Made by a program: the position numbers and the translations under genes. This document shows, piece after piece, positions 1-64,000 of a stretch of 64,000 nt of DNA (position 1 is the stretch's first letter; each line of letters starts with the position of its first letter). The notes below the pieces were generated by a model. The model worked only from the letters and a program-made list of their open reading frames with translations, ran no database searches and was not told the DNA's origin. The stretch comes from Maylandia zebra (Eukaryota > Chordata > Actinopteri > Cichliformes > Cichlidae), in the NCBI RefSeq assembly GCF_041146795.1, contig NC_135167.1:4926454-4990453 (forward strand), written 5' to 3'.

Positions 1-129
1 TCACAATCAATTCCTTGGTCTTTGCCACATTGACAAAGGAGTCAACCACAGCCCGGTACTATATCAGAGTGGGTAGTAATAATAGAGTGGATAGTAACAA
101 TAATAAACATCATCATTATCATCATAATC

Positions 130-600
130 ATAATAATACATTTTATTTATAAAGCACCTTCTAGTGTCGCATGCAGCTGTGGAGTTAGCAGAGGAAGGAA
201 CGTAAACAGCCACCAACATTACTTGGGTAAATTCCCTGGGCAAATAATACAGCCGGAGTCCAGCAGTGCACAGTTCAATGTCAGGACAGGAAATCCGTTC
301 TTTGATTGATATGTGGGCAGGGTTGTTGTTGTTAACAAGAATGGCAAACCCCCTTGTTTCTGCTTACCGCTCGCGGCGCTGCAGATATCCTGTTCATAAA
401 AAGATTTTCTGTTCATAAAAAACTATGAAAATTATGAACAGAATCATGACAAAGGGCAGCCCTGGCGGAGTCCAACACCCACCTGAAACAGGTCTAACTT
501 ACTTCCAGTGTTACGAACTGAGCTCTATTATTTATATTTTTATATTTGTACAAGGACCGAATGGTCTGTAAAAAGGGGCCAGACGCACCATTCTCCCGAA
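130..600 (-). mobile_element. Nested LINE remnants (RTE/Rex-like fragment)
   Basis: Positions about 130-180 carry an 'attttatttataaagcac' stretch, the typical reverse-complemented 3' end of fish non-LTR elements. From about 420 to 600 the sequence matches, base for base over long stretches, a fragment at 30225-30320 upstream of receptor copy C (shared words 'gaccgaatggtctgtaaaa' / 'gacagaatggtctgtaaaa'). The copy near 30150 encodes a reverse-transcriptase motif on the minus strand, so I read this one as the same LINE family on the minus strand. It is a fragment with no open reverse-transcriptase frame. The family assignment is from memory of teleost repeats and is tentative. Confidence 0.55.
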
Positions 601-850
601 TGGCCTTAATAAAACAACAACTGATAATTCTCTTTCATGTGACCATAGCAGCACAGTCTCCAGCAGACAACTCTCAAACTGATTCAATGCCTGTCATGTC
701 ACGTGGTTATATGCTGCCTGTGTGAATATTTCTATCATAACTCAGAACCACAACTTGTTACGTGATCTTTGAGATATTTTGGAAAAAGTAAACGTTGTCA
801 TGAATCACCTTCTCCAATGAGGTGTTATTCCTCCCTCTGCCAAGAACATA
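600..850 (+). repeat. Paralogous flank block shared with copy C
   Basis: This block ('aacaactgataattctctttcatg...', 'cagcagacaactctcaaac', 'atttctatcataactcag', 'cctctgccaagaacat') aligns with 31200-31382 upstream of copy C. It shows that the duplicated unit reached at least 1.6 kb upstream of the first coding exon. In C the block runs straight into the exon 1 leader, whereas here about 1.34 kb intervenes. Confidence 0.65.
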
Positions 851-2029
851 ATGAACATTATTATTTATGAAGTACCAAGCATGATATTATTAACAGCCAA
901 AATATAGTGAAAAAGTACATGTACATTCAAAAAGTACTTTAGTTGCAGTCCAGTGACCCCTGTCAAATAGATAAGAATGTTTATACGACCACATAGTGAT
1001 AACTCATCAATGTGAGTAATTTATTCAGAATCCATTAAGAAATTCCATACCACATATGTGATAAACAATTTACTGAACTGTGAATTCTGCAAAGCTAAGC
1101 TTGAACATTCAAAGAATATTAATATAGATAGGGAAACGAGCATAATAGCTCTGTTGTAATGAAATCATCCTGCAGATGTAACTTTCCTGGTGTGCTCCTC
1201 AGTGATGCAGCTTCTAATATTACAGAATTTTATGCATCATTTATTTAAGACTTGAAATGGAGCTTTGCAAAAGTAATCTGTTTTCAGTTTTACATTTGTC
1301 AACTTTCTTAACTTCTACATGTTTAAATCTTTATTTCTATTTTTTTAATCTTTTCTATGAGGTGTCTTGGGTTTGGCTGGATTGTTGTCATCATATTTTG
1401 ATTGTTCATCACAAATTGTTCATCAATTTTGAACAAACTGTGAATGTCTTTATTTTCTCGTGGACCAGTTAACCCACAAAACAGCGAAGCAGAGAATACT
1501 TTCTTTCCTACCATTACTTCAAATGATAAACCCGGAATACCACAAATCTCTTGCATCCAATACTTCTAATGTCTAAGGTAAGCTTAAAAAAACACTACTA
1601 ACTGCATTTTTAGAATAAAACATTAACTGAATAGAAATGAAATACTATGTAAAGAGAAATACATCAGTAAGAATAGAGAAATAATATATAGTGCAGACCC
1701 GTAACCTTCAAAGATTTAATATTCAAAGATTTGCATCTTATTTTGTGTGCTGCAACCTGTAGAACTGGTGTGGCGCAAGCTCCTGTTTCACTTCCTCAGT
1801 AAGCTGTAAGTATCAGTATTTCTTGACCATGGTCCCCTGACCTTTTGTTTTCTACACATGAAAACTGTATGATTTAGAAATGTCCTCCTCTAGATGCCAT
1901 CTAATGTCAGCCATTCAGTTACAGCACAAATATTTGTATTTGTTTCTAAGTTATTATTTTTTTTACAATACATAAATTATTAGAACTGTCTTCACAGACA
2001 GACTCTTAAATGGCTCTACTGTTTTTTCT
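850..2029. other. Intergenic AT-rich stretch, no gene seen
   Basis: AT-rich sequence with only short open frames of biased composition. I see no splice-bounded coding exon, RNA gene or clear repeat boundary. It separates the distal shared block from the proximal promoter of copy A. Confidence 0.5.
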
Positions 2030-2297
2030 ACACAGTGTACCAGTCTCTATTCTCAGTTAATATTTCTGTGGAAATTTAGAGCAGAAGCTTAAAAGTATTT
2101 GATCATTGTGATAGCACTGAACAAAAAACAGCCTGATGTGAGTCATTTCCTCATCTGAGCTGTGAACCACAGATCTGTTGAAGCATGTGATATATGTAGA
2201 TGTGAAACTCCCCCTCATTCAGCAAACGTCAACCAGACAGAAAAATATCCTCTCAACCTCTTACAGCAAATCTATATCTGTTGATGAGTGAGACGCA
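2030..2297 (+). promoter_or_regulatory. Proximal promoter/5' leader of receptor copy A
   Basis: This segment aligns with 16280-16547 upstream of copy B (shared 'cacagtgt', 'tttctgtggaaattta', 'tgaaccacag', and the exon 1 leader). It contains an ETS/PU.1-like core on the reverse strand (TTCCTC at 2147-2152) and, 13 bases on, a RUNX-like ACCACA (2166-2171). Both are kept in B at the same spacing. Conservation between paralogues is visible; a role in leukocyte expression is inferred from ETS/RUNX usage and known ADGRG3/5 expression, not shown. Confidence 0.4.
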
Positions 2298-5200
2298 ATG
2301 TGGATTACACTTTTTATCACAACAGCCCTCTGTTTTTCTATGTCCCGAGCTGGTGGTGAGTAAACCTACCATGTTATCACTCTTATGTTGAAAGGAGTAT
2401 ACTTGTGAAGTGAATAGCACACTAAATATCTCAAAGTTATGAATCCTTGAAAAAGTAAAATTACCCCAGATTCTTTGTTACCAATAGCTAGTAAGGACTC
2501 TAAGTCAACCAGTTTCACAAAACTCCCTACAAGTGTGCTGATTAAACACTTGTAAAAGAACATCTTGTCTCTCATGTGTCTCTGGAGTTAGATGCCACTT
2601 AGACGTTTAATCAGCTTCCAATCTTGTTTAAATGTATTCATTATGCTAATTTTGATCTTTCCATTCCTGTGTGTTTTACTTTGACAGACTTCTGTGAAAA
2701 TGTTCTTGATGAATGCCGAAAAAGTGAATCATGGATAGGGTAATTCAACTTACTGTACATATCACATTCCTGTTTTTGAAAATGTATATAGTTAAATGTT
2801 AGATAAATGCTGTCAATACTGGCTAAAATGTTTTCATCTCTAAAGTGGCTGCTTTTCGGTGTTTTTACATGGCTTCATCATCAAATAATACTTGTTAGAG
2901 TGTTAGTATACAGCCTCTAACATATAAATCACACACTGATACTTGTATGCTGAGAGCAAGACCAGTCTTATCTGAGAGGACAGTGGGGAAATGAGTCACA
3001 GATCTATAAACTAGAGCAGGCGTGGGAAACTCCAGGCCTCGAGGGCCGGCGTCCTGCAGGTTTTAGATGTGTCCTTGAACCAACACAGCTGATTTAAATG
3101 GCTAAATTAGCTCCTCAACGTGTCCTGAAGTTCTCCAGAGGCCTGGCAAGGAACTAATCATGTGATTCAGGTGTGTTGACCCAAGGTGAGATCTAAAACT
3201 TGCGTTACACCGGCCCTCGAGGCCTGGAGTTGCCCACCCCTGAACTAGAGGAACACAGTGTAACACTTTGGAGTAAACATAATTTTGTATTATTGTTTAA
3301 GTGTATTGTGTAAGCTGGTGTTTGTTAAACTTAATACAGACTTGATTCATCTAGAAACATTATTTAAATGACAATTCTAACATTTTAGCTGATGCTCATG
3401 TTTCTTGATTTAAAGAGCTCAGACGTAGGCAGAAGTGCTGGAGATGGCGTAAATCATAAGACTGCGAACCTCTGTGTCCTCTTTCTCTCACTGTTGACTT
3501 TTGTCTGTACTTGTCTTTTTTACTGTACTTTTTATATTGGTTTTTTATTTTTATTTTTGCCTTGTGTTAGCTGCTTTGACAGATTTAGGCAGCTAAAAGT
3601 TTTGAGTTAGGTTTAGTAAAAAAATGTGGACTGGGTTAAAATACCACAACTTATGCCTTGTCTTATCATTTCTGCAGCTCATGCATCAAAGAACCAACTG
3701 CAGTAACACTGCGGTCTCTGGCATGGCAGCAGCTTTGTCTGAATTTCTCACATTGTTTTCCTGTGAAAGACAACATCATAGTATTTAAAAATGTTCTATG
3801 TACCAATGTCTTCATTTAAATATATTTATGTTTATCAAACTATGAGGTTCTTATGTATTAGTAATGGTTAGATGTACGAATCAAGATTAGTTGGTAAAAA
3901 ATGTAGTTTAGTCACTAGTTTGGGTTAAAATAAGCCTGTTTACTTTGAAAACTAACCGGTTAGACAGTACATTCAAATGTTACGCTGAGGGCTCAAGGTT
4001 AAATGTTTATTTTAAACAGGAGTTTATAATCGTTGATGCCAAAGGTAGCAGTATCATATTTTGAAATGCCAAAAGACTTAACAAAGCTGTAGAATTTGAT
4101 ATATGATAATATGAACATTATTATTAAATTATTGTCAGAAATTCAAATTAAAGCAGTAAAAGAGATTTTATTTTTGTTCAACTCAAGTTCTTGCAGTTTC
4201 ATTTTTTCTCCTTTAAATGTATATCCATGAACAAATGAAGTAATCAAATAGCAGAGAAAGGTCCAATAATTGATCTTACTTCTCATCTCTTTGCATTAGT
4301 TTGTCTTTTTTATCCTCAGTTATATCCCTGTTTGCATGGTTATATATCTGAACTATGTTAAATATCTGTTGGTAGTTGTTATGAGGACAAAATTATGACC
4401 TGCGAGCCAAGAGGCCGCTCCATGACAGGCATCAAACAACTCAAAGTAAACTCGCTTCAAGAGGTGAGGTCATTTGGAGCTGAAGTGCTTTTTAGAAGTG
4501 AAAAAGTTACTTTTGATCTGAATTTCCGTATTCTTGTATTAATGAACTCTAATTACTGACAATCAACACATTTTTTAAAGTTATGTTTTCGTGTATGCTT
4601 TTTAGGTTGATGTGAGACCTACATTTGAACATAGAGTTCAGATCCCATCATCAGCTCTACAAGAAAGCATAGGAAATGTGTCTGAGGTGGATGTCCTGGT
4701 GGTGGCCTCTGTAATTAACAGCAGTTATTTTAAGGTTGGTAACGCTAAAAGCAACAGAAAACAAACCTTAATTATTTATCCACAGGAGGTTCAACATTTT
4801 CTAATGCTGATGCGTCTTGCATTCCTCCAGCAGAGTCTCTTCACACTCAGCTGTTGCTTATTATGAAATCTGATTAAAAGTTGCTCCTTTAATAAGATGT
4901 CCAATTACGTTTCACTGAGGGCCACAATGAGAAGTGTTTGCTTTAATTTGATCTAAAATTAAAGTTTGTCTGATATATCTTACAAATTCCTCAACCAGTC
5001 TACAAACAAAGTTAACCTTTATTTCAGTAATGCAATGCATTCTGACTACAGTTCTATAAAAAGCCTGCCATACAGCCAACTCACAACAACATGCTTCACA
5101 AGCATGAATCCGAAAGCTTCTGGAGCATTTAGTTTTGTCCATCAACATAATTCTAAAAATCTTACAGAGCCTGTTTCACAGGCCTGAACATAACAATGCA

Positions 5201-5754
5201 ATTTGTCTTTACAGCTCTATCTCTTTGAGATTGAACCTGAAGAAGTGTTCTGGGTTGTATTTTCATTAATGGCTCAGCTCTCTACCATGAATGTTTCACA
5301 TGGGTCTAATCAAAGTCTGGACTTAAGATATCCTGCTTGAGATATTTAAACACAACTATATACAAACCATTCATCTTCAAAAATCCTTGTTTGACTGAAT
5401 TAAAACAATTCTGCAAAGTAGACTGGTGTCACGGCTAATGGAAGGTATGGACTCAAGTGTGGCGCTCTGGATGCAAAGCAGACAGTGCGTTTATTTACAG
5501 TGCTCAAATACAGTCTTAAACAAGAAAGAAGTGCGATTCTCCAAAGGTGATTTTCTCCCAATTCCCGAAGGTGGTGCAGGTGAGTCTCTTCAATGAAAAT
5601 CTGTGTGTGCTTCTCCTCCTGAGTGATAAAGGGAGGGAGGGAGACACACACACACTCACACACAAGCAGGTCGTCCGGGGAGGACCGTCTGACTGTGAAA
5701 ACTAGGACAAATTCCTCCACAGTTATGTAAAAAAATTGTTGACAGTTATTGCAA

Positions 5755-5789
<35 letters not shown>

Positions 5790-8700
5790 TAAAAAACTTT
5801 ATTTATAAAGCACACTGAAAACCAAGGGTATACCAAGGTGCTTAAAAAGTAACATAGAGAATAAAAGAAAGATAATAGAAATAGAAATAGCAAGTACTAA
5901 GTATGCAAGCAGATAACTGTCACTGATACATAGAAGAAGAAGCAGATACACAACAAACAAGGAATTAAATGAGCATAAAAGTGCATAATGTAAAATCATA
6001 AGTGAAATGTTAACTAGAGAGAAAGGCAAGATTGAATAAGTGGGTTTTTAGTCGTGATTTAAACAGTGCAATAGAATCAGAGGCGCGGAGGTCGAGAGGG
6101 AGGGTATTCCACAGTACCGGGGCAGCCAGAGCAAACGCACGGTCACCCCGAGACTCAGCACTAATTTACTAATAGTTTTGAACGTAAGAAGTAATAATTT
6201 AAATTGAATACGGTACTTTATGGGCAGCCCGTGCAAGCCGGCTAGAACAGGTGTAATAGAGCAGAATTTCCTTGTACCAGTCAGAAGGTGAGCTGCCGCA
6301 TAGAGATTAGGCGCAGTTGGTGGAAGCTATATCTCACTACAGCAGACACTTGCTTCTTACTGAGTTTGAACGAGCTATCCAGCAGTACACCCAAGTTACA
6401 AATATACCAAAATGCAAAAATTTTTTCATAACACTGTACTTGTGGCACTTCAAACTGCAGCTGCAACTAGCCAACATTTTCAAAAAAAATCTTAAAGTGA
6501 TGTGGAAATTAGTGGTGCAACGGATCATGGTTGATCCGTAACCCAAACCGATCCCACTCCACGGTTCGGCACGCACGTGATCCGAAAAAGAAGGAAAAAA
6601 AGGATGTGTATGGTGCGCGTGGTCAGTCTGTCAAGCGATAGTTATGGCCAGCGTTAGCGGTCCAAGTGGAGGAGCAGAGGAGTTTACGGCATTTAAGCAG
6701 CCCTTTGCTGCCCAGTCTGACCGGGCTAAAGCTATTACAAAAGCTACTGGGGTGTTTAGCTGCAGACATTCTGCAAAATAAGGGGTTTAAACTATGATGA
6801 ACGTGCTTGAGCCACGCTATGATATCCTGTTGCACGTCCACTTCAGTGACAAGATTGTACCCAGGCACGTATGAGCAGGAAAAGTTTAAAGTTATGGCTG
6901 AACTGTCCCAGGCATCTTCTGTTGCCCAACTACAAATGGGTGGACCTCCAGGGCAACGGAAAGCTGTGTGACCGTGACCGCTCATTATATCACAGCGGAG
7001 TGGTAGATACAAAGCCCTGTACTGCCCTATATTGCACCTTAATTAGTTTTTATACAATTGCATGGAATGAGTCTTGAGTTGAATGTTTTAATAGCCAAAA
7101 AATAATTAAATAAGTTAATAAGTAAATGTTAAAATTTTGTCTTTTTTTTCTTTCTTTTTTTTGCTGATCTGAAAATTTATCCGATCTGTGACTTAAAACC
7201 GTGAGCCGATCTGAACCTTGAGATTTTTAATCCGTTGCACCACTAGTGGAAATGTAACTACAAGACGTCTGCTAGGAATAAAGTTAAAAAAATTTTCCAA
7301 TTAATCTCACCCTAACATGAATGTTATGTATCATCCTTCTTTCAGCTGAGTCCTCCCGAAAAAAGCAGGAGACTTCTTGGGGGTCTGGAAGTATTTAGGT
7401 ACTCAGTCATATGTGTGCGGGCAGGAAACCGTGCAGTCAAGAATCTCTCACAACCCATCACGTTAACCTTCAAACACAACAAAGAGGTAAAAAGACAAAA
7501 GTGTTGGACAAACATCTGAAATAGAAAATGTAACAACCTGTTTACCGTTAATTTTGATTCCAGGTTGAAAGTGGAACGTGTGTATTTTGGAAGGAAACAT
7601 CAGCAAAGGATGGAACAGGTAATTTGGAGATGTCAACCTTCAGTTAGTTTGTTTCTAAATAAAATGACTCAGCTACTCAGAATGTTTCCTTTATAGGTTA
7701 CTGGAGCAATGAAGGCTGTGACACAAATTACACGGCACATGAATTTATTTGCAGCTGCAAACGTCAGAGGTTCTTTGCTTTGCTTGTGGTGAGCTGAAAA
7801 TCTCTTCCTACGTATCATAAAAGCCTTTGGCAAACACCATGTTTATCTAATAAATGTTTAACAACTGTTACTGTTGATAAACAATTTAAATTAAGGAGCT
7901 GTTTCAAATGTATGCTGTACTCTTACTGTGTAAGAACACAACAACAGACAGAGGGAAACACAGAGCTTAACCTGACAAAACGAGACAGGGAGGAAGCAAA
8001 ACTGGAAACACTGAGCATGGGAGGCGAGACTATCACAGCAAAACGGGAAACAAGAGACATACACAAAGACGCGGACTTAGCACTGTGACCTGGAGACATG
8101 ACTTACTAGGGAACTAGAAACATGAGACAAAAGTAACTAACCATGGAACACAGAGAAGGCACAGTAGAAGAAAACTAAAGACTAGGAATGATAAATATAA
8201 CACAAGCAGAAAACCATAAAGAGAACCAAAATTGTGTAAAACATCAAATCAAAGAAAATAACTACAAAAACACAAAACACTTGGTCACAGACCCAGTACG
8301 GTAACAAGCACACCTGCCACTCTAAGACACACACACTTAATTTTAAGCTTTGCCAGCACATGGATGACTTCTACAATAATTCACTCATCATATAATTGTG
8401 ATGAAGGGTGAACCAACCAACACAGTCCCAAGCATTTATTGTTCCGACATGTAAACATCTCGCCATTTTAACATGGGAATGGGGAAATTTAGGTATAGAT
8501 GCTCCTGTACAGATGTCCATCAAACACGTGAATGTAAATTACATTTCAAAACAACAACTTCATCTTTTTATGTTGCAGAATCCAGGAATATCGGTGACAA
8601 AAGCTGATGCCGACAAGCTAAACTACATCACTTACATTGGATCAGGACTCTCCGCCCCCTTCGCACTGATCAGTTTGTTCATCTATATTTATCTACAGTG

Positions 8701-11700
8701 AGTAGATGTCATATTATTCACATTTAAAACTTTATAGTTTTCAGTTCCCAATTGTGATCAAATAAGAAATTGGAGAAAATAAACAATTTGCAAGTTTATC
8801 CACAGTTCCACTTCAGCAGTACATATCCTGATGTACATATCCAGAGTGAACTGCTTTGTCTCACACTGTGAAGTTCCACAGTATTCAGTTGAACAGAGGT
8901 AGTATGCTTTATGGTATTTTAGTCAAAGAGATGAAAAATATGTTTTTAAAAACATATTATTATTGGATTTATTTAATCAAAAAGTGTTTTCATTCTAAAG
9001 TCAAACCACTGTAACAAAGTCACAGATAGAATCAAAACCACAATCAGAATTTATTAATCCCAGAGGGAAATTGAGTTGTCATAGCAGCAAATATGCAACA
9101 AACATCAAGCACTCATATAAAATGAAGTGTAGAGATTGAGATACTGAAAGATAAATATTAAGATAAATATAGAGGTATCAATATAAATAAATATATATAC
9201 ATTTAAAAGGGACACACATATGTGTGTGTGTGTGTGTGTGTAACACGCCCCTAGTGAGAGGGCAGCCAACAGATTATATCTGGTCCTGAAAAAAAACAGG
9301 TAACTGATGAGATGGACGACAGGTAGTTTGTTTTCCTCTCTCGCTTCTGTCAGATCTTTAATTATACACATTCATGTGTTCAAAATCGGTTACAAATCGT
9401 CTGAATCTCTTTATCTCACATTCCCAAAATCAGAATAAACTTAATGATAATATAAATAATATAAACCAAAATATAAACAGCCATATCGCTTGTTTGTTAC
9501 TCAGAGCTACAAATCACACTCTTTTTACCCACACATAGTTTAATAAAACAAACATTCCTGCACTGTACCATATACTAGTGGCTTATCTGTGTAGTCAAAA
9601 TCTCCACATCAACATTGCAGAGTGACCAGAGTTGTTATTTCTCTAACTTTAGTCAGTTACAGTGGCAGCACATCAAACTGTCTCTGTGAATTCACTAACT
9701 CAAATATACGGGAGCGGTGTTGTACTTTTGAGGGAGACTTAAGTTTAAAAAAAGACAAAGCCGAAGGCTACACGCAACTCCAGCATGCGCGAGCTAAGCT
9801 AGCTCCTCCTGTCTTAACCATAACAGATTTCAAAGACCAAGACAAATACAGATCCCACCGAGACAAACTAATCGTCAGGTTTTACTTTTACTTGGCATGT
9901 TAATTACGTGGACCACATTAAATTTTTCAGTTCAATTAAATTTTATTTAAATAGCGCCAAATCACAAGTGCAGTCGTCTCAAGGTGCTTAATATTGTACA
10001 GTAGATCGTACAATAATAGATACAGAGAAAAACCCAACAATCATATGAGCCCCTATGAGCAAGCACTTTGGCGACAGTGGGAAGGAAAAACTCCCTTTTA
10101 ACAGGAAGAAACCTCCGGCAGAACCAGGCTCAGAGAGGGGCGGGGCCATCTGCTGCAACCGGTTGGGGTGAGAGAAGGAAGACAGGATAAAGACATGCTG
10201 TGGAAGAGAGCCAGAGATTAATAACAAGTATGATTCAGAGCAGAGAGGTCTATTAACACATAGTGAGTGGGAAAGTGACTGAAAAAGAAACACTCAATGC
10301 ATCATGGGAATCCCCCGGCAGCCTGCATCTATTGCAGCATAACTAAGGGAGGATTCAGGGTCACCTGATCCAGCCCTAACTATATGCTTTAGCAAAAAAG
10401 AAAGTTTGAAGTCTAATCTTAAAAGTAGAGATAGTGTCTGTCTCCTGAATCCAAACTGGAAGCTGGTTCCACAGAAGAGGGGCCTGAAAACTGAAGGCTC
10501 TCCCTCCCTTTCTACTTTTAAATACTCTAGGAACAACAAGTAGGCCTGCAGTATGAGAGCGGAGTGCTCTAATGGGGTGAAATGGTACTACAAGGTATTT
10601 AAAATAAGATGGGGCCTGATTATTTAGGACCTTGTATGTGAGGAGCAGGATTTTGAATTTAATTCTGGATTTAACAGGAAGCCAATGAAGGGAAGCCAAA
10701 ACAGGAGAAATATTCTCTCTCTTTCTAGTCCCTGTCAGGACTCTTACTGCAGCATTTTGGTTAACTGAAGGCTTGTCAGCGAGTTTTTAGGACAATAAGG
10801 CCACAGTAAGGAATAAGGTCCACATGTGGCCTTATTACTTACTAAACTGAATAAAATAATTAAATGATGAGACGGCCTCTGCTAGATCTGATGAAGAGCA
10901 GTAGCATTACACTAAACCATCTCACTAGGGCGGAGGTGCCCCCTTGTGGTGCAACTTGGGATCTCAGAACATGTTGGCTCTCCAACAAAAATCACAAAAT
11001 TAAGGCCCTTGTGTAACAAAACTACACCTGAAAACAATGTACAAAAATTAAATCACATAATATGGCCATACACATTATAGTGTTCCTTGTGCAAATATAT
11101 GTCATGGAAGAATGAAGTTATGTTGTGAAAGATCAGATATATTTCACAAGTATAACCAGTTTAGTTATGCTGTGACAAAGTCGGTGGAACACAAAACCAG
11201 TTCGTCATAACTGATCACATTTCTTCTGAAAGTCTAGCAGCCCACAGTCATGGGGGAAAAATGTTTAATAAATTGATCATTATCAAGCTGTGGGTATTAA
11301 TCTGCTTATATTTGCCATTCGATGGGAGAGAGCAGCTCAGTGTGGTTTGTGGCAAAAACCTCTAAGGACACAAATTCTGTGAGACCCTACTGTGCTGCTT
11401 ATGAACTAAAGGGTAAAACTTTTACTACAGATATTTTTACTAAGTTTCGTCAGGGTCGCCTATTTAAAGAAATGTCTCTATATCTGAGCATTTATAACAG
11501 TTTCCTCTAACAGTTGTCTCTGCAAAGACTGATGAGCGTGTGAGGTTGCAGAGATTGCGTCACAAAAGCTCAGTTGCTGCTTACATTTTGGGAACTATTT
11601 TTTTTCAACATGTTGATACTGGTATAAACAAAATGTAGTCACTTCCCCAGAGACATCTTCTGTCAAGTAGCCTCAAAGAAACACTGCTACGAGGGCCTGG

Positions 11701-13365
11701 AAATGCCATAAAAAAAACCCTGAACATTAAGAAAACAAACTCAATAATATTAATGGTAGAAAAAAAAACATGTGATTGTGAATGAAATTTGTAAAGTAAT
11801 TAATTAAAGAAATGTTGTGTACATTAATATATCTGCCTGAGAGTGATTTTGTCATGTTTGTCTTTGTAATTTGTTTGTTTAATGAATTTGTTGATTTTCC
11901 CATTTCAGTTCAACCCATATTCTGTTACATTTCTAACATTATATGATGCAAATGAGGCGACTGCTACTCATAGTGTGGTATTAAGTGAACTTTGTGGCTA
12001 CATCTAGTTAAGAGACCATTAGAGAAGTGAGGCTACAGCCTCATGGCCTTTCTTACATATAGTTTTATCTGCTGCATTAGTGTGGAGTTATTACCATCAT
12101 CTCACATCTAAAAAGGCAAGATAATATCCACTATCTCCACAGTTGGCAACAAGAGAATAATTTTGTTTCTCTTGTAGTCGGCGGTATCCTGAGAAATCCA
12201 TAAGTCTGCACATGCAGCTAACAGTGGCGATGTTCTGCCTCCATCTCACCTTCCTGCTGTCCAGCCTCCTGGCCCAACTACTGAAGGAAAAAGAGGACGG
12301 CTCATCTTGCCTGGTACTGGGTCTGGTTTTACACTGGTCCCTGCTGGCCACCCTGACCTGGAGTGCTCTGGAGGGGTTCCACCTCTACCTTCTGCTCATC
12401 CGGGTCTTCAACATCTATGTGAGGAGGTACCTGCTCAAACTCAGCCTGATTGGATGGGGTGAGTGTCGTTTAGGTGGGACGCTGCTCTGCAATACACTGT
12501 CACAAATGTTTAAATGAAAGTGGATTGTGTTGAAGTGTTGCAGCAGCATTGAGAAGTAGAGAAACAGTGATAATAATGCCTCACGCTGTCCTAAAGAACA
12601 TTCAGCTGACATTAATTCTGTCTTCCATGTTTGCAGGTTTTCCTACACTGGTTGCAGCTGTTTGTGGGATTTCACGTGTTTATGGCAAATACACTCTGAA
12701 ATACAGCAACAGCAATTTAACACAACACATGTAAGAAACTATCTTTGATATCACTTAATATTAGAGTGAGCCAGGAGATTTTATTTCTAAGCAAACCCAT
12801 TTTTTATGTCTTTAATAATGAGCAGGTGCTGGATGAGCAACGAGTCTGAACAAAAGCTCCTCGTAGTCAGCTACATCACTACCGTGGCTTTTCCTTTCTT
12901 CGTGGTTGTGTTCAATGCCTGCATGCTGGGGCTGGTGGTGTTTAAGATTTGGGAACTAAGAAGGGGTGATAGAAGCTTTGGAAGCAGCAGTGACTGGAAG
13001 AAGATAAACAAAGAGAGAAAGAAGAGGTTATGGAAGGACTGTGTCACAGTGCTGGGCCTCAGCTGTGTGCTTGGGTTACCTTGGGGGTTAGCCAGCACTA
13101 CATACGTTTCACTCGCTGGGATCTACGTATTCACCGTATTGAACTCCCTTCAAGGTTAGTATGTGATCATCATGTCAAGGATTAACTGGACTTTGATCAT
13201 TTAATAGAAGAACTGACAAACTATGTCTCTCTCTTCACAGGTCTATTTATTTTCCTGTGGTCTGTGGCGATGGCCTGGTCAAAATCTCAACCTGAAAATA
13301 ACTCATCAATCAGAGACTCTTCCTCTCAGAAAATGATGACTACTAGTTTCAACAGCAGAAACTGA
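2298..13365 (+). CDS. Adhesion GPCR, ADGRG3/ADGRG5-like, copy A (12 exons)
   Basis: Coding exons: 2298-2355, 2688-2739, 4376-4463, 4606-4734, 7346-7486, 7564-7618, 7697-7788, 8579-8697, 12178-12458, 12637-12730, 12826-13154, 13241-13365 (1563 nt, 520 aa; GT-AG borders, phases all consistent). Exon 1 gives a signal peptide (MWITLFITTALCFSMSRA). Exons 2-7 encode a short extracellular region of about 190 residues ending in a GAIN/GPS segment. Exon 8 holds TM1, exon 9 TM2-TM3, exon 10 TM4, exon 11 TM5-TM6 ([14 protein letters not shown]) and exon 12 the end of TM7 and a Ser/Asn-rich tail. Cysteines for the TM3-ECL2 bridge are present (SSCLVLG; CWMSNE). Oddity: the GPS reads CSCKRQRFFALLV, so the His-Leu-Ser/Thr cleavage triad is gone although the four GPS cysteines and Trp remain. 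Exon 5 also lacks the FHRREGTV segment of the sister copies. The seven-helix half is clearly adhesion-G family; whether it is nearer ADGRG3 or ADGRG5 needs a tree. Confidence 0.88.
3017..3242. mobile_element. hAT-type MITE in intron 2 of copy A
   Basis: A 226-bp element with terminal inverted repeats (start 'caggcgtgggaaactccagg', end 'cctggagttgcccacccctg') flanked by a perfect 8-bp duplication AACTAGAG at 3009-3016 and 3243-3250. Eight-base duplications and CAG/CTG termini are hAT hallmarks. It has no coding capacity. A second copy lies at 51485-51703. Confidence 0.85.
5430..5786. repeat. Unidentified stretch plus (AAT)n microsatellite
   Basis: Positions 5430-5720 are absent from the matching introns of copies B and C and hold a GA/CA-rich low-complexity patch (5628-5665). 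An open frame on the minus strand here has low-complexity composition and no recognisable domain. 5754-5786 is an (AAT)n tract, immediately before a LINE remnant whose 3' tail it probably is. Confidence 0.5.
5786..6420 (-). mobile_element. LINE 3' remnant, minus strand, intron 4 of copy A
   Basis: Minus-strand translation around 6236-6100 gives GLPIKYRIQFKLLLLTFKTI, closely related to the [23 protein letters not shown] segment of the LINE-2-like copies at 10376-10699 and 34907-35230. The tail at 5790-5815 is the usual 'tttatttataaagcac'. Reading frames are broken; this is a dead 5'-truncated copy. Confidence 0.65.
6510..7245 (+). mobile_element. Non-autonomous hAT element with ZBED-type transposase remnant
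   Basis: A 736-bp element with 14-bp or longer terminal inverted repeats (start 'tagtggtgcaacggat', end 'atccgttgcaccacta') and a perfect 8-bp target duplication GTGGAAAT at 6502-6509 and 7246-7253. The inside, read on the plus strand from 6643, encodes pieces resembling hAT (ZBED-family) transposases: FTAFKQPFAAQSDRAKAITK, then LEPRYDI, HFSDKIVP and MAELSQAS-like words in shifting frames. The catalytic and dimerisation parts are missing, so it is an internally deleted, non-autonomous copy. It sits in intron 4 of receptor copy A. Confidence 0.85.
7900..8340. repeat. Purine/A-rich repeat-like tract in intron 7 of copy A
   Basis: A 400-base strand-asymmetric stretch rich in 'gaaaca', 'gagaca', 'aaaaca' words on the plus strand with no counterpart in the same intron of copy B or C. 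It resembles internal regions of retroelements by composition only; no coding frame or termini are visible. Confidence 0.3.
9025..9375 (-). mobile_element. LINE 3' tail remnant with (TG)n microsatellite
   Basis: Starts with 'cagaatttattaatcccagagggaaattg', a common reverse-complemented 3' end of teleost non-LTR elements, followed by AT-rich sequence, a (TG)10 tract at 9221-9241 and a short unique-looking segment. No reverse-transcriptase motif is left. Located in intron 8 of copy A. Confidence 0.5.
9925..10800 (-). mobile_element. LINE-2-like 3' end, minus strand (intron 8 of copy A)
   Basis: The minus-strand frame at 10699-10376 encodes the C-terminal tail of a LINE-2-like ORF2 ([52 protein letters not shown]). 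It is followed, in element orientation, by the 3' UTR and a terminus at 9935-9990 ('ttttatttaaatagcgcc' reversed). About 75-85% alike by eye to 34488-35640. The 5' end is truncated, as is usual after abortive reverse transcription. Confidence 0.75.
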
Positions 13366-14920
13366 AAAGACTAATGCATTATCCATGACCTATATTAGGT
13401 GTTGTGCTTCTATTGATATATATTTCAGTATAACTAACAATTAAAAATATATACACATTTAGATGTGTTATTTCTTCCTTTTTGTGCAAATACTATGTAG
13501 AAATTTTGAAGAAAATTCTTGTGATTTTCTGTTTCCTCTTTCAAGCAAATATCAATAACTTGACTGTAATGAGTGGCTCTTTGAGTTGACTTCCTATCAG
13601 TTGGAAGCAGTGCAGTTATTCTACTCTGACCTCTGGCAACAACAAGGCATTTTCTTCCAGAGAACTGATGCTCTCTGGATATTTTTTCCAGCTTATTCTC
13701 TGGAAACTGCAGAGAACTTAGTGTTGGAAAATGCCAGTAGATCACCAGTTTCTGAAATACTCAGGCACCAATGAGCACACCATGCTCACACCTCCGTTCT
13801 GTTTCTGAGTTTAATCATGAGCACATCATCTTCACTATTCCTTCATGCCAATATGCATTGAGTTTGTTTGTGTGTTTTGCTTTTTAGTGACTAGTGAGTG
13901 TAGTATTTTTTTTTACTGTTTTTAGAGATTCCGTGCTAATAAGAGACAATAAAAATGACATTTTGAAGAAACAAATAACATTTCCATGTATTACATTGTA
14001 TACTAGATGACCTAATAGTGTGGTCAGGGAGTGTATGTTGTTTGTGATTCCACAGAGACTCTGACAGGCTAACACTAGCAATACTTGGACAACTCACAAC
14101 CTAACAGGATAAGCATGACATTGCTAAAGCATCACCCTTTGAGGTCCTTCTGATAAATTGCTCCTAATGCTATACCTACTTATAACTAGTTATTATTTAT
14201 AGCAACATTCAGGTTAAAGAAAAAATGAACTACAGTACTCTCTGAATGATCAATATTCATTAAGAGTATTTTAAAATACCTTCTTTCTTAATCTTGCCAA
14301 TTCTTCCCTGATATTGATAAAGTAAATCTTTAAAATGTTGACAAATTTTGAAAATTTTTGACAACAATTTTCTTATAAAATAGTATTTACTTTATTTACT
14401 GTTACAGTTATGTGTTAGGTTTTCCACAGCTTAACATTTACTTTACAGCAGTCTTCAAAAGGGGAACAGAGCGGAAGAACTCCTAAAACGCAGTACTCGG
14501 TAAGAGACAAGGCTGTTAATAATCATCTCCAACATCATGACCTGACATTAGAAGTTTAAACAGGTGGCAGCAATACCACAGGAGACACTCTTCCTCTTTT
14601 TTATGCATTACTCTTATGAATTGCTCATGCATTTCATGCATGTCTCCGTGCTCTGCTTTTTACCTGGATGGCCCTTGATGCACTTCTGTCTCCTCCTGAT
14701 AAAGGTGTTTATCACCCACCCCTAGCTCCTGAAACTGCCTGGTGTAGCGCAACATCACTGAGTATATACTACATGCTGTTTGGATCAAACCGTGTGTGAC
14801 GCTGTTTAAGCTTAGCACAGGATATACCAAGAAACGCGTTTCAGGTGATGTTTTTCTACACTGATTGTATGATTAAGGGACACTATTATCAGTGCTTGCT
14901 TTCTTGATCTTTGACATGTT
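13366..14920. other. 3' flank of copy A and A-B spacer
   Basis: The 3' UTR of copy A probably ends after an ATTAAA at 13440-13445. The rest is AT-rich spacer with small random frames. I see no further exon, RNA gene or element boundary. Confidence 0.45.
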
Positions 14921-14924
14921 ACTC

Positions 14925-15540
14925 TGTATCAGAATCAGAAATACTTTATTAAGCCTGAAGGAAATCATGGGTTACAGCAGGCAGCATGCTGGTTGGCACT
15001 TGCGCACTCACAAAGGAACGCTCCGACAAAAACACACAATGTCTGACCTCCATCTTCGAGATAAGTGTTCAAAGGCGCTTGGAATCCAGGATGGGGGACG
15101 TGGGATGGGGACGAAGAGTCTAAACAGAGTCTGTTATCAGGGAGAGAGTTTTTTGTTCCGTGCTGCGTTCGATGAGCACATTTTGAGAATTCACGACTTG
15201 TCCCATTGTTTCAATCATCGCAGGCAGCCTTGTGGGGTTTTGAACAGCTGTTTCCGCCTTCTTCAATTTCCAATAAGCCAGGGCCAAGCCAGCTCCGATC
15301 AGCAAAAACCCCGTTATCATGGTTCCGAAAAGGTAGATGTCTTCAATGTCCTCGATCGACAGTCCTGCCAGGCACACAACCCTCTAGTTTTTCCACCCGT
15401 CTATCATGTATCCGGCAGGGAACGTCCCTCTAGGACAATCGGGCTCCCCCCGAGCCCAGGCTTGATCAAATCCATAATTCCTCTTTTAGGTTTTGGAGAA
15501 CAGACTGTGAGAGTCGCATGTTGAGGATTCCTGTTGTAAA
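14925..15540 (-). mobile_element. Unidentified repeat-like segment with TM-encoding frame
   Basis: The left end 'cagaaatactttattaagcc' at 14935-14955 looks like the reversed 3' terminus of a retroelement. Just inside it the minus strand is open from 15377 to 15120 for 85 aa. The frame contains one strongly hydrophobic helix (FGTMITGFLLIGAGLALAYW) followed by a charged segment (KLKKAE, MIETMGQVVNSQNVLIERS). GC content is higher than in the flanks. I do not recognise the protein. It could be a fragment of a retroelement, a captured gene, or chance; there is no splice context linking it to the receptors. Confidence 0.3.
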
Positions 15541-16279
15541 CATCCTAACCAATTTCCTATCGTACAAGGGCGATGAATTAGGTGCCCAGTTTCACTTTCC
15601 TGGAGCTGACAATATTTTCTATATGGGGTATCCTACAACTTTTTTCAGTCTGGGACAAGGGAACTGAGGTTGATATCAGTTTGTGTCTCCAAATCATCAT
15701 CACAAGCCTCTTTGTAGTGTCCCAGGCTGAACAGTTATAACACTACTCCAGGCAGAGCACAGATTCCTCCATCTAGTTTTTGTGGTTAGCGTGTGGGTTC
15801 AAGGCCAAGCCTCGGAAGGGGTGATTTGGGAGTATGGGGTATTCAGTCCACTGTTACAGACAGTCTGGTTCTTATAGAGCTGCAGACAAACACTATATAC
15901 TGGAATACAGATACCTTCAAAAATCTGGATTTATTTTCATGTATTGCCATCTTTAGAAAAATGACAAGATGCGAGTTCAGGTTTCACTTCCTTGATAACT
16001 TATAATTCTCAACATTTCTTGACAATTATGGTTTAACGTATTCCTATCTGTGTATATGTAAAGCAGTAACATTAGAGTAATTCCTTTTCTTCAAAAAAAA
16101 CTAATATTCATTATTCAGTTACATTTTTTGTTTCTGTGTAAGTGTCAATTAATTTTTTTAAATGGTCAAGACTAGCTTCAAACCAGTTAAAGCTCTGAAG
16201 CTTGTTTTGGTTAAAGCAAACTAAAAGACCATGATGTGGTCTGGCATCATGGTCTTGGCTGGTTAGTCATGTTCTAAAG

Positions 16280-16547
16280 CTTTTTCACAGTGTGTCAGTC
16301 TATGTTTACAATGAAATTTTCAGTGGAAATTTAAACCAGCAGCTTCAAATTGCTCAGTCATGACATCTTTGAAAAAAACCCAAAACATTAGCCATGAATC
16401 ACTTCCTCCTCTGACCTCTGAACCACAGCTCTGCTAAGAATGTGTGAAATTCTCAGCTCACTTGGTTAAGCACACTTCAACCTGGTAGGGCAGCACATTG
16501 AATGGTCCTCTTACAGCATAGAGCTATTTGTGGACGAGTGAGACACG
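16280..16547 (+). promoter_or_regulatory. Proximal promoter/5' leader of receptor copy B
   Basis: Aligns with 2030-2297 of copy A. It has an ETS/PU.1-like core on the reverse strand (TTCCTC, 16403-16408) and a RUNX-like ACCACA (16422-16427), in the same order and spacing as in A. The leader before the ATG ('gacgagtgagacacg') is near-identical in the copies. Confidence 0.4.
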
Positions 16548-16710
16548 ATGTGGATTACACTTTTTCTCGTCAAAATCATCTGTTTTTCTATGTCCCAAGC
16601 TGTTGGTGAGTAATCTTACGATGTAATTGCTGATATGTTTACAGTTGTTTGCTTATGAGATGAGTAACACTAACTGTAAACAGCCCCTTAAAACACTTCT
16701 CTACTACCAG

Positions 16711-16746
16711 GTGGCAACAACAGTTTCACAACGCAGAAGCCACTAA
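16711..16746 (+). other. Candidate 36-nt cassette exon, copy B only
   Basis: Between exons 1 and 2 of copy B a 36-base segment is bounded by a good acceptor (ctctactaccag) and a consensus donor (gtaagt). Its length is a multiple of three and it fits the phase-1 intron, adding GGNNSFTTQKPL-like residues with an N-glycosylation sequon (NNS) right after the signal peptide. The matching intron in C shows a decayed relative near 31705; A shows no clear one. Prediction only. Confidence 0.35.
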
Positions 16747-17198
16747 GTAAGTACTGACCAAACAGCCGAACATCTTGCCTTTCATTTGTCTCTGAATTCA
16801 GACTTCAAAACTGTATCAACTTCAAATCTTGTATGACTGTTATTTTCTGATTCCTTCACTTTCTGTTTGCTTCACTTTGACAGAGTGTGAAGATGTCCTG
16901 CTTCACTGTACACAAAGTAGTCTTTTTTGGACACGGTAATTTAAATGATGGACATCTAAACACTCCTGTTTTGGATAAGTTGCATTGTTGTACTACATGA
17001 ATGAATTAATGTGGACACTATTTGCTGTGGATAAATGCTGGATTTGACTTAACGTGACTGTCAAAAAGAGAAACACAGATATACATAATAAATTTTGTTT
17101 ATGGAATCAGACATTAAACCTATTGAAATTAGATGAACAACATGTTCATATCTAGATTGTCATCATTTATGTGTTTTGAAATATCTGCCTCAGCTAAA

Positions 17199-17877
17199 GG
17201 CTACGTCCACACTAATACGTTTTCGTTTGAAAATGCATCGTTTTCTCTCTGTTTTGGCCTCCCGTCCACACTGAGACGGCGTTTTTGCTGATGGAAAACG
17301 CAGCGTTTTCAAAAAGTTCTTGAAAATGCATATATTTGAAAACGGTGCTTTCACGTCACAGTGTGGACAGCAAAAACGCAGACTTTCTAAACGATGACAC
17401 ATGTTAGTCATATGATGCAGTCATGTGACCAATTAAACTAAGATAGCGGAGGGCATTATAGAGCAGTTGTTTTCTATTGCTCTCAATTTTGACAGCCTTA
17501 TTAAAGATTAATATCAGTTTGTACATGCTCCAGAGACCTTATTTAATTCTCACTCGCTTTTGCATCTTTGTACTTTTGTGTTACTCGCAGCAACAACTCC
17601 ACCTCATTGTTAGTCCATTTAAAAAACTCTGTGCTTTTCCTAAACATTTTGCCGCGACATTTCAAAGAGCCTGAAACTAAATAAACGGCAGACAGAAGTG
17701 AGGCAGGTCGAATCTTCTTGTTTCACGCATGCTCAGTACTGGAATGTAAGCGTTTTTGGCCGTTACAATGTGGACGCGCAACTCTGTGAAAACGACTGAA
17801 AACGCTAGTGTGGACGCGGAGCATTTTCAGACAAAAATGGCGTTTTCAAATCTATCCGGGCTAGTGTGGACGTAGCC
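17199..17877. mobile_element. DNA-transposon MITE with GGCTACGTCCACACTA termini
   Basis: A 679-bp segment whose ends are inverted repeats, GGCTACGTCCACACTA on the left and its complement on the right; the inside repeats 'aaaacgcagcgttttc'-type words. The flanks share AAA (17196-17198, 17878-17880), so a 3-bp target duplication is possible, which would suit a PIF/Harbinger-type element, but this is not decisive. No transposase. Intron 2 of copy B. Confidence 0.7.
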
Positions 17878-18189
17878 AAAGCGTACTCCTGAGAGTGTTA
17901 GTGCCTTTCAGAGTCATAAATGATGCTATCCAACTGCCTGTTAGGGTACCTGGGTGGTCGACCCACTGTTTGTCCAGCAACAAAGCAAAGTTTGAGTTTA
18001 CTTCCGCCTCTTTGAGTCTGCATATTGGGTCCCCAAATCTGCCTGCCACACACAGCCACCATGACACTGACTTTTACTAAAAGCTGACAGTGTCATTTGG
18101 TGTCAGTGCGCGGCTTAAATCACCAGACTGTCATGCAGGAAAATGGGGTTTGTGTGCTTTTAGAGAACTTCATGGGGTTTTTTTTTTTT

Positions 18190-18396
18190 CTTGAACTTTT
18201 GGAATTCGGAACATATTCCATTAAACAATGTGTTCGATCAACTTAGTAGATCCATGTTTATGTTTATCATATATACACTACTAGTCTGTTTACTTTTTAC
18301 ATTGTACATACATATTGAAGATATCAAATACCCAATTTCCTTGCGGGCCAACCTTCGGGATCAATAAAGTTTATTGAATTGAATTGAATTGAAATA
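18190..18396 (+). mobile_element. LINE 3' tail ending in (GAATT)n
   Basis: Ends with 'cgggatcaataaagtttatt' followed by three GAATT units, a typical plus-strand non-LTR 3' terminus with a short simple-repeat tail. Only the tail is present. It abuts the decayed Tc1 element and has probably removed that element's left terminus. Confidence 0.55.
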
Positions 18397-19771
18397 TATA
18401 AAGCAAGATATATGGAATTATGCAGCAAAGAACAAAATGACAAAATGACTCTAAATATGTCTTATATTTTAAATTCCTCAAAGTAGCCACCCTTTGCTTT
18501 CTTGACAGCGCTGCAAACCCTTGGCCTTCTGTAAATGATCTTAATGATGTAGTCACCTGAAATGGTTTTCACTTCACAGGTGTGCTTTGTCAGGGTTCAT
18601 TTGTGGAATTTCTTGCCTTCTTAGTTGGGATGGGACCATCAGTTGTGTTATGCAGAAGTCAGGTTGGTACACAGCTGACACCCTGTTTCACAACATATGT
18701 TAGAATTCGTATGATGGCAAGAAACAAACAGCTAAGAGAAACAGCAGTCCATCATTGTTTTAAGAACTGAAGGTCAGTCAGTCTGGGAAATTGCTTAAAC
18801 TGAATGTGTCCAAGTGCAGTCGTGAAAACCATGGAGTGCTGCCATGAAATTGAGGACTGCCACAGGTAACGAAGACCAAGAGTTACCTCTGCTGCTGAGG
18901 ATAAATTCATCCAGTCACCAACTTCAGAAATTAACAGCACCTCTGATTAGAGCCCAGATAAATGCCACACAGAGTTCCAGTAGCAGACACATCTCTACAT
19001 CAACTGTTCAGAGGAAACCACGACTAAGGAAGAGCAACAAGCAGAAGAGATTTGTTTGGGCCAAGAAACGCAAGGAATGGACAGTAGACCAGTGTAAATC
19101 TGTGCTTTGGTCTGATGAGTCCAAATTTGAGATCTTTGGTTCCACCCGTTGTGACTTTGTGCAATGCAGAAAAGATGAACAGATGGTATTTGCACGCATG
19201 GTTCTCACCATGAAGCATAAAAGAAGAGATGTAATGGTGTGGGGGTGCTTTGCTGGTGACACAGTTGGAGATTTATTCAAAACTGAAGGAACACTGAATC
19301 AGCATAGCTACCACAGCATCCTGCAGTTGGACCATCATTTATTTTTCAACTTGACAATGACCTCAAACACACCTCCAGGCTGACCAAGAATGAAAGTGAT
19401 GGAGTGCTGCGCCAGATGACCTGGCCTCCACAGTCACCTGATCTAAACCCAGTCGAGATGTTTTAGGATGAGATGGACCTCTGGGAACTCTTTCAAGTCT
19501 GTTGGAAAACCATTTCAGGTGACGACCTCATGAAGCTCAGTGAGAGAATGCCAAGAGTGTGCAAAGCAGCAATCAAAGCGTGGCTATTTTTAAGAATGTA
19601 AAATATAAAACATGTATTGACTTTTTTCACACTTTTTTGTTTTCTACATAATGCCATGTGTGCTCATTTATAGTTTTGATGCCTTCAGTGAGAATCTGCA
19701 ACATAAATAGTCGTGAAAATTAAAACAAACCAGTAAATGTGAAGGTGTGTCCCAACTTTGACTGGTAGTGT
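18396..19771 (+). mobile_element. Decayed Tc1 element with broken transposase
   Basis: The right terminus 'gtcccaactttgactggtag' (19749-19768) is the usual Tc1 end; the left one is not found. A partial transposase is open at 18844-19383: a stretch with KRKEW, then VLWSDESKFEIFG (first catalytic Asp) and DVMVWGCFAG. After that a frameshift destroys the second-Asp region, and the third motif is followed by a stop in another frame (SPDLNPVEMF then TAG at about 19465). The N-terminal helix-turn-helix region is also frame-broken. A dead, old copy in intron 2 of copy B. Confidence 0.8.
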
Positions 19772-22700
19772 TTATCAATATTTGCAGGTAATATATTATC
19801 TGATTATTGTAATGGAAACGTCACCTTCAGTATATATTCATAGATTTAGTTGTGCCATTTGTTTCAGATCAGTGAATACTTATATAGTGAGTATATCTTT
19901 GCAGGTGTTATGAGGAAAGAACTGCAGCCTGTGAACTCAAAAGGCGTATATTCGGCTTCAGTCGTCAAACCGTGGACTCATCACTAGAGGTGAGCACATT
20001 TTTGGGGGGTGAGTTTGTTGTTTTTATAATATCTTTTCTTGAAAGATCTATAAATACCTGAGACAAGGAACAAGGTGCAAGCAAAGGTAACTTTTATAAA
20101 TTATAACCTGTGTTATATATATTTGTATTGATATACTGTGGAGGATGTATGCATTCAGATCTTTTTTCATGCTCTTGTTTGTGCTTTTCAGGGTGATATG
20201 AACCCTACATCTCACCACAGAATTCACATCCCATCCTCAGCTTTCAAAGGAGCTGCCACCACAGTGATGGCTTCTGTTATCAACAGCACTTATTTTAAGG
20301 TAAGTAGAACCTTAAGAGAGAACCTTAGTCCCATCATAAGAATACATAATTTAAGTATTGTCTTTCATAGAAACATTTTGCATCAACTTTTTTTCCAAAA
20401 ATTTTGTTTATTTACTTTATATCCTCTGTCCCTTGAAGTGGAGATCAGGTCTTGTTTGATTGCAGAATGATATGATGGCTGAGCGAGGCAGAAAGGATTT
20501 TACTCAGAGCTGTAGAAGTTTATTTATAGCTGTCAGAAGGTGATGTGGAAGAAAGCCAGACGTTAGAGACACAAAGGTGAAAGTTCAGATGGAGGATGGC
20601 AGCTTTTGAAAAGCCTGAGCAGGGGCAAAATGACAACATCCAAAAGTCCATTATGGCTTTGCAAGATAGGGCGCTAAAGTTGTAGGATTTGGATTCTCAA
20701 CAGGACACTGCCCTGCAAAACGAATCATCTTTCCATGGCATCCTTGTTGCATTCTCTTTAAGAGTCCTCACTTTTCAGAGGGCTTTATTATTTTCTCACG
20801 CATCAGTAGGAATGGAAACTTATAAGAATTTAGCAATGCTGATTCCATTATCAATAATTTTTACCCACTCGATTGCTTATTGATGCTCATTAGGTTCTCG
20901 TGGGCTTTGCTTTGAGAGTCACCACCAGCTCCAAGCAGCATGTCAAAGATATGCAAATGAATTGCATGCTGTGAGCTATTTCCCCTCTTTGTTGTTATCA
21001 GAATTGGGGTCTTTTAAAAAGCAATGTATTACACATTGAACAGGATACTTTTCTTCAAAGTAACGCAGTACGCTACTTAGTTACATCTAGGGCAACATAA
21101 TTCATTATACTACTCCTTACATTAGGAGTAGTATATATACATACTCCTTTCTCTGTAAAATGGCCCAAAATTCACTCTTTCATAATTACCATTTCATAAT
21201 ATAAACCTACAGCCTACAGTCCCACACACAACAAAAATCCCATTTTCAACACTAACATTACTGTCATGTGTCTGCCTCATTGCAGCTGAGTCCTCCTCAG
21301 AAAAGTAGATTCCAATTCCACCGCAGAGAAGGCACTGTGCTCAGAGGATTAGTCCTCGCGGTGAAGGCAGTTAACATGACAGAAAATGGTGAAATCATCA
21401 GAAATCTCTTACAACCCATCATGTTATTCTTCAAACACAACAAAAAGGTAAAAATACAAACATAGTTGGGCTAACATCATATTTAGAAAATGGAATAACC
21501 TGTTTCCCTCTTATTTTGATTTAGTCTTCACAGATTACAGATGGAACTTGTGTATTTTGGCAGGAATCAGACAATGGAACAGGTGCTGTTATCGATGTCA
21601 TTGTTTGGTATTTTTATTTCTAAGTAAAAAGGTGACGCACACTTACTTGCTCTGATTTTTTTTCCTGTGTAGGTTACTGGAGTGTTAAAGGCTGCAAAAC
21701 CAATAAAACTGAAGATGAATTTATTTGCAGCTGCGACCATCTCAGCTTCTTTGCTGTTCTTGTGGTAATATAATTTAACAGAAAATGATCAAACTTTGGT
21801 CATAAAAATATATTTTTGTCTTATTATTGTTTAGCAGCTGTAACTCGGCACAGCATATCAATTAGGAGACAAAATGCCATGTGTATAGCATTTGAGGGGT
21901 GACATATTTTGTATAATTAAATATACCAGAATAAATGAGAGGAATAGATTTTTTAATGCCAGCGTGAGCTAACTAGTGCATTACATATAGATTGTATAAA
22001 AGCAGGATGTAACCTGATATGTCACTCGTTAGTTTTGGAATCAGCATTTAGAAGCCTCAGTGTTAGCCGCCTTGAGGAAGAGAGGACAGCGGATGTTAGG
22101 AATCTTCATCAATAATCTGTATTGGTACATTGTACAGATACAGATATCTGCTTTTGATGACTTACGAAACAACAATAAAATACTGGAATACTTGTATTCT
22201 CTCACTAAAACTGAAGTACAAATTGTTTGACTGGGTTGTGTCACACCACATAGTATTTGTTAAATAATATCACTAATCTAAAGGTTAGCTGACAGTATTT
22301 AGCCAGAGCTGTTTATGCTAGCAAACATGTTACTCAAAGCTGGCGCATGCCTGACTTTGAGCCTCTCGTTATAACTACAATTATAACTCTATTACAATTG
22401 TAATAAATAGGATGAAATTATCTATAGAACCTCAAAACTATTTTTGTACTAAGCTGTAAACTTGATTGTTAATATCATTATGGCAATTTTAACCTTAGTA
22501 ATTAACTTGCTTTTGGGGGAACTGCAGTGTTTAGCATGTCTACACCAGCTTCTTGGTCACACTGGTACTTCCCTTATTTTTACATACGTACATATTGTCT
22601 TACGTTTCAGAACCCTGAGATATCAGTCACAAACTTGGAAGCGGAGAAGCTAAGCTACATCACTTACATTGGATCAGCACTTTCAGTCGTCTTCACATTC

Positions 22701-25700
22701 ATCAGCCTGATTGTCTTCATTTGGTTACAGTGAGTGTCCTCATGTCCCGTGATGTGTCATATTTAAATATTGTAGAATATCTCTTTAGTTTAGCAGACGA
22801 GACATTTTTTTCATCCTTTCATCAAGGACCTAAAGTAATGTGTTCATACTAAGTGAATTACTGCCATCTCATTTCATAGAAAAATTACATTTTGTTTTGT
22901 TTTTTACTATGTTGTGAAAGATTAGACATTAGTTATTAAGCATCAGAAAACTAACTTGTCCCACACACTTAACATGACATTCATTGTGAAAGATTTCACA
23001 TCAAGCATTTCATTCTAAGTGGCAAAAACCCAGGTCACACAAATAGCCAGGAAGCCCACCACAGTGTTTGGTGGCTAAGTAGATGGCTTGCCTGTTTCTG
23101 AGAACACTACTATGTTATGTTGCTAGGTTACAGCGCCTCTCACCACATGTTGCTTCATAGGACCTCAGTTGTTGCTCCAATTTTTGAAACTTTTTAAAAA
23201 TAATGTTTGAACTTCCCTGCATGAATGCTTTTTTGCAAAACCTATTTAGTTTGTAAACCTAAAGAAATGCCTGGGTTTTTGCCATTTGCAGAGAGTAGGT
23301 TTTAGTTCCTTATAAATAAATTATTGTTCTCTCTTCTATAGTTTGACTTGTTGTCTGTGACACTGCACCCTGCTGATAGTAAACCACTTCAGCCCCCAGT
23401 CTAGTTTCAACACACCTATATGTCAGTATTGCGCAGCAGCTATAGCTATAGCTGATACTTTCGCTTTAGTTCATTGTAAATTTACATTGAACTTTGGCCA
23501 CATCTCAATTTACCTTAAAGTATTTTATGGGGTTGGAAAGCTTTGAAACACTGTGAATCCTGACACCTATGTCAGTTGTTGTGAAAATGTTTATATTTAA
23601 TGGCTCTTGCATGTGACGGTGCCAAAATGACATGGTTACCAAATCTGCTCCAAACTTCACGTTTGATAAGAGTCCAAGTGTGGAGACGTCTCTATGTCTT
23701 TAGGTCACAGATGAACGAACTACTGCATAGGCATAGAAACAAGAAATTGGGTACTTAAGTTGTAAACATCATTCAATGTTCATGAGATGTACAGGAAATT
23801 TTCATTGTGGGTTCTACACAGGACAAGCAACTCCTTCATGAAACTACCATGAAGAAATGTGTAAGCTATTCATGTGACAACAGGAAATAGCTTGACAGTA
23901 GCAACAGTTGGCCTCAGCTGTAGCACACTTTGACAAAGTGTGAAGACCCTATCATCACTGCTGCCAGCTTCAGTTTTTTGTCTTTTATTGTTTAATCCAC
24001 AGGACCACGTGCCTCACTTACACATAGACAAGACATTTTATCTTGTATATTTAGTCTTATAGCCATTATAAACAAACAACAAGCTTATAATCTCTATTGG
24101 TGTAAAGTATGGAAAAGTATGAACAGATATTGAAACTGATTTTAAAATTAAACATCTAAAAATGCCAGATTATGTCTACTGTCTGCAAAACTGGTGATAA
24201 ATAAATAATCCTGTTTCTCTTGTAGTCGGCGGTGTCCTGAGAAGGCCACAGGTCTGCACATGCAACTTACAGGGGCAATGTTCTCCTCCACCTCAGCTTC
24301 CTGCTGTGCAGTTTCTGGGAATGGCTGAGGAAAAATGAGGACAGCTCAATTTGCCTGGTTCTTGGTCTCTTTCTGCATTGGTCTCTGCTGGCCACCTTGA
24401 CCTGGAGTGCTCTGGAGGGGTTTCAAATCTACCTTTTGCTCATTCGGGTCTTTAACATCTATATCAGGAGATACCTGCTCAAACTCTGCCTGGTTGGATG
24501 GGGTTAGTGAAGTTTTGTTGGGACATTGTTTCTGTCAAATATGGAAAAAAGAAAAGAAAAACACTAATGAAGCAATAGTTCCAAGACAAGACTGAGGGCA
24601 ATTAATATAGGCAAGGTAATTAATGATTTGAAAACAGGAGAGTAACAAGACAGCTGAATCTAATCTAACTTCTATCGTTATCCTTCTATCAAAAATGAGA
24701 AACTACCTAAACGGAAATACTGAGCACAAGTTGGGGTGAAACTCATAACAGTTGAGACCTGACAATAAAGAACACTAAGAAACCAAAAAACTGACAAATA
24801 ACCTTAAAAACAAGTAGAATTATACAAAGAAAAATTCAGAAACAAGAGTATCCTGAGCTCTCTTTGGCTGTTGTTTGAATTGGTCACCTTTAAATTAAGA
24901 AAAAGTTATAGTGGGACATTTTCACACATTATCTACTAAAGCTGCTGAATGTTATTGACTCTCTCAGTTCAGCTTCTAGTCAACTGAACAAACTGACAAA
25001 GTCTGGCAGTTTAGAGATAAGAGGAATATGTAGATGGGGCTCAATCTAAAAATTTCTCAAGGTTGGTGATTTGTGTAGACTCGTATTATTGTTTTTTGTT
25101 TGTTTGTATTTTTTTCATGTAGAGCAATTTCTTTTTGAATAAATTAAATTAAGAGAAGCCACATTCCAGTGTTTGCGTTTTACACGTACACACACAGACA
25201 CTGGCAAGGTTCTTACACTGAAGCCCAGAACTTGGTGATAATCTAACATTCTCCGTATATCTTTTATTTTATGTTTGAGAAACTGCAATGGATATTGCAA
25301 ATTTAAAAAAAAAATGTTACATTTGATCTTATCTTGGTCTTTGTATCTAATGATTCAATTAAAGGTAATTGATCATTCTCTTGTCCAGGTTTTCCCACAT
25401 TGGTCGCAACAATTTGTGGGATTTCAGGTGTTTATGGAAAGTACACTCTACAACTAAGGGAAACCAAAAATGGCAATTCAACAGCACAAATGTAAGAAAC
25501 TCAGTGGTTTTGATTTTAAATATGTAATTAGCATGGTATTTTGATTATGCACAGATACATGCTGTTATGTTAAAGGAGCTCACTGTATTTTTTTATTTTA
25601 TCTTTTTAATGGGCAGGTGCTGGATTAGCAGCGACTTCCAATCAAAGTGTCCTCTAGTCAGCTACATCACTACTGTGGCCTTTCCTTTGTTGGTGGTCGT

Positions 25701-26088
25701 GTTCAATGCCTGCATGCTGGGGCTGGTTGTGTGTAAGATGCGGAAATTAAGAAGTGATGATAAGAAGATGAGCTTTGTAAGCAGCAGTGACTGGAAGGAG
25801 ATAAACAAAGAGAAAAGAAAGAGGTTATGGAGGGACTGTGTCACAGTGCTGGGCCTCAGCTGTGTGCTGGGGTTACCTTGGGGGTTAGCCAGCACTACGT
25901 ACGTTTCACTCACTGGGATCTACATATTCACCATTTTGAACTCCCTTCAAGGTTATTATGTGAATGATTCTTATATCAAATATGCACTGGACTTTGATCA
26001 CTTGCAAGAAGAATTAACACTCGTTTTTCTTCTCTTCTCAGGTGTATTTATATTTCTTTGGTCTGTGGGTTTGGCCCGGAAGTCTTGA

Positions 26089-27149
26089 TCGGGCTATGTT
26101 TCATTAGTCAGAGACTCTTCAAAAAATGTTGAACACCAGTTTCAGCAGCCAATAGCCAATAACAGCCAAGATGTATTATCTATGATGTATATTAGGTGTT
26201 GACTGTTGAATGAGTTTTTGGGTTTTTGTTGCTGTTTTGTTTCTTCTTTTATATGCAAATGTATATTTTCAAAAAATGCAGCTATGATTCTTATGGTTGT
26301 ATTATTTTTAGTAGAGAAGGCAAAGATTCTCAACAATTTACTGATTCATAAAAGACAATTCATGTATTATGACTTAGGTAAGTTACTGTAGATGGAAACT
26401 TTTGTGCTTTCATAAAAACATTTGGTTTCACTGCAGGTCAGTCTCTCAGTGAACTATACACTTTCAGATATTTTTGTCTGGCTTTCTCATGTATGAGTCA
26501 AGTAGGAAAACTATGATTAAAATATTTTAATGCACAGCATCATTTCTACACACTTAAATGGTCTAAATGATAATTTCTGGAAACTATCATAAGGTTTAAA
26601 GTTTCATGTTAGTTTCTTGAGCTAAAATTGCACCTAACCTTTTGCTTTAGTGGTTTAGGTACAAAGATTGCTGTCAGTCCTTCTGTTTTAATCAACAGTA
26701 CATCCTGAAACACAAGCCAGCCTATCACAGAGCCTACATACCCTCTCAGCAGCTGACTCAATGTGTATTAGTCACCTATAATTGAGGAGACTATGCAGAC
26801 ACGCCATGACTTTTTGCTACTGTACAGATGATTGTGAAGCATGAATGTTGCAACATAGCTCAGTGGTTAGTACTGTTACTGATGGAGTGTTTAACATGAA
26901 AAAATACTTTAATTGCTTTGGACTGAACTAACTTTTCAGTGAAATGGGGCTGCAGACATCATCTGATGTTATCTGACAGGAATTGAAACTGAGTATTGAA
27001 CTATGAAACTCAATAACAGAGTCGCTGTAGAGTGACCCCTTGTGCACAATAATTGCAGCCTTTTTTTGTTTTATTCGTGGTTTTACTCATAGGCTGGTTG
27101 ATTTACAACAGCACATAATGTGACAGATCCTCCAAAACACATGCAACCA
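26089..27149. other. 3' flank of copy B and spacer
   Basis: AT-rich sequence with short frames that have no domain or splice context. A stretch near 26089-26160 aligns with the coding tail of A and C but is untranslated here because of the early stop. Nothing else is recognised. Confidence 0.4.
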
Positions 27150-27640
27150 GAGTAGCATTTAATTCAATTAAGCTGTAGTTATACATCCAGTTCATAAGAA
27201 CATTATTCTCAAGGCACCTTACATAATAAGACAAAGACCCCAGGAAGGAAAACCACAACCATATGGTGATCCTTTATAAGCAGCACTTGGCCATAAAGGA
27301 AAGAGACAGGAACAGATCTTCAACACAAGCCATCTGCTTTTGTGGTTCCAGGTGAGGGGAAATAGAGGATAAATAAGAAGAGCACACAGAGATAAGGAGG
27401 ACACAAATTATGAGAAGAAGGCAACATTTTGTGGTAAGCAGTAGTGCCGTAAAACACATCAAGAGTGAAAAGAGTTTAACAGAGGAAGAATTCTTTTGTG
27501 CATCATGGGAAGTCCCATCACATCTGTCAAACAACTCACGGTTACAGCTGTTCAAAACACCACGAGGCTGGCTGACATGATTGTGATGGGCAAGCCGTGA
27601 GTGCTCAGACTGTGTTTATTGAACGCAATATGGATGAGAT
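27150..27640 (-). mobile_element. Old LINE-2-like 3' UTR remnant
   Basis: Degenerate match to the 3' UTR of the LINE-2-like copies at 9935-10320 and 34490-34870: 'aattcaatt' terminus, 'ctcaaggcaccttacataat', 'ggaaggaaaaccacaac', 'tgcatcatgggaa' in the same order. No coding part remains. Confidence 0.5.
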
Positions 27641-27666
27641 CTTGGCTCTGCAACGGGGAATTGATA

Positions 27667-29230
27667 CAGGGAGTGCAGAATTATTAGGCAAATGAGTATT
27701 TTGTCCACATCATCCTCTTCATGCATGTTGTCTTGCTCCAAGCTGTATAGGCTCGAAAGCCTACTACCAATTAAGCATATTAGGTGATGTGCATCTCTGT
27801 AATGAGAAGGGGTGTGGTCTAATGACATCAACACCCTATATCAGGTGTGCATAATTATTAGGCAACGTCCTTTCCTTTGGCAAAATGGGTCAAAAGAAGG
27901 ACTTGACAGGCTCAGAAAAGTCAAAAATAGTGAGATATCTTGCAGAGGGATGCAGCAGTCTCAAAATTGCAAAGCTTCTGAAGCGTGATCATCGAACAAT
28001 CAAGCGTTTCATTCAAAATAGTCAACAGGGTCGCAAGAAGCGTGTGGAAAAACCAAGGCGCAAAATAACTGCCCATGAACTGAGAAAAGTCAAGCGTGCA
28101 GCTGCCAAGATGCCACTTGCCACCAGTTTGGCCATATTTCAGAGCTGCAACATCACTGGAGTGCCCAAAAGCACAAGGTGTGCAATACTCAGAGACATGG
28201 CCAAGGTAAGAAAGGCTGAAAGACGACCACCACTGAACAAGACACACAAGCTGAAACGTCAAGACTGGGCCAAGAAATATCTCAAGACTGGTTTTTCTAA
28301 GGTTTTATGGACTGATGAAATGAGAGTGAGTCTTGATGGGCCAGATGGATGGGCCCGTGGCTGGATTGGTAAAGGGCAGAGAGCTCCAGTCCGACTCAGA
28401 CGCCAGCAAGGTGGAGGTGGAGTACTGGTTTGGGCTGGTATCATCAAAGATGAGCTTGTGGGGCCTTTTCGGGTTGAGGATGGAGTCAAGCTCAACTCCC
28501 AGTCCTACTGCCAGTTTCTGGAAGACACCTTCTTCAAGCAGTGGTACAGGAAGAAGTCTGCATCCTTCAAGAAAAACATGATTTTCATGCAGGACAATGC
28601 TCCATCACACGCGTCCAAGTACTCCACAGCGTGGCTGGCAAGGAAGGGTATAAAAGAAGAAAAACTAATGACATGGCCTCCTTGTTCACCTGATCTGAAC
28701 CCCATTGAGAACCTGTGGTCCATCATCAAATGTGAGATTTACAAGGAGGGAAAACAGTACACCTCTCTGAACAGTGTCTGGGAGGCTGTGGTTGCTGCTG
28801 CACGCAATGTTGATGGTGAACAGATCAAAACACTGACAGAATCCATGGATGGCAGGCTTTTGAGTGTCCTTGCAAAGAAAGGTGGCTATATTGGTCGCTG
28901 ATTTGTTTTTGTTTTGTTTTTGAATGTCAGAAATGTATATTTGTGAATGTGGAGATGTTATATTGGTTTCACTGGTAAAAAATAAATAATTGAAATGGGT
29001 ATATATTTGTTTTTTGTTAAGTTGCCTAATAATTATGCACAGTAATAGTCACCTGCACACACAGATATCCCCCTAAAATAGCTAAAACTAAAAACAAACT
29101 AAAAACTACTTCCACAAACATTCAGCTTTGATATTAATGAGTTTTTTGGGTTCATTGAGAACATGGTTGTTGTTCAATAATAAAATTATTCCTCAAAAAT
29201 ATAACTTGCCTAATAATTCTGCACTCCCTG
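27667..29230 (+). mobile_element. Complete Tc1/mariner element, DD37E type
   Basis: A 1564-bp element flanked by TA on both sides. The outer termini are perfect inverted repeats (start 'cagggagtgcagaattatta', end its complement). A second, inner pair ('gtgcataattattaggcaac' at 27846-27865 and its complement at about 29022-29041) makes an IR/DR-like arrangement. It encloses one uninterrupted transposase. The perfect ends and open frame imply recent insertion. It lies in the B-C spacer inside the edge of an older LINE remnant. Confidence 0.93.
27885..28901 (+). CDS. Tc1/mariner transposase, DD37E (338 aa)
   Basis: Cut-and-paste transposase acting in the nucleus on its own inverted repeats. An N-terminal helix-turn-helix (about residues 5-50; GSEKSKIVRYLAEGCSSLKI, then KLLKRDHRTIKRF) would bind the ends. 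A basic stretch (QQGRKKRVEKPRRK) looks like a hinge or nuclear signal. The catalytic core has Asp in VLWTDEMRV, Asp in FMQDNAPSH and Glu in [10 protein letters not shown]. Counting residues between the second Asp and the Glu gives 37, not the 34 of classical Tc1, so this belongs with the DD37E group described from teleosts. The start ATG directly follows the left end; the frame has no stop or shift. Likely functional or recently so. Confidence 0.92.
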   Translation: MGQKKDLTGSEKSKIVRYLAEGCSSLKIAKLLKRDHRTIKRFIQNSQQGRKKRVEKPRRKITAHELRKVKRAAAKMPLATSLAIFQSCNITGVPKSTRCAILRDMAKVRKAERRPPLNKTHKLKRQDWAKKYLKTGFSKVLWTDEMRVSLDGPDGWARGWIGKGQRAPVRLRRQQGGGGVLVWAGIIKDELVGPFRVEDGVKLNSQSYCQFLEDTFFKQWYRKKSASFKKNMIFMQDNAPSHASKYSTAWLARKGIKEEKLMTWPPCSPDLNPIENLWSIIKCEIYKEGKQYTSLNSVWEAVVAAARNVDGEQIKTLTESMDGRLLSVLAKKGGYIGR

Positions 29231-29325
29231 TATACCTGATGACCAGTGAGGGACATTAGCCCGACTGCAAAATCGGATGCAGTTGTTCACATTAACCCAA
29301 ACAACAGCAAGTTTATTTATTCATG

Positions 29326-29577
29326 CGGGTGGCTGTGGCTCAGGTGGTAGAGCAGATCAGACTGGAAGGTTGGTGGTTTGATCCTTGGCTTTCCCAGTCT
29401 GCATGTCAGATATCCTTGGGCAAGATGATGCATTCATCGGAGTGTGAATGTGTGTGAATGTAGATTACTTTGTACTTGTGTTTAGAAGTGCTTGAATGGG
29501 TGGATGAGGCATGTTGTACACAGTGCTTTGAGTACTTGGGGAGAGTAGAAAAGCACTATATAAGAATCAGTCCATAA
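29326..29577 (+). mobile_element. tRNA-derived SINE
   Basis: The head has a pol III A box-like 'tggctcaggtggtagagc' and a B box-like 'ggtttgatcc' about 35 bases apart, as in tRNA-derived SINEs. The body ends with 'gtgctttgagtacttggg' and 'aaaagcactatataagaa'. The tail resembles the SINE at 52120-52382. The tRNA-like head cannot fold as a working tRNA. Confidence 0.7.
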
Positions 29578-29748
29578 TCATCTCCTTCACTCATTCGGCT
29601 CTGGAACAACAAATTCTTCTCCTTGATAACAGGACTCTGTTTTGACTCTCTGCCCCTATCCTTCAAGGACACCTGCATCAGCCGAGGACTGTTGACTTTT
29701 GCTTAACCAGGTGAAAGGACACACTCTCTCTCAAGCTGAACACAGGAT

Positions 29749-29770
29749 ACACACACACACACACACACAC
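29749..29770. repeat. (AC)n microsatellite
   Basis: Eleven AC units, followed by 'atatgcatg'. Confidence 0.9.
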
Positions 29771-29889
29771 ATATGCATGTACACTGATGCAGATATACAC
29801 TCACCCCCCCGTCCCCATTCCAAAGCCTCTGATGCTTGCTACCCACCTGATGCAGACGGTCCAGTCCAGCACTGGAAAAGGCTGCAGGA

Positions 29890-30715
29890 CAACATGGCTG
29901 CTGTCTACACCGGATCATTCCTTACCCCATAGAAGCCTAGACTTCCCACACCCCACCTAACTCCTCCAACTCACATTCCCAGGCAGCTGAGAGATACAAT
30001 CTCTAGTGAGTCCAGGGTCTGCCCTGGGTCCTCCTCCCAGTAGGATCATGATCTTGGAATGGGAAGTGCTGGTTCTCATTCCTGCTGCTTCACACTCAGC
30101 CACAAACTGCTCCATTCAAAGCAGAAGGTTACCGCACAATGAACACATCATCTCAAAAAACCCAAACAAAGACCCTCCACCACCTTGCCATGCTTAGATA
30201 TTCTGTCCAACACCAACCGGAAACAAGTACAACTTACTACCAGTGATATGAACCGAGCTCTGGCTTTATTTGTACAGGGACAGAATGGTCTGTAAAAATG
30301 AGCCAGGCACCCCATTCTCCTCAACAGGATATCCTGAGGGACCCTGTCAAATGCCTTCTCCAAGTCCACAAAACACATGTATACTGGTTGAGCAAACTCC
30401 TACCCACCTTTGAATATCCTTGAGAGGTTTAAGATGTGGTCTAGTGTTCCACAGTCAGAACAAAAAAGTCATCATTCCTCCAGAATCCAAGGTTTGACTA
30501 ACTGGCAGACTGTCCTGTGCCCTGGCATACACTTTCCTAAGGAGGCTGAAAAGTGTGATCCCCTATTGTCGGAGCTCTTCTTTAACAGGGGAACCACCAC
30601 TACAGTCTGCCATTCCAAAGGCACCCCCTGAGATCTCCACTGAACATTTCAGAGGTGTGTTAACCAGGACAGCCCTACAACATCCAGAGCCTTCAGGAAC
30701 TCAGGAAGGCAGCAT
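29890..30715 (-). mobile_element. RTE/Rex-like LINE fragment, minus strand
   Basis: The minus-strand frame from 30378 reads MCFVDLEKAFDRVPQDILL, the conserved first Asp motif of non-LTR reverse transcriptases. Flanking minus-strand sequence out to about 30650 continues the same domain with stops, and 29890-30130 looks like the GC-richer distal part. It matches 420-600 upstream of copy A over 30225-30320. The element is dead, and because it is shared by both flanks it predates the A/C duplication. Confidence 0.7.
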
Positions 30716-31199
30716 CAAAATAAACCCATAGATATATTATAAAGACATGAAGTACAAAATACAATAATTACATACAAAATATAGTGAAGGAGTAGCAGAA
30801 ATAAGCTGGAAATAAGCATAATAGATTAATTTTAAATGGTTTCTATGACTCAGTAATGAAACTTTATTTAACTGAGGCTTTTGTAATGGTACTGATGGCT
30901 GTAACTATCAGCATGGTTTGAAACAGGGTGCAACAGTACTCTGTGTTGGATTTTTTTACTTTGGAAATGTCTTTTATTTTTTTAAACTTATTTCCTAACT
31001 CTCTTTTTTTCTTTAGGGTGGATTTTAAGATTTCTGTCAGACTTGTTTTAACATTAATTTATTGAAGTTCTTTGCCCAAGTTATGATCTCATCAAGTTAT
31101 CTTGTGTTTATGAATGTTTATCTTTCTCTGGCTCTCTCTGTCAACCAAGAAGCACAGCATAGAAAGGATTAAGGTCATACCATTAATTCAAATGATAAA

Positions 31200-31500
31200 G
31201 CCTTGATAAAACAACTGATAATTTTCCTTCATGTAACCATAGCAGCAGGGTCTCCGGCAGACAACGCTCAAACTGATTCACTGCCTGTGTGTTCAGTGTG
31301 GTTATATACTGTCTGTGTAAATATTTCTATCATAACTCAGAGCAACAACTCGCTACTTGAACTTCTGCCTCTGCCAAGAACATGTGATATATACAGATGT
31401 GAAACTCCCACTTTGTCTCAGTTAGCAAGCCTCAGCCAAGCAGAGCAACACCCTGTGGACCTCATAGAGCATACCTGTGTTTGTGGCTGAGTGAGCCACG
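31200..31500 (+). promoter_or_regulatory. Upstream region of receptor copy C (shortened)
   Basis: Positions 31200-31382 match 600-847 of copy A's distal flank, and 31383-31500 match the leader starting at 2186. The roughly 1.34 kb between these two points in A, including the ETS/RUNX pair kept in A and B, is missing here. The promoter of C therefore differs from the sisters from about 120 bases upstream of the ATG. Confidence 0.5.
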
Positions 31501-34500
31501 ATGTGGATTACATTTTTTCTAGTTACAATCTTCTGTTTTTCTATGTCCCAAGCTGTGGGTGAGTAAATTTACCATATCATTCCTATGATGTTTAAAGTTG
31601 TGTGCTTGTGAGGGAAATACCACTCTAACTGTTATTATCTCAAGGTTGTGGATTTTCTCAAACCACGAGAAAAGTAAAATCACTGACTAGCATCTCAGCT
31701 ATCAGGTAGCAGGAACGCTAAGTTCCTAGTGTTGATCAAACAGCTGCTTCTCACTTGCCTCTGGAGTTAAATGTCACTTTGATGTTTTATCACCTTTCAG
31801 TCTTGTTTAAATGTATTAATGATGCTAATTTTGATCCCTTCACTTCTGGTGTGTATCACTATAGCAGACTACTGTGAAAATGTTCTCCAGGAGTGCCTAA
31901 AAGGGCCCACTGCATGGACACGGTAATTCGTTTTATTCTGTACATCTCACATTCCTGCTTTTGAAAGGTTATATCATCTTTCTCATGAATAAATAAACTT
32001 GCTGTTGATAAATACTAGTTTAACATAATTGATACAACCTGAAGGAGAGATATGATCACTGTTTATGCATTCACTCCATATAACAGAAGTTACTGCCTGT
32101 TAAAATGTTTTTATCTCTACATAGGCTGCTTTTCAGTGTTTTAACATGGTTTCATCATAAAAACGTACTAAGTGTATAATCTTTTTAATTTATACCGTAA
32201 TCTCAATCAAATGTGACACTGAGGGCTCCTGGCAAAGTGTCTGTGTATAAATAAATATTTATGACATGAAAGGACACTTTGTCACATTTTGAGATGCATT
32301 TGACACTCTGGAAGCGTAGGACATTATTTTTAAATTACTGTCAGGGGTTTTCAAAGATCAGTGCTATAATGTGTCTAACTGGAAAGGGTGTTGGTTGCAC
32401 TCCCCAAAATAACTGATACTTTTTAAAGCAAGTAAATATAATATATAACTGTGAACAAATGAAATCAATAAATTCAAATCACACCAAAGCAGACTGTGAA
32501 ATAATTGTTTTTTTCTTATTTATTAATTATTTCTATTAGTTTATTGTCTCTGTCTTCAGTTATATCACTAATTTGTATATCTGAACTATGTTAAATTTCT
32601 GTTGGTAGTTGTTATGAGGACAAAATTATGACCTGCAAGCCAAGAGGTCGCTTCATGGCAGGCATCAGACAACTCAAAGTAGACTCGCTTCAAGAGGTGA
32701 GGTCATTTGGAGCTGAAGTGCTTTTTGGAAGTGAAAAAATTACATTTTATCTGAATTGCTTTATTTTTGTATTAATGAACTCAATAAATAACAAAAACAG
32801 AATATTTAAAATTTTGTTTTTGTGTATACGCTTCAGGTTGATGTGAGTCCTACACATGAACATAGGGTTCACATCCCATCATCAGCTCTCCAGAGAAGCA
32901 GAGGAAATGTGCCTGAGGTGGAGGTCCTGGTGGTGGCCTCTGTAATAAACAGCAGTCATTTTAAGGTCAGTGACTCCAGAAAGAGAACGTTGATGTCATT
33001 CACTGAAAAAATGCTGATCTGTGGGGGTTGCAGGTTCAGTTTCACTGAAGGCCACAGTAGGAAATGAGAAATACTGTCCTTTATATCATGTCAAATATGT
33101 ACGTCTGGTAGTATATTTAATCAAATCTTAAATTTCCATGTACATATACCCAGAAATCTCACCAGTTTTGTTTCACATTCCTGAAAATGACAAATCAGTT
33201 GTGTGGGAAGTTTCATAAACAAGAGTAAAAACATGTTTGAGCATGTAGTTCAGCCTTCAGCCTCCCTTCTTCCCTCGAATTAGTGCACATAAACTTGCCT
33301 TTACAGCTCAGGTACAGAAAACAGAAACATACTGGGCTGTATGTCTCTTGTAAATTTGGCAACTTCCTAAAGTCGCTGGTGTCCATCTGTAACTCCACGT
33401 CTCTTGTCATGCTGGTGTGTGGATTCAAACATCACAATCACAATGTAACTTATGTTCTTTAAAAACAGATATATGGCGCTCTGTTATACAAACGTCTTCT
33501 GCTAAAAACAACCTCAGACTTCCATCTTTGCTTGCATCTGCTTTCCTGTTTGTTCTATTCTGCTTTTTCTAGCTTGTAAGCTTTCAGGTGGTTTTGAGTG
33601 TTGAGTCTGTTTAGGCTGTTTACTGCGTGGGTGTGTGTAGTTGTGTAAACCACATACTAACAAATGTGTTAGTATGTGGGCTGAATTTAAATTAGTGAAG
33701 GGCTAGATTTGGCCTGTGGGTCTTCATGTTAAGAGGAGAGTTTTTTGCAGTCAATCTCATCCCAGCACTTTGTTCACGTGTCTCACACATTGCAGCTAAG
33801 TCCTCGTTCAAAAGGCAGGCAAATACAGTTTCACCGCAGAGAAGGCACTGTGTTTAGGGGCTCAGTCCTATCGGTGAAGGCAGGAACTCTTTCAGTGAAT
33901 AACCTCCAGCAACCCATCAAGTTAATCTTCAGACATGACAAAGAGGTAAGAAGACATCAAAATGGTTGCAACAGCATCTTACTTTGAAAATCTAATAATC
34001 TGTTTTCATGGTATTTCTATTCATTTTTTTCACAGGTGGAAAATGGGACTTGTGTATTTTGGGCGGAATCAGCAATGGGAAATGGAACAGGTATTATTAC
34101 AGATGTCAGCCTCCAGTATAGTCATTTCTAAATCTAAAGAAGATTTACAACTACTTAATGTATTTGTACGTATTTATTTTATTAGGTTATTGGAGCACTG
34201 AAGGCTGTGAAACCAGTAACACAGGAAATGAATTTATTTGCAGCTGCAACCATCTGAGCTTCTTCGCTGTGCTTGTGGTAAAATGATAACTTCTTTCTAC
34301 AGAATGTAATAAAGCCCTGTGATAAAATCTGCGCTTGTCTAATCAGTGTATAGCAACTTTAATTAGGAACAGCATATGAATTGAGTCTTTAAAGAGCTTG
34401 AAGGGTGATATCTTCAACTTAAATGCAAGCAACAAAAGAGCCATTTTCTCTTGGAAGTTCCCACATATAATAACAAATTCTAACAAATTCAATTCAATTT

Positions 34501-37500
34501 TATTTATATAGCACCAAATCACAACAACAGTCGCCTCAAGGCGCCTTATATTATAGAGTAAAACCCAACAATCATATGACCCCTTATGAGCAAGCACTTT
34601 GGCGACAGTGGGAAGGAAAACTCCCTTTTAAAAGGAAGAAACCTCCGACAGAACCAGGCTCAGGGAGGGGCGGGGCCATCTGCTGCGACCGGTTGGGGTG
34701 AGAGAAGGAAGACAGGATAAAGACATGCTGTGGAAGAGAGACAGAGATTAATAACAGGTATGATTCAATGCAGAGAGGTGTATTAACACATAGTGAGTGA
34801 GAAAGGTGACTGGAAAGGAAAAACTCAATGCATCATGGGAATCCCCCGGCAGCCTACGTCTATTGCAGCATAACTAAGGGAGGATTCAAGATCACCTGGT
34901 CCAGCCCTAACTATATGCTTTAGCAAAAAGGAAAGTTTTAAGCCTAATCTTAAAAGTAGAGATAGTGTCCGTCTCCCGAATCCAAACTGGAAGCTGGTTC
35001 CACAGAAGAGGGGCCTGAAAACTGAAGTCTATGCCTCCCATTCTACTTTTAAATACTCTAGGAACAACAAGTAGGCCTGCAGAGCGAGAGCAAAGTGCTC
35101 TAATAGGGTGATATGGTACTACAAGGTCATTAAGATAAGATGGGGCCTGATTATTTAAGACCTTGTATGTGAGGAGCAGGATTTTGAATTCAATTATGGA
35201 TTTAACAGGAAGCCAATGAAGGGAAGCCAAAACAGGAGAAATCTGCTCTCTCTTTCTAGTCCCTGTCAGGACTCTTGCTGCAGCATTTTGGATTAGTTGA
35301 AGGCTTTTCAGGGAGTTTTTAGGACATCCTGATAATAATGAATTACAGTAGTCCAGCCTGGAAGTAATAAATGCATGAACTAGTTTTTCAGCGTCACTCT
35401 GAGACTTTTTTAGAGACTAATTTTAGAGATGTTGCGCAAATGGAAGAAAGCAGTCTTACATATTTGTTTAATATGTGCATTGAAGGACATGTCCTGGTCA
35501 AAAATGACTCCAAGGTTCCTCACAGTGTTACTGGAGGCCAAGGTAATGCCATCCAGAGTAGGAATCTGGTTAGATACCATATGTCTAACAAAGTAAGAGA
35601 TGCTTTTCAGATCTTAGCTAACCCATGCATTCAATTTTTAAATAACATTTGATTGAAGGAGTTTTAATTTAGCACTTCAATTTAAAAAAAACAAAAACAA
35701 AAACAAACAAACAACTGAATTCAGTGATTTGCAAATCTTATGAATGCATGTGGGAAAATACCCTTAATTTGAATTTGTTGGCAACAACAAATCTCAAAAA
35801 GGTTGGGACAGGGGCTATAAAAGGCTGGAGAAATAAAAAGACAGCTAGAATAACATTTTACCTCTCATTATATATATTCCCAACAGATTTGCCTTGAATA
35901 AATTTCTGTCCACAAAAAAAGGCAGAAAATCAATAGTGGATACTCATGATTTCCGGTGGAACTTACATGATTCTGTCATGGAAGTCACTGAATGGGCTGA
36001 GGAACACATCCAGAAATCTTTGTCTATAAAAACGGTTCACCATGCCATATGAGAACTTGAAGCAGGAGTGCAGCAGTCTTCTATGGGTCAAAACTAGAGT
36101 GAAAAAAGTGGAAAAGTTGTTATAAGAAGAGGTGGAGTGATTTTAAATTATAATACCGAAACTATTTGACCGAGGCCCGTGGATAGGCCTCCATTAAACA
36201 TCTTAACATAGACTTCATTTCAACAGTGTCTTTTTATGTTCCAGAACCCACAATTATCAGTGAGTAAATCTCATTCGGAGACACTCAGCTACATCACTTA
36301 CATTGGATCAGCACTCTCCGTTGTCTTCACATTCATCAGCTTGATCATCTATATTTGTCTACAGTGAGTACATATGTTTTACTTGAATGTCCTTTTAACT
36401 TCTGCCATGTTTTGATATTTTCTCTAGTATTACATTTTAAAGAGGTGATGTGTTGATAAAGAAATATATTATTGTTGGCTTAGTTCATAGAAAAAATTCT
36501 AAAGGTCAACCACTGACAGAAGTTATGTTGTGAAAGACTGGTTTATTGCATCAGTCAGACCAGTTTAAATGTACTGTGTCACATCTGGTGGGAAACAAAC
36601 ACTTGCACATAATCTTTCCTAAAGTGTGGCACCCCACAGTCGTCGGTCAAAAACTGTTCACACTTGACTGATCCTCAGTCAAGTGTGAACAGTCCTGAAG
36701 CCCTCTGCATGTTTGCAGACAAAATTGGATTTTTTTTTTTTTCTGAAGCTGAAGTCTATGCAGTTACATTAAAACAATTTCCCCTAAAGCACTGGTTCCC
36801 AAACTTTTTTTGCTAGGCCCCCTTTGTTTTATAAGATTCCCACTGTAACTTCACTGTATAATGAGCTAACATCTCCAAAATTTCAATAATTATAAGAAGT
36901 GTTCATGTGAGATAATGTTTGTCCGTTATTTGGACAGTGAGCCCAGTGCGTGCTCCCGACGCAGGGGAAACCTACCTTGGCACAAGGGCTGGGTATCATC
37001 AATGATTTCTAATCAATTGGATTCAGATTCGATTTGATTAAATTTTGCCCCAGACAATCAGAAATATTATAATTCTGATCATTTATCAGTACTGACACTT
37101 GTGAGACTTCATCAGAGGTGTGAGCATCACTGCAGACACCTTTGTGTCAAAGTAACTGAGGATAAAATACAGATGGGAAACTGTTTTAAAAAATACACTG
37201 AGAGAGAGAGCTGTGCAGGAAGCGTGATTTTATCGTAGTGGACACAAAACGGTGAAAGTAAGAGGGAAGTAATGATGATATTTATCAAATGTGAAGTGTA
37301 ATTTTGATCTTTTGCTGCCGTTTCAGTGAATTTAGGTCAGAGAGTGATAAAACCTGCAGCATCAGAAGCTGTGAGGTGTCAGCTTTCAGCACCGACAGCG
37401 TGCCCGTGTATGTGCCGTCGGGTGAGAAAGCCGACATCTCACAGATTCTGATGCGTCGGGTCTGCGCTTTGTGTTCACATCTTTGTGTGGAATCCTTTTT

Positions 37501-40094
37501 CCTGCCATCATTTACTATTTTAGCTGTTTGGTGGTTGTTGATATAGTTTTGTGAGTTTTAACCCGAGATCCTGGCATTTCTGGCAAAATACATTTATATT
37601 TAATAATCGATTCAGGATTAAATAAATGATCGGAAAATCGAGTTTTGAAACCCACCCCTACTTGGCACCACTGTTGTACAGGTGAAGCCAATGGCAAGAT
37701 ATGCTTCATCACATTTTCTAGTCTTTGGCTTGGAAGTTGGTTCGGAAGCATATTTGGCGATGCTTCATCTTCTGCTTTGTGTTTGTGTGGGAGCTCCGTC
37801 AAAAAACCTGTCCATAGCAGTGTCCAAGGCTTCTTTTATTATTCATACCCCACCCCCCTCCGCCAATGGCTTTGCACCCTCCACTTTGGGAACCACTGCC
37901 ATAAAGGAAGTAGCTGGAAGAAGAAACAGAAAAAGGAGCACTGGATCCTCTGACACTTATCTCCTTGGATTAAAGGCAGTTAGGATGCAAAGATAATCAT
38001 TATTTTACATAAAACCTATACATTATTAAAAAGGGGTTATAGTCTTCAAATAAATAAATATAGTAGCAAATTATGAAGAAATATCAACATATGGGTCATA
38101 CTCTAAATTGCTACATTTATTTATTTAAATTTACTTCATTTATCTCTAATATTACTTTGAAAGGGTTTAGTTCTTTCTTCCTCCAGCTTCATCATCTTCT
38201 TCCCATTTTTGGCAGTCTTGGTTCCCGTACTCTTGGTTACATATAGAACAGGATACATTATCTGGCATATTTAGTCTGACAATAATTATGGGAAATCACA
38301 AGCTTCTCAGTTTCATCTGTGTGGAGTTACTATTGTTAGTGTTATCAAAATTGAGGGTTCAAAGCGAAAGGTTTAAAAAAAGGCCAAATTTCTTCCATTG
38401 TTAAAAAAATTGTAATTCTGTTTCTCTCTTTAGTCGTCGGCGTCCTGAGAAGACAACTAATCTGCACATGCAGCTAACAGGAGCAATGCTCTGCCTCCAC
38501 CTCAGCTTCCTGCTGTCCTGTTTCTCGGCATGGCTGCTGAATGAGGACAGCCCAGTTTGTCTGGTTCTGGGTCTGATTTTACACTGGTCTCTGCTGGCCA
38601 CCTTCAGCTGGACTGCTCTGGAGGGGTTCCATCTCTACCTTCTACTAAGTCGGGTTTTTAACATCACTTTCAGGAAATATCTTCTCAAACTCAGCTTAGT
38701 TGGATGGGGTGAGTAAAGTAAGGTTAAAACACAATTTCGTCAGATGCTGTCAAACAGGCCAAATGGAAATGGATAGTGTAGGTTTGTTGTTGTTGTTGTT
38801 GTCGTTTGATACTACAAAGTTGAGAAAACATCATAAATTTGGTGATTAAAATCCAGGTAAATGGCTAAATGAGATTGGTTTGTCCATATGGTATGTATAC
38901 AGTATTTTTTCCATTTTCTACAACTTTTTTTTACTACAAATACTTCAGTGATTTGCTGAGAGTGTCCAATAATACTATATGAAATTGTAGCATGTGCACA
39001 AATGTCGAGTGATTACAATGAGCATGGAAAAAAAAAAAAAAAGTCCAGCAATCAGTGTCGTAATAAAGCCTCAAGGATGGATAATCTTGAAAGGCTGGTG
39101 AGTGGTCTAGATCCACACTCAACTTTTGTTTTTAATTATTTTTCATGTAGAGCAACTTCTTTTTCAATAGAAAGACTGCAGAGAAGTCATGTTTGCTAAC
39201 ATTTGCACTTCAAGCTGTAGCACATACAATTTTTATTTTTATTTTATCTTTGTAAATGCATTTAATACTTCACTTCAAAATCATTCTATTTCTACTTTTT
39301 TAGGCTTCCCGACACTAGTCGCAGTGATTTGTGCGATTTCAGGTGTTTATGGTAAATACACCCTGCACATGCGGGACGCCAAACTCTCCAATACAACAGC
39401 ACACATGTAAGAAAATATCATCAGTAGGATTTTTATGCATGCAGTGACCCATGAGATTTGATTTCTTAAGACAAAAAAAATCATACTTTGGTGTTAACAT
39501 TGGTGACATTTATATGCTGCCTCCAAAATGTTTATTTAATACATATTTGTTTTTCAACAATGAGCAGATGCTGGATGAACAGCGAGTTCCCGAAGAAGCA
39601 CCTTATAACCAGTTTCATCACTACAGTGGCCTTTCCTTCCTTGGTGGTGCTGTTTAATGCCTGTGTTATGGGACTAGTTGTGTTTAAGCTCTGGGGGATA
39701 AGAAGGGGTAGTGGAGGCTTTGGAAGCAACACTGGCTGGAAAAAGACAAACAAAAACAAAGGCTGGAATTTATGGAAGGACTCTGTTAAAGTGTTGGGCC
39801 TCAGCCTTGTGCTGGGGTTACCTTGGGGGTTAACCAGCATCACATATGTTTCACTCCCTGGTATCTATGTATTCACAATATTCAACTCCTGTCAAGGTTA
39901 GTATGTGACTAATTCTCGTATAAAGTATGCACTGGATTTTGATCATTTGTGAGAAAAGTTGCATTTTTTCTCTCTTATCAGGTGTCTTCATGTTCCTGTG
40001 GTCTTTGGCTTTGACCAGGAAGCCTCAATCGAACAATAACTCATCAACAGACACCTGTCAGAAAAAGCTGACCACCAGTTTAAATAACAGCTAA
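31501..40094 (+). CDS. Adhesion GPCR, ADGRG3/ADGRG5-like, copy C (12 exons)
   Basis: Coding exons: 31501-31558, 31868-31922, 32609-32696, 32837-32965, 33796-33945, 34036-34090, 34186-34277, 36245-36363, 38434-38708, 39304-39406, 39568-39896, 39982-40094 (1566 nt, 521 aa). All borders are GT-AG and phases agree with copy A. Signal peptide [18 protein letters not shown]. The GPS is complete: [22 protein letters not shown], with the His-Leu-Ser triad, so autoproteolysis and a tethered agonist starting SFFAVLV are expected from family knowledge. TM1 is in exon 8 ([18 protein letters not shown]), TM2-TM3 in exon 9, TM4 in exon 10, TM5-TM6 in exon 11 ([14 protein letters not shown]) and TM7 in exon 12. 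Tail of about 25 residues, Ser/Thr/Asn-rich. This is the only copy of the three with an intact frame and a canonical GPS. Confidence 0.9.
34488..35640 (-). mobile_element. LINE-2-like element 3' part, minus strand (intron 7 of copy C)
   Basis: The minus-strand frame 35230-34907 encodes the C-terminal ORF2 tail ([38 protein letters not shown]). Upstream in element orientation (35640-35240) further ORF2 pieces match the LINE piece in the chimera at 59730-60130, for example the 'caaggttcctcacagtgtta' / 'gctgtgaggaaccttg' region. The 3' terminus at 34488-34550 ('aattcaattttatttatata') is complete. More complete than the copy at 9925-10800. Confidence 0.78.
35690..36110. mobile_element. MITE-like repeat (GTTGGGAC family), partial
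   Basis: Contains 'aaatctcaaaaaggttgggacaggg', 'agtgatttgcaaatctta' and 'tgaatgggctgaggaacac', words that recur in a teleost repeat I know with 'caattccaaaaa.gttggga' ends. A related terminus occurs at 40118-40150. Boundaries here are unclear. Confidence 0.4.
36653..36693. repeat. Perfect hairpin, 19-bp arms, 3-base loop
   Basis: ACTGTTCACACTTGACTGA, loop TCC, then its exact complement. It lies in intron 8 of copy C, not associated with any element end, and the same site in A has no such structure. Confidence 0.9.
36790..37898. mobile_element. hAT-type element hosting a second hAT
   Basis: Ends are inverted repeats (start 'cactggttcccaaactt', end 'actttgggaaccactg'). The flanks are CCCTAAAG (36782-36789) and CCATAAAG (37899-37906), a 7/8 match for an aged 8-bp target duplication. 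No transposase frame. It is interrupted at 36984-37660 by another element. Intron 8 of copy C. Confidence 0.75.
36984..37660. mobile_element. Nested hAT-type element
   Basis: A 677-bp insertion inside the preceding element. Termini 'aagggctgggtatc' and 'gaaacccacccctа'-like complement form an imperfect inverted repeat, and the 8-bp target duplication CTTGGCAC is perfect (36976-36983 and 37661-37668). The better-preserved duplication agrees with its being younger than its host. A short plus-strand frame inside (37304-37546) has no recognised domain. Confidence 0.8.
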
Positions 40095-42230
40095 GACAAG
40101 TGAATTATCCTGACTTACAAACCCAATTCCAAAAATGTTGACATGGTGTGTAAAAGGTAACTGAAATCAGAATGCAAACAAATGAAACAATTAAAACCTC
40201 ATATTTTATTCACAGCAGAACATGGAAAATATATCTAGTTTTTAAATCTGATAAAAATGTACCATTCTAAGAAAACTCCCAGCTTGAATTAGACGCCAGG
40301 AGAACATCTGAAAAAAGTTTGGACAGGGCCATATTTGCCAGTGTGTAGGATCCTCTTTTCTTTTATTAGAGAGGAAGCTGCAGACTCTATCACTGCAATA
40401 TACAAGGTATAAATATGCAATAATTTACAGTATAAAGTGTCTTGAGGTGACTGTTATTGTGATTTGGCACTATATGAATAAAATTGAATTTAACTGAATT
40501 TTAGGACGCAGAGACCAGCTGCTGGATTGGCTGTGCCAAATGTTTTTAATTTGTGAAAGGTTCGGACTGGAGACTGGGCAGTTCCACACCTCCACTCTCC
40601 TATTCCTATTATGCTGTTGTAAAACGTGCCTCTGTCCATTCTAAATTAGCTTTGAGAGCAGCTGGCAGTCCTCTCCATCTACTATATTTTTATATTTAAA
40701 CAACTTTTAAATATTTTTATATTATCTACGTTCCACTGTGAATAAAATATGGCTTTATGAGAATTGGAAACCGTTGCATTCACTTTTTAGTTGCATTTTA
40801 CACAGCATTTTCTTACATTTTCCCAATGACATTCATATATGGTAATGAAGACTCATTTTATTTGTTGATGTTTTTTTTCTCTTCTTTCTTATTTTGGAAT
40901 CAAATACAAATATGATTTTTGTTAGTATATTCAACAATTAACTTGTGAATCATTTAATTAAAAAAGCAGTTACTGTGAAGATCATCTATATTCTTTAAAC
41001 TGTATTATAGGTATAGGTCAGGTAATGTATCTGTCCTACAAACTTAACCTATATACTACAGAATGTTATTAATTATTGTTACTGTTATTGGCTAGACATG
41101 GTAGATATTGATCTTCATAAAGCAGGTGACTTCACTGCAGACTAATCAGTTCAGTTATGTACTCTGTGGTATTTTAATATTTCTGCATTGTTTCATCAAG
41201 TATACACTCACTAAAATGCTTGTTATGTTAGCTGACTCACTGTAGGGGTGATTCAAATTGTAATAGAGAGACAGACAATAACTGCAGGAGTAAATAACGG
41301 ATAGGTTGTTTTTGACACTGCCCCCTGGTGACAGTAAACGCCTGCAATATGTTGACAAAGGTCTACATGACTGTCATCAATGTAGGGAATGCGAAAATCT
41401 ATATAATCTATATTATTTTGCATAACCATTGTTTTACTTTGGGCAGCTGAAGTCTATTTTGTGGACAAGATTGTTGCACTGTTAGGCTATATAAACAGGA
41501 TTATGAAATTTCACTAGTAAAAGGTCTTTGTAAAACAGTTATTCCACCCGAAACAATTTTCAGGTTAGTGCAGCACCATCTTTGTGTGATAACAGATTTA
41601 TTTTTAGGTTGATTTTATGATCAAATGTTATATTATGTATAATATTATGTATAATACAATTTTTGTAATAAAATAAGTACAGTTTAAAAAATTTAAAAAT
41701 ATATATCAACACTGATCATGTTTTATTATTATTTTATTAACTGATTAAACCATAGATTGGGATGTTGGGCTATTTTTGATAACTATGTTTGAAAGCATTT
41801 TTAAGTTTGGCAAAACGTTTGAGAACCACTTGCGACTCTTTTGTCCGGAGACAAAACACTGTAGAACTTTGCAGCTCCATCATCACAAAAACAAAAAAAA
41901 CAAAACAAAAAAACATTTATGTATTTGAAAAAACAAAACACAGCAATCACAATGACGTAATGTCTAAAAAAAATAGCAGAAGTCCACAAAGTCAGCTTTT
42001 AATTGGACAACGTTAACAGGAAGTGCTTTTACTTTGAAGTTTTAAGAAGTAAAATGTTTAATGTTTTATTGAGATTGTGGATTACAGTGATACATTGGAA
42101 ACTCGTGACAGCAGTTTAGTTAATTTAACTATATAATAATACGAGGAAACGTATCAAGTAAACTACATCAAAGAAATTATTATAGTTTTACGAGTTTCTT
42201 CACATTCGTAGTCACCGGAAATAAAAAAGG
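40095..42230. other. Spacer between copy C and slc7a6os
   Basis: Holds a MITE-like terminus at 40115-40330 ('caaacccaattccaaaaatg'), a plus-strand LINE-2-like 3' tail at 40425-40502 ('cttgaggtgactgttattgt', 'cactatatgaataaaattga'), and otherwise AT-rich sequence. No gene is recognised. Confidence 0.5.
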
Positions 42231-42295
42231 ATTGCGCTCTCTCGTGTTTCCTTTCTTTCCAACTGCCAGACACACTAAAGAGAGACGGAGACAAC

Positions 42296-45200
42296 ATGGA
42301 TCCAAATACTACGATTCTCCGAGTGAAAAGAAAAAGGGGAACCGACCCCGCAGATGCTTTGCTGCTGGCATGCAAACGTATCCGTCCCGAAACGTCCCAG
42401 AGCTCAGGCGAAACGGTACCTGAGCCCAACGAAGCCGAAGTGGAAAACTCTGTCTTCAAACTCGTGGCGACCGTAGCAACACAGGTGAGGGGCCCAATGC
42501 TATCGCCAGAGCAGCGGTCAGTGGAAGGGGTAGCTTTTGAAAAATAGTGGTGGTGGGGGGTGGTATTTATCACGATAGTTGAAACCACTCAGAAGAGCTG
42601 AGTGGGTGATAGCAAGCTGAATAAAGCTGCTGAGAGCGTCACTTACTGTCCGGAACAACGCGCCTTTGTGCTTACTGTTGTTAGCAATCATGCTAGCCCT
42701 AGCTACCCCACAAACTGTTGTTAGCTTGTTTTTTTTTTTTTTTACGTAATTTGGGCCTTGAAAGCGAAGTGACAATTAAAATCCAGGCTGTGGTATGACT
42801 AACGTTTGAAGTAAATTAAATATTTACATGCGCAATTCAATAGACGAAATAAGACCCATTACGTAAGCTAATTAGATTAGCTGTAAACACTGCTATATAC
42901 AGTTGTAGCACTGCATTTGTTTGTGTAATGTGTACACCGACCACTACGGTTTTCTTTGTGGGATTCGGTAAAACGGACAGATGGCTAATGCATCTTTTTC
43001 CACTTCAGTACATTTTGAGAATGCTTCCTTTAGTGAATGATGGGCGCAATGACTGAAAAATTGATATCACAATATTGATTCTGGTGAGCTTTTATATTGG
43101 GTTTTTTGTACTCAGTCTTGTGTCAGAAGTAAGCTGTCTTAAAGTTTTTAATGTCATTAGGAAGTGAAATGGGTATGAATAAAACCACAGCCAAAATGAG
43201 GAATACACCACTCCTAGGCTCTGATGAAAAAGTTAACTATTTGGGAGGCGGATAAGGAGTCTCTCCTTAACAGGCTTTTCTGTCTTTTCTGCATTTTTAG
43301 GTGCGTGTAATGTCTTTTTATTTTTTTAACAGTAGGCTTTTCCTGGTGATAACTATGCTTTGGGAGGTGACCAAGCAAATAACCATAATTGAGTCACATA
43401 CAGTTAAGGCAAAGACTCTTTGTTACCTTACATATTTCTCTGGATTTTCCTTTTATTTCTTGCCATTTGATGAATGTTGATTGTCATTTTTGTGCTAGAC
43501 CAAATTGTCTTTTGAGGGCACCAAACATTTCTATGCGCAGAGAAAATTCTGGTCATTGTGTTTTCAACATGTGAATCTTGCATCTTTGCACATGTCCTAT
43601 TGCTACTATTGTCTATTGTTACAAATTGGTTGTTTCCCCGTTGTAGAAAATTGGATGTGGGGTTTTTAATTGTTGGATTTCGATAATATTTGCATTAAAT
43701 TAGTGGAACCGCGAGTAAGATGAGTGTGCAGTTCCGGCAGCTTCTATGAGTTGGGAATTAAAAGGGAAATCCATATTTATGTTAAAGCCTCGTGGGTTGT
43801 TATCTTTGTCATCCCATCACCAGGAAGCTCCCGTTCAGACGCAGGTTCGACAGGCTTTGGCTCGGCCTCGCACGGCTCATGCACTGCGTACCTCTGCTGC
43901 CAGCTCACAGCGGATACTTGGTGATTTACGCAGCACAAAGTGGAGTACTCGGAGAGAGGAACGCTACAGAATACTCTCAAGCCACCGTGCTGGTCTGTCA
44001 GCCCCAGCAGAGCAACAGACACCACAGATGGGTGCTTCTGAGTGTGTAGAGGAAACGGGGAAAGAGACGGACAAATGCTGGGGGCTGGGTGAAATCCAGG
44101 TGGTGGATCTGATCCATGAGGATGGAGAGGACCAGGATAAACCTTCAGGCAAGGTAAGTTGATAGTTGGAGATTCTGGGTTTTGTTTGCAGCAGTTGTCC
44201 TAGTGCTGTTTGGCAAGCGTACTCATGAACAGCCCAATCATCAGTTATTATACTCAATTTAGGGTCCTGATATGTTGCACCTTTTTCACTTAGTGGAGGC
44301 TAAATTACAGAAACAGTCAGTTAAAAAAATAAATACCATGCTGCCGTCAGACTGTTAAAAACCATAAGTGGTTGTCCTCATAGGACTGCTTGATTGTATT
44401 TGGGATTGTTTAACACAGATTATCATTTTACCAGAATTTACCAGGCATTAAGCTTTTACTGAACACAATTGTGCAGTTTAACAAGTGCTTTTCAGAAGGC
44501 AGATGCTACAAATATCAATATAATTCAGTTGCTGAGAGTCATCCAGTCTTAGCTCAACCACATGGCTAGCACAGTCATCAACTGTTACTGACGCTATTAT
44601 CATTGGTCGGTCTCACAGATCCAATCTTCTGATTTCTCATCGTGTCAGCACATTTCCTATTCTGTTAAGTAAGGATTGTCCTGGTAATTCATTTACTATA
44701 GTCATTAGAAATTAGAGAAAAAAAAACATTAACTGGTCAAAAGTAAGAAATTGTTCAGCAAACAGGCAGAATTGTTAAACAAATAGTGCATGTTTATTTA
44801 AAAACCTTTTGGAAGTGCATTCTTCCCCAATCGAATCACATTGATCTCTGGTCTTGCAATGTTGGATTGGAAGTGTGGCTAGTGTTAGCAGGGCTAGCAG
44901 GAGCAGCAGCAATCTTTCCTTGGAGTTTAAAAACCATGCACGAACAACACTGCATTACTCCAGTTGAGCTTTCACTGCTGACAAATAGACAGGGAGGGAG
45001 AGAGAGAGACACACACACACACACACACACACACTGCAGGCCTAGCTAGTTCTAGACCAGGGGTGTCAAACTCAAATACACAGTGGGCCAAAATTCAAAA
45101 CTGGAACAAAGTCGCGGGCTAACGTTAATATTTATTGAAACATATTTATTCCTCCAGATATAAGAATTAATCTTTTCTTATGGACTCAAACACGTTTTGC

Positions 45201-48200
45201 TGAAAAACTGAATATGGAACAAGCAAAACTTAATACTAAACAATATATATATTAGCTGTATAATACCAGTAGGCCAGCTCTAATAGTAATTTGGTATGGC
45301 TTCGCGGGCCAAATGTAATTAGTCTGCGGGCCAAATTTGGTGTCTGATCGAAGAGTCACGTTCATTTGGCTTTTTAAGAAGCGTTCAGGCTCGACCGTTT
45401 CAGTCACAATTTCAGTCGTGTGCTTCAGCTGTAGGAAAGATCACTTACTTTAGTGAGAATGTCTGGAGTTACTGCAGCCACTGGTATTACACTGCCTACC
45501 AGCAAACACATGAAGCTCACAACTTGCCTCTTCCTAACAGCATGTGTTTTGATAGCTACCGGTAAACAGCTGTGAGATTTTTAATTTTTTTTCAGTATTG
45601 ATGTAAATGTCATTTAATTTGCCATTAGGCCCAACTAGACTGACTATCAGCTCATTAATTTGTTCCATTTCTAATCACTTGCTTTATTTTTCTAAAGATA
45701 CTGTCCTCAGAACCAGATGAGATTCTCTGTAACAACACCAAGATGCTGCGGGAGCGTCTGAGCATATCTGGAGATAGACTGGGGGAAGAGCACCGAGAGC
45801 AGGACGATGGCTACGTCTATGATCTTTACTACCAGGAAACGGTCACCCCAGGGTGGATCCAGGACATCCTGTCTGTCAGAGCCTATGCTGATGAGGGAGA
45901 ACTGGTGTGTGTGGATGGATGGACGGACAGATGAATGAGTGCTGAAATTGGAGTGAGTGAATGGGTGGAGTGGTCCAAATTTTACAGTGGGGCAAAAAAG
46001 TATTTAGTCAGCCACCGATTGTGCAAGTTCCCCCACCTAAAATGATGACAGAGGTCAGTAATTTGCACCAGAGGTACACTTCAACTGTGAGACACAGAAT
46101 GTGGAAAAAAAAAAAAATCCATGAATCCACATGGTAGGATTTGTAAAGAATTTATTCGTAAATCAGGGTGGAAAATAAGTATTTGGTCAATAACAAAAAT
46201 ACAACTCAATACTTTGTAACATAACCTTTGTTGGCAATAACAGAGGTCAAACGTTTACTATAGGTCTTTACCAGGTTTGCACACACAGTAGCTGGTATTT
46301 TGGCCCATTCCTCCATGCAGATCTTCTCGAGAGCAGTGATGTTTTGGGGCTGTCGCCGAGCAACACGGACTTTCAACTCCCGCCACAGATTTTCTATGGG
46401 GTTGAGGTCTGGAGACTGGCTAGGCCACTCCAGGACTTTCAAATGCTTCTTACGGAGCCACTCCTTTGTTGCCCGGGCGGTGTGTTTTGGATCATTGTCA
46501 TGTTGGAAGACCCAGCCTCGTTTAATCTTCAAAGTTCTCACTGATGGAAGGAGGTTTTGGCTCAAAATCTCACGAAACATGGCCCCATTCATTCTGTCCT
46601 TAACACGGATCAGTCGTCCTGTCCCCTTGGCAGAAAAACAGCCCCATAGCATGATGTTTCCACCCCCATGCTTCACAGTAGGTATGGTGTTCTTGGGATG
46701 CAACTCAGTATTCTTCTTCCTCCAAACACGACGAGTTGAGTTTATACTAAAAAGTTCTACTTTGGTTTCATCTGACCACATGACATTCTCCCAATCCTCT
46801 GCTGTATCATCCATGTGCTCTCTGGCAAACTTCAGACGGGCCTGGACATGCACTGGCTTCAGCAGCGGAACACGTCTGGCACTGCGGGATTTGATTCCCT
46901 GCCGTTGTGGTGTGTTACTGATGGTGACCTTTGTTACTTTGGTCCCAGCTCTCTGCAGGTCATTCACCAGGTCCCCCCGTGTGGTTCTGGGATCTTTGCT
47001 CACCGTTCTCATGATCATTTTGACCCCACGGGATGAGATCTTGCGTGGAGCCCCAGATCGAGGGAGATTATCAGTGGTCTTGTATGTCTTCCATTTTCTG
47101 ATGATTGCTCCCACAGTTGATTTTTTCACACCAAGCTGCTTGCCTATTGTAGATTCACTCTTCCCAGTCTGGTGCAGGTCTACAATACTTTTCCTGGTGT
47201 CCTTCGAAAGCTCTTTGGTCTTGGCCATGGCGGAGTTTGGAGTCTGACTGTTTGAGGCTGTGGACAGGTGTCTTTTATACAGATGATGAGTTCAAACAGG
47301 TGCCATTCATACAGGTAACGAGTGGGGGACAGAAAAGCTTCTTACAGAAGACGTTACAGGTCTGTGAGAGCCAGAGATTTTCCTTGTTTGAGGTGACCAA
47401 ATACTTATTTTCCACCCTAATTTACGAATAAATTCTTTACAAATCCTACCATGTGAATTCATGGATTTTTTTTTTTCCACATTCTGTGTCTCACAGTTGA
47501 AGTGTACCTCTGGTGCAAATTACTGACCTCTGTCATCATTTTAAGTGGGGGAACTTGCACAATCGGTGGCTGACTAAATACTTTTTTGCCCCACTGTATA
47601 TTTGGAAAAATAAATGATGGTCAGGTGGTAAACAGGTGGCCTTTAAAGCAGAAATATTATTTGATATTTACAGGGGAGTATCCTGTCATTGCTATAAAAT
47701 GATCGCTTGTTTGTAAACAAGCATCACTACTTTGTAATGGTGCCTGGGGAATGTAGAAACATTTTGTTGCATTACTGCCACCTTCTGGTGGTGGTAGTTC
47801 ATTACAGTTTGGCACTAGTTTAAAATAATCTCAAAAGGGTAGAAGAGGGGTTAAGATGAGAAAAATGTTGGGGTTTTTTGTAACTTAACTGATGATTTTT
47901 AAATGGTGTTTATTTTAAAGCATTGAAAGTAAAAATTTAAGCAAGAAGATTGTTTAGTTTTGTTGCCCTGGATGTGTGGAGAAGTAATTTGCCAAAGCAT
48001 ACCGTTAGGGTTTCTTCTTATCAGTGATGACTCAAAATCTCACTGGTAATTTTTAATATCAAACCACAACACTGACTTAATCATTTATTAAAAAAAAAAA
48101 AAAAAAAAAAGCTTTTCTGATAAATGTGGTGTTTTTAATCTCAGGTTCCTGACCTTGTGGTTCATGAAGAGGAAGTGTATGAAGATGAGGATGATGAGAA

Positions 48201-49632
48201 CGAGGAAGGCAACTGGAGGAATGACTACCCTGATGAGGAGAGCAATACAGACAGTGACAGAGAGGAGCGCTATGGTGGTATGTATTTAGAAACATGTCAG
48301 TTATTCAGTGCTGCAGTCTCTACTTGAACTCCTGTTAATTTAAACAAATGTCTCCCATTTCATCTTTTACTATGATAGCAAGATGCCAAAAGTTATTTGG
48401 TCAAACCAGGTTAGTGTGATATTCTAGTCATTTTCACTCATAGACAGTATCCTAAGGTCTTAGTTATACTTTGATTGTCTAGACCTCTGCATTACGAAAC
48501 TTAGTGTGCATAACTTGAGAATTGGTTCTCTACAAGAACTCATTCAAAGTCGTTCATTTCCTTCCTTCCTTTGCTTGCCAATCAATTGCACTTGCACTAC
48601 ATTTAGCTGATTTCAGTTGTTGTGCCAGAGGAGGAAAATGGTGGCGCAGTCTACAGAGTGGATATAGACAGTACTTTTATTCTTATTGTAAAAGAGGCTG
48701 CAGTGTCCGTTTCTACCTGTTCATGTTTCTAAAGTAGAATCACTGTGGCGATCCATTTGAATGTCTGTGTGCTGGTTTTCATCTTTTGCTTTTTGTTGTC
48801 AGTTTTGCATTCATACCGAAATACCAAGAGAAAGCTCATATGAGTATCCTCATTAAAATACAGATTTGTGTTGGTGTGTGGGACTGTAGCCTGTATGTTT
48901 GTATTGTTACATTGATATTTATGAGAGTGCATTTCAGTTCATTTTAAGGAGAAATGCCAAAGTAATGTAACAAGTAGTGTATCGTGTTACTTTCTCCTGA
49001 GTGTAATTCGATTAAATGAAATTTATTGATCCCTAGGGTTTTTTGTTTTTTTTTAAGTATTCTGATTCTGATTAAGGAAACTACTGCATTACTTTTAAGA
49101 AAAGTGTTCTGCTTAAGACTGTATGTAGGACATGGATGGAGCCACCACGTCACTCAATGGTTTTTGTAGTCTTTCAGACCAGGAAGTTAACATATATGGG
49201 TGAGAAGGTTCATGGCTGAGGTTTGTAGATTGCATCGATAAACTCGCAAGACAGACATAGATACGTGCTAGTTGTTGCTAAGCAACGGACTGATGAAACA
49301 CTTACTAAAACTAGAGTACAGATTTCGCAATATTTACCAACTTCAAATGGCAATTCAGTGAAGTTCAGTTCACTAAGCTGTTGTTTCTTGCTCCCTGTGT
49401 GTTTGCTTCATTTTTCAGCCTCAGTGTCACTTAGTGCAAACAAGTGTTGAATGGTGTTTATTTGCTAACCATTGCATTTGCCTTCTGTGCAGGATACTGG
49501 GAGGAGGAACACTCCTACAGCAGGAGGAGCTGGCAGCGCTACCAGAGGGAAGTGATGCATGAGCTGGGCTGCCGTGGTGACGACGACGACAACGGCGATG
49601 ATGACGATGGAGACAAATATGATTCCGATTGA
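42296..49632 (+). CDS. slc7a6os: RNA polymerase II nuclear localization protein SLC7A6OS (Iwr1 homologue)
   Basis: Coding exons: 42296-42484, 43824-44153, 45698-45904, 48145-48277, 49493-49632 (999 nt, 332 aa), with GT-AG borders and consistent phases. The protein is the vertebrate counterpart of yeast Iwr1, which binds assembled RNA polymerase II and directs its nuclear import. The N-terminus [20 protein letters not shown] carries the conserved basic start and matches the family's opening. The middle holds the Iwr1 signature [11 protein letters not shown] followed by [12 protein letters not shown] (about residues 200-225). The C-terminus is strongly acidic ([31 protein letters not shown]). 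Length is close to the human protein. Intron 3 hosts a complete Tc1 element and intron 2 a microsatellite and an old DNA transposon. The name reflects overlap with SLC7A6 in mammals; no antisense slc7a6 exon is visible here. Confidence 0.95.
44999..45034. repeat. (GA)n(CA)n microsatellite
   Basis: GA units to 45009 followed by about 13 CA units, in intron 2 of slc7a6os. Confidence 0.9.
45059..45345. mobile_element. Old DNA-transposon remnant in slc7a6os intron 2
   Basis: Starts 'caggggtgtcaaactcaaat' and contains two 'cgggccaaat' words in the right half, typical of a widespread hAT-derived teleost MITE. The right terminus is degraded and no target duplication is seen. Confidence 0.5.
45985..47596 (-). 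mobile_element. Complete Tc1 element in slc7a6os intron 3
   Basis: A 1612-bp element flanked by TA (45983-45984, 47597-47598). Long terminal inverted repeats of about 200 bp start 'cagtggggcaaaaaagtatt' and end with the complement 'aatacttttttgccccactg'. Inner repeats around 46130-46190 and 47395-47460 ('gaaaataagtatttggtcaa') form the direct-repeat pair. The transposase lies on the minus strand, opposite to the host gene. Confidence 0.93.
46206..47228 (-). CDS. Tc1 transposase, DD34E (340 aa)
   Basis: Uninterrupted Tc1-family transposase. Paired-like helix-turn-helix regions at about residues 5-115 ([39 protein letters not shown]; then [20 protein letters not shown]) recognise the terminal repeats. 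The catalytic triad is Asp in [12 protein letters not shown], Asp in [12 protein letters not shown] and Glu in [10 protein letters not shown], with 34 residues between the second Asp and the Glu, the classical Tc1 spacing. The [18 protein letters not shown]ly-rich box is present. One odd spot is [12 protein letters not shown], where most relatives read SNTLHR. Likely active until recently; it reads against slc7a6os transcription. Confidence 0.93.
48089..48110. repeat. Poly(A) tract near slc7a6os exon 4
   Basis: About 22 A residues 35 bases upstream of the exon 4 acceptor. It displaces the usual pyrimidine tract outward; the acceptor itself keeps 'gtttttaatctcag'. Confidence 0.7.
49005..49075 (-). 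mobile_element. Short LINE/SINE tail in slc7a6os intron 4
   Basis: The sequence 'taaatgaaatttattgatccctaggg' with a nearby 'attctgattctgatta' is a reversed non-LTR 3' terminus of the kind seen at 9040 and 14935. No body is attached. Confidence 0.4.
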
Positions 49633-50332
49633 TCTGCTCTTCACCCCACTTGTAGTGGATCTTTCCAGTTACCTTTCCACAAGTAACCCCTTACTCTGTG
49701 CAACATCTGTGTAGCAGAGACTGAAAAGGTTATAAAGAAATCACTTTTCACAGTGTAGCAGTTTATGTGTAGCACTCAACAAATGGGCAACCTTTCTGGA
49801 AAACACCGGGAAACAATACCTTGGTTAAAAACGTGCCAAAAGTATTTTGTCACAGTTATGAAGTTCAGTGGCCACTAACTGATCAGATCATTTTCCTACA
49901 CAGATGGTGATGGAGTAGGTGAGTTATTTGCAGAAGGGTCCCGTGTGTCCTTTTTGGTTTTTTTAAACTGTGGTGGAGTGAATTCATGTGTGGATGTTTG
50001 TTCAAAGTGGATGTGTGTTAGAAAATGTTGCACATTAGTGTGGTATGCCTCGTATGCTTTGTGCTCTTATCCTTCTGTTAGTGAGACGTCTCGGGCCGCG
50101 CGTGGTTGCAGTTTAGGGTGTTTGCATTTTGTGCATGGTACGTGCGTGAACGTATAACTGTGTTAGATTTTTTTTTTTTTGCATAATGTGAAAGCGTGGT
50201 GCATCAATTCTGTTGTGGGTGTGCGAGTTGGGTTCAGAAAATCTCCTCTGGAGTTTAAATTGTTTCTCTTGGATGCCTGTTCTGTTAAGGTTTTTGTAAA
50301 TATGTAGATGTGTATAAAAGAAAAGCTTTCAA

Positions 50333-50338
50333 AATAAA
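50333..50338 (+). terminator. Polyadenylation signal of slc7a6os
   Basis: AATAAA about 700 bases after the stop, followed by a GT-rich stretch ('cagtgtcagtttgtcctg'). It fits the end of the slc7a6os 3' UTR. Confidence 0.6.
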
Positions 50339-50359
50339 CATGAAACATCTCAGTGTCAG

Positions 50360-51480
50360 TTTGTCCTGCATTCTAAAGAAGAGGTTAAAATGTATTACTA
50401 TGCCATATCATTGGTTTGTAAAACATGTATAAATATCTTATTACTTTATAAACATAGTTTGAGTTCAAAGGCTTAGATGGATTAATGGCAGGTTCTTTCT
50501 TTATTTTTTTTTTTTTTTTTCAACCTGGTTAAGTGACCATGGTAACTTCTGCTCAACCTATAGCCAGTTAAGAGCAGAGACCTGTACTGTGAAGCAGGAT
50601 TTGGGCTAATCCAGGGCCCCGTACAATAAAGGGGGTTCTGACTGTCCAGGGTATCATTCCACTATCACTTGCTAATATTGGCAATTGGGACACACAGACC
50701 ACTTAAAGTGGTTATCAACACTTAAAGTTATTCCAGGGTTTCCCCTGGATGTTCACATGAAAGGAGCGCTGTTAACAGAATTTAAGCAATTTATAAGTTG
50801 CAGGATCATGACTCTTCCACAGAAACTGATCCCCAAAAGTGCCACCTACTTCAGAAACACAATGTGCCTGTGAAATGCAACACACAATTAATAGTGCAGA
50901 AACTGGTTAATCTGGTGATTTAGCACATAAAATAAACATTTTAATTTAATTGGCTGCGTCCCTGTCAGTGCTGCTGTTTATTTCTAAGGTGACGGCCCAT
51001 TACAGCTCAGAATTCCAATATATAAGCTTAGTTTACATACTTAATGTGTGGTCACCAAGTATCTTCCGTAGATGTCCTATTTTAAGATCAGATTTTAATG
51101 CTATGGAACAATAATTGTTTCCTGCCAACAGGGGAAAAAATCAAGGAATGAATGTGTCTAATAATCTTTATTTATTACTAACACTCATTATGGAAAGGAA
51201 AAGACATTAGAAACAGCAGAAAAATTGAACACTCTGCTACTCCCCCCACAGAGCTCTTTGTCCAGAGCTGGTTAGTTTCCAGAGTAGAGATCAACAGATC
51301 ATTCTGCTGATGTGGGTAAACTCCTTCTGTTGGTAGTCCTTTTCAGTATGGTGTCAAAATACACCAGATGATGTATTGTTTTAATCAAAAATATGAGCAC
51401 AGATGTCTGTGAGCCTTAGGGTGGTAAACTCCACCACACAAGCACATCAATTAATACTCTGTTACCCATCTAGACTTTAG
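50360..51480. other. Spacer, no gene seen
   Basis: Contains a poly(T) tract at 50502-50520 and repeat-like 'gggctaatccagggcc' near 50610. No coding exon or RNA gene is recognised. Confidence 0.4.
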
Positions 51481-51484
51481 AGCA

Positions 51485-51703
51485 GCGGTCTCCAACTCCA
51501 GGCCTCGAGGGCCGGTGTCCTACAGTTTTTAGATGTCCTTGATCCAACACAGCTGATTTAAATGGCTAAATTACCTCCTCAACATGTCTTGCAGTTCTCC
51601 AGAGGCCTGTAATGAACTAATTTGATTCAGGTGTGTAGACCCAGGGTGCGATCTAAAGCCTGCAGGACACCAGCCCTCGAGGCCTGGAGTTGGAGACCCA
51701 CGG
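51485..51703. mobile_element. hAT-type MITE, second copy
   Basis: About 80% alike by eye to the element at 3017-3242 (shared 'aactccaggcctcgagggcc', 'ccaacacagctgatttaaat'). Inverted ends 'ggtctccaactccaggcctc' and its complement are clear, but the outermost bases and target duplication have decayed. Confidence 0.75.
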
Positions 51704-52119
51704 AATACAGGAAGAAAATGTAAATTTGAGGGGTTGTTTTTATATACAGCAATTACAGAAGCTTGAATTTCATCAGGATACTTTTCATTTCTCACATAAG
51801 AAAAATAATGGTGAGCATCACCAGCGTGGTACAGTTCCAATTGTAACAGTTATTGTTATGTAAATATATCAATTGCATATACATAGGAAATTGATATCAT
51901 AGATTGTGATACAGTTTACTTTTTGTTGTACAGTAAACCTGTCAGCTGGTCCAGCTGAGGTGTACAGGGACCAGTATCCCCGCCCCCTGCTGCTAGGTAA
52001 CTTTCCCACCCGTCCTCCAGCCAAACACAGCTGCAGGGTCAGGTAGCAGCCAAGGTCCTGGCCAGAGGCCAGCGACAAGTCAAACCCTTTGGCTTTGACT
52101 CATCACAATTGTTGGGCAA

Positions 52120-52382
52120 TCGTGGCTCAAGAGTTGGGCGTTCGTCTTGTAATCGGAAGGTTGCCGGTTCGAGCCCCGGCTCAGACAGTCTACTGGTGGT
52201 GGTCAGAGGGCCCAGTGGCGCCAGTGTCCGGCAGCCTCGCCTCTGTCAGTGCGCCCCAGGGCAGCTGTGGCTACAATGTAGCTTGCCATCAGCAGTGTGT
52301 GAATGGGTGGATGACTGAATGTGTAGAGCGCTTTGGGGTCCTTAGGGACTAGTAAAGTGCTATACAGGCCATTTACCATTTT
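52120..52382 (+). mobile_element. tRNA-derived SINE
   Basis: The tRNA-like head has an A box-like 'gtggctcaagagttgg' (52122-52137) and a strong B box 'ggttcgagccc' (52166-52176). A conserved body follows, and the tail reads 'gtgtagagcgctttggggtc', 'gactagtaaagtgctataca'. It is better preserved than the SINE at 29326-29577 and shares its tail logic ('gtgcttt-gag', 'aaa-gc-ctata'). The extra bases between the boxes and the lack of a cloverleaf argue against a real tRNA gene. Confidence 0.75.
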
Positions 52383-52528
52383 ACAATCGGTCATCACACA
52401 TTAATCTTACCGTAATTATTAAATCTTACACAGCAAGTGGCACAATCTTATAATATACCTTATAACAACATTGGTTACATACTTAACATGGTGATTCTCA
52501 TATATAAAAACATTCAGTGTAGGTTCAT

Positions 52529-52529
<1 letters not shown>

Positions 52530-52580
<51 letters not shown>
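52530..52580. repeat. (TG)n microsatellite
   Basis: About 25 uninterrupted TG units followed by a short GA run. Confidence 0.95.
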
Positions 52581-52586
<6 letters not shown>

Positions 52587-52859
52587 TGAGACAGATTATA
52601 TCACATGATATTTTATTGTGATGTGTTCAGGATCTCTGTTACAATGTTACTGTTTTGGTTGTGCTGCGTGAAAGGCGTTGAGTGTGCATTGGGGGAGGTT
52701 AGTTACTGGAGCTGGAGAGAGAGTTATTCAGGAGAACTCTCCCCTTATATCAACTGCCCTGTTACTGTACCACCTTAATAAACCATGTGCTTAAGACTTT
52801 ACGTGAAAGTTAAAATATATATGTTCAGTGCATAGATATATAGTGTGTATAGTTATATA

Positions 52860-53760
52860 GTTATATGTAGCCGCTAAGACTGGTGAACCTAAATCTTCAC
52901 CACCACGTCTGTATACATGCAAGCGAAAAGGGGAGCGAGCGGATCAGCACTCAGGGCACAGAAACTAAGCTGGCTTCAAACACACCATTTATTAACATAA
53001 AAAAAAAACACAGCCAGAATCACAAATACAAGTTAAAATTCCCCATATACAATAAAAATAGTGTTTGCAACCCGCTAAAAACCCTGCCAGGACTCCACAC
53101 CTGAACACGGCCTCCCTCGTCTCACCGTCAGATGCAGGCAGAAGGGCATCCCTGCCCTGTTGTGAATTGCGGCCATCGCCACCCACTGTTGCTGTTCCTG
53201 CATTGGGACTGGATCGCCGAACCCCCACCGTACTGAACGACTCGCGGCACCCCACAGTCAGGCAGCAGTTCCTTCAACACACGTGCGGGCTTGCACGCGT
53301 TCCTTTTTTTTCCTGCTCACCTTTCGTGCGTTGCTCTCTTGTCTCTGCGCTCACTATCCCCTTTAACAGGTCAACCTGGCGGCTGATAGGCCACCTTGGG
53401 GAACGCCCCCACCTCACAGGTGCCTACAATTGTCTGTTTAGTCCACAGTGGATTAAAGGAATATGGTACAACCTTAACACACATAATATAAATGAGGATA
53501 AAACCATGCAATATAAATATCAATAAACAAACATGCAATATAAATATCACAATAAAATCATGCAAATAAAATCAACACTATGTACCAATACACAGATTGA
53601 TAAAACATAAAAACATAAATTTCCACTGTATGACATATACATGTCATACAAACGTCCACCACAAGACGAGTATGGAGACCATGAATTGCTTCTATAAATA
53701 GAAGCAGACATGAAGATAGTGTTAAACCACCTGCTAGCCAATACGCCACATTGTATGCCA
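52860..53760. other. Unassigned GC-richer segment, repeat-like
   Basis: Positions 53100-53430 are notably GC-richer than the flanks and carry an open frame on the plus strand (53065-53526) with no recognisable domain and no splice context. 53470-53570 contains three near-copies of 'catgcaatataaatatca'. It is probably a mobile-element derivative but I cannot name it. Confidence 0.35.
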
Positions 53761-54470
53761 TATCTTTTTATGAGGTATGAAGATTCATGTGCTTTTGTGC
53801 TGAAGGTTTTCTTCTGTTCTCAAACTGCTCTTCTCTAAGAGATCAGTCTGGGAGGAGTTCTTTTTTTCTCCAACTCTCTCCCCTCATGTATTGTGTATTT
53901 CATTGTTCTTCTCGTGCTGCCTCTTCTGAATTGTCTTCCCAATGTGATGTTTGTGCAATGTATGTATGGTCAGAAGGGGTCCAACTTCACTGGATGTAAC
54001 ATGTACGTGTAACATTGCGGTGACAAATTAAGGCTCATCATCTAGAGTGCTGAATTGTCAGAAATGTAAGGTAGCTCAGTAAATGAACTTGTGCTCATTG
54101 CTCTGTATTATTTAAACATTCAGACCCCCAAAGGTCTTTTTAGTCATCTGTTTGTTTTGTCTGTGGTTCAACAGGTTTCTGTCTTCCTGTCTTCCATTTC
54201 TTACAACACATTCACACTGTTACGCATACACAACCCAACTCTGCATGGCCACAGATGCAGTATTTGTTAGTCCCGCAGTGGGAGCTTAGATGAATATGTT
54301 CAAGCTATTTCTGTTTGGTTATGTGTTTTGCGCTTATGAGTGTAAGCTTACAGTACACTTTAGTGGCAGATTTTTAATGGTGGAGTATACTGAATTAATG
54401 TTTTCTTCCATACTAAATAGTGAATTATAGGTTTGTGTAAAAACTTTTTTTCATTTCTACAGAACAGGTG
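53760..54470. other. Upstream flank of the ADGRG1-like gene
   Basis: No coding exon is recognised. An acceptor-like 'tcatttctacag' at 54453-54462 just before the first coding ATG suggests that a 5' UTR intron ends here, so the promoter would be further upstream in this stretch or beyond. Confidence 0.35.
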
Positions 54471-54491
54471 TGAGCAACAGAACCCTGGCTG

Positions 54492-57400
54492 ATGGAGAAC
54501 ATAGTGCGCTTCTTAATCATCCTCTCCACTGGTAAGATCACCACACAGGAACCACACTTTGTGATAGTTTGTTCATACATGTGTGCTGTATTCATGCTGT
54601 GCTGTGTCATACATTATACGTTGTTGTATGCTGCTGTGTGTAGGAATATTCACTTAGAAACATAAAAAAATAGGAGCATTTACTAACTTTTTCTCTGTGT
54701 AACCGCTATTTAGTTTGTGAGCATCTCAAACTAAATAAATAATTTAGTTTGAGGTGTGAGAATTAGAGTTTCCACTTTCACCTATACTCTTTCACTTATA
54801 TAAGAGCTATTAATTATTAGCTTAAAGCACAGTACACACTGGCTTCAGTGAACTTATTTACTGATGAATCACATCTGTGCTTGTAAACTCTGATCTGAAA
54901 GACTGTAATGTAAACTCCTGCAGTGCCATGTTAAAAGTCCATCCATCTATTCATCTTCTGCTTATCCAATTCAGACTCGGACCCACACAGTGTACTGTAA
55001 CTGTTTGTTTGTCTCTTTAATGTTATGGCACACACAATGCTTCCAGCTCAGCACCTTTGATTTCTCCATGGCCAGCTTTCCAGTTGGATCCACGCTCCAC
55101 TGCAGGTCCCCAGCATCATTAATGAACAAACAGTTCAGCAGAGTTCAGCAGTGTGATTCCTTCCACCTGGCCCACTGCAGCAGAGCCAGAGATCACACCA
55201 CTGCCACATAAGTTGAATTTTTTTTTTTAATACTGTGTGCTGTATTTTAACAGTTTCCAGTAACAATGACAATGACCTGGACTGGAACTTTTACGGCACA
55301 TGGCACCATGGCAACAACCCCCTGAGCCTGAACCTCAACATCTCTACTGGCTGTAAAGGAATCTCCATTTCAGCCAATGAGAGCTTTCTGTCCATCAACG
55401 GGCAGATCACAGCCCAGTGTAGGAGATCTGAAGTGATTACCTTCAAGCACCTTGGACTTGAGTCAGGGGAGGACATCAAGTTCTGTCTGGACTGGGAGCC
55501 ACTGCTGGACCAGTTAATGCTGACAGTAAGTGATAACAATTTTTAAATTTAAGTGTGGGTTCTAAATGCTATTTTTTTTTTTGTTTCATCATTTGACACC
55601 CATTATTTTACTCAATAACATTAAAGTTCAGGAGAACTCAACTAAAAATGAGCGTGAGGTAGTTAAATGAAAGATGTGGAAAAAGCACATGTGTATAATA
55701 ATATACCACCACCACATTCTAAAAGCCATATAACAAAATGTAAAATTTATATGATGTTCTGTACACTGCATACACTACACTAGCTAAATTCAAGATTATT
55801 ATGATAATTTCTGTTTTTTGTTTTTGTTTTTCCTGTTGTGATGTTCAGGTAGGAGAGGAGAAGCTTATTCTGTGCTCACCTGCAAGCCTGCAGGGTAACT
55901 GCTGCAATGACCTGAGTGATGGCCCAAACACACAAGAAGCAGACTACGGCATCCTCAATACCGAGATTAATCATGATTTCATCACCGACAAAACACGGAT
56001 GGCGTACAACTTTCAAGCACATTCCACCAACTACAGTAAGGAAGATTACACATATTGTGTCAGCATATTCTTGATAGAAAATCTGTGAATGAAATATATT
56101 TAGCAAAAAATAAAATTGATGTTCTGTACTGTTTTATTTGTTCCAATAACTCAGTTTGTCTGTAATGTTGTTCATATTTAGCTTTGCTGAACCAGCATTT
56201 CAGATTTCTGTTATCAAGTGCAGCATGTCAGAATCAGAACTTTCTCTTCTTTTCTGTTTTTGCAGCAGAATTATGTGAACAGGCGAAACGGGAATCCGGC
56301 CCCAACAAGTAATTTCCTCTCTTTTCCTCAAATGCACCAGTTTATTGCAGGGATATCATGGCAGGATGTTGTAGACTTGATCCTTCCTGAAGTACACAAA
56401 CTTTGATTACAAACGAGGAGTGAAGACATTAGCTGTCTGATGTAATATTGCTCCATTCAAATGAAACATGACAAACTTATAATCATGGCTGTGCCTGATG
56501 TTTGTGTCCAGGTGTGCTGAGCCTCCATACGCTCACAAATCTGATGTGGAGATGAAGGAAGATTTCAAAGGCCACAGCGTCACATCACCTGTAAGACAAA
56601 CACACAAAAGTTAAAGAGACTTGTCTTCAGATTAACCTTTTCTTTTTCAAACCAACCAGTGTGAGAAGGCTTTGATTTATTTTTAGAGAGTGGATGCTCT
56701 GTGATAGTGTGTCAGCTGTTGTATTGCAGTGTTACTGTTCTGAACTACCTCATCTTACAATCTCATTTAATTATAGCTACATTATAAAAACGATAAAATT
56801 GAACAAAATTTTATTTGTAATAAACTATACTGAAACAAAATGAAATTTATTAAATTTCAATTATTTTTCAAAAAAACATTTGCAGTTCATTGTAATTCAT
56901 TTATGTCGCCCACTGTGGCACACAGATATATTTTTATAGGTTAAGAGGAACACAGAGGGCAGAAAACATGTCAGGTTTTGGATTTGTGTACACTCAGTAG
57001 TGTCAGTTATTATTTGGTGTAGTAATGAGTTTAAAAACTGGAGGAGTGAAGAATGAAGTTAGCCTTACCTTTGCTTTCTTTAGTGCTCAGGCTGTGATGA
57101 AATGCAACCTTTCCTCCTTAGACACACAAAAATGTCCCGCTCTGCAGAGTAATATCACCTCTTAAATCCAATTATTAGGTTTCTGTAGGTTTCACCTGAA
57201 TCACACATCTGCAGAAGTGAGGTTTCACTTTCAGTCATACGACTGGGATGAAGATTCATATTTTTAGAGTTTGCACTGCTGACATTAGCAAAAAACCTTC
57301 TTTGCATCTGAGACTGTGTGCTTCCATTTTTAATCCAGACTTACTTTACAGCACATTTTTGAATAACCTAGAGTATTCATGCAAGTAGAGGGGAGAAGTG

Positions 57401-60400
57401 ATGTAGTACAGAAAATAGGGTGGGAGGTTAGTCACATAAAAGTGACTGATGGCAGCATTCTACTGACCATTACAGGATGGTGTTGAAAGCTGACTTTTTT
57501 TTCTCCTCTAAACGACCCTAAAATAGAGTCATTTAGTAACCCAACAATCTCAAAGCAGAGCCACAAGCAGAGCTGCAGAGTGAAGCAGGTTTTGCTTACA
57601 TTGTAAAAACTCACAGTTCTTATATGTGCTGTCTTTTCCAGGCAATGGACTTGACAGGTATACCAGCAATGGCTGGTATACCTGTCAAGTCCAATATCAC
57701 TGTCCACCTCCCTGCTGCCTTAAAACAAGCTGCGAAAAATGTTAACAATGTAGCCTGCACTTTCTTCAAGAACATCTCCCTGTTACAGGTAAGGCTGTTT
57801 GCCTTCAGTCGATACAGGCACATATGATAGGATTTCAGGTGACCTTATTTAGCTGTCAGCCTGCAATTTTTTCCAGTGTTCACATTTGCGATTCTATCTG
57901 GAATACTTTTGTTGCTTTGTGTGCAAATATTTATGCTGCATTGTGTAAGATGAAGGTCAAGTTGTGTGTGTTTGTTTCAGGAGGCTCACAAAACTGCCAA
58001 GCCTATCAATGATGTGGTGGAAATCACGGTGGAGAACGAGATCATCAGAAATCTGCCTGAACCCATTAGGATAGATTTTTACCATGAAGCCGTATCTGTA
58101 AGTTTGTGTGTTTCTGTGGCGTTTAGCCTGTATCAGTACGCTCCCCACCCACTTTATATTACTTAAAGCTACTTCCTTAAACTGACACTTACTGTACCAA
58201 ATAGTAACTGCTGAAATTGACTGCAATGTGCTGCAGTGCAAATATCAGTAAACACTCAGGGTGACAAATATGGCTTAGGTGCAGAAAACAAAAGCAAAAT
58301 GCTGTTAAGTTCTGTAATATCAGCCTGTTGACCTCAAAGGTGCAACAAGCACAGAAACCATGTGTAGCAAAAATAGACTGCGGTCTTAATGCGCATAGTT
58401 TCTGTGAAGTAGTCATGGTAACACATGAAACTCCCTGTTTTTATGTTAACTGTGATCTAAACATTCTTTAGCATTATGGCGATACACAGTAAGCCAGATT
58501 ATGTATGCAGCAAATAGGAAACAACTTTAAAGGAACTAAAATGTAAATATGTCCAACAAATGCGATATATGCAACTTCTTATTGGGAGATGTCTGCAGCT
58601 CACATCTTTGTTCCCTCTTTATTTCAGGAAAGCTATTTAAGGACATGTGTTTCTTGGGACACTAGAAAAGGTTGGAATCCTTTAGTGGCCATGCATACAG
58701 AGGTTTGCAAAAGTATTCGGCCCCCTTGAACTTTTTCACATTTTGTCACATTACAGCCACAAACATGAATCAGTTGCATTGTATTGGTCTTTCACGTGGA
58801 ATTCCAAAGTGGTGTACACATGAGAAGTGGAACGAAAATCATACATGATTCCAAACATTTTTTTTACAAATAAATAACTGCAGGGTGGGGTGTGCGTAAT
58901 TATTCAGCCCCCTTTGGTCTGAGTGCAGTCAGTTGCCCATAGACATTGCCTGATGAGTGCTAATGACTACATACAGTGCACCTGTGTGTAATCTAATGTC
59001 AGTACAAATCCAGCTGCTCTGTGACGGCCTCAGAGAATATTGGGAGCAACAACACCATGAAGTCCAAAGAACACAGCAGACAGGTCAGGGATAAAGTTAT
59101 TGAGAAATTTAAAGCAGGCTTAGGCTACAAAAAGATTTCCCAAGCCTTGAACATCCCACGGAGCACTGTTCAAGCCATCATTCAGAAATGGAAGGAGTAT
59201 GGCACAACTGTAAACCTACCAAGACAAGGCCGTCCACCTAAACTCACAGGCCGAACAAGGAGAGCTGATCAGAAATGCAGCCAAGAGGCCCATGGTGACT
59301 CTGGACGAGCTGCAGAGATCTACAGCTCAGGTGGGGGAATCTGTCCATAGGACAACTATACTAGATCTCAGTGCATCGTTCGATACTGTTGACCATAATA
59401 TCCTATTAGAGCGATTAGAACATGCTGTAGGTATTACAGGTACTGCACTCCAGTGGTTTGTATCATATCTATCTAATAGACTCCAATTTGTACATGTAAA
59501 TGGAGAGTCCTCTTCACATACTAAGGTCAATTATGGTGTTCCACAGGGTTCAGTGCTAGGACCAATTCTGTTTACATTATACATGCTTGCCCTAGGCAAT
59601 ATTATTAGAAGACATAGCATACATTTTCACTGCTATACAGATGACACCCAGCTCTATCTGTCCATGAAGCCAGATAACACACCAATTAGTTAAACTGCAG
59701 GAATGTCTTAAAGACATAAAGACCTGGATGGCTGCCAACTTTCTGCTTAATTCAGATAAAACTGAGGTTATTGTACTCGGCCCTGAAAAGCTTAGAAATA
59801 TGGTATCTAAGCAGATTGTTACTCTGGATGGCATTACCTTGGCCTCCAGTAATGCTGTGAGGAACCTTGGAGTCATTTTTGACCAGGACATGTCCTTCAA
59901 CACACATTAAACAAATATGTAAGACTGCTTTCTTCCATTTGCGCAACATCTCTGAAGTTACAAATATCCTGTCTAAGAGTGACGCTGAAAAACTAGTTCA
60001 TGCTTTTATTACTTCCAGGCTGGACTACTGCAATTCGTTATTATCAGGATGTGCAAAAAACTTTCTGAAAAGCCTTCAGCTAATCCAAAATGCTGCAGCA
60101 AGAGTCCTGACAGGGACTAGAAAGAGAGAGCATATTTCTCCTGTATTGGCTTCCCTTCATTGGCTTCCTGTTAAATCCAGAATTGAATTCAAAATCCTGC
60201 TCCTCACATACAAGGTGTTGTGTCCCCCACAAGCCATGTGGGGGACACAGCAAACATGTGGAAGAAGGTGCTCTGGTCAGATGAGACCAAAATGGAACTT
60301 TTTGGCCAAAATGCAAAACACTGTGTGGCGGAAAACTAACACTGCACATCACTCTGAACGCACCATCCACCATCTCTTCATCTGGGACAGGGAAGCTGGT

Positions 60401-61255
60401 CAGAGTTGATGGGAAGATGGATGGAGCCAAATACAGGGCAATCTTGGAAGGAAATCTCTTGAAGTCTGCAAAAGACTTGAGACTGGGGCGGAGGTTCACC
60501 TTCCAGCAGGACAACAACCCTAAACATAAAGCCAGAGCAACAATGGAATGGTTTAAAACAAAACACATCCATGTGTTAGAATTGCCCAGTCAAAGTCCAG
60601 ATCTAAATCCAATCAAGAATCTGTGGCAAGATCTGGAAACTGCTGTTCACAAACGCTGTCCATCTAATCTGACTGAGCTGGAGCTGTTTTGCAAAGAAGA
60701 ATGGGCAAAGATTTCAGTCTCTAGATGTGCAAAGCTGGTAGAGACAGACCCTAAAAGACTAAATAAATCAGTCTTTGCAGCAAAAGGTGGTTCTATAAAG
60801 TGTTGACTCAGAAGGCTGAATTATTACACACACACACCCCACTTTTCAGTTATTTATTTGTAAAAAATGTTTGGAATCATGTATGATTTTCAATCCACTT
60901 CTCACGTGTACACCACTTTCTGTTGGTCTTTCATGTGGAATTCCAATGCAATTGATTCATGTTTGTGGCTATAATGTGACAAAATGTTGTCACATTACAA
61001 AAGTCTTGAACTTTTGTAATGTAATGGGCCAATACTTTTGCAAGCCACTGTATTTGACATTATTAATTATTATCTATCTGTATTTCCCATTTTCTTTCCC
61101 ATAATTCCCACCAATGAGCTTTAACTGATTTATATTTTCCTGCTGCAGATTCTCTGCAGGTGAACTGGTCAAATGATGGATGTGAGACACAACAGAAAGG
61201 GGAAAACCACACTGTGTGTCTGTGTAACCATACAACTTACTTCACTGTCCTGGTG
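54492..61255 (+). CDS. adgrg1: Adhesion GPCR G1-like (GPR56), 5' nine coding exons only
   Basis: Coding exons seen: 54492-54531, 55254-55525, 55849-56035, 56266-56308, 56512-56590, 57642-57788, 57981-58097, 58628-58670, 61149-61255 (1035 nt, 345 codons), all in phase. The ATG follows an in-frame TGA 21 bases upstream. A signal peptide ([13 protein letters not shown]) leads into a pentraxin/laminin-like domain ([41 protein letters not shown]). A GAIN domain follows ([42 protein letters not shown]) and a [23 protein letters not shown], with a usable His-Thr-Thr triad. The order of domains fits ADGRG1/GPR56, a receptor for extracellular-matrix ligands. Exon 4 has a tandem CAGCAG acceptor. TM exons are not found before 64000, so the gene continues beyond the window or is interrupted by the repeat tract. 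Confidence 0.85.
57646..57693. repeat. Perfect 22-bp-arm hairpin inside a coding exon
   Basis: The left arm 57646-57667 (starting tggacttgacagg) and right arm 57672-57693 are exact complements around a 4-base loop AATG. It encodes [15 protein letters not shown] at the start of exon 6 of the ADGRG1-like gene and keeps the frame. Confidence 0.95.
59361..60220 (+). mobile_element. Internal LINE-2-like ORF2 fragment captured in Tc1
   Basis: Starts [19 protein letters not shown] (RT motif A), continues with [18 protein letters not shown] (motif B region) and [11 protein letters not shown] (motif C, YTDD). After two frameshifts it reads [16 protein letters not shown] and the C-terminal tail ending [11 protein letters not shown]. 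Both ends are internal to the LINE: the N-terminal endonuclease and the 3' end with tail are absent. At the left junction the Tc1 frame ([10 protein letters not shown]) runs directly into the LINE frame. Confidence 0.85.
60221..60247. repeat. Hairpin at the LINE/Tc1 right junction
   Basis: Arms TGTCCCCCACA (60221-60231) and its complement (60237-60247) around a 5-base loop AGCCA, exactly where the LINE sequence gives way to Tc1 sequence. Confidence 0.85.
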
Positions 61256-61399
61256 GTAAGACACCGCTTTTCATACAACAATAAAAACAGTAATGAGATG
61301 TTGCTTATAAGTACTAAGTCGTTTTAAAGATGTATAAAATAGATGTTCTCTAGCATATCGAGACTATCTCTCCACACCGTTACATATTCCATATGTACG

Positions 61400-64000
61400 G
61401 GGTACGACCCCCCCCCCCCCCCCCTTGGTCATGGCGTGTGGATATTTCTTTAAGACACTCCGGCACGCCCGGTGTGACCATGAGCTGGGTCTCCTCCAAC
61501 ACCTGCTGCTGATTCACTGCTGGCCCCTCCCACAGCATCCCTCCCATGGCTCCACCTCTGAGGCCTGGGCCAGTGGAGGTTGACTATCAAGCAGTGGAGG
61601 TTGACTATCAAGCGGCAGATGTTGAAGAGGTTTCCATCCTCTCCTTCGGTGTTGCCCACCTCTCCCTGGTCTGCTCCCTGCTGGTCCCTAGGCACAGTGT
61701 TGGGCGAGATGGGTCCCTTCAGCTCTTGATTGGAGCATGCCAGTTGTGGCAACTTGCCCTTCCTGGGGTCCCGTCTAATAGAGCGGACCTCAAAGTTGAT
61801 GCTATCACGCAGCCATAGCGCCTCCTATCTCAGGTGCTGCTGCTGCCTGAATGGTCTGGTTGCAGGCAGTTGAGTGCCCTGCCCCCCAGCATTTATGGTC
61901 CCCTTCCCGCAGTTGGTTGCTGCCATGGTGGGAGTAGTAGCCTTTAGCCCTGCCCCTGGTCCCTCTGGATACCCCTTCGGGCCCTCATGTGCAGGGCAGC
62001 ATGCCCTACAAGGGCGTGAGGGTAACTGCTGCCCTGCTGGTGGCCATTTTGTCGCTCGCTTTATAGGGATGGAGCTTGACACAACAGCTGCAGGCAGGGT
62101 GGGGACATGGTGAGCCTCCCCCATCCTGTGCCTCTAAGGAGAGCAGGCTAAAATGGGGATGATGGCTGCAGTGTTCCCTCCCATGGCTCCGCCTCTGTGA
62201 GGCCTGAGCCGGTGGAGGTTGATTATCGTGAGGTGGATGTTGAAGAAGCTTCCTTCCCATCTGGCTGCCACTGGAGTGTGTCCCGGACGGGTGAACCCAT
62301 GTCTGGGTTGCCTGATTCCGGGCCCCTCCCACAGTGTTCCCTCCCATGGCCCCGCCTCTGTGAGGCCTGGGCTGGTGGAGGTTGATTGTCAGGAGGTTGA
62401 TGCTTATGACGCTTGGCTCCAGTCAGACGACCAGAGTTGCCTCATGGGACTGCCTGTCTACCCTGCAGCCACCTCGCTGTGCTGAGGGGCCTATACAGGC
62501 GTGTGGAGACAGCCGTGTTCAGTTGAGGCGGGTAGGACCTCGGAGCTTAGGCTCAGCTGTACTCCAGCCACCCTCCTCCCTCCTGACATCTTTTGAGTTG
62601 GGCCTCGTGGCCAGGACTGCTGAAGGCTGTGTTCCCCTGGCATATTGCCCGCGCTTCACCAGTTTATGCGCCAGTTGGCTCGGCCACCAGTTGACAGTTC
62701 TCCGGCCTGCGGCGCTGGCTCTCTGTCTGGGAGATTGCCCAACTGTTGCGAGTCTACGTGGCCAGCAGGGCCCACTCAGTGAGCTGACACCCATGGTGAG
62801 TCACTTCCCTGGCTTCACTGTAGCTCCAGGCTGTCTTCCCCTGGCGTGTTGCCCGCAGTTGCCGACTTACGCGCCAGTTGGACCTCGCTGCAGCGAGTGA
62901 GCATTCTCCAGCCTATTTTAGACGGATTTTCTCTGGCATGTCAGCTGCTGCAACTCCTGGCTGTGTTCCCATGGAGTATTCCCTGCATTTGCCGGTTTAC
63001 ACGCGAGCTGGACCTTGCTGTGTTTGATTCTTCAGCCGGCAAGTGAGTGTTCTCCAGCCTGCAGCGCTGTGCACGAGTGTCTTGTTTGAAGTTCACTCTT
63101 GCTGCTCCCCTGTCTGCACACAGTGCTAGCGACCGCTCAGCCCTGGGGCAGACCTTTGGGTTAAGTCCCCGCTTGGCCTTCAGTGGGCTAGACCGCACCT
63201 CCGTCTGTGGACAGCTGGGCGGCGCCGTGGCTGTGTGGATGGACCCTTCAGGTCGCATCCCTGCCTTGGCCCTTCATCTTTGCAGCTGTACTGCTGCTGC
63301 GGGCTGTGTTCCCCTGAGTGAGCTGACACTTGACCCTTGACTGTCCGCCAGTGTCTCGTCAGGCCCACTCTTGCTGGCCCCCTGTCTACGGATGGCTCAG
63401 AGTGGCTGCTATGCCCTGGTGGCGAACCTTGGGTCGCTCCTCACTTGGGCCCTCAATGGCCTGAGCCACCAGCCCCTCCCCTGTCGTGGATGATGCAGGT
63501 TGGCTGCTCAGCTCCTGGGACAGGCCCTGGGCCTCGTCCTACCTCGGCCATCCACTGAGTGGCCGAGATGCTGCGAAAGGCTCTTTTCCCCTGGCACTGT
63601 GTCACTGCCTAGTGCCAGGCGGGGATCTGTTGTGACTTGGCAACTCCAGCCGGTGGCTACGACTTCCCGACTGGAGCGTCATCGCGGATTTCGGTCACGG
63701 CGATAGCCAGCTGCTGTGCACGAGTGGCTTGGTAGGTTGTGTTCCCCAGGCGTATTGCCCGTGTTTGCTGGCTTTCATGCCAGTCTGACCTCGCTGGGGC
63801 GAGTGACAGTTCTCCAGCCTAGTGTAACTTCAGCCAGTGAGTGAGAGCTCCCTAGCCTGCTATGCTGGCTCCCTGTCTGGTGCTTTGCCTGTGTGTCACG
63901 GGCTTACATGGCCAGCACGGGGACACCCAGTGAGCTGGGACTTTGTGTCTGACCTCGAGTGTCTCGTTTGCGAGTTCACTCTTGAAGCTGTAGTGACAGT
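61400..64000. repeat. GC-rich degenerate repeat tract
   Basis: From a run of about 14 C at 61410-61423 to the window end the base composition jumps to GC-rich, with CpG-containing words unlike the rest of the window. Degenerate units recur. 'cccatggctccrcctctg..aggcctg' followed by 'gtggaggttgaytat' appears near 61545, 62180 and 62345. 'gttcccctggc-tattgcccg' followed by 'ttctccagcct' appears near 62631, 62834, 62964 and 63741. 'ttcactcttgctg-cccctgtct' appears near 63089, 63367 and 63975. Many open frames exist, but they are proline/serine/cysteine-rich and exist on both strands, as expected for GC-rich repeats. Satellite-like DNA or a large repeat family in the receptor intron is my best reading. 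Confidence 0.55.

Follow-up and report, generated by a model that had tools for sequence, protein, structure and literature searches.

In animals, Pack-TIR elements acquire foreign sequence mostly through gap filling in which the template is switched, and the multicopy ones have been explained by fork switching with subsequent transposition (PMC8277862, Tan et al. 2021). Tc1 breaks in Caenorhabditis elegans are repaired by polymerase theta, with single-base homology and with templated inserts in 24% of the deletions (PMC4490562). Class 2 templated sequence insertions, described in human, are pieces of distant DNA that patch a double-strand break, unlike class 1 insertions, which carry a target duplication and polyadenylation (PMC5110952). 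The Tc1 group described from teleosts and lampreys (PMC3516227) resembles the Tc1 family reported here in being a fish element of ~1.6 kb with many copies.

We analyzed a window of 64,000 nucleotides (C1:4926454-4990453 in an assembly of 962,127,851 bases), which holds a Tc1 element with TA on both sides (58698-61050, as read directly from the sequence). The element, hereafter copy 1, was confirmed to be a chimera: part of its transposase gene has been swapped for an internal piece of a LINE ORF2 (Table 1). Pfam searches, the terminal inverted repeats (TIRs) and native Tc1 copies bear out the preliminary description, which had recognized TA-flanked Tc1 ends, an N-terminal part of the transposase, LINE reverse transcriptase (RT) and a return to Tc1. 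The ~200-bp TIRs pair with each other, and the solved structures matched by the element are pieces of Sleeping Beauty transposase (2m8e and 5cr4). We also found the marks of the Tc1 branch of Tc1/mariner, namely, a TA duplication on both sides and a transposase with paired-type HTH and DDE parts, as well as that of Pack-TIRs, foreign sequence between the TIRs of an element with target duplications. The chimera is thus of known kinds, a Pack-TIR-like element with a retrotransposon as filler.

The likeness to Pack-TIRs as described in PMC8277862 extends to a copied-in interior, a small gap in the transposon and an internal breakpoint. Unlike in that account, the filler is a LINE fragment for which no nearby donor was found, the breakpoint bears an inverted templated filler, and core and arms differ in age in the two copies of the chimera; the term "gene conversion" is absent from the main text of that paper. 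Templated inserts from nearby sequence are also left at Tc1 breaks in C. elegans, but there the break reported lies at the excision site in a host gene and here inside the element, which has gained a long distant fragment in addition (PMC4490562). As in class 2 insertions, a distant piece of DNA would have patched a break, in this case within a fish transposon rather than in human DNA (PMC5110952). The reading that we prefer, and to which we give a probability of about one half, is that a break-repair patch created the chimera and that its core then spread by ectopic gene conversion between resident Tc1 copies.

Table 1. Features of the chimeric element in the window (copy 1)
Feature	Coordinates	Strand	Basis
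Left target-site TA	58696..58697		Direct reading
5' Tc1 terminal inverted repeat	58698..58897	+	Inverted-repeat search, self-BLAST
N-terminal DNA-binding part of Tc1 transposase	59057..59359	+	Pfam HTH_SB, 2.8e-21; native alignment
Left junction Tc1/LINE	59359..59361	+	Native comparison; 2 places genome-wide
Internal LINE ORF2 fragment, RT motif A to C-terminal region	59361..60215	+	RVT_1, 8e-17; genome LINE copies
11-nt non-native filler TGTTGTGTCCC	60216..60226	+	Inverted-repeat search; native comparison
Native Tc1 quasi-palindrome CCACA-AGCCA-TGTGG	60227..60241	+	Unchanged in 29/38 natives
Resumed C part of Tc1 transposase, DDE_3	60227..60829	+	Pfam, 1.6e-11; Sleeping Beauty 5cr4, 3.2e-40
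3' Tc1 terminal inverted repeat	60830..61050	+	Inverted-repeat search, self-BLAST, native alignment
Right target-site TA	61051..61052		Direct reading

The left junction was resolved by comparison with the genome's own native copies of Tc1 (ACTATTAGTC) and of the LINE (CCTGCTAGACC; chimera, ACTATACTAGATC). In the chimera, Tc1 stops after ...GGACAACTAT at 59359, a point past which native Tc1 copies continue (ACTAT followed by TAGTC...). A single extra base, A at 59360, precedes the LINE piece, which begins with CTAGATCTCAG at 59361, where native LINE copies read ...GTCCTGCTAGACCTCAG. Microhomology at this junction amounts to 0 or 1 nt, with no clear match. The LINE piece is ~855 bp long and ends with ...ACATACAAGG(T) at 60215/60216; native LINE copies continue with CTTAAATAATCAGG. 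Its RVT_1 match covers positions 62 to 162 of the 205-position Pfam profile. In the same frame, the second Tc1 HTH piece, HTH_Tnp_Tc3_2, gave a weak match (2.1e-05), under the curated cut-off. The name "LINE-2-like" for the piece comes from the preliminary description; the data give no more than an RVT_1 match and the genome copies of the family itself.

Both ends of the LINE are missing from the piece, as the preliminary description had stated: native LINE copies extend beyond it on both sides, and in the two in the window another ~650 to 700 bp follow after the break before a TAAATAAAATTGAATTGAA-type tail is reached. Neither a LINE 3' end nor a target duplication is present at the chimera junctions. 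The element is therefore no simple target-primed insertion, as had been argued, but the broader claim that a target-primed origin is excluded does not hold, since a truncated LINE insertion followed by a 3' deletion would give the same structure.

We then considered the donor of the LINE piece. The best genome LINE copies (40 scored of 3766 candidates) are ~95% identical to it, and no closer full-length donor was found among these best 40. Nor was there a full-length donor, the two chimeras aside, within a joined stretch of 124 kb. Compared with the young LINE family, both chimera copies share 28 substitutions and three deletions (7 bp); at 1 further site they differ both from the family and from each other, and copies 1 and 2 have 5 and 3 private changes, respectively. 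Because 18 native LINE copies show a mean difference of 0.8%, the 28 shared substitutions suggest that the donor was probably an older copy or subfamily.

On the right side, Tc1 resumes at 60227 with CCACAAGCCATGTGG; the native order there is CCACAAGCC..., as established from six Tc1 copies and later from 38. Relative to the reference copy L006, the chimera has lost 95 bp of native Tc1, i.e., ~32 residues of transposase instead of the ~60 given in the preliminary description. The junction consists of 1 nt of microhomology (T at 60216) plus the 11-nt inverted filler, which matches the reverse complement of Tc1 60242-60252 at 10/11 positions and lengthens the native hairpin. With equal base use, and uncorrected for choice, the chance of such a match is ~8e-6. 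The 40 aligned rows comprised 29 natives with the exact hairpin, 9 natives without the exact 15-mer and the 2 chimeras, which are cut there; all 29 have GCA[GC]TTTG before the hairpin, and none has the filler. An inverted filler that extends a native hairpin points to a snap-back scar and hence to the repair of a break, with the native hairpin as the probable snap-back primer. The right junction thus lends support to the repair-type origin proposed earlier.

We infer that the repair took one step and involved a polymerase. A break within a Tc1 element would have led to the loss of the 95 bp; the right-hand 3' end would have folded on the CCACA/TGTGG hairpin and been extended by ~11 nt, in snap-back synthesis of the kind carried out by polymerase theta, and a ~855-bp copy from the interior of a LINE would have closed the gap. 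The lack of clear microhomology at the left junction, and of a full-length donor LINE closer than ~95% among the 40 scored, speaks against this course. The founding event may have been either such a one-step DNA patch or the insertion of a 5'-truncated LINE and a subsequent deletion. In the latter scenario, the LINE would have been target-primed into Tc1, and a deletion of the LINE 3' part, together with the right target duplication and at most 95 bp of Tc1, would have produced the snap-back scar. LINE copies are usually 5'-truncated, the two best-matching LINE copies of the window start part-way into the piece, and the repair scar is present at the right junction only, as expected if this were the sole deletion junction. 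However, no intermediate was found in the one assembly searched, where both loci with the left junction also share the right one, and we regard the two-step course as possible but somewhat doubtful.

In the 962-Mb assembly, a search that allowed up to 3 mismatches found each junction pattern twice, with exact matches throughout, all on the forward strand; junction copies with 4 or more mismatches in their 32 bases would escape it. The junctions of the second copy (copy 2) are at C1:5028514 and C1:5029375, 42.7 kb from the window copy, and its locus (C1:5,027,854-5,035,534) is on the same chromosome in the same orientation. With a 121-base probe, only the two chimeras were full-length among the 40 best of 1474 candidates. 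No large chimera family was thus seen in the assembly, where junction patterns at up to 3 mismatches mark two loci. Sequence patterns had 0 exact matches in a viral contig collection, in which protein scans found the peptide pattern in 7 and 6 stretches, none confirmed as a relative; a pattern scan of a genome contig collection also gave 0 exact matches and no relative.

Homology between the two copies starts at the TIR, and the flanking DNA is unrelated. Copy 2 has TA on its right and TG in place of the left TA. It is split by a 5,297-bp insert whose ends read TAGTGATGGG and which is accompanied by a duplication of 8 bp, CAAAGTAT; we take this insert to be hAT-like. Two loci with unrelated flanks show that the chimera is neither an assembly join, which the preliminary description had considered for the junctions, nor a one-off of the kind that it had tied to a single copy. 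An artefact joining a Tc1 to a LINE is exceedingly improbable, given identical junctions in different surroundings, and the recurrence of both at two loci rules it out unless both were misassembled alike. A segmental duplication of a stretch containing the chimera would fit the common chromosome and orientation and the 42.7-kb distance, but homology ends at the element ends; this very improbable course was ruled out by the unrelated flanks.

The divergence between the two copies is unevenly distributed. They differ at 15 of 1457 core positions (1.0%; 6/604 in Tc1 and 9/853 in the LINE piece) and at 31 of 695 arm positions (4.5%; Fisher, 1.2e-6). Excluded from the arm counts were the inversion (58773-58805), the deletion scar (60372-60383), a cluster (60761-60832) and the fold-back (60987-61050); the 3 bp that copy 2 seems to lack at 60803-60805 are an artefact of joining its two parts, which shifts a substitution from 60802 to 60805, with the counts unaffected. 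Over the same arm stretches, native pairs show median differences of 4 to 6%, so that in their arms the two copies resemble Tc1 copies paired at will. For the chimeras the ratio of arm to core divergence is 4.5, versus a median of 1.46 and a maximum of 3.58 in 105 pairs from 15 of the 38 natives, which were top-ranked by one probe (40 scored of 1474, two being the chimeras) and hence are not a random sample. The best low-divergence tract, 59020-60445, has 12/1410 differences within and 41/818 outside, and 0/200 permutations reached it (58774-58805, 60370-60384, 60761-60774 and 60987-61050 excluded).

Phylogenetic analyses were performed on core and arms separately, after removal of rows that were incomplete or more than 12% diverged (13/40 for the core and 22/40 for the arms). 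In the core tree, the chimeras are sisters with a support of 99/97 in a bootstrap not fully settled; their end branches are 0.0033 (copy 1) and 0.0068 (copy 2), and their common stem is 0.0085. In the arm tree, which is star-like, they are not joined, with end branches of 0.036 and 0.013, respectively, and the AU test does not reject their clade (p 0.495). Measured from the arms of copy 2, copy 1 takes place 14 among 17 rows; from those of copy 1, copy 2 is barely the nearest row by identity (31/695 versus 30/660). Of the alleles that both chimeras have but no more than 4 of the 38 natives, 5 lie in the core and 1 in the arms; a stricter limit of 2 natives leaves 3 and 1. The imbalance is weak (binomial, 0.04 to 0.08). 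A 2-bp deletion in the core is also common to both.

Private changes of copy 2 show no significant excess in the right arm (4/376) over the core (8/1457; Fisher, p 0.28); those of copy 1 are in excess in the right arm (8/376 versus 7/1457; Fisher, p 0.005). To the right arm of copy 1, the other Tc1 copies listed among the 40 scored of 1476 candidates are at most 93% identical over arm positions 1 to 612. By the end branches of the two trees, the arms and core of copy 2 are of like age, while the arms of copy 1 are older than its core, which is the pattern expected if copy 2 converted copy 1.

On these comparisons, we favor conversion of the core over transposition, because the core differs by 1.0% and the arms by 4.5%, which sets the arms as far apart as those of unrelated Tc1 copies. 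We infer both this mode of spread and its direction: ectopic gene conversion would have copied the chimeric core with both its junctions between Tc1 insertions 42.7 kb apart, from copy 2 to the window copy. With its old arms and young core, the window copy is probably the recipient, and copy 2 probably the founder. Against conversion stand the AU test on the arms, the narrow rank of copy 2 as nearest row to copy 1, the weak imbalance of rare alleles, and the private changes of copy 2, which show no significant excess in its right arm.

Alternatively, the chimera might have transposed locally over the 42.7 kb with transposase provided in trans, after which local mutation, or conversion with further Tc1 copies, would have driven the arms apart. 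Local hopping is documented for Sleeping Beauty, with ~80% of its hops in the frog falling within 3 Mb, so that a distance of 43 kb would suit transposition as well (PMC3271037). Both copies are also TA-flanked, but for the TG of copy 2, in unrelated surroundings, and the AU test allows common arms. Nevertheless, local transposition does not by itself yield the difference between arms and core, with a ratio above that of every one of the native pairs, and it needs extra events on both arms; we consider it, too, possible but somewhat doubtful. The junction search suggested in the preliminary description thus did yield two loci with different flanks in this genome, but the mobile chimera that such a result was to prove is made less likely by a shared young core within unrelated-looking arms.

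Copy 1 has no intact transposase, owing to the 95-bp replacement, frameshifts, a 41-bp deletion and a GAG-to-AAG change at 60615. The 41-bp deletion, at 60370, is present neither in copy 2 nor in 6 natives, and a frameshifting 2-bp deletion at ~59263 is missing from copy 2 and found in 0/38 natives; as far as seen, both belong to copy 1 alone. The fusion frame of copy 1, shifted by the 2-bp deletion, ends at 97 amino acids. In copy 2, an unbroken frame of 212 amino acids is predicted, which opens at the Tc1 start and takes in the RT motif YADD. Codon 60615-60617, which we take to encode the third catalytic residue of the transposase, is AAG in copy 1 and GAG in copy 2, with G at 60615 in 26/38 natives, and the Sleeping Beauty 5cr4 alignment places E opposite this K of copy 1.

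The TIRs of copy 1 are altered as well. A 29-nt inversion lies within the 5' TIR (58779..58807, + strand), in copy 1 only: the reverse complement of this segment is the native order at 29/29 bases (L067) or 28/29. We ruled out that the inversion is a subfamily trait, as its pattern, with up to 3 mismatches allowed, has a single match in the genome. The 3' TIR holds a rearranged fold-back stretch at ~60988-61025.

Among the papers listed, no title or abstract opening deals with a fish Tc1 that contains a piece of LINE, and sequence strings had no match in the full text of published papers. Three points are less usual here: an inverted filler at the junction, a LINE fragment as the captured sequence, and signs that conversion moved the core. 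The chimera represents a case, resolved to the base, of foreign-sequence pickup by a DNA transposon with a repair scar at the junction. It also cautions that a chimeric junction common to two loci does not alone prove transposition. The chimeric core may have spread without transposing, leaving at one site a foreign core that is young between arms that are old. Conversion between resident copies could multiply a capture without a working element, and, if this is true, a many-copy Tc1 family would give such cores a transposition-free means of spread.

The copy of the Tc1-LINE chimera in the window (copy 1) may sit in an intron: an exon encoding the GPS motif of an adhesion-GPCR-like gene (Pfam GPS, 1.5e-12) lies a short way downstream of it. 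The 3′ TIR of this copy carries a fold-back rearrangement. Copy 2, the second chimera locus on the same chromosome, and the first six native Tc1 copies, which lack the LINE piece, are all approximately 23 nt shorter at this stretch. Together with the 29-nt inversion in the 5′ TIR, this makes two small template-switch-like changes in one copy.

Copy 2 is itself interrupted by a 5,297-bp insertion with TAGTGATGGG-type ends, accompanied by an 8-bp duplication, CAAAGTAT. Within the insertion are a fragment resembling reverse transcriptase and internal repeats of considerable length.

The window also harbors a Tc1-type element of a different family. Its TIRs are 97% alike, and its transposase frame runs unbroken between MAKTKEL and KGYVTKY; judged by eye, the DDE residues are present. 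One end of the element fell at the edge of the examined stretch.

Two truncated Tc1 loci, L049 and L050, lie 0.75 Mb apart and have in common some 0.9 kb beyond the broken Tc1 end, at 99% identity. This common stretch represents either a segmental duplication or a shared neighboring repeat.

Independent insertions were found at the Tc1 hairpin, the quasi-palindrome at the right junction of the chimera, in two of the 38 sampled natives. L007 has acquired 80 bp of foreign sequence there, whereas the insertion in L058 consists of five 20-nt units arranged in tandem. The hairpin may be a fragile site.

Coordinates of the features described
Feature	Position	Strand
GPS motif exon	window 61150-61260	
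Fold-back, copy 1	window 60988-61025	
Insertion in copy 2	C1:5030009-5035305	
Second Tc1-type element	window about 46000-47581	minus
L007 hairpin insertion	L007 1600-1760	element orientation
L058 hairpin insertion	L058 1140-1300	element orientation
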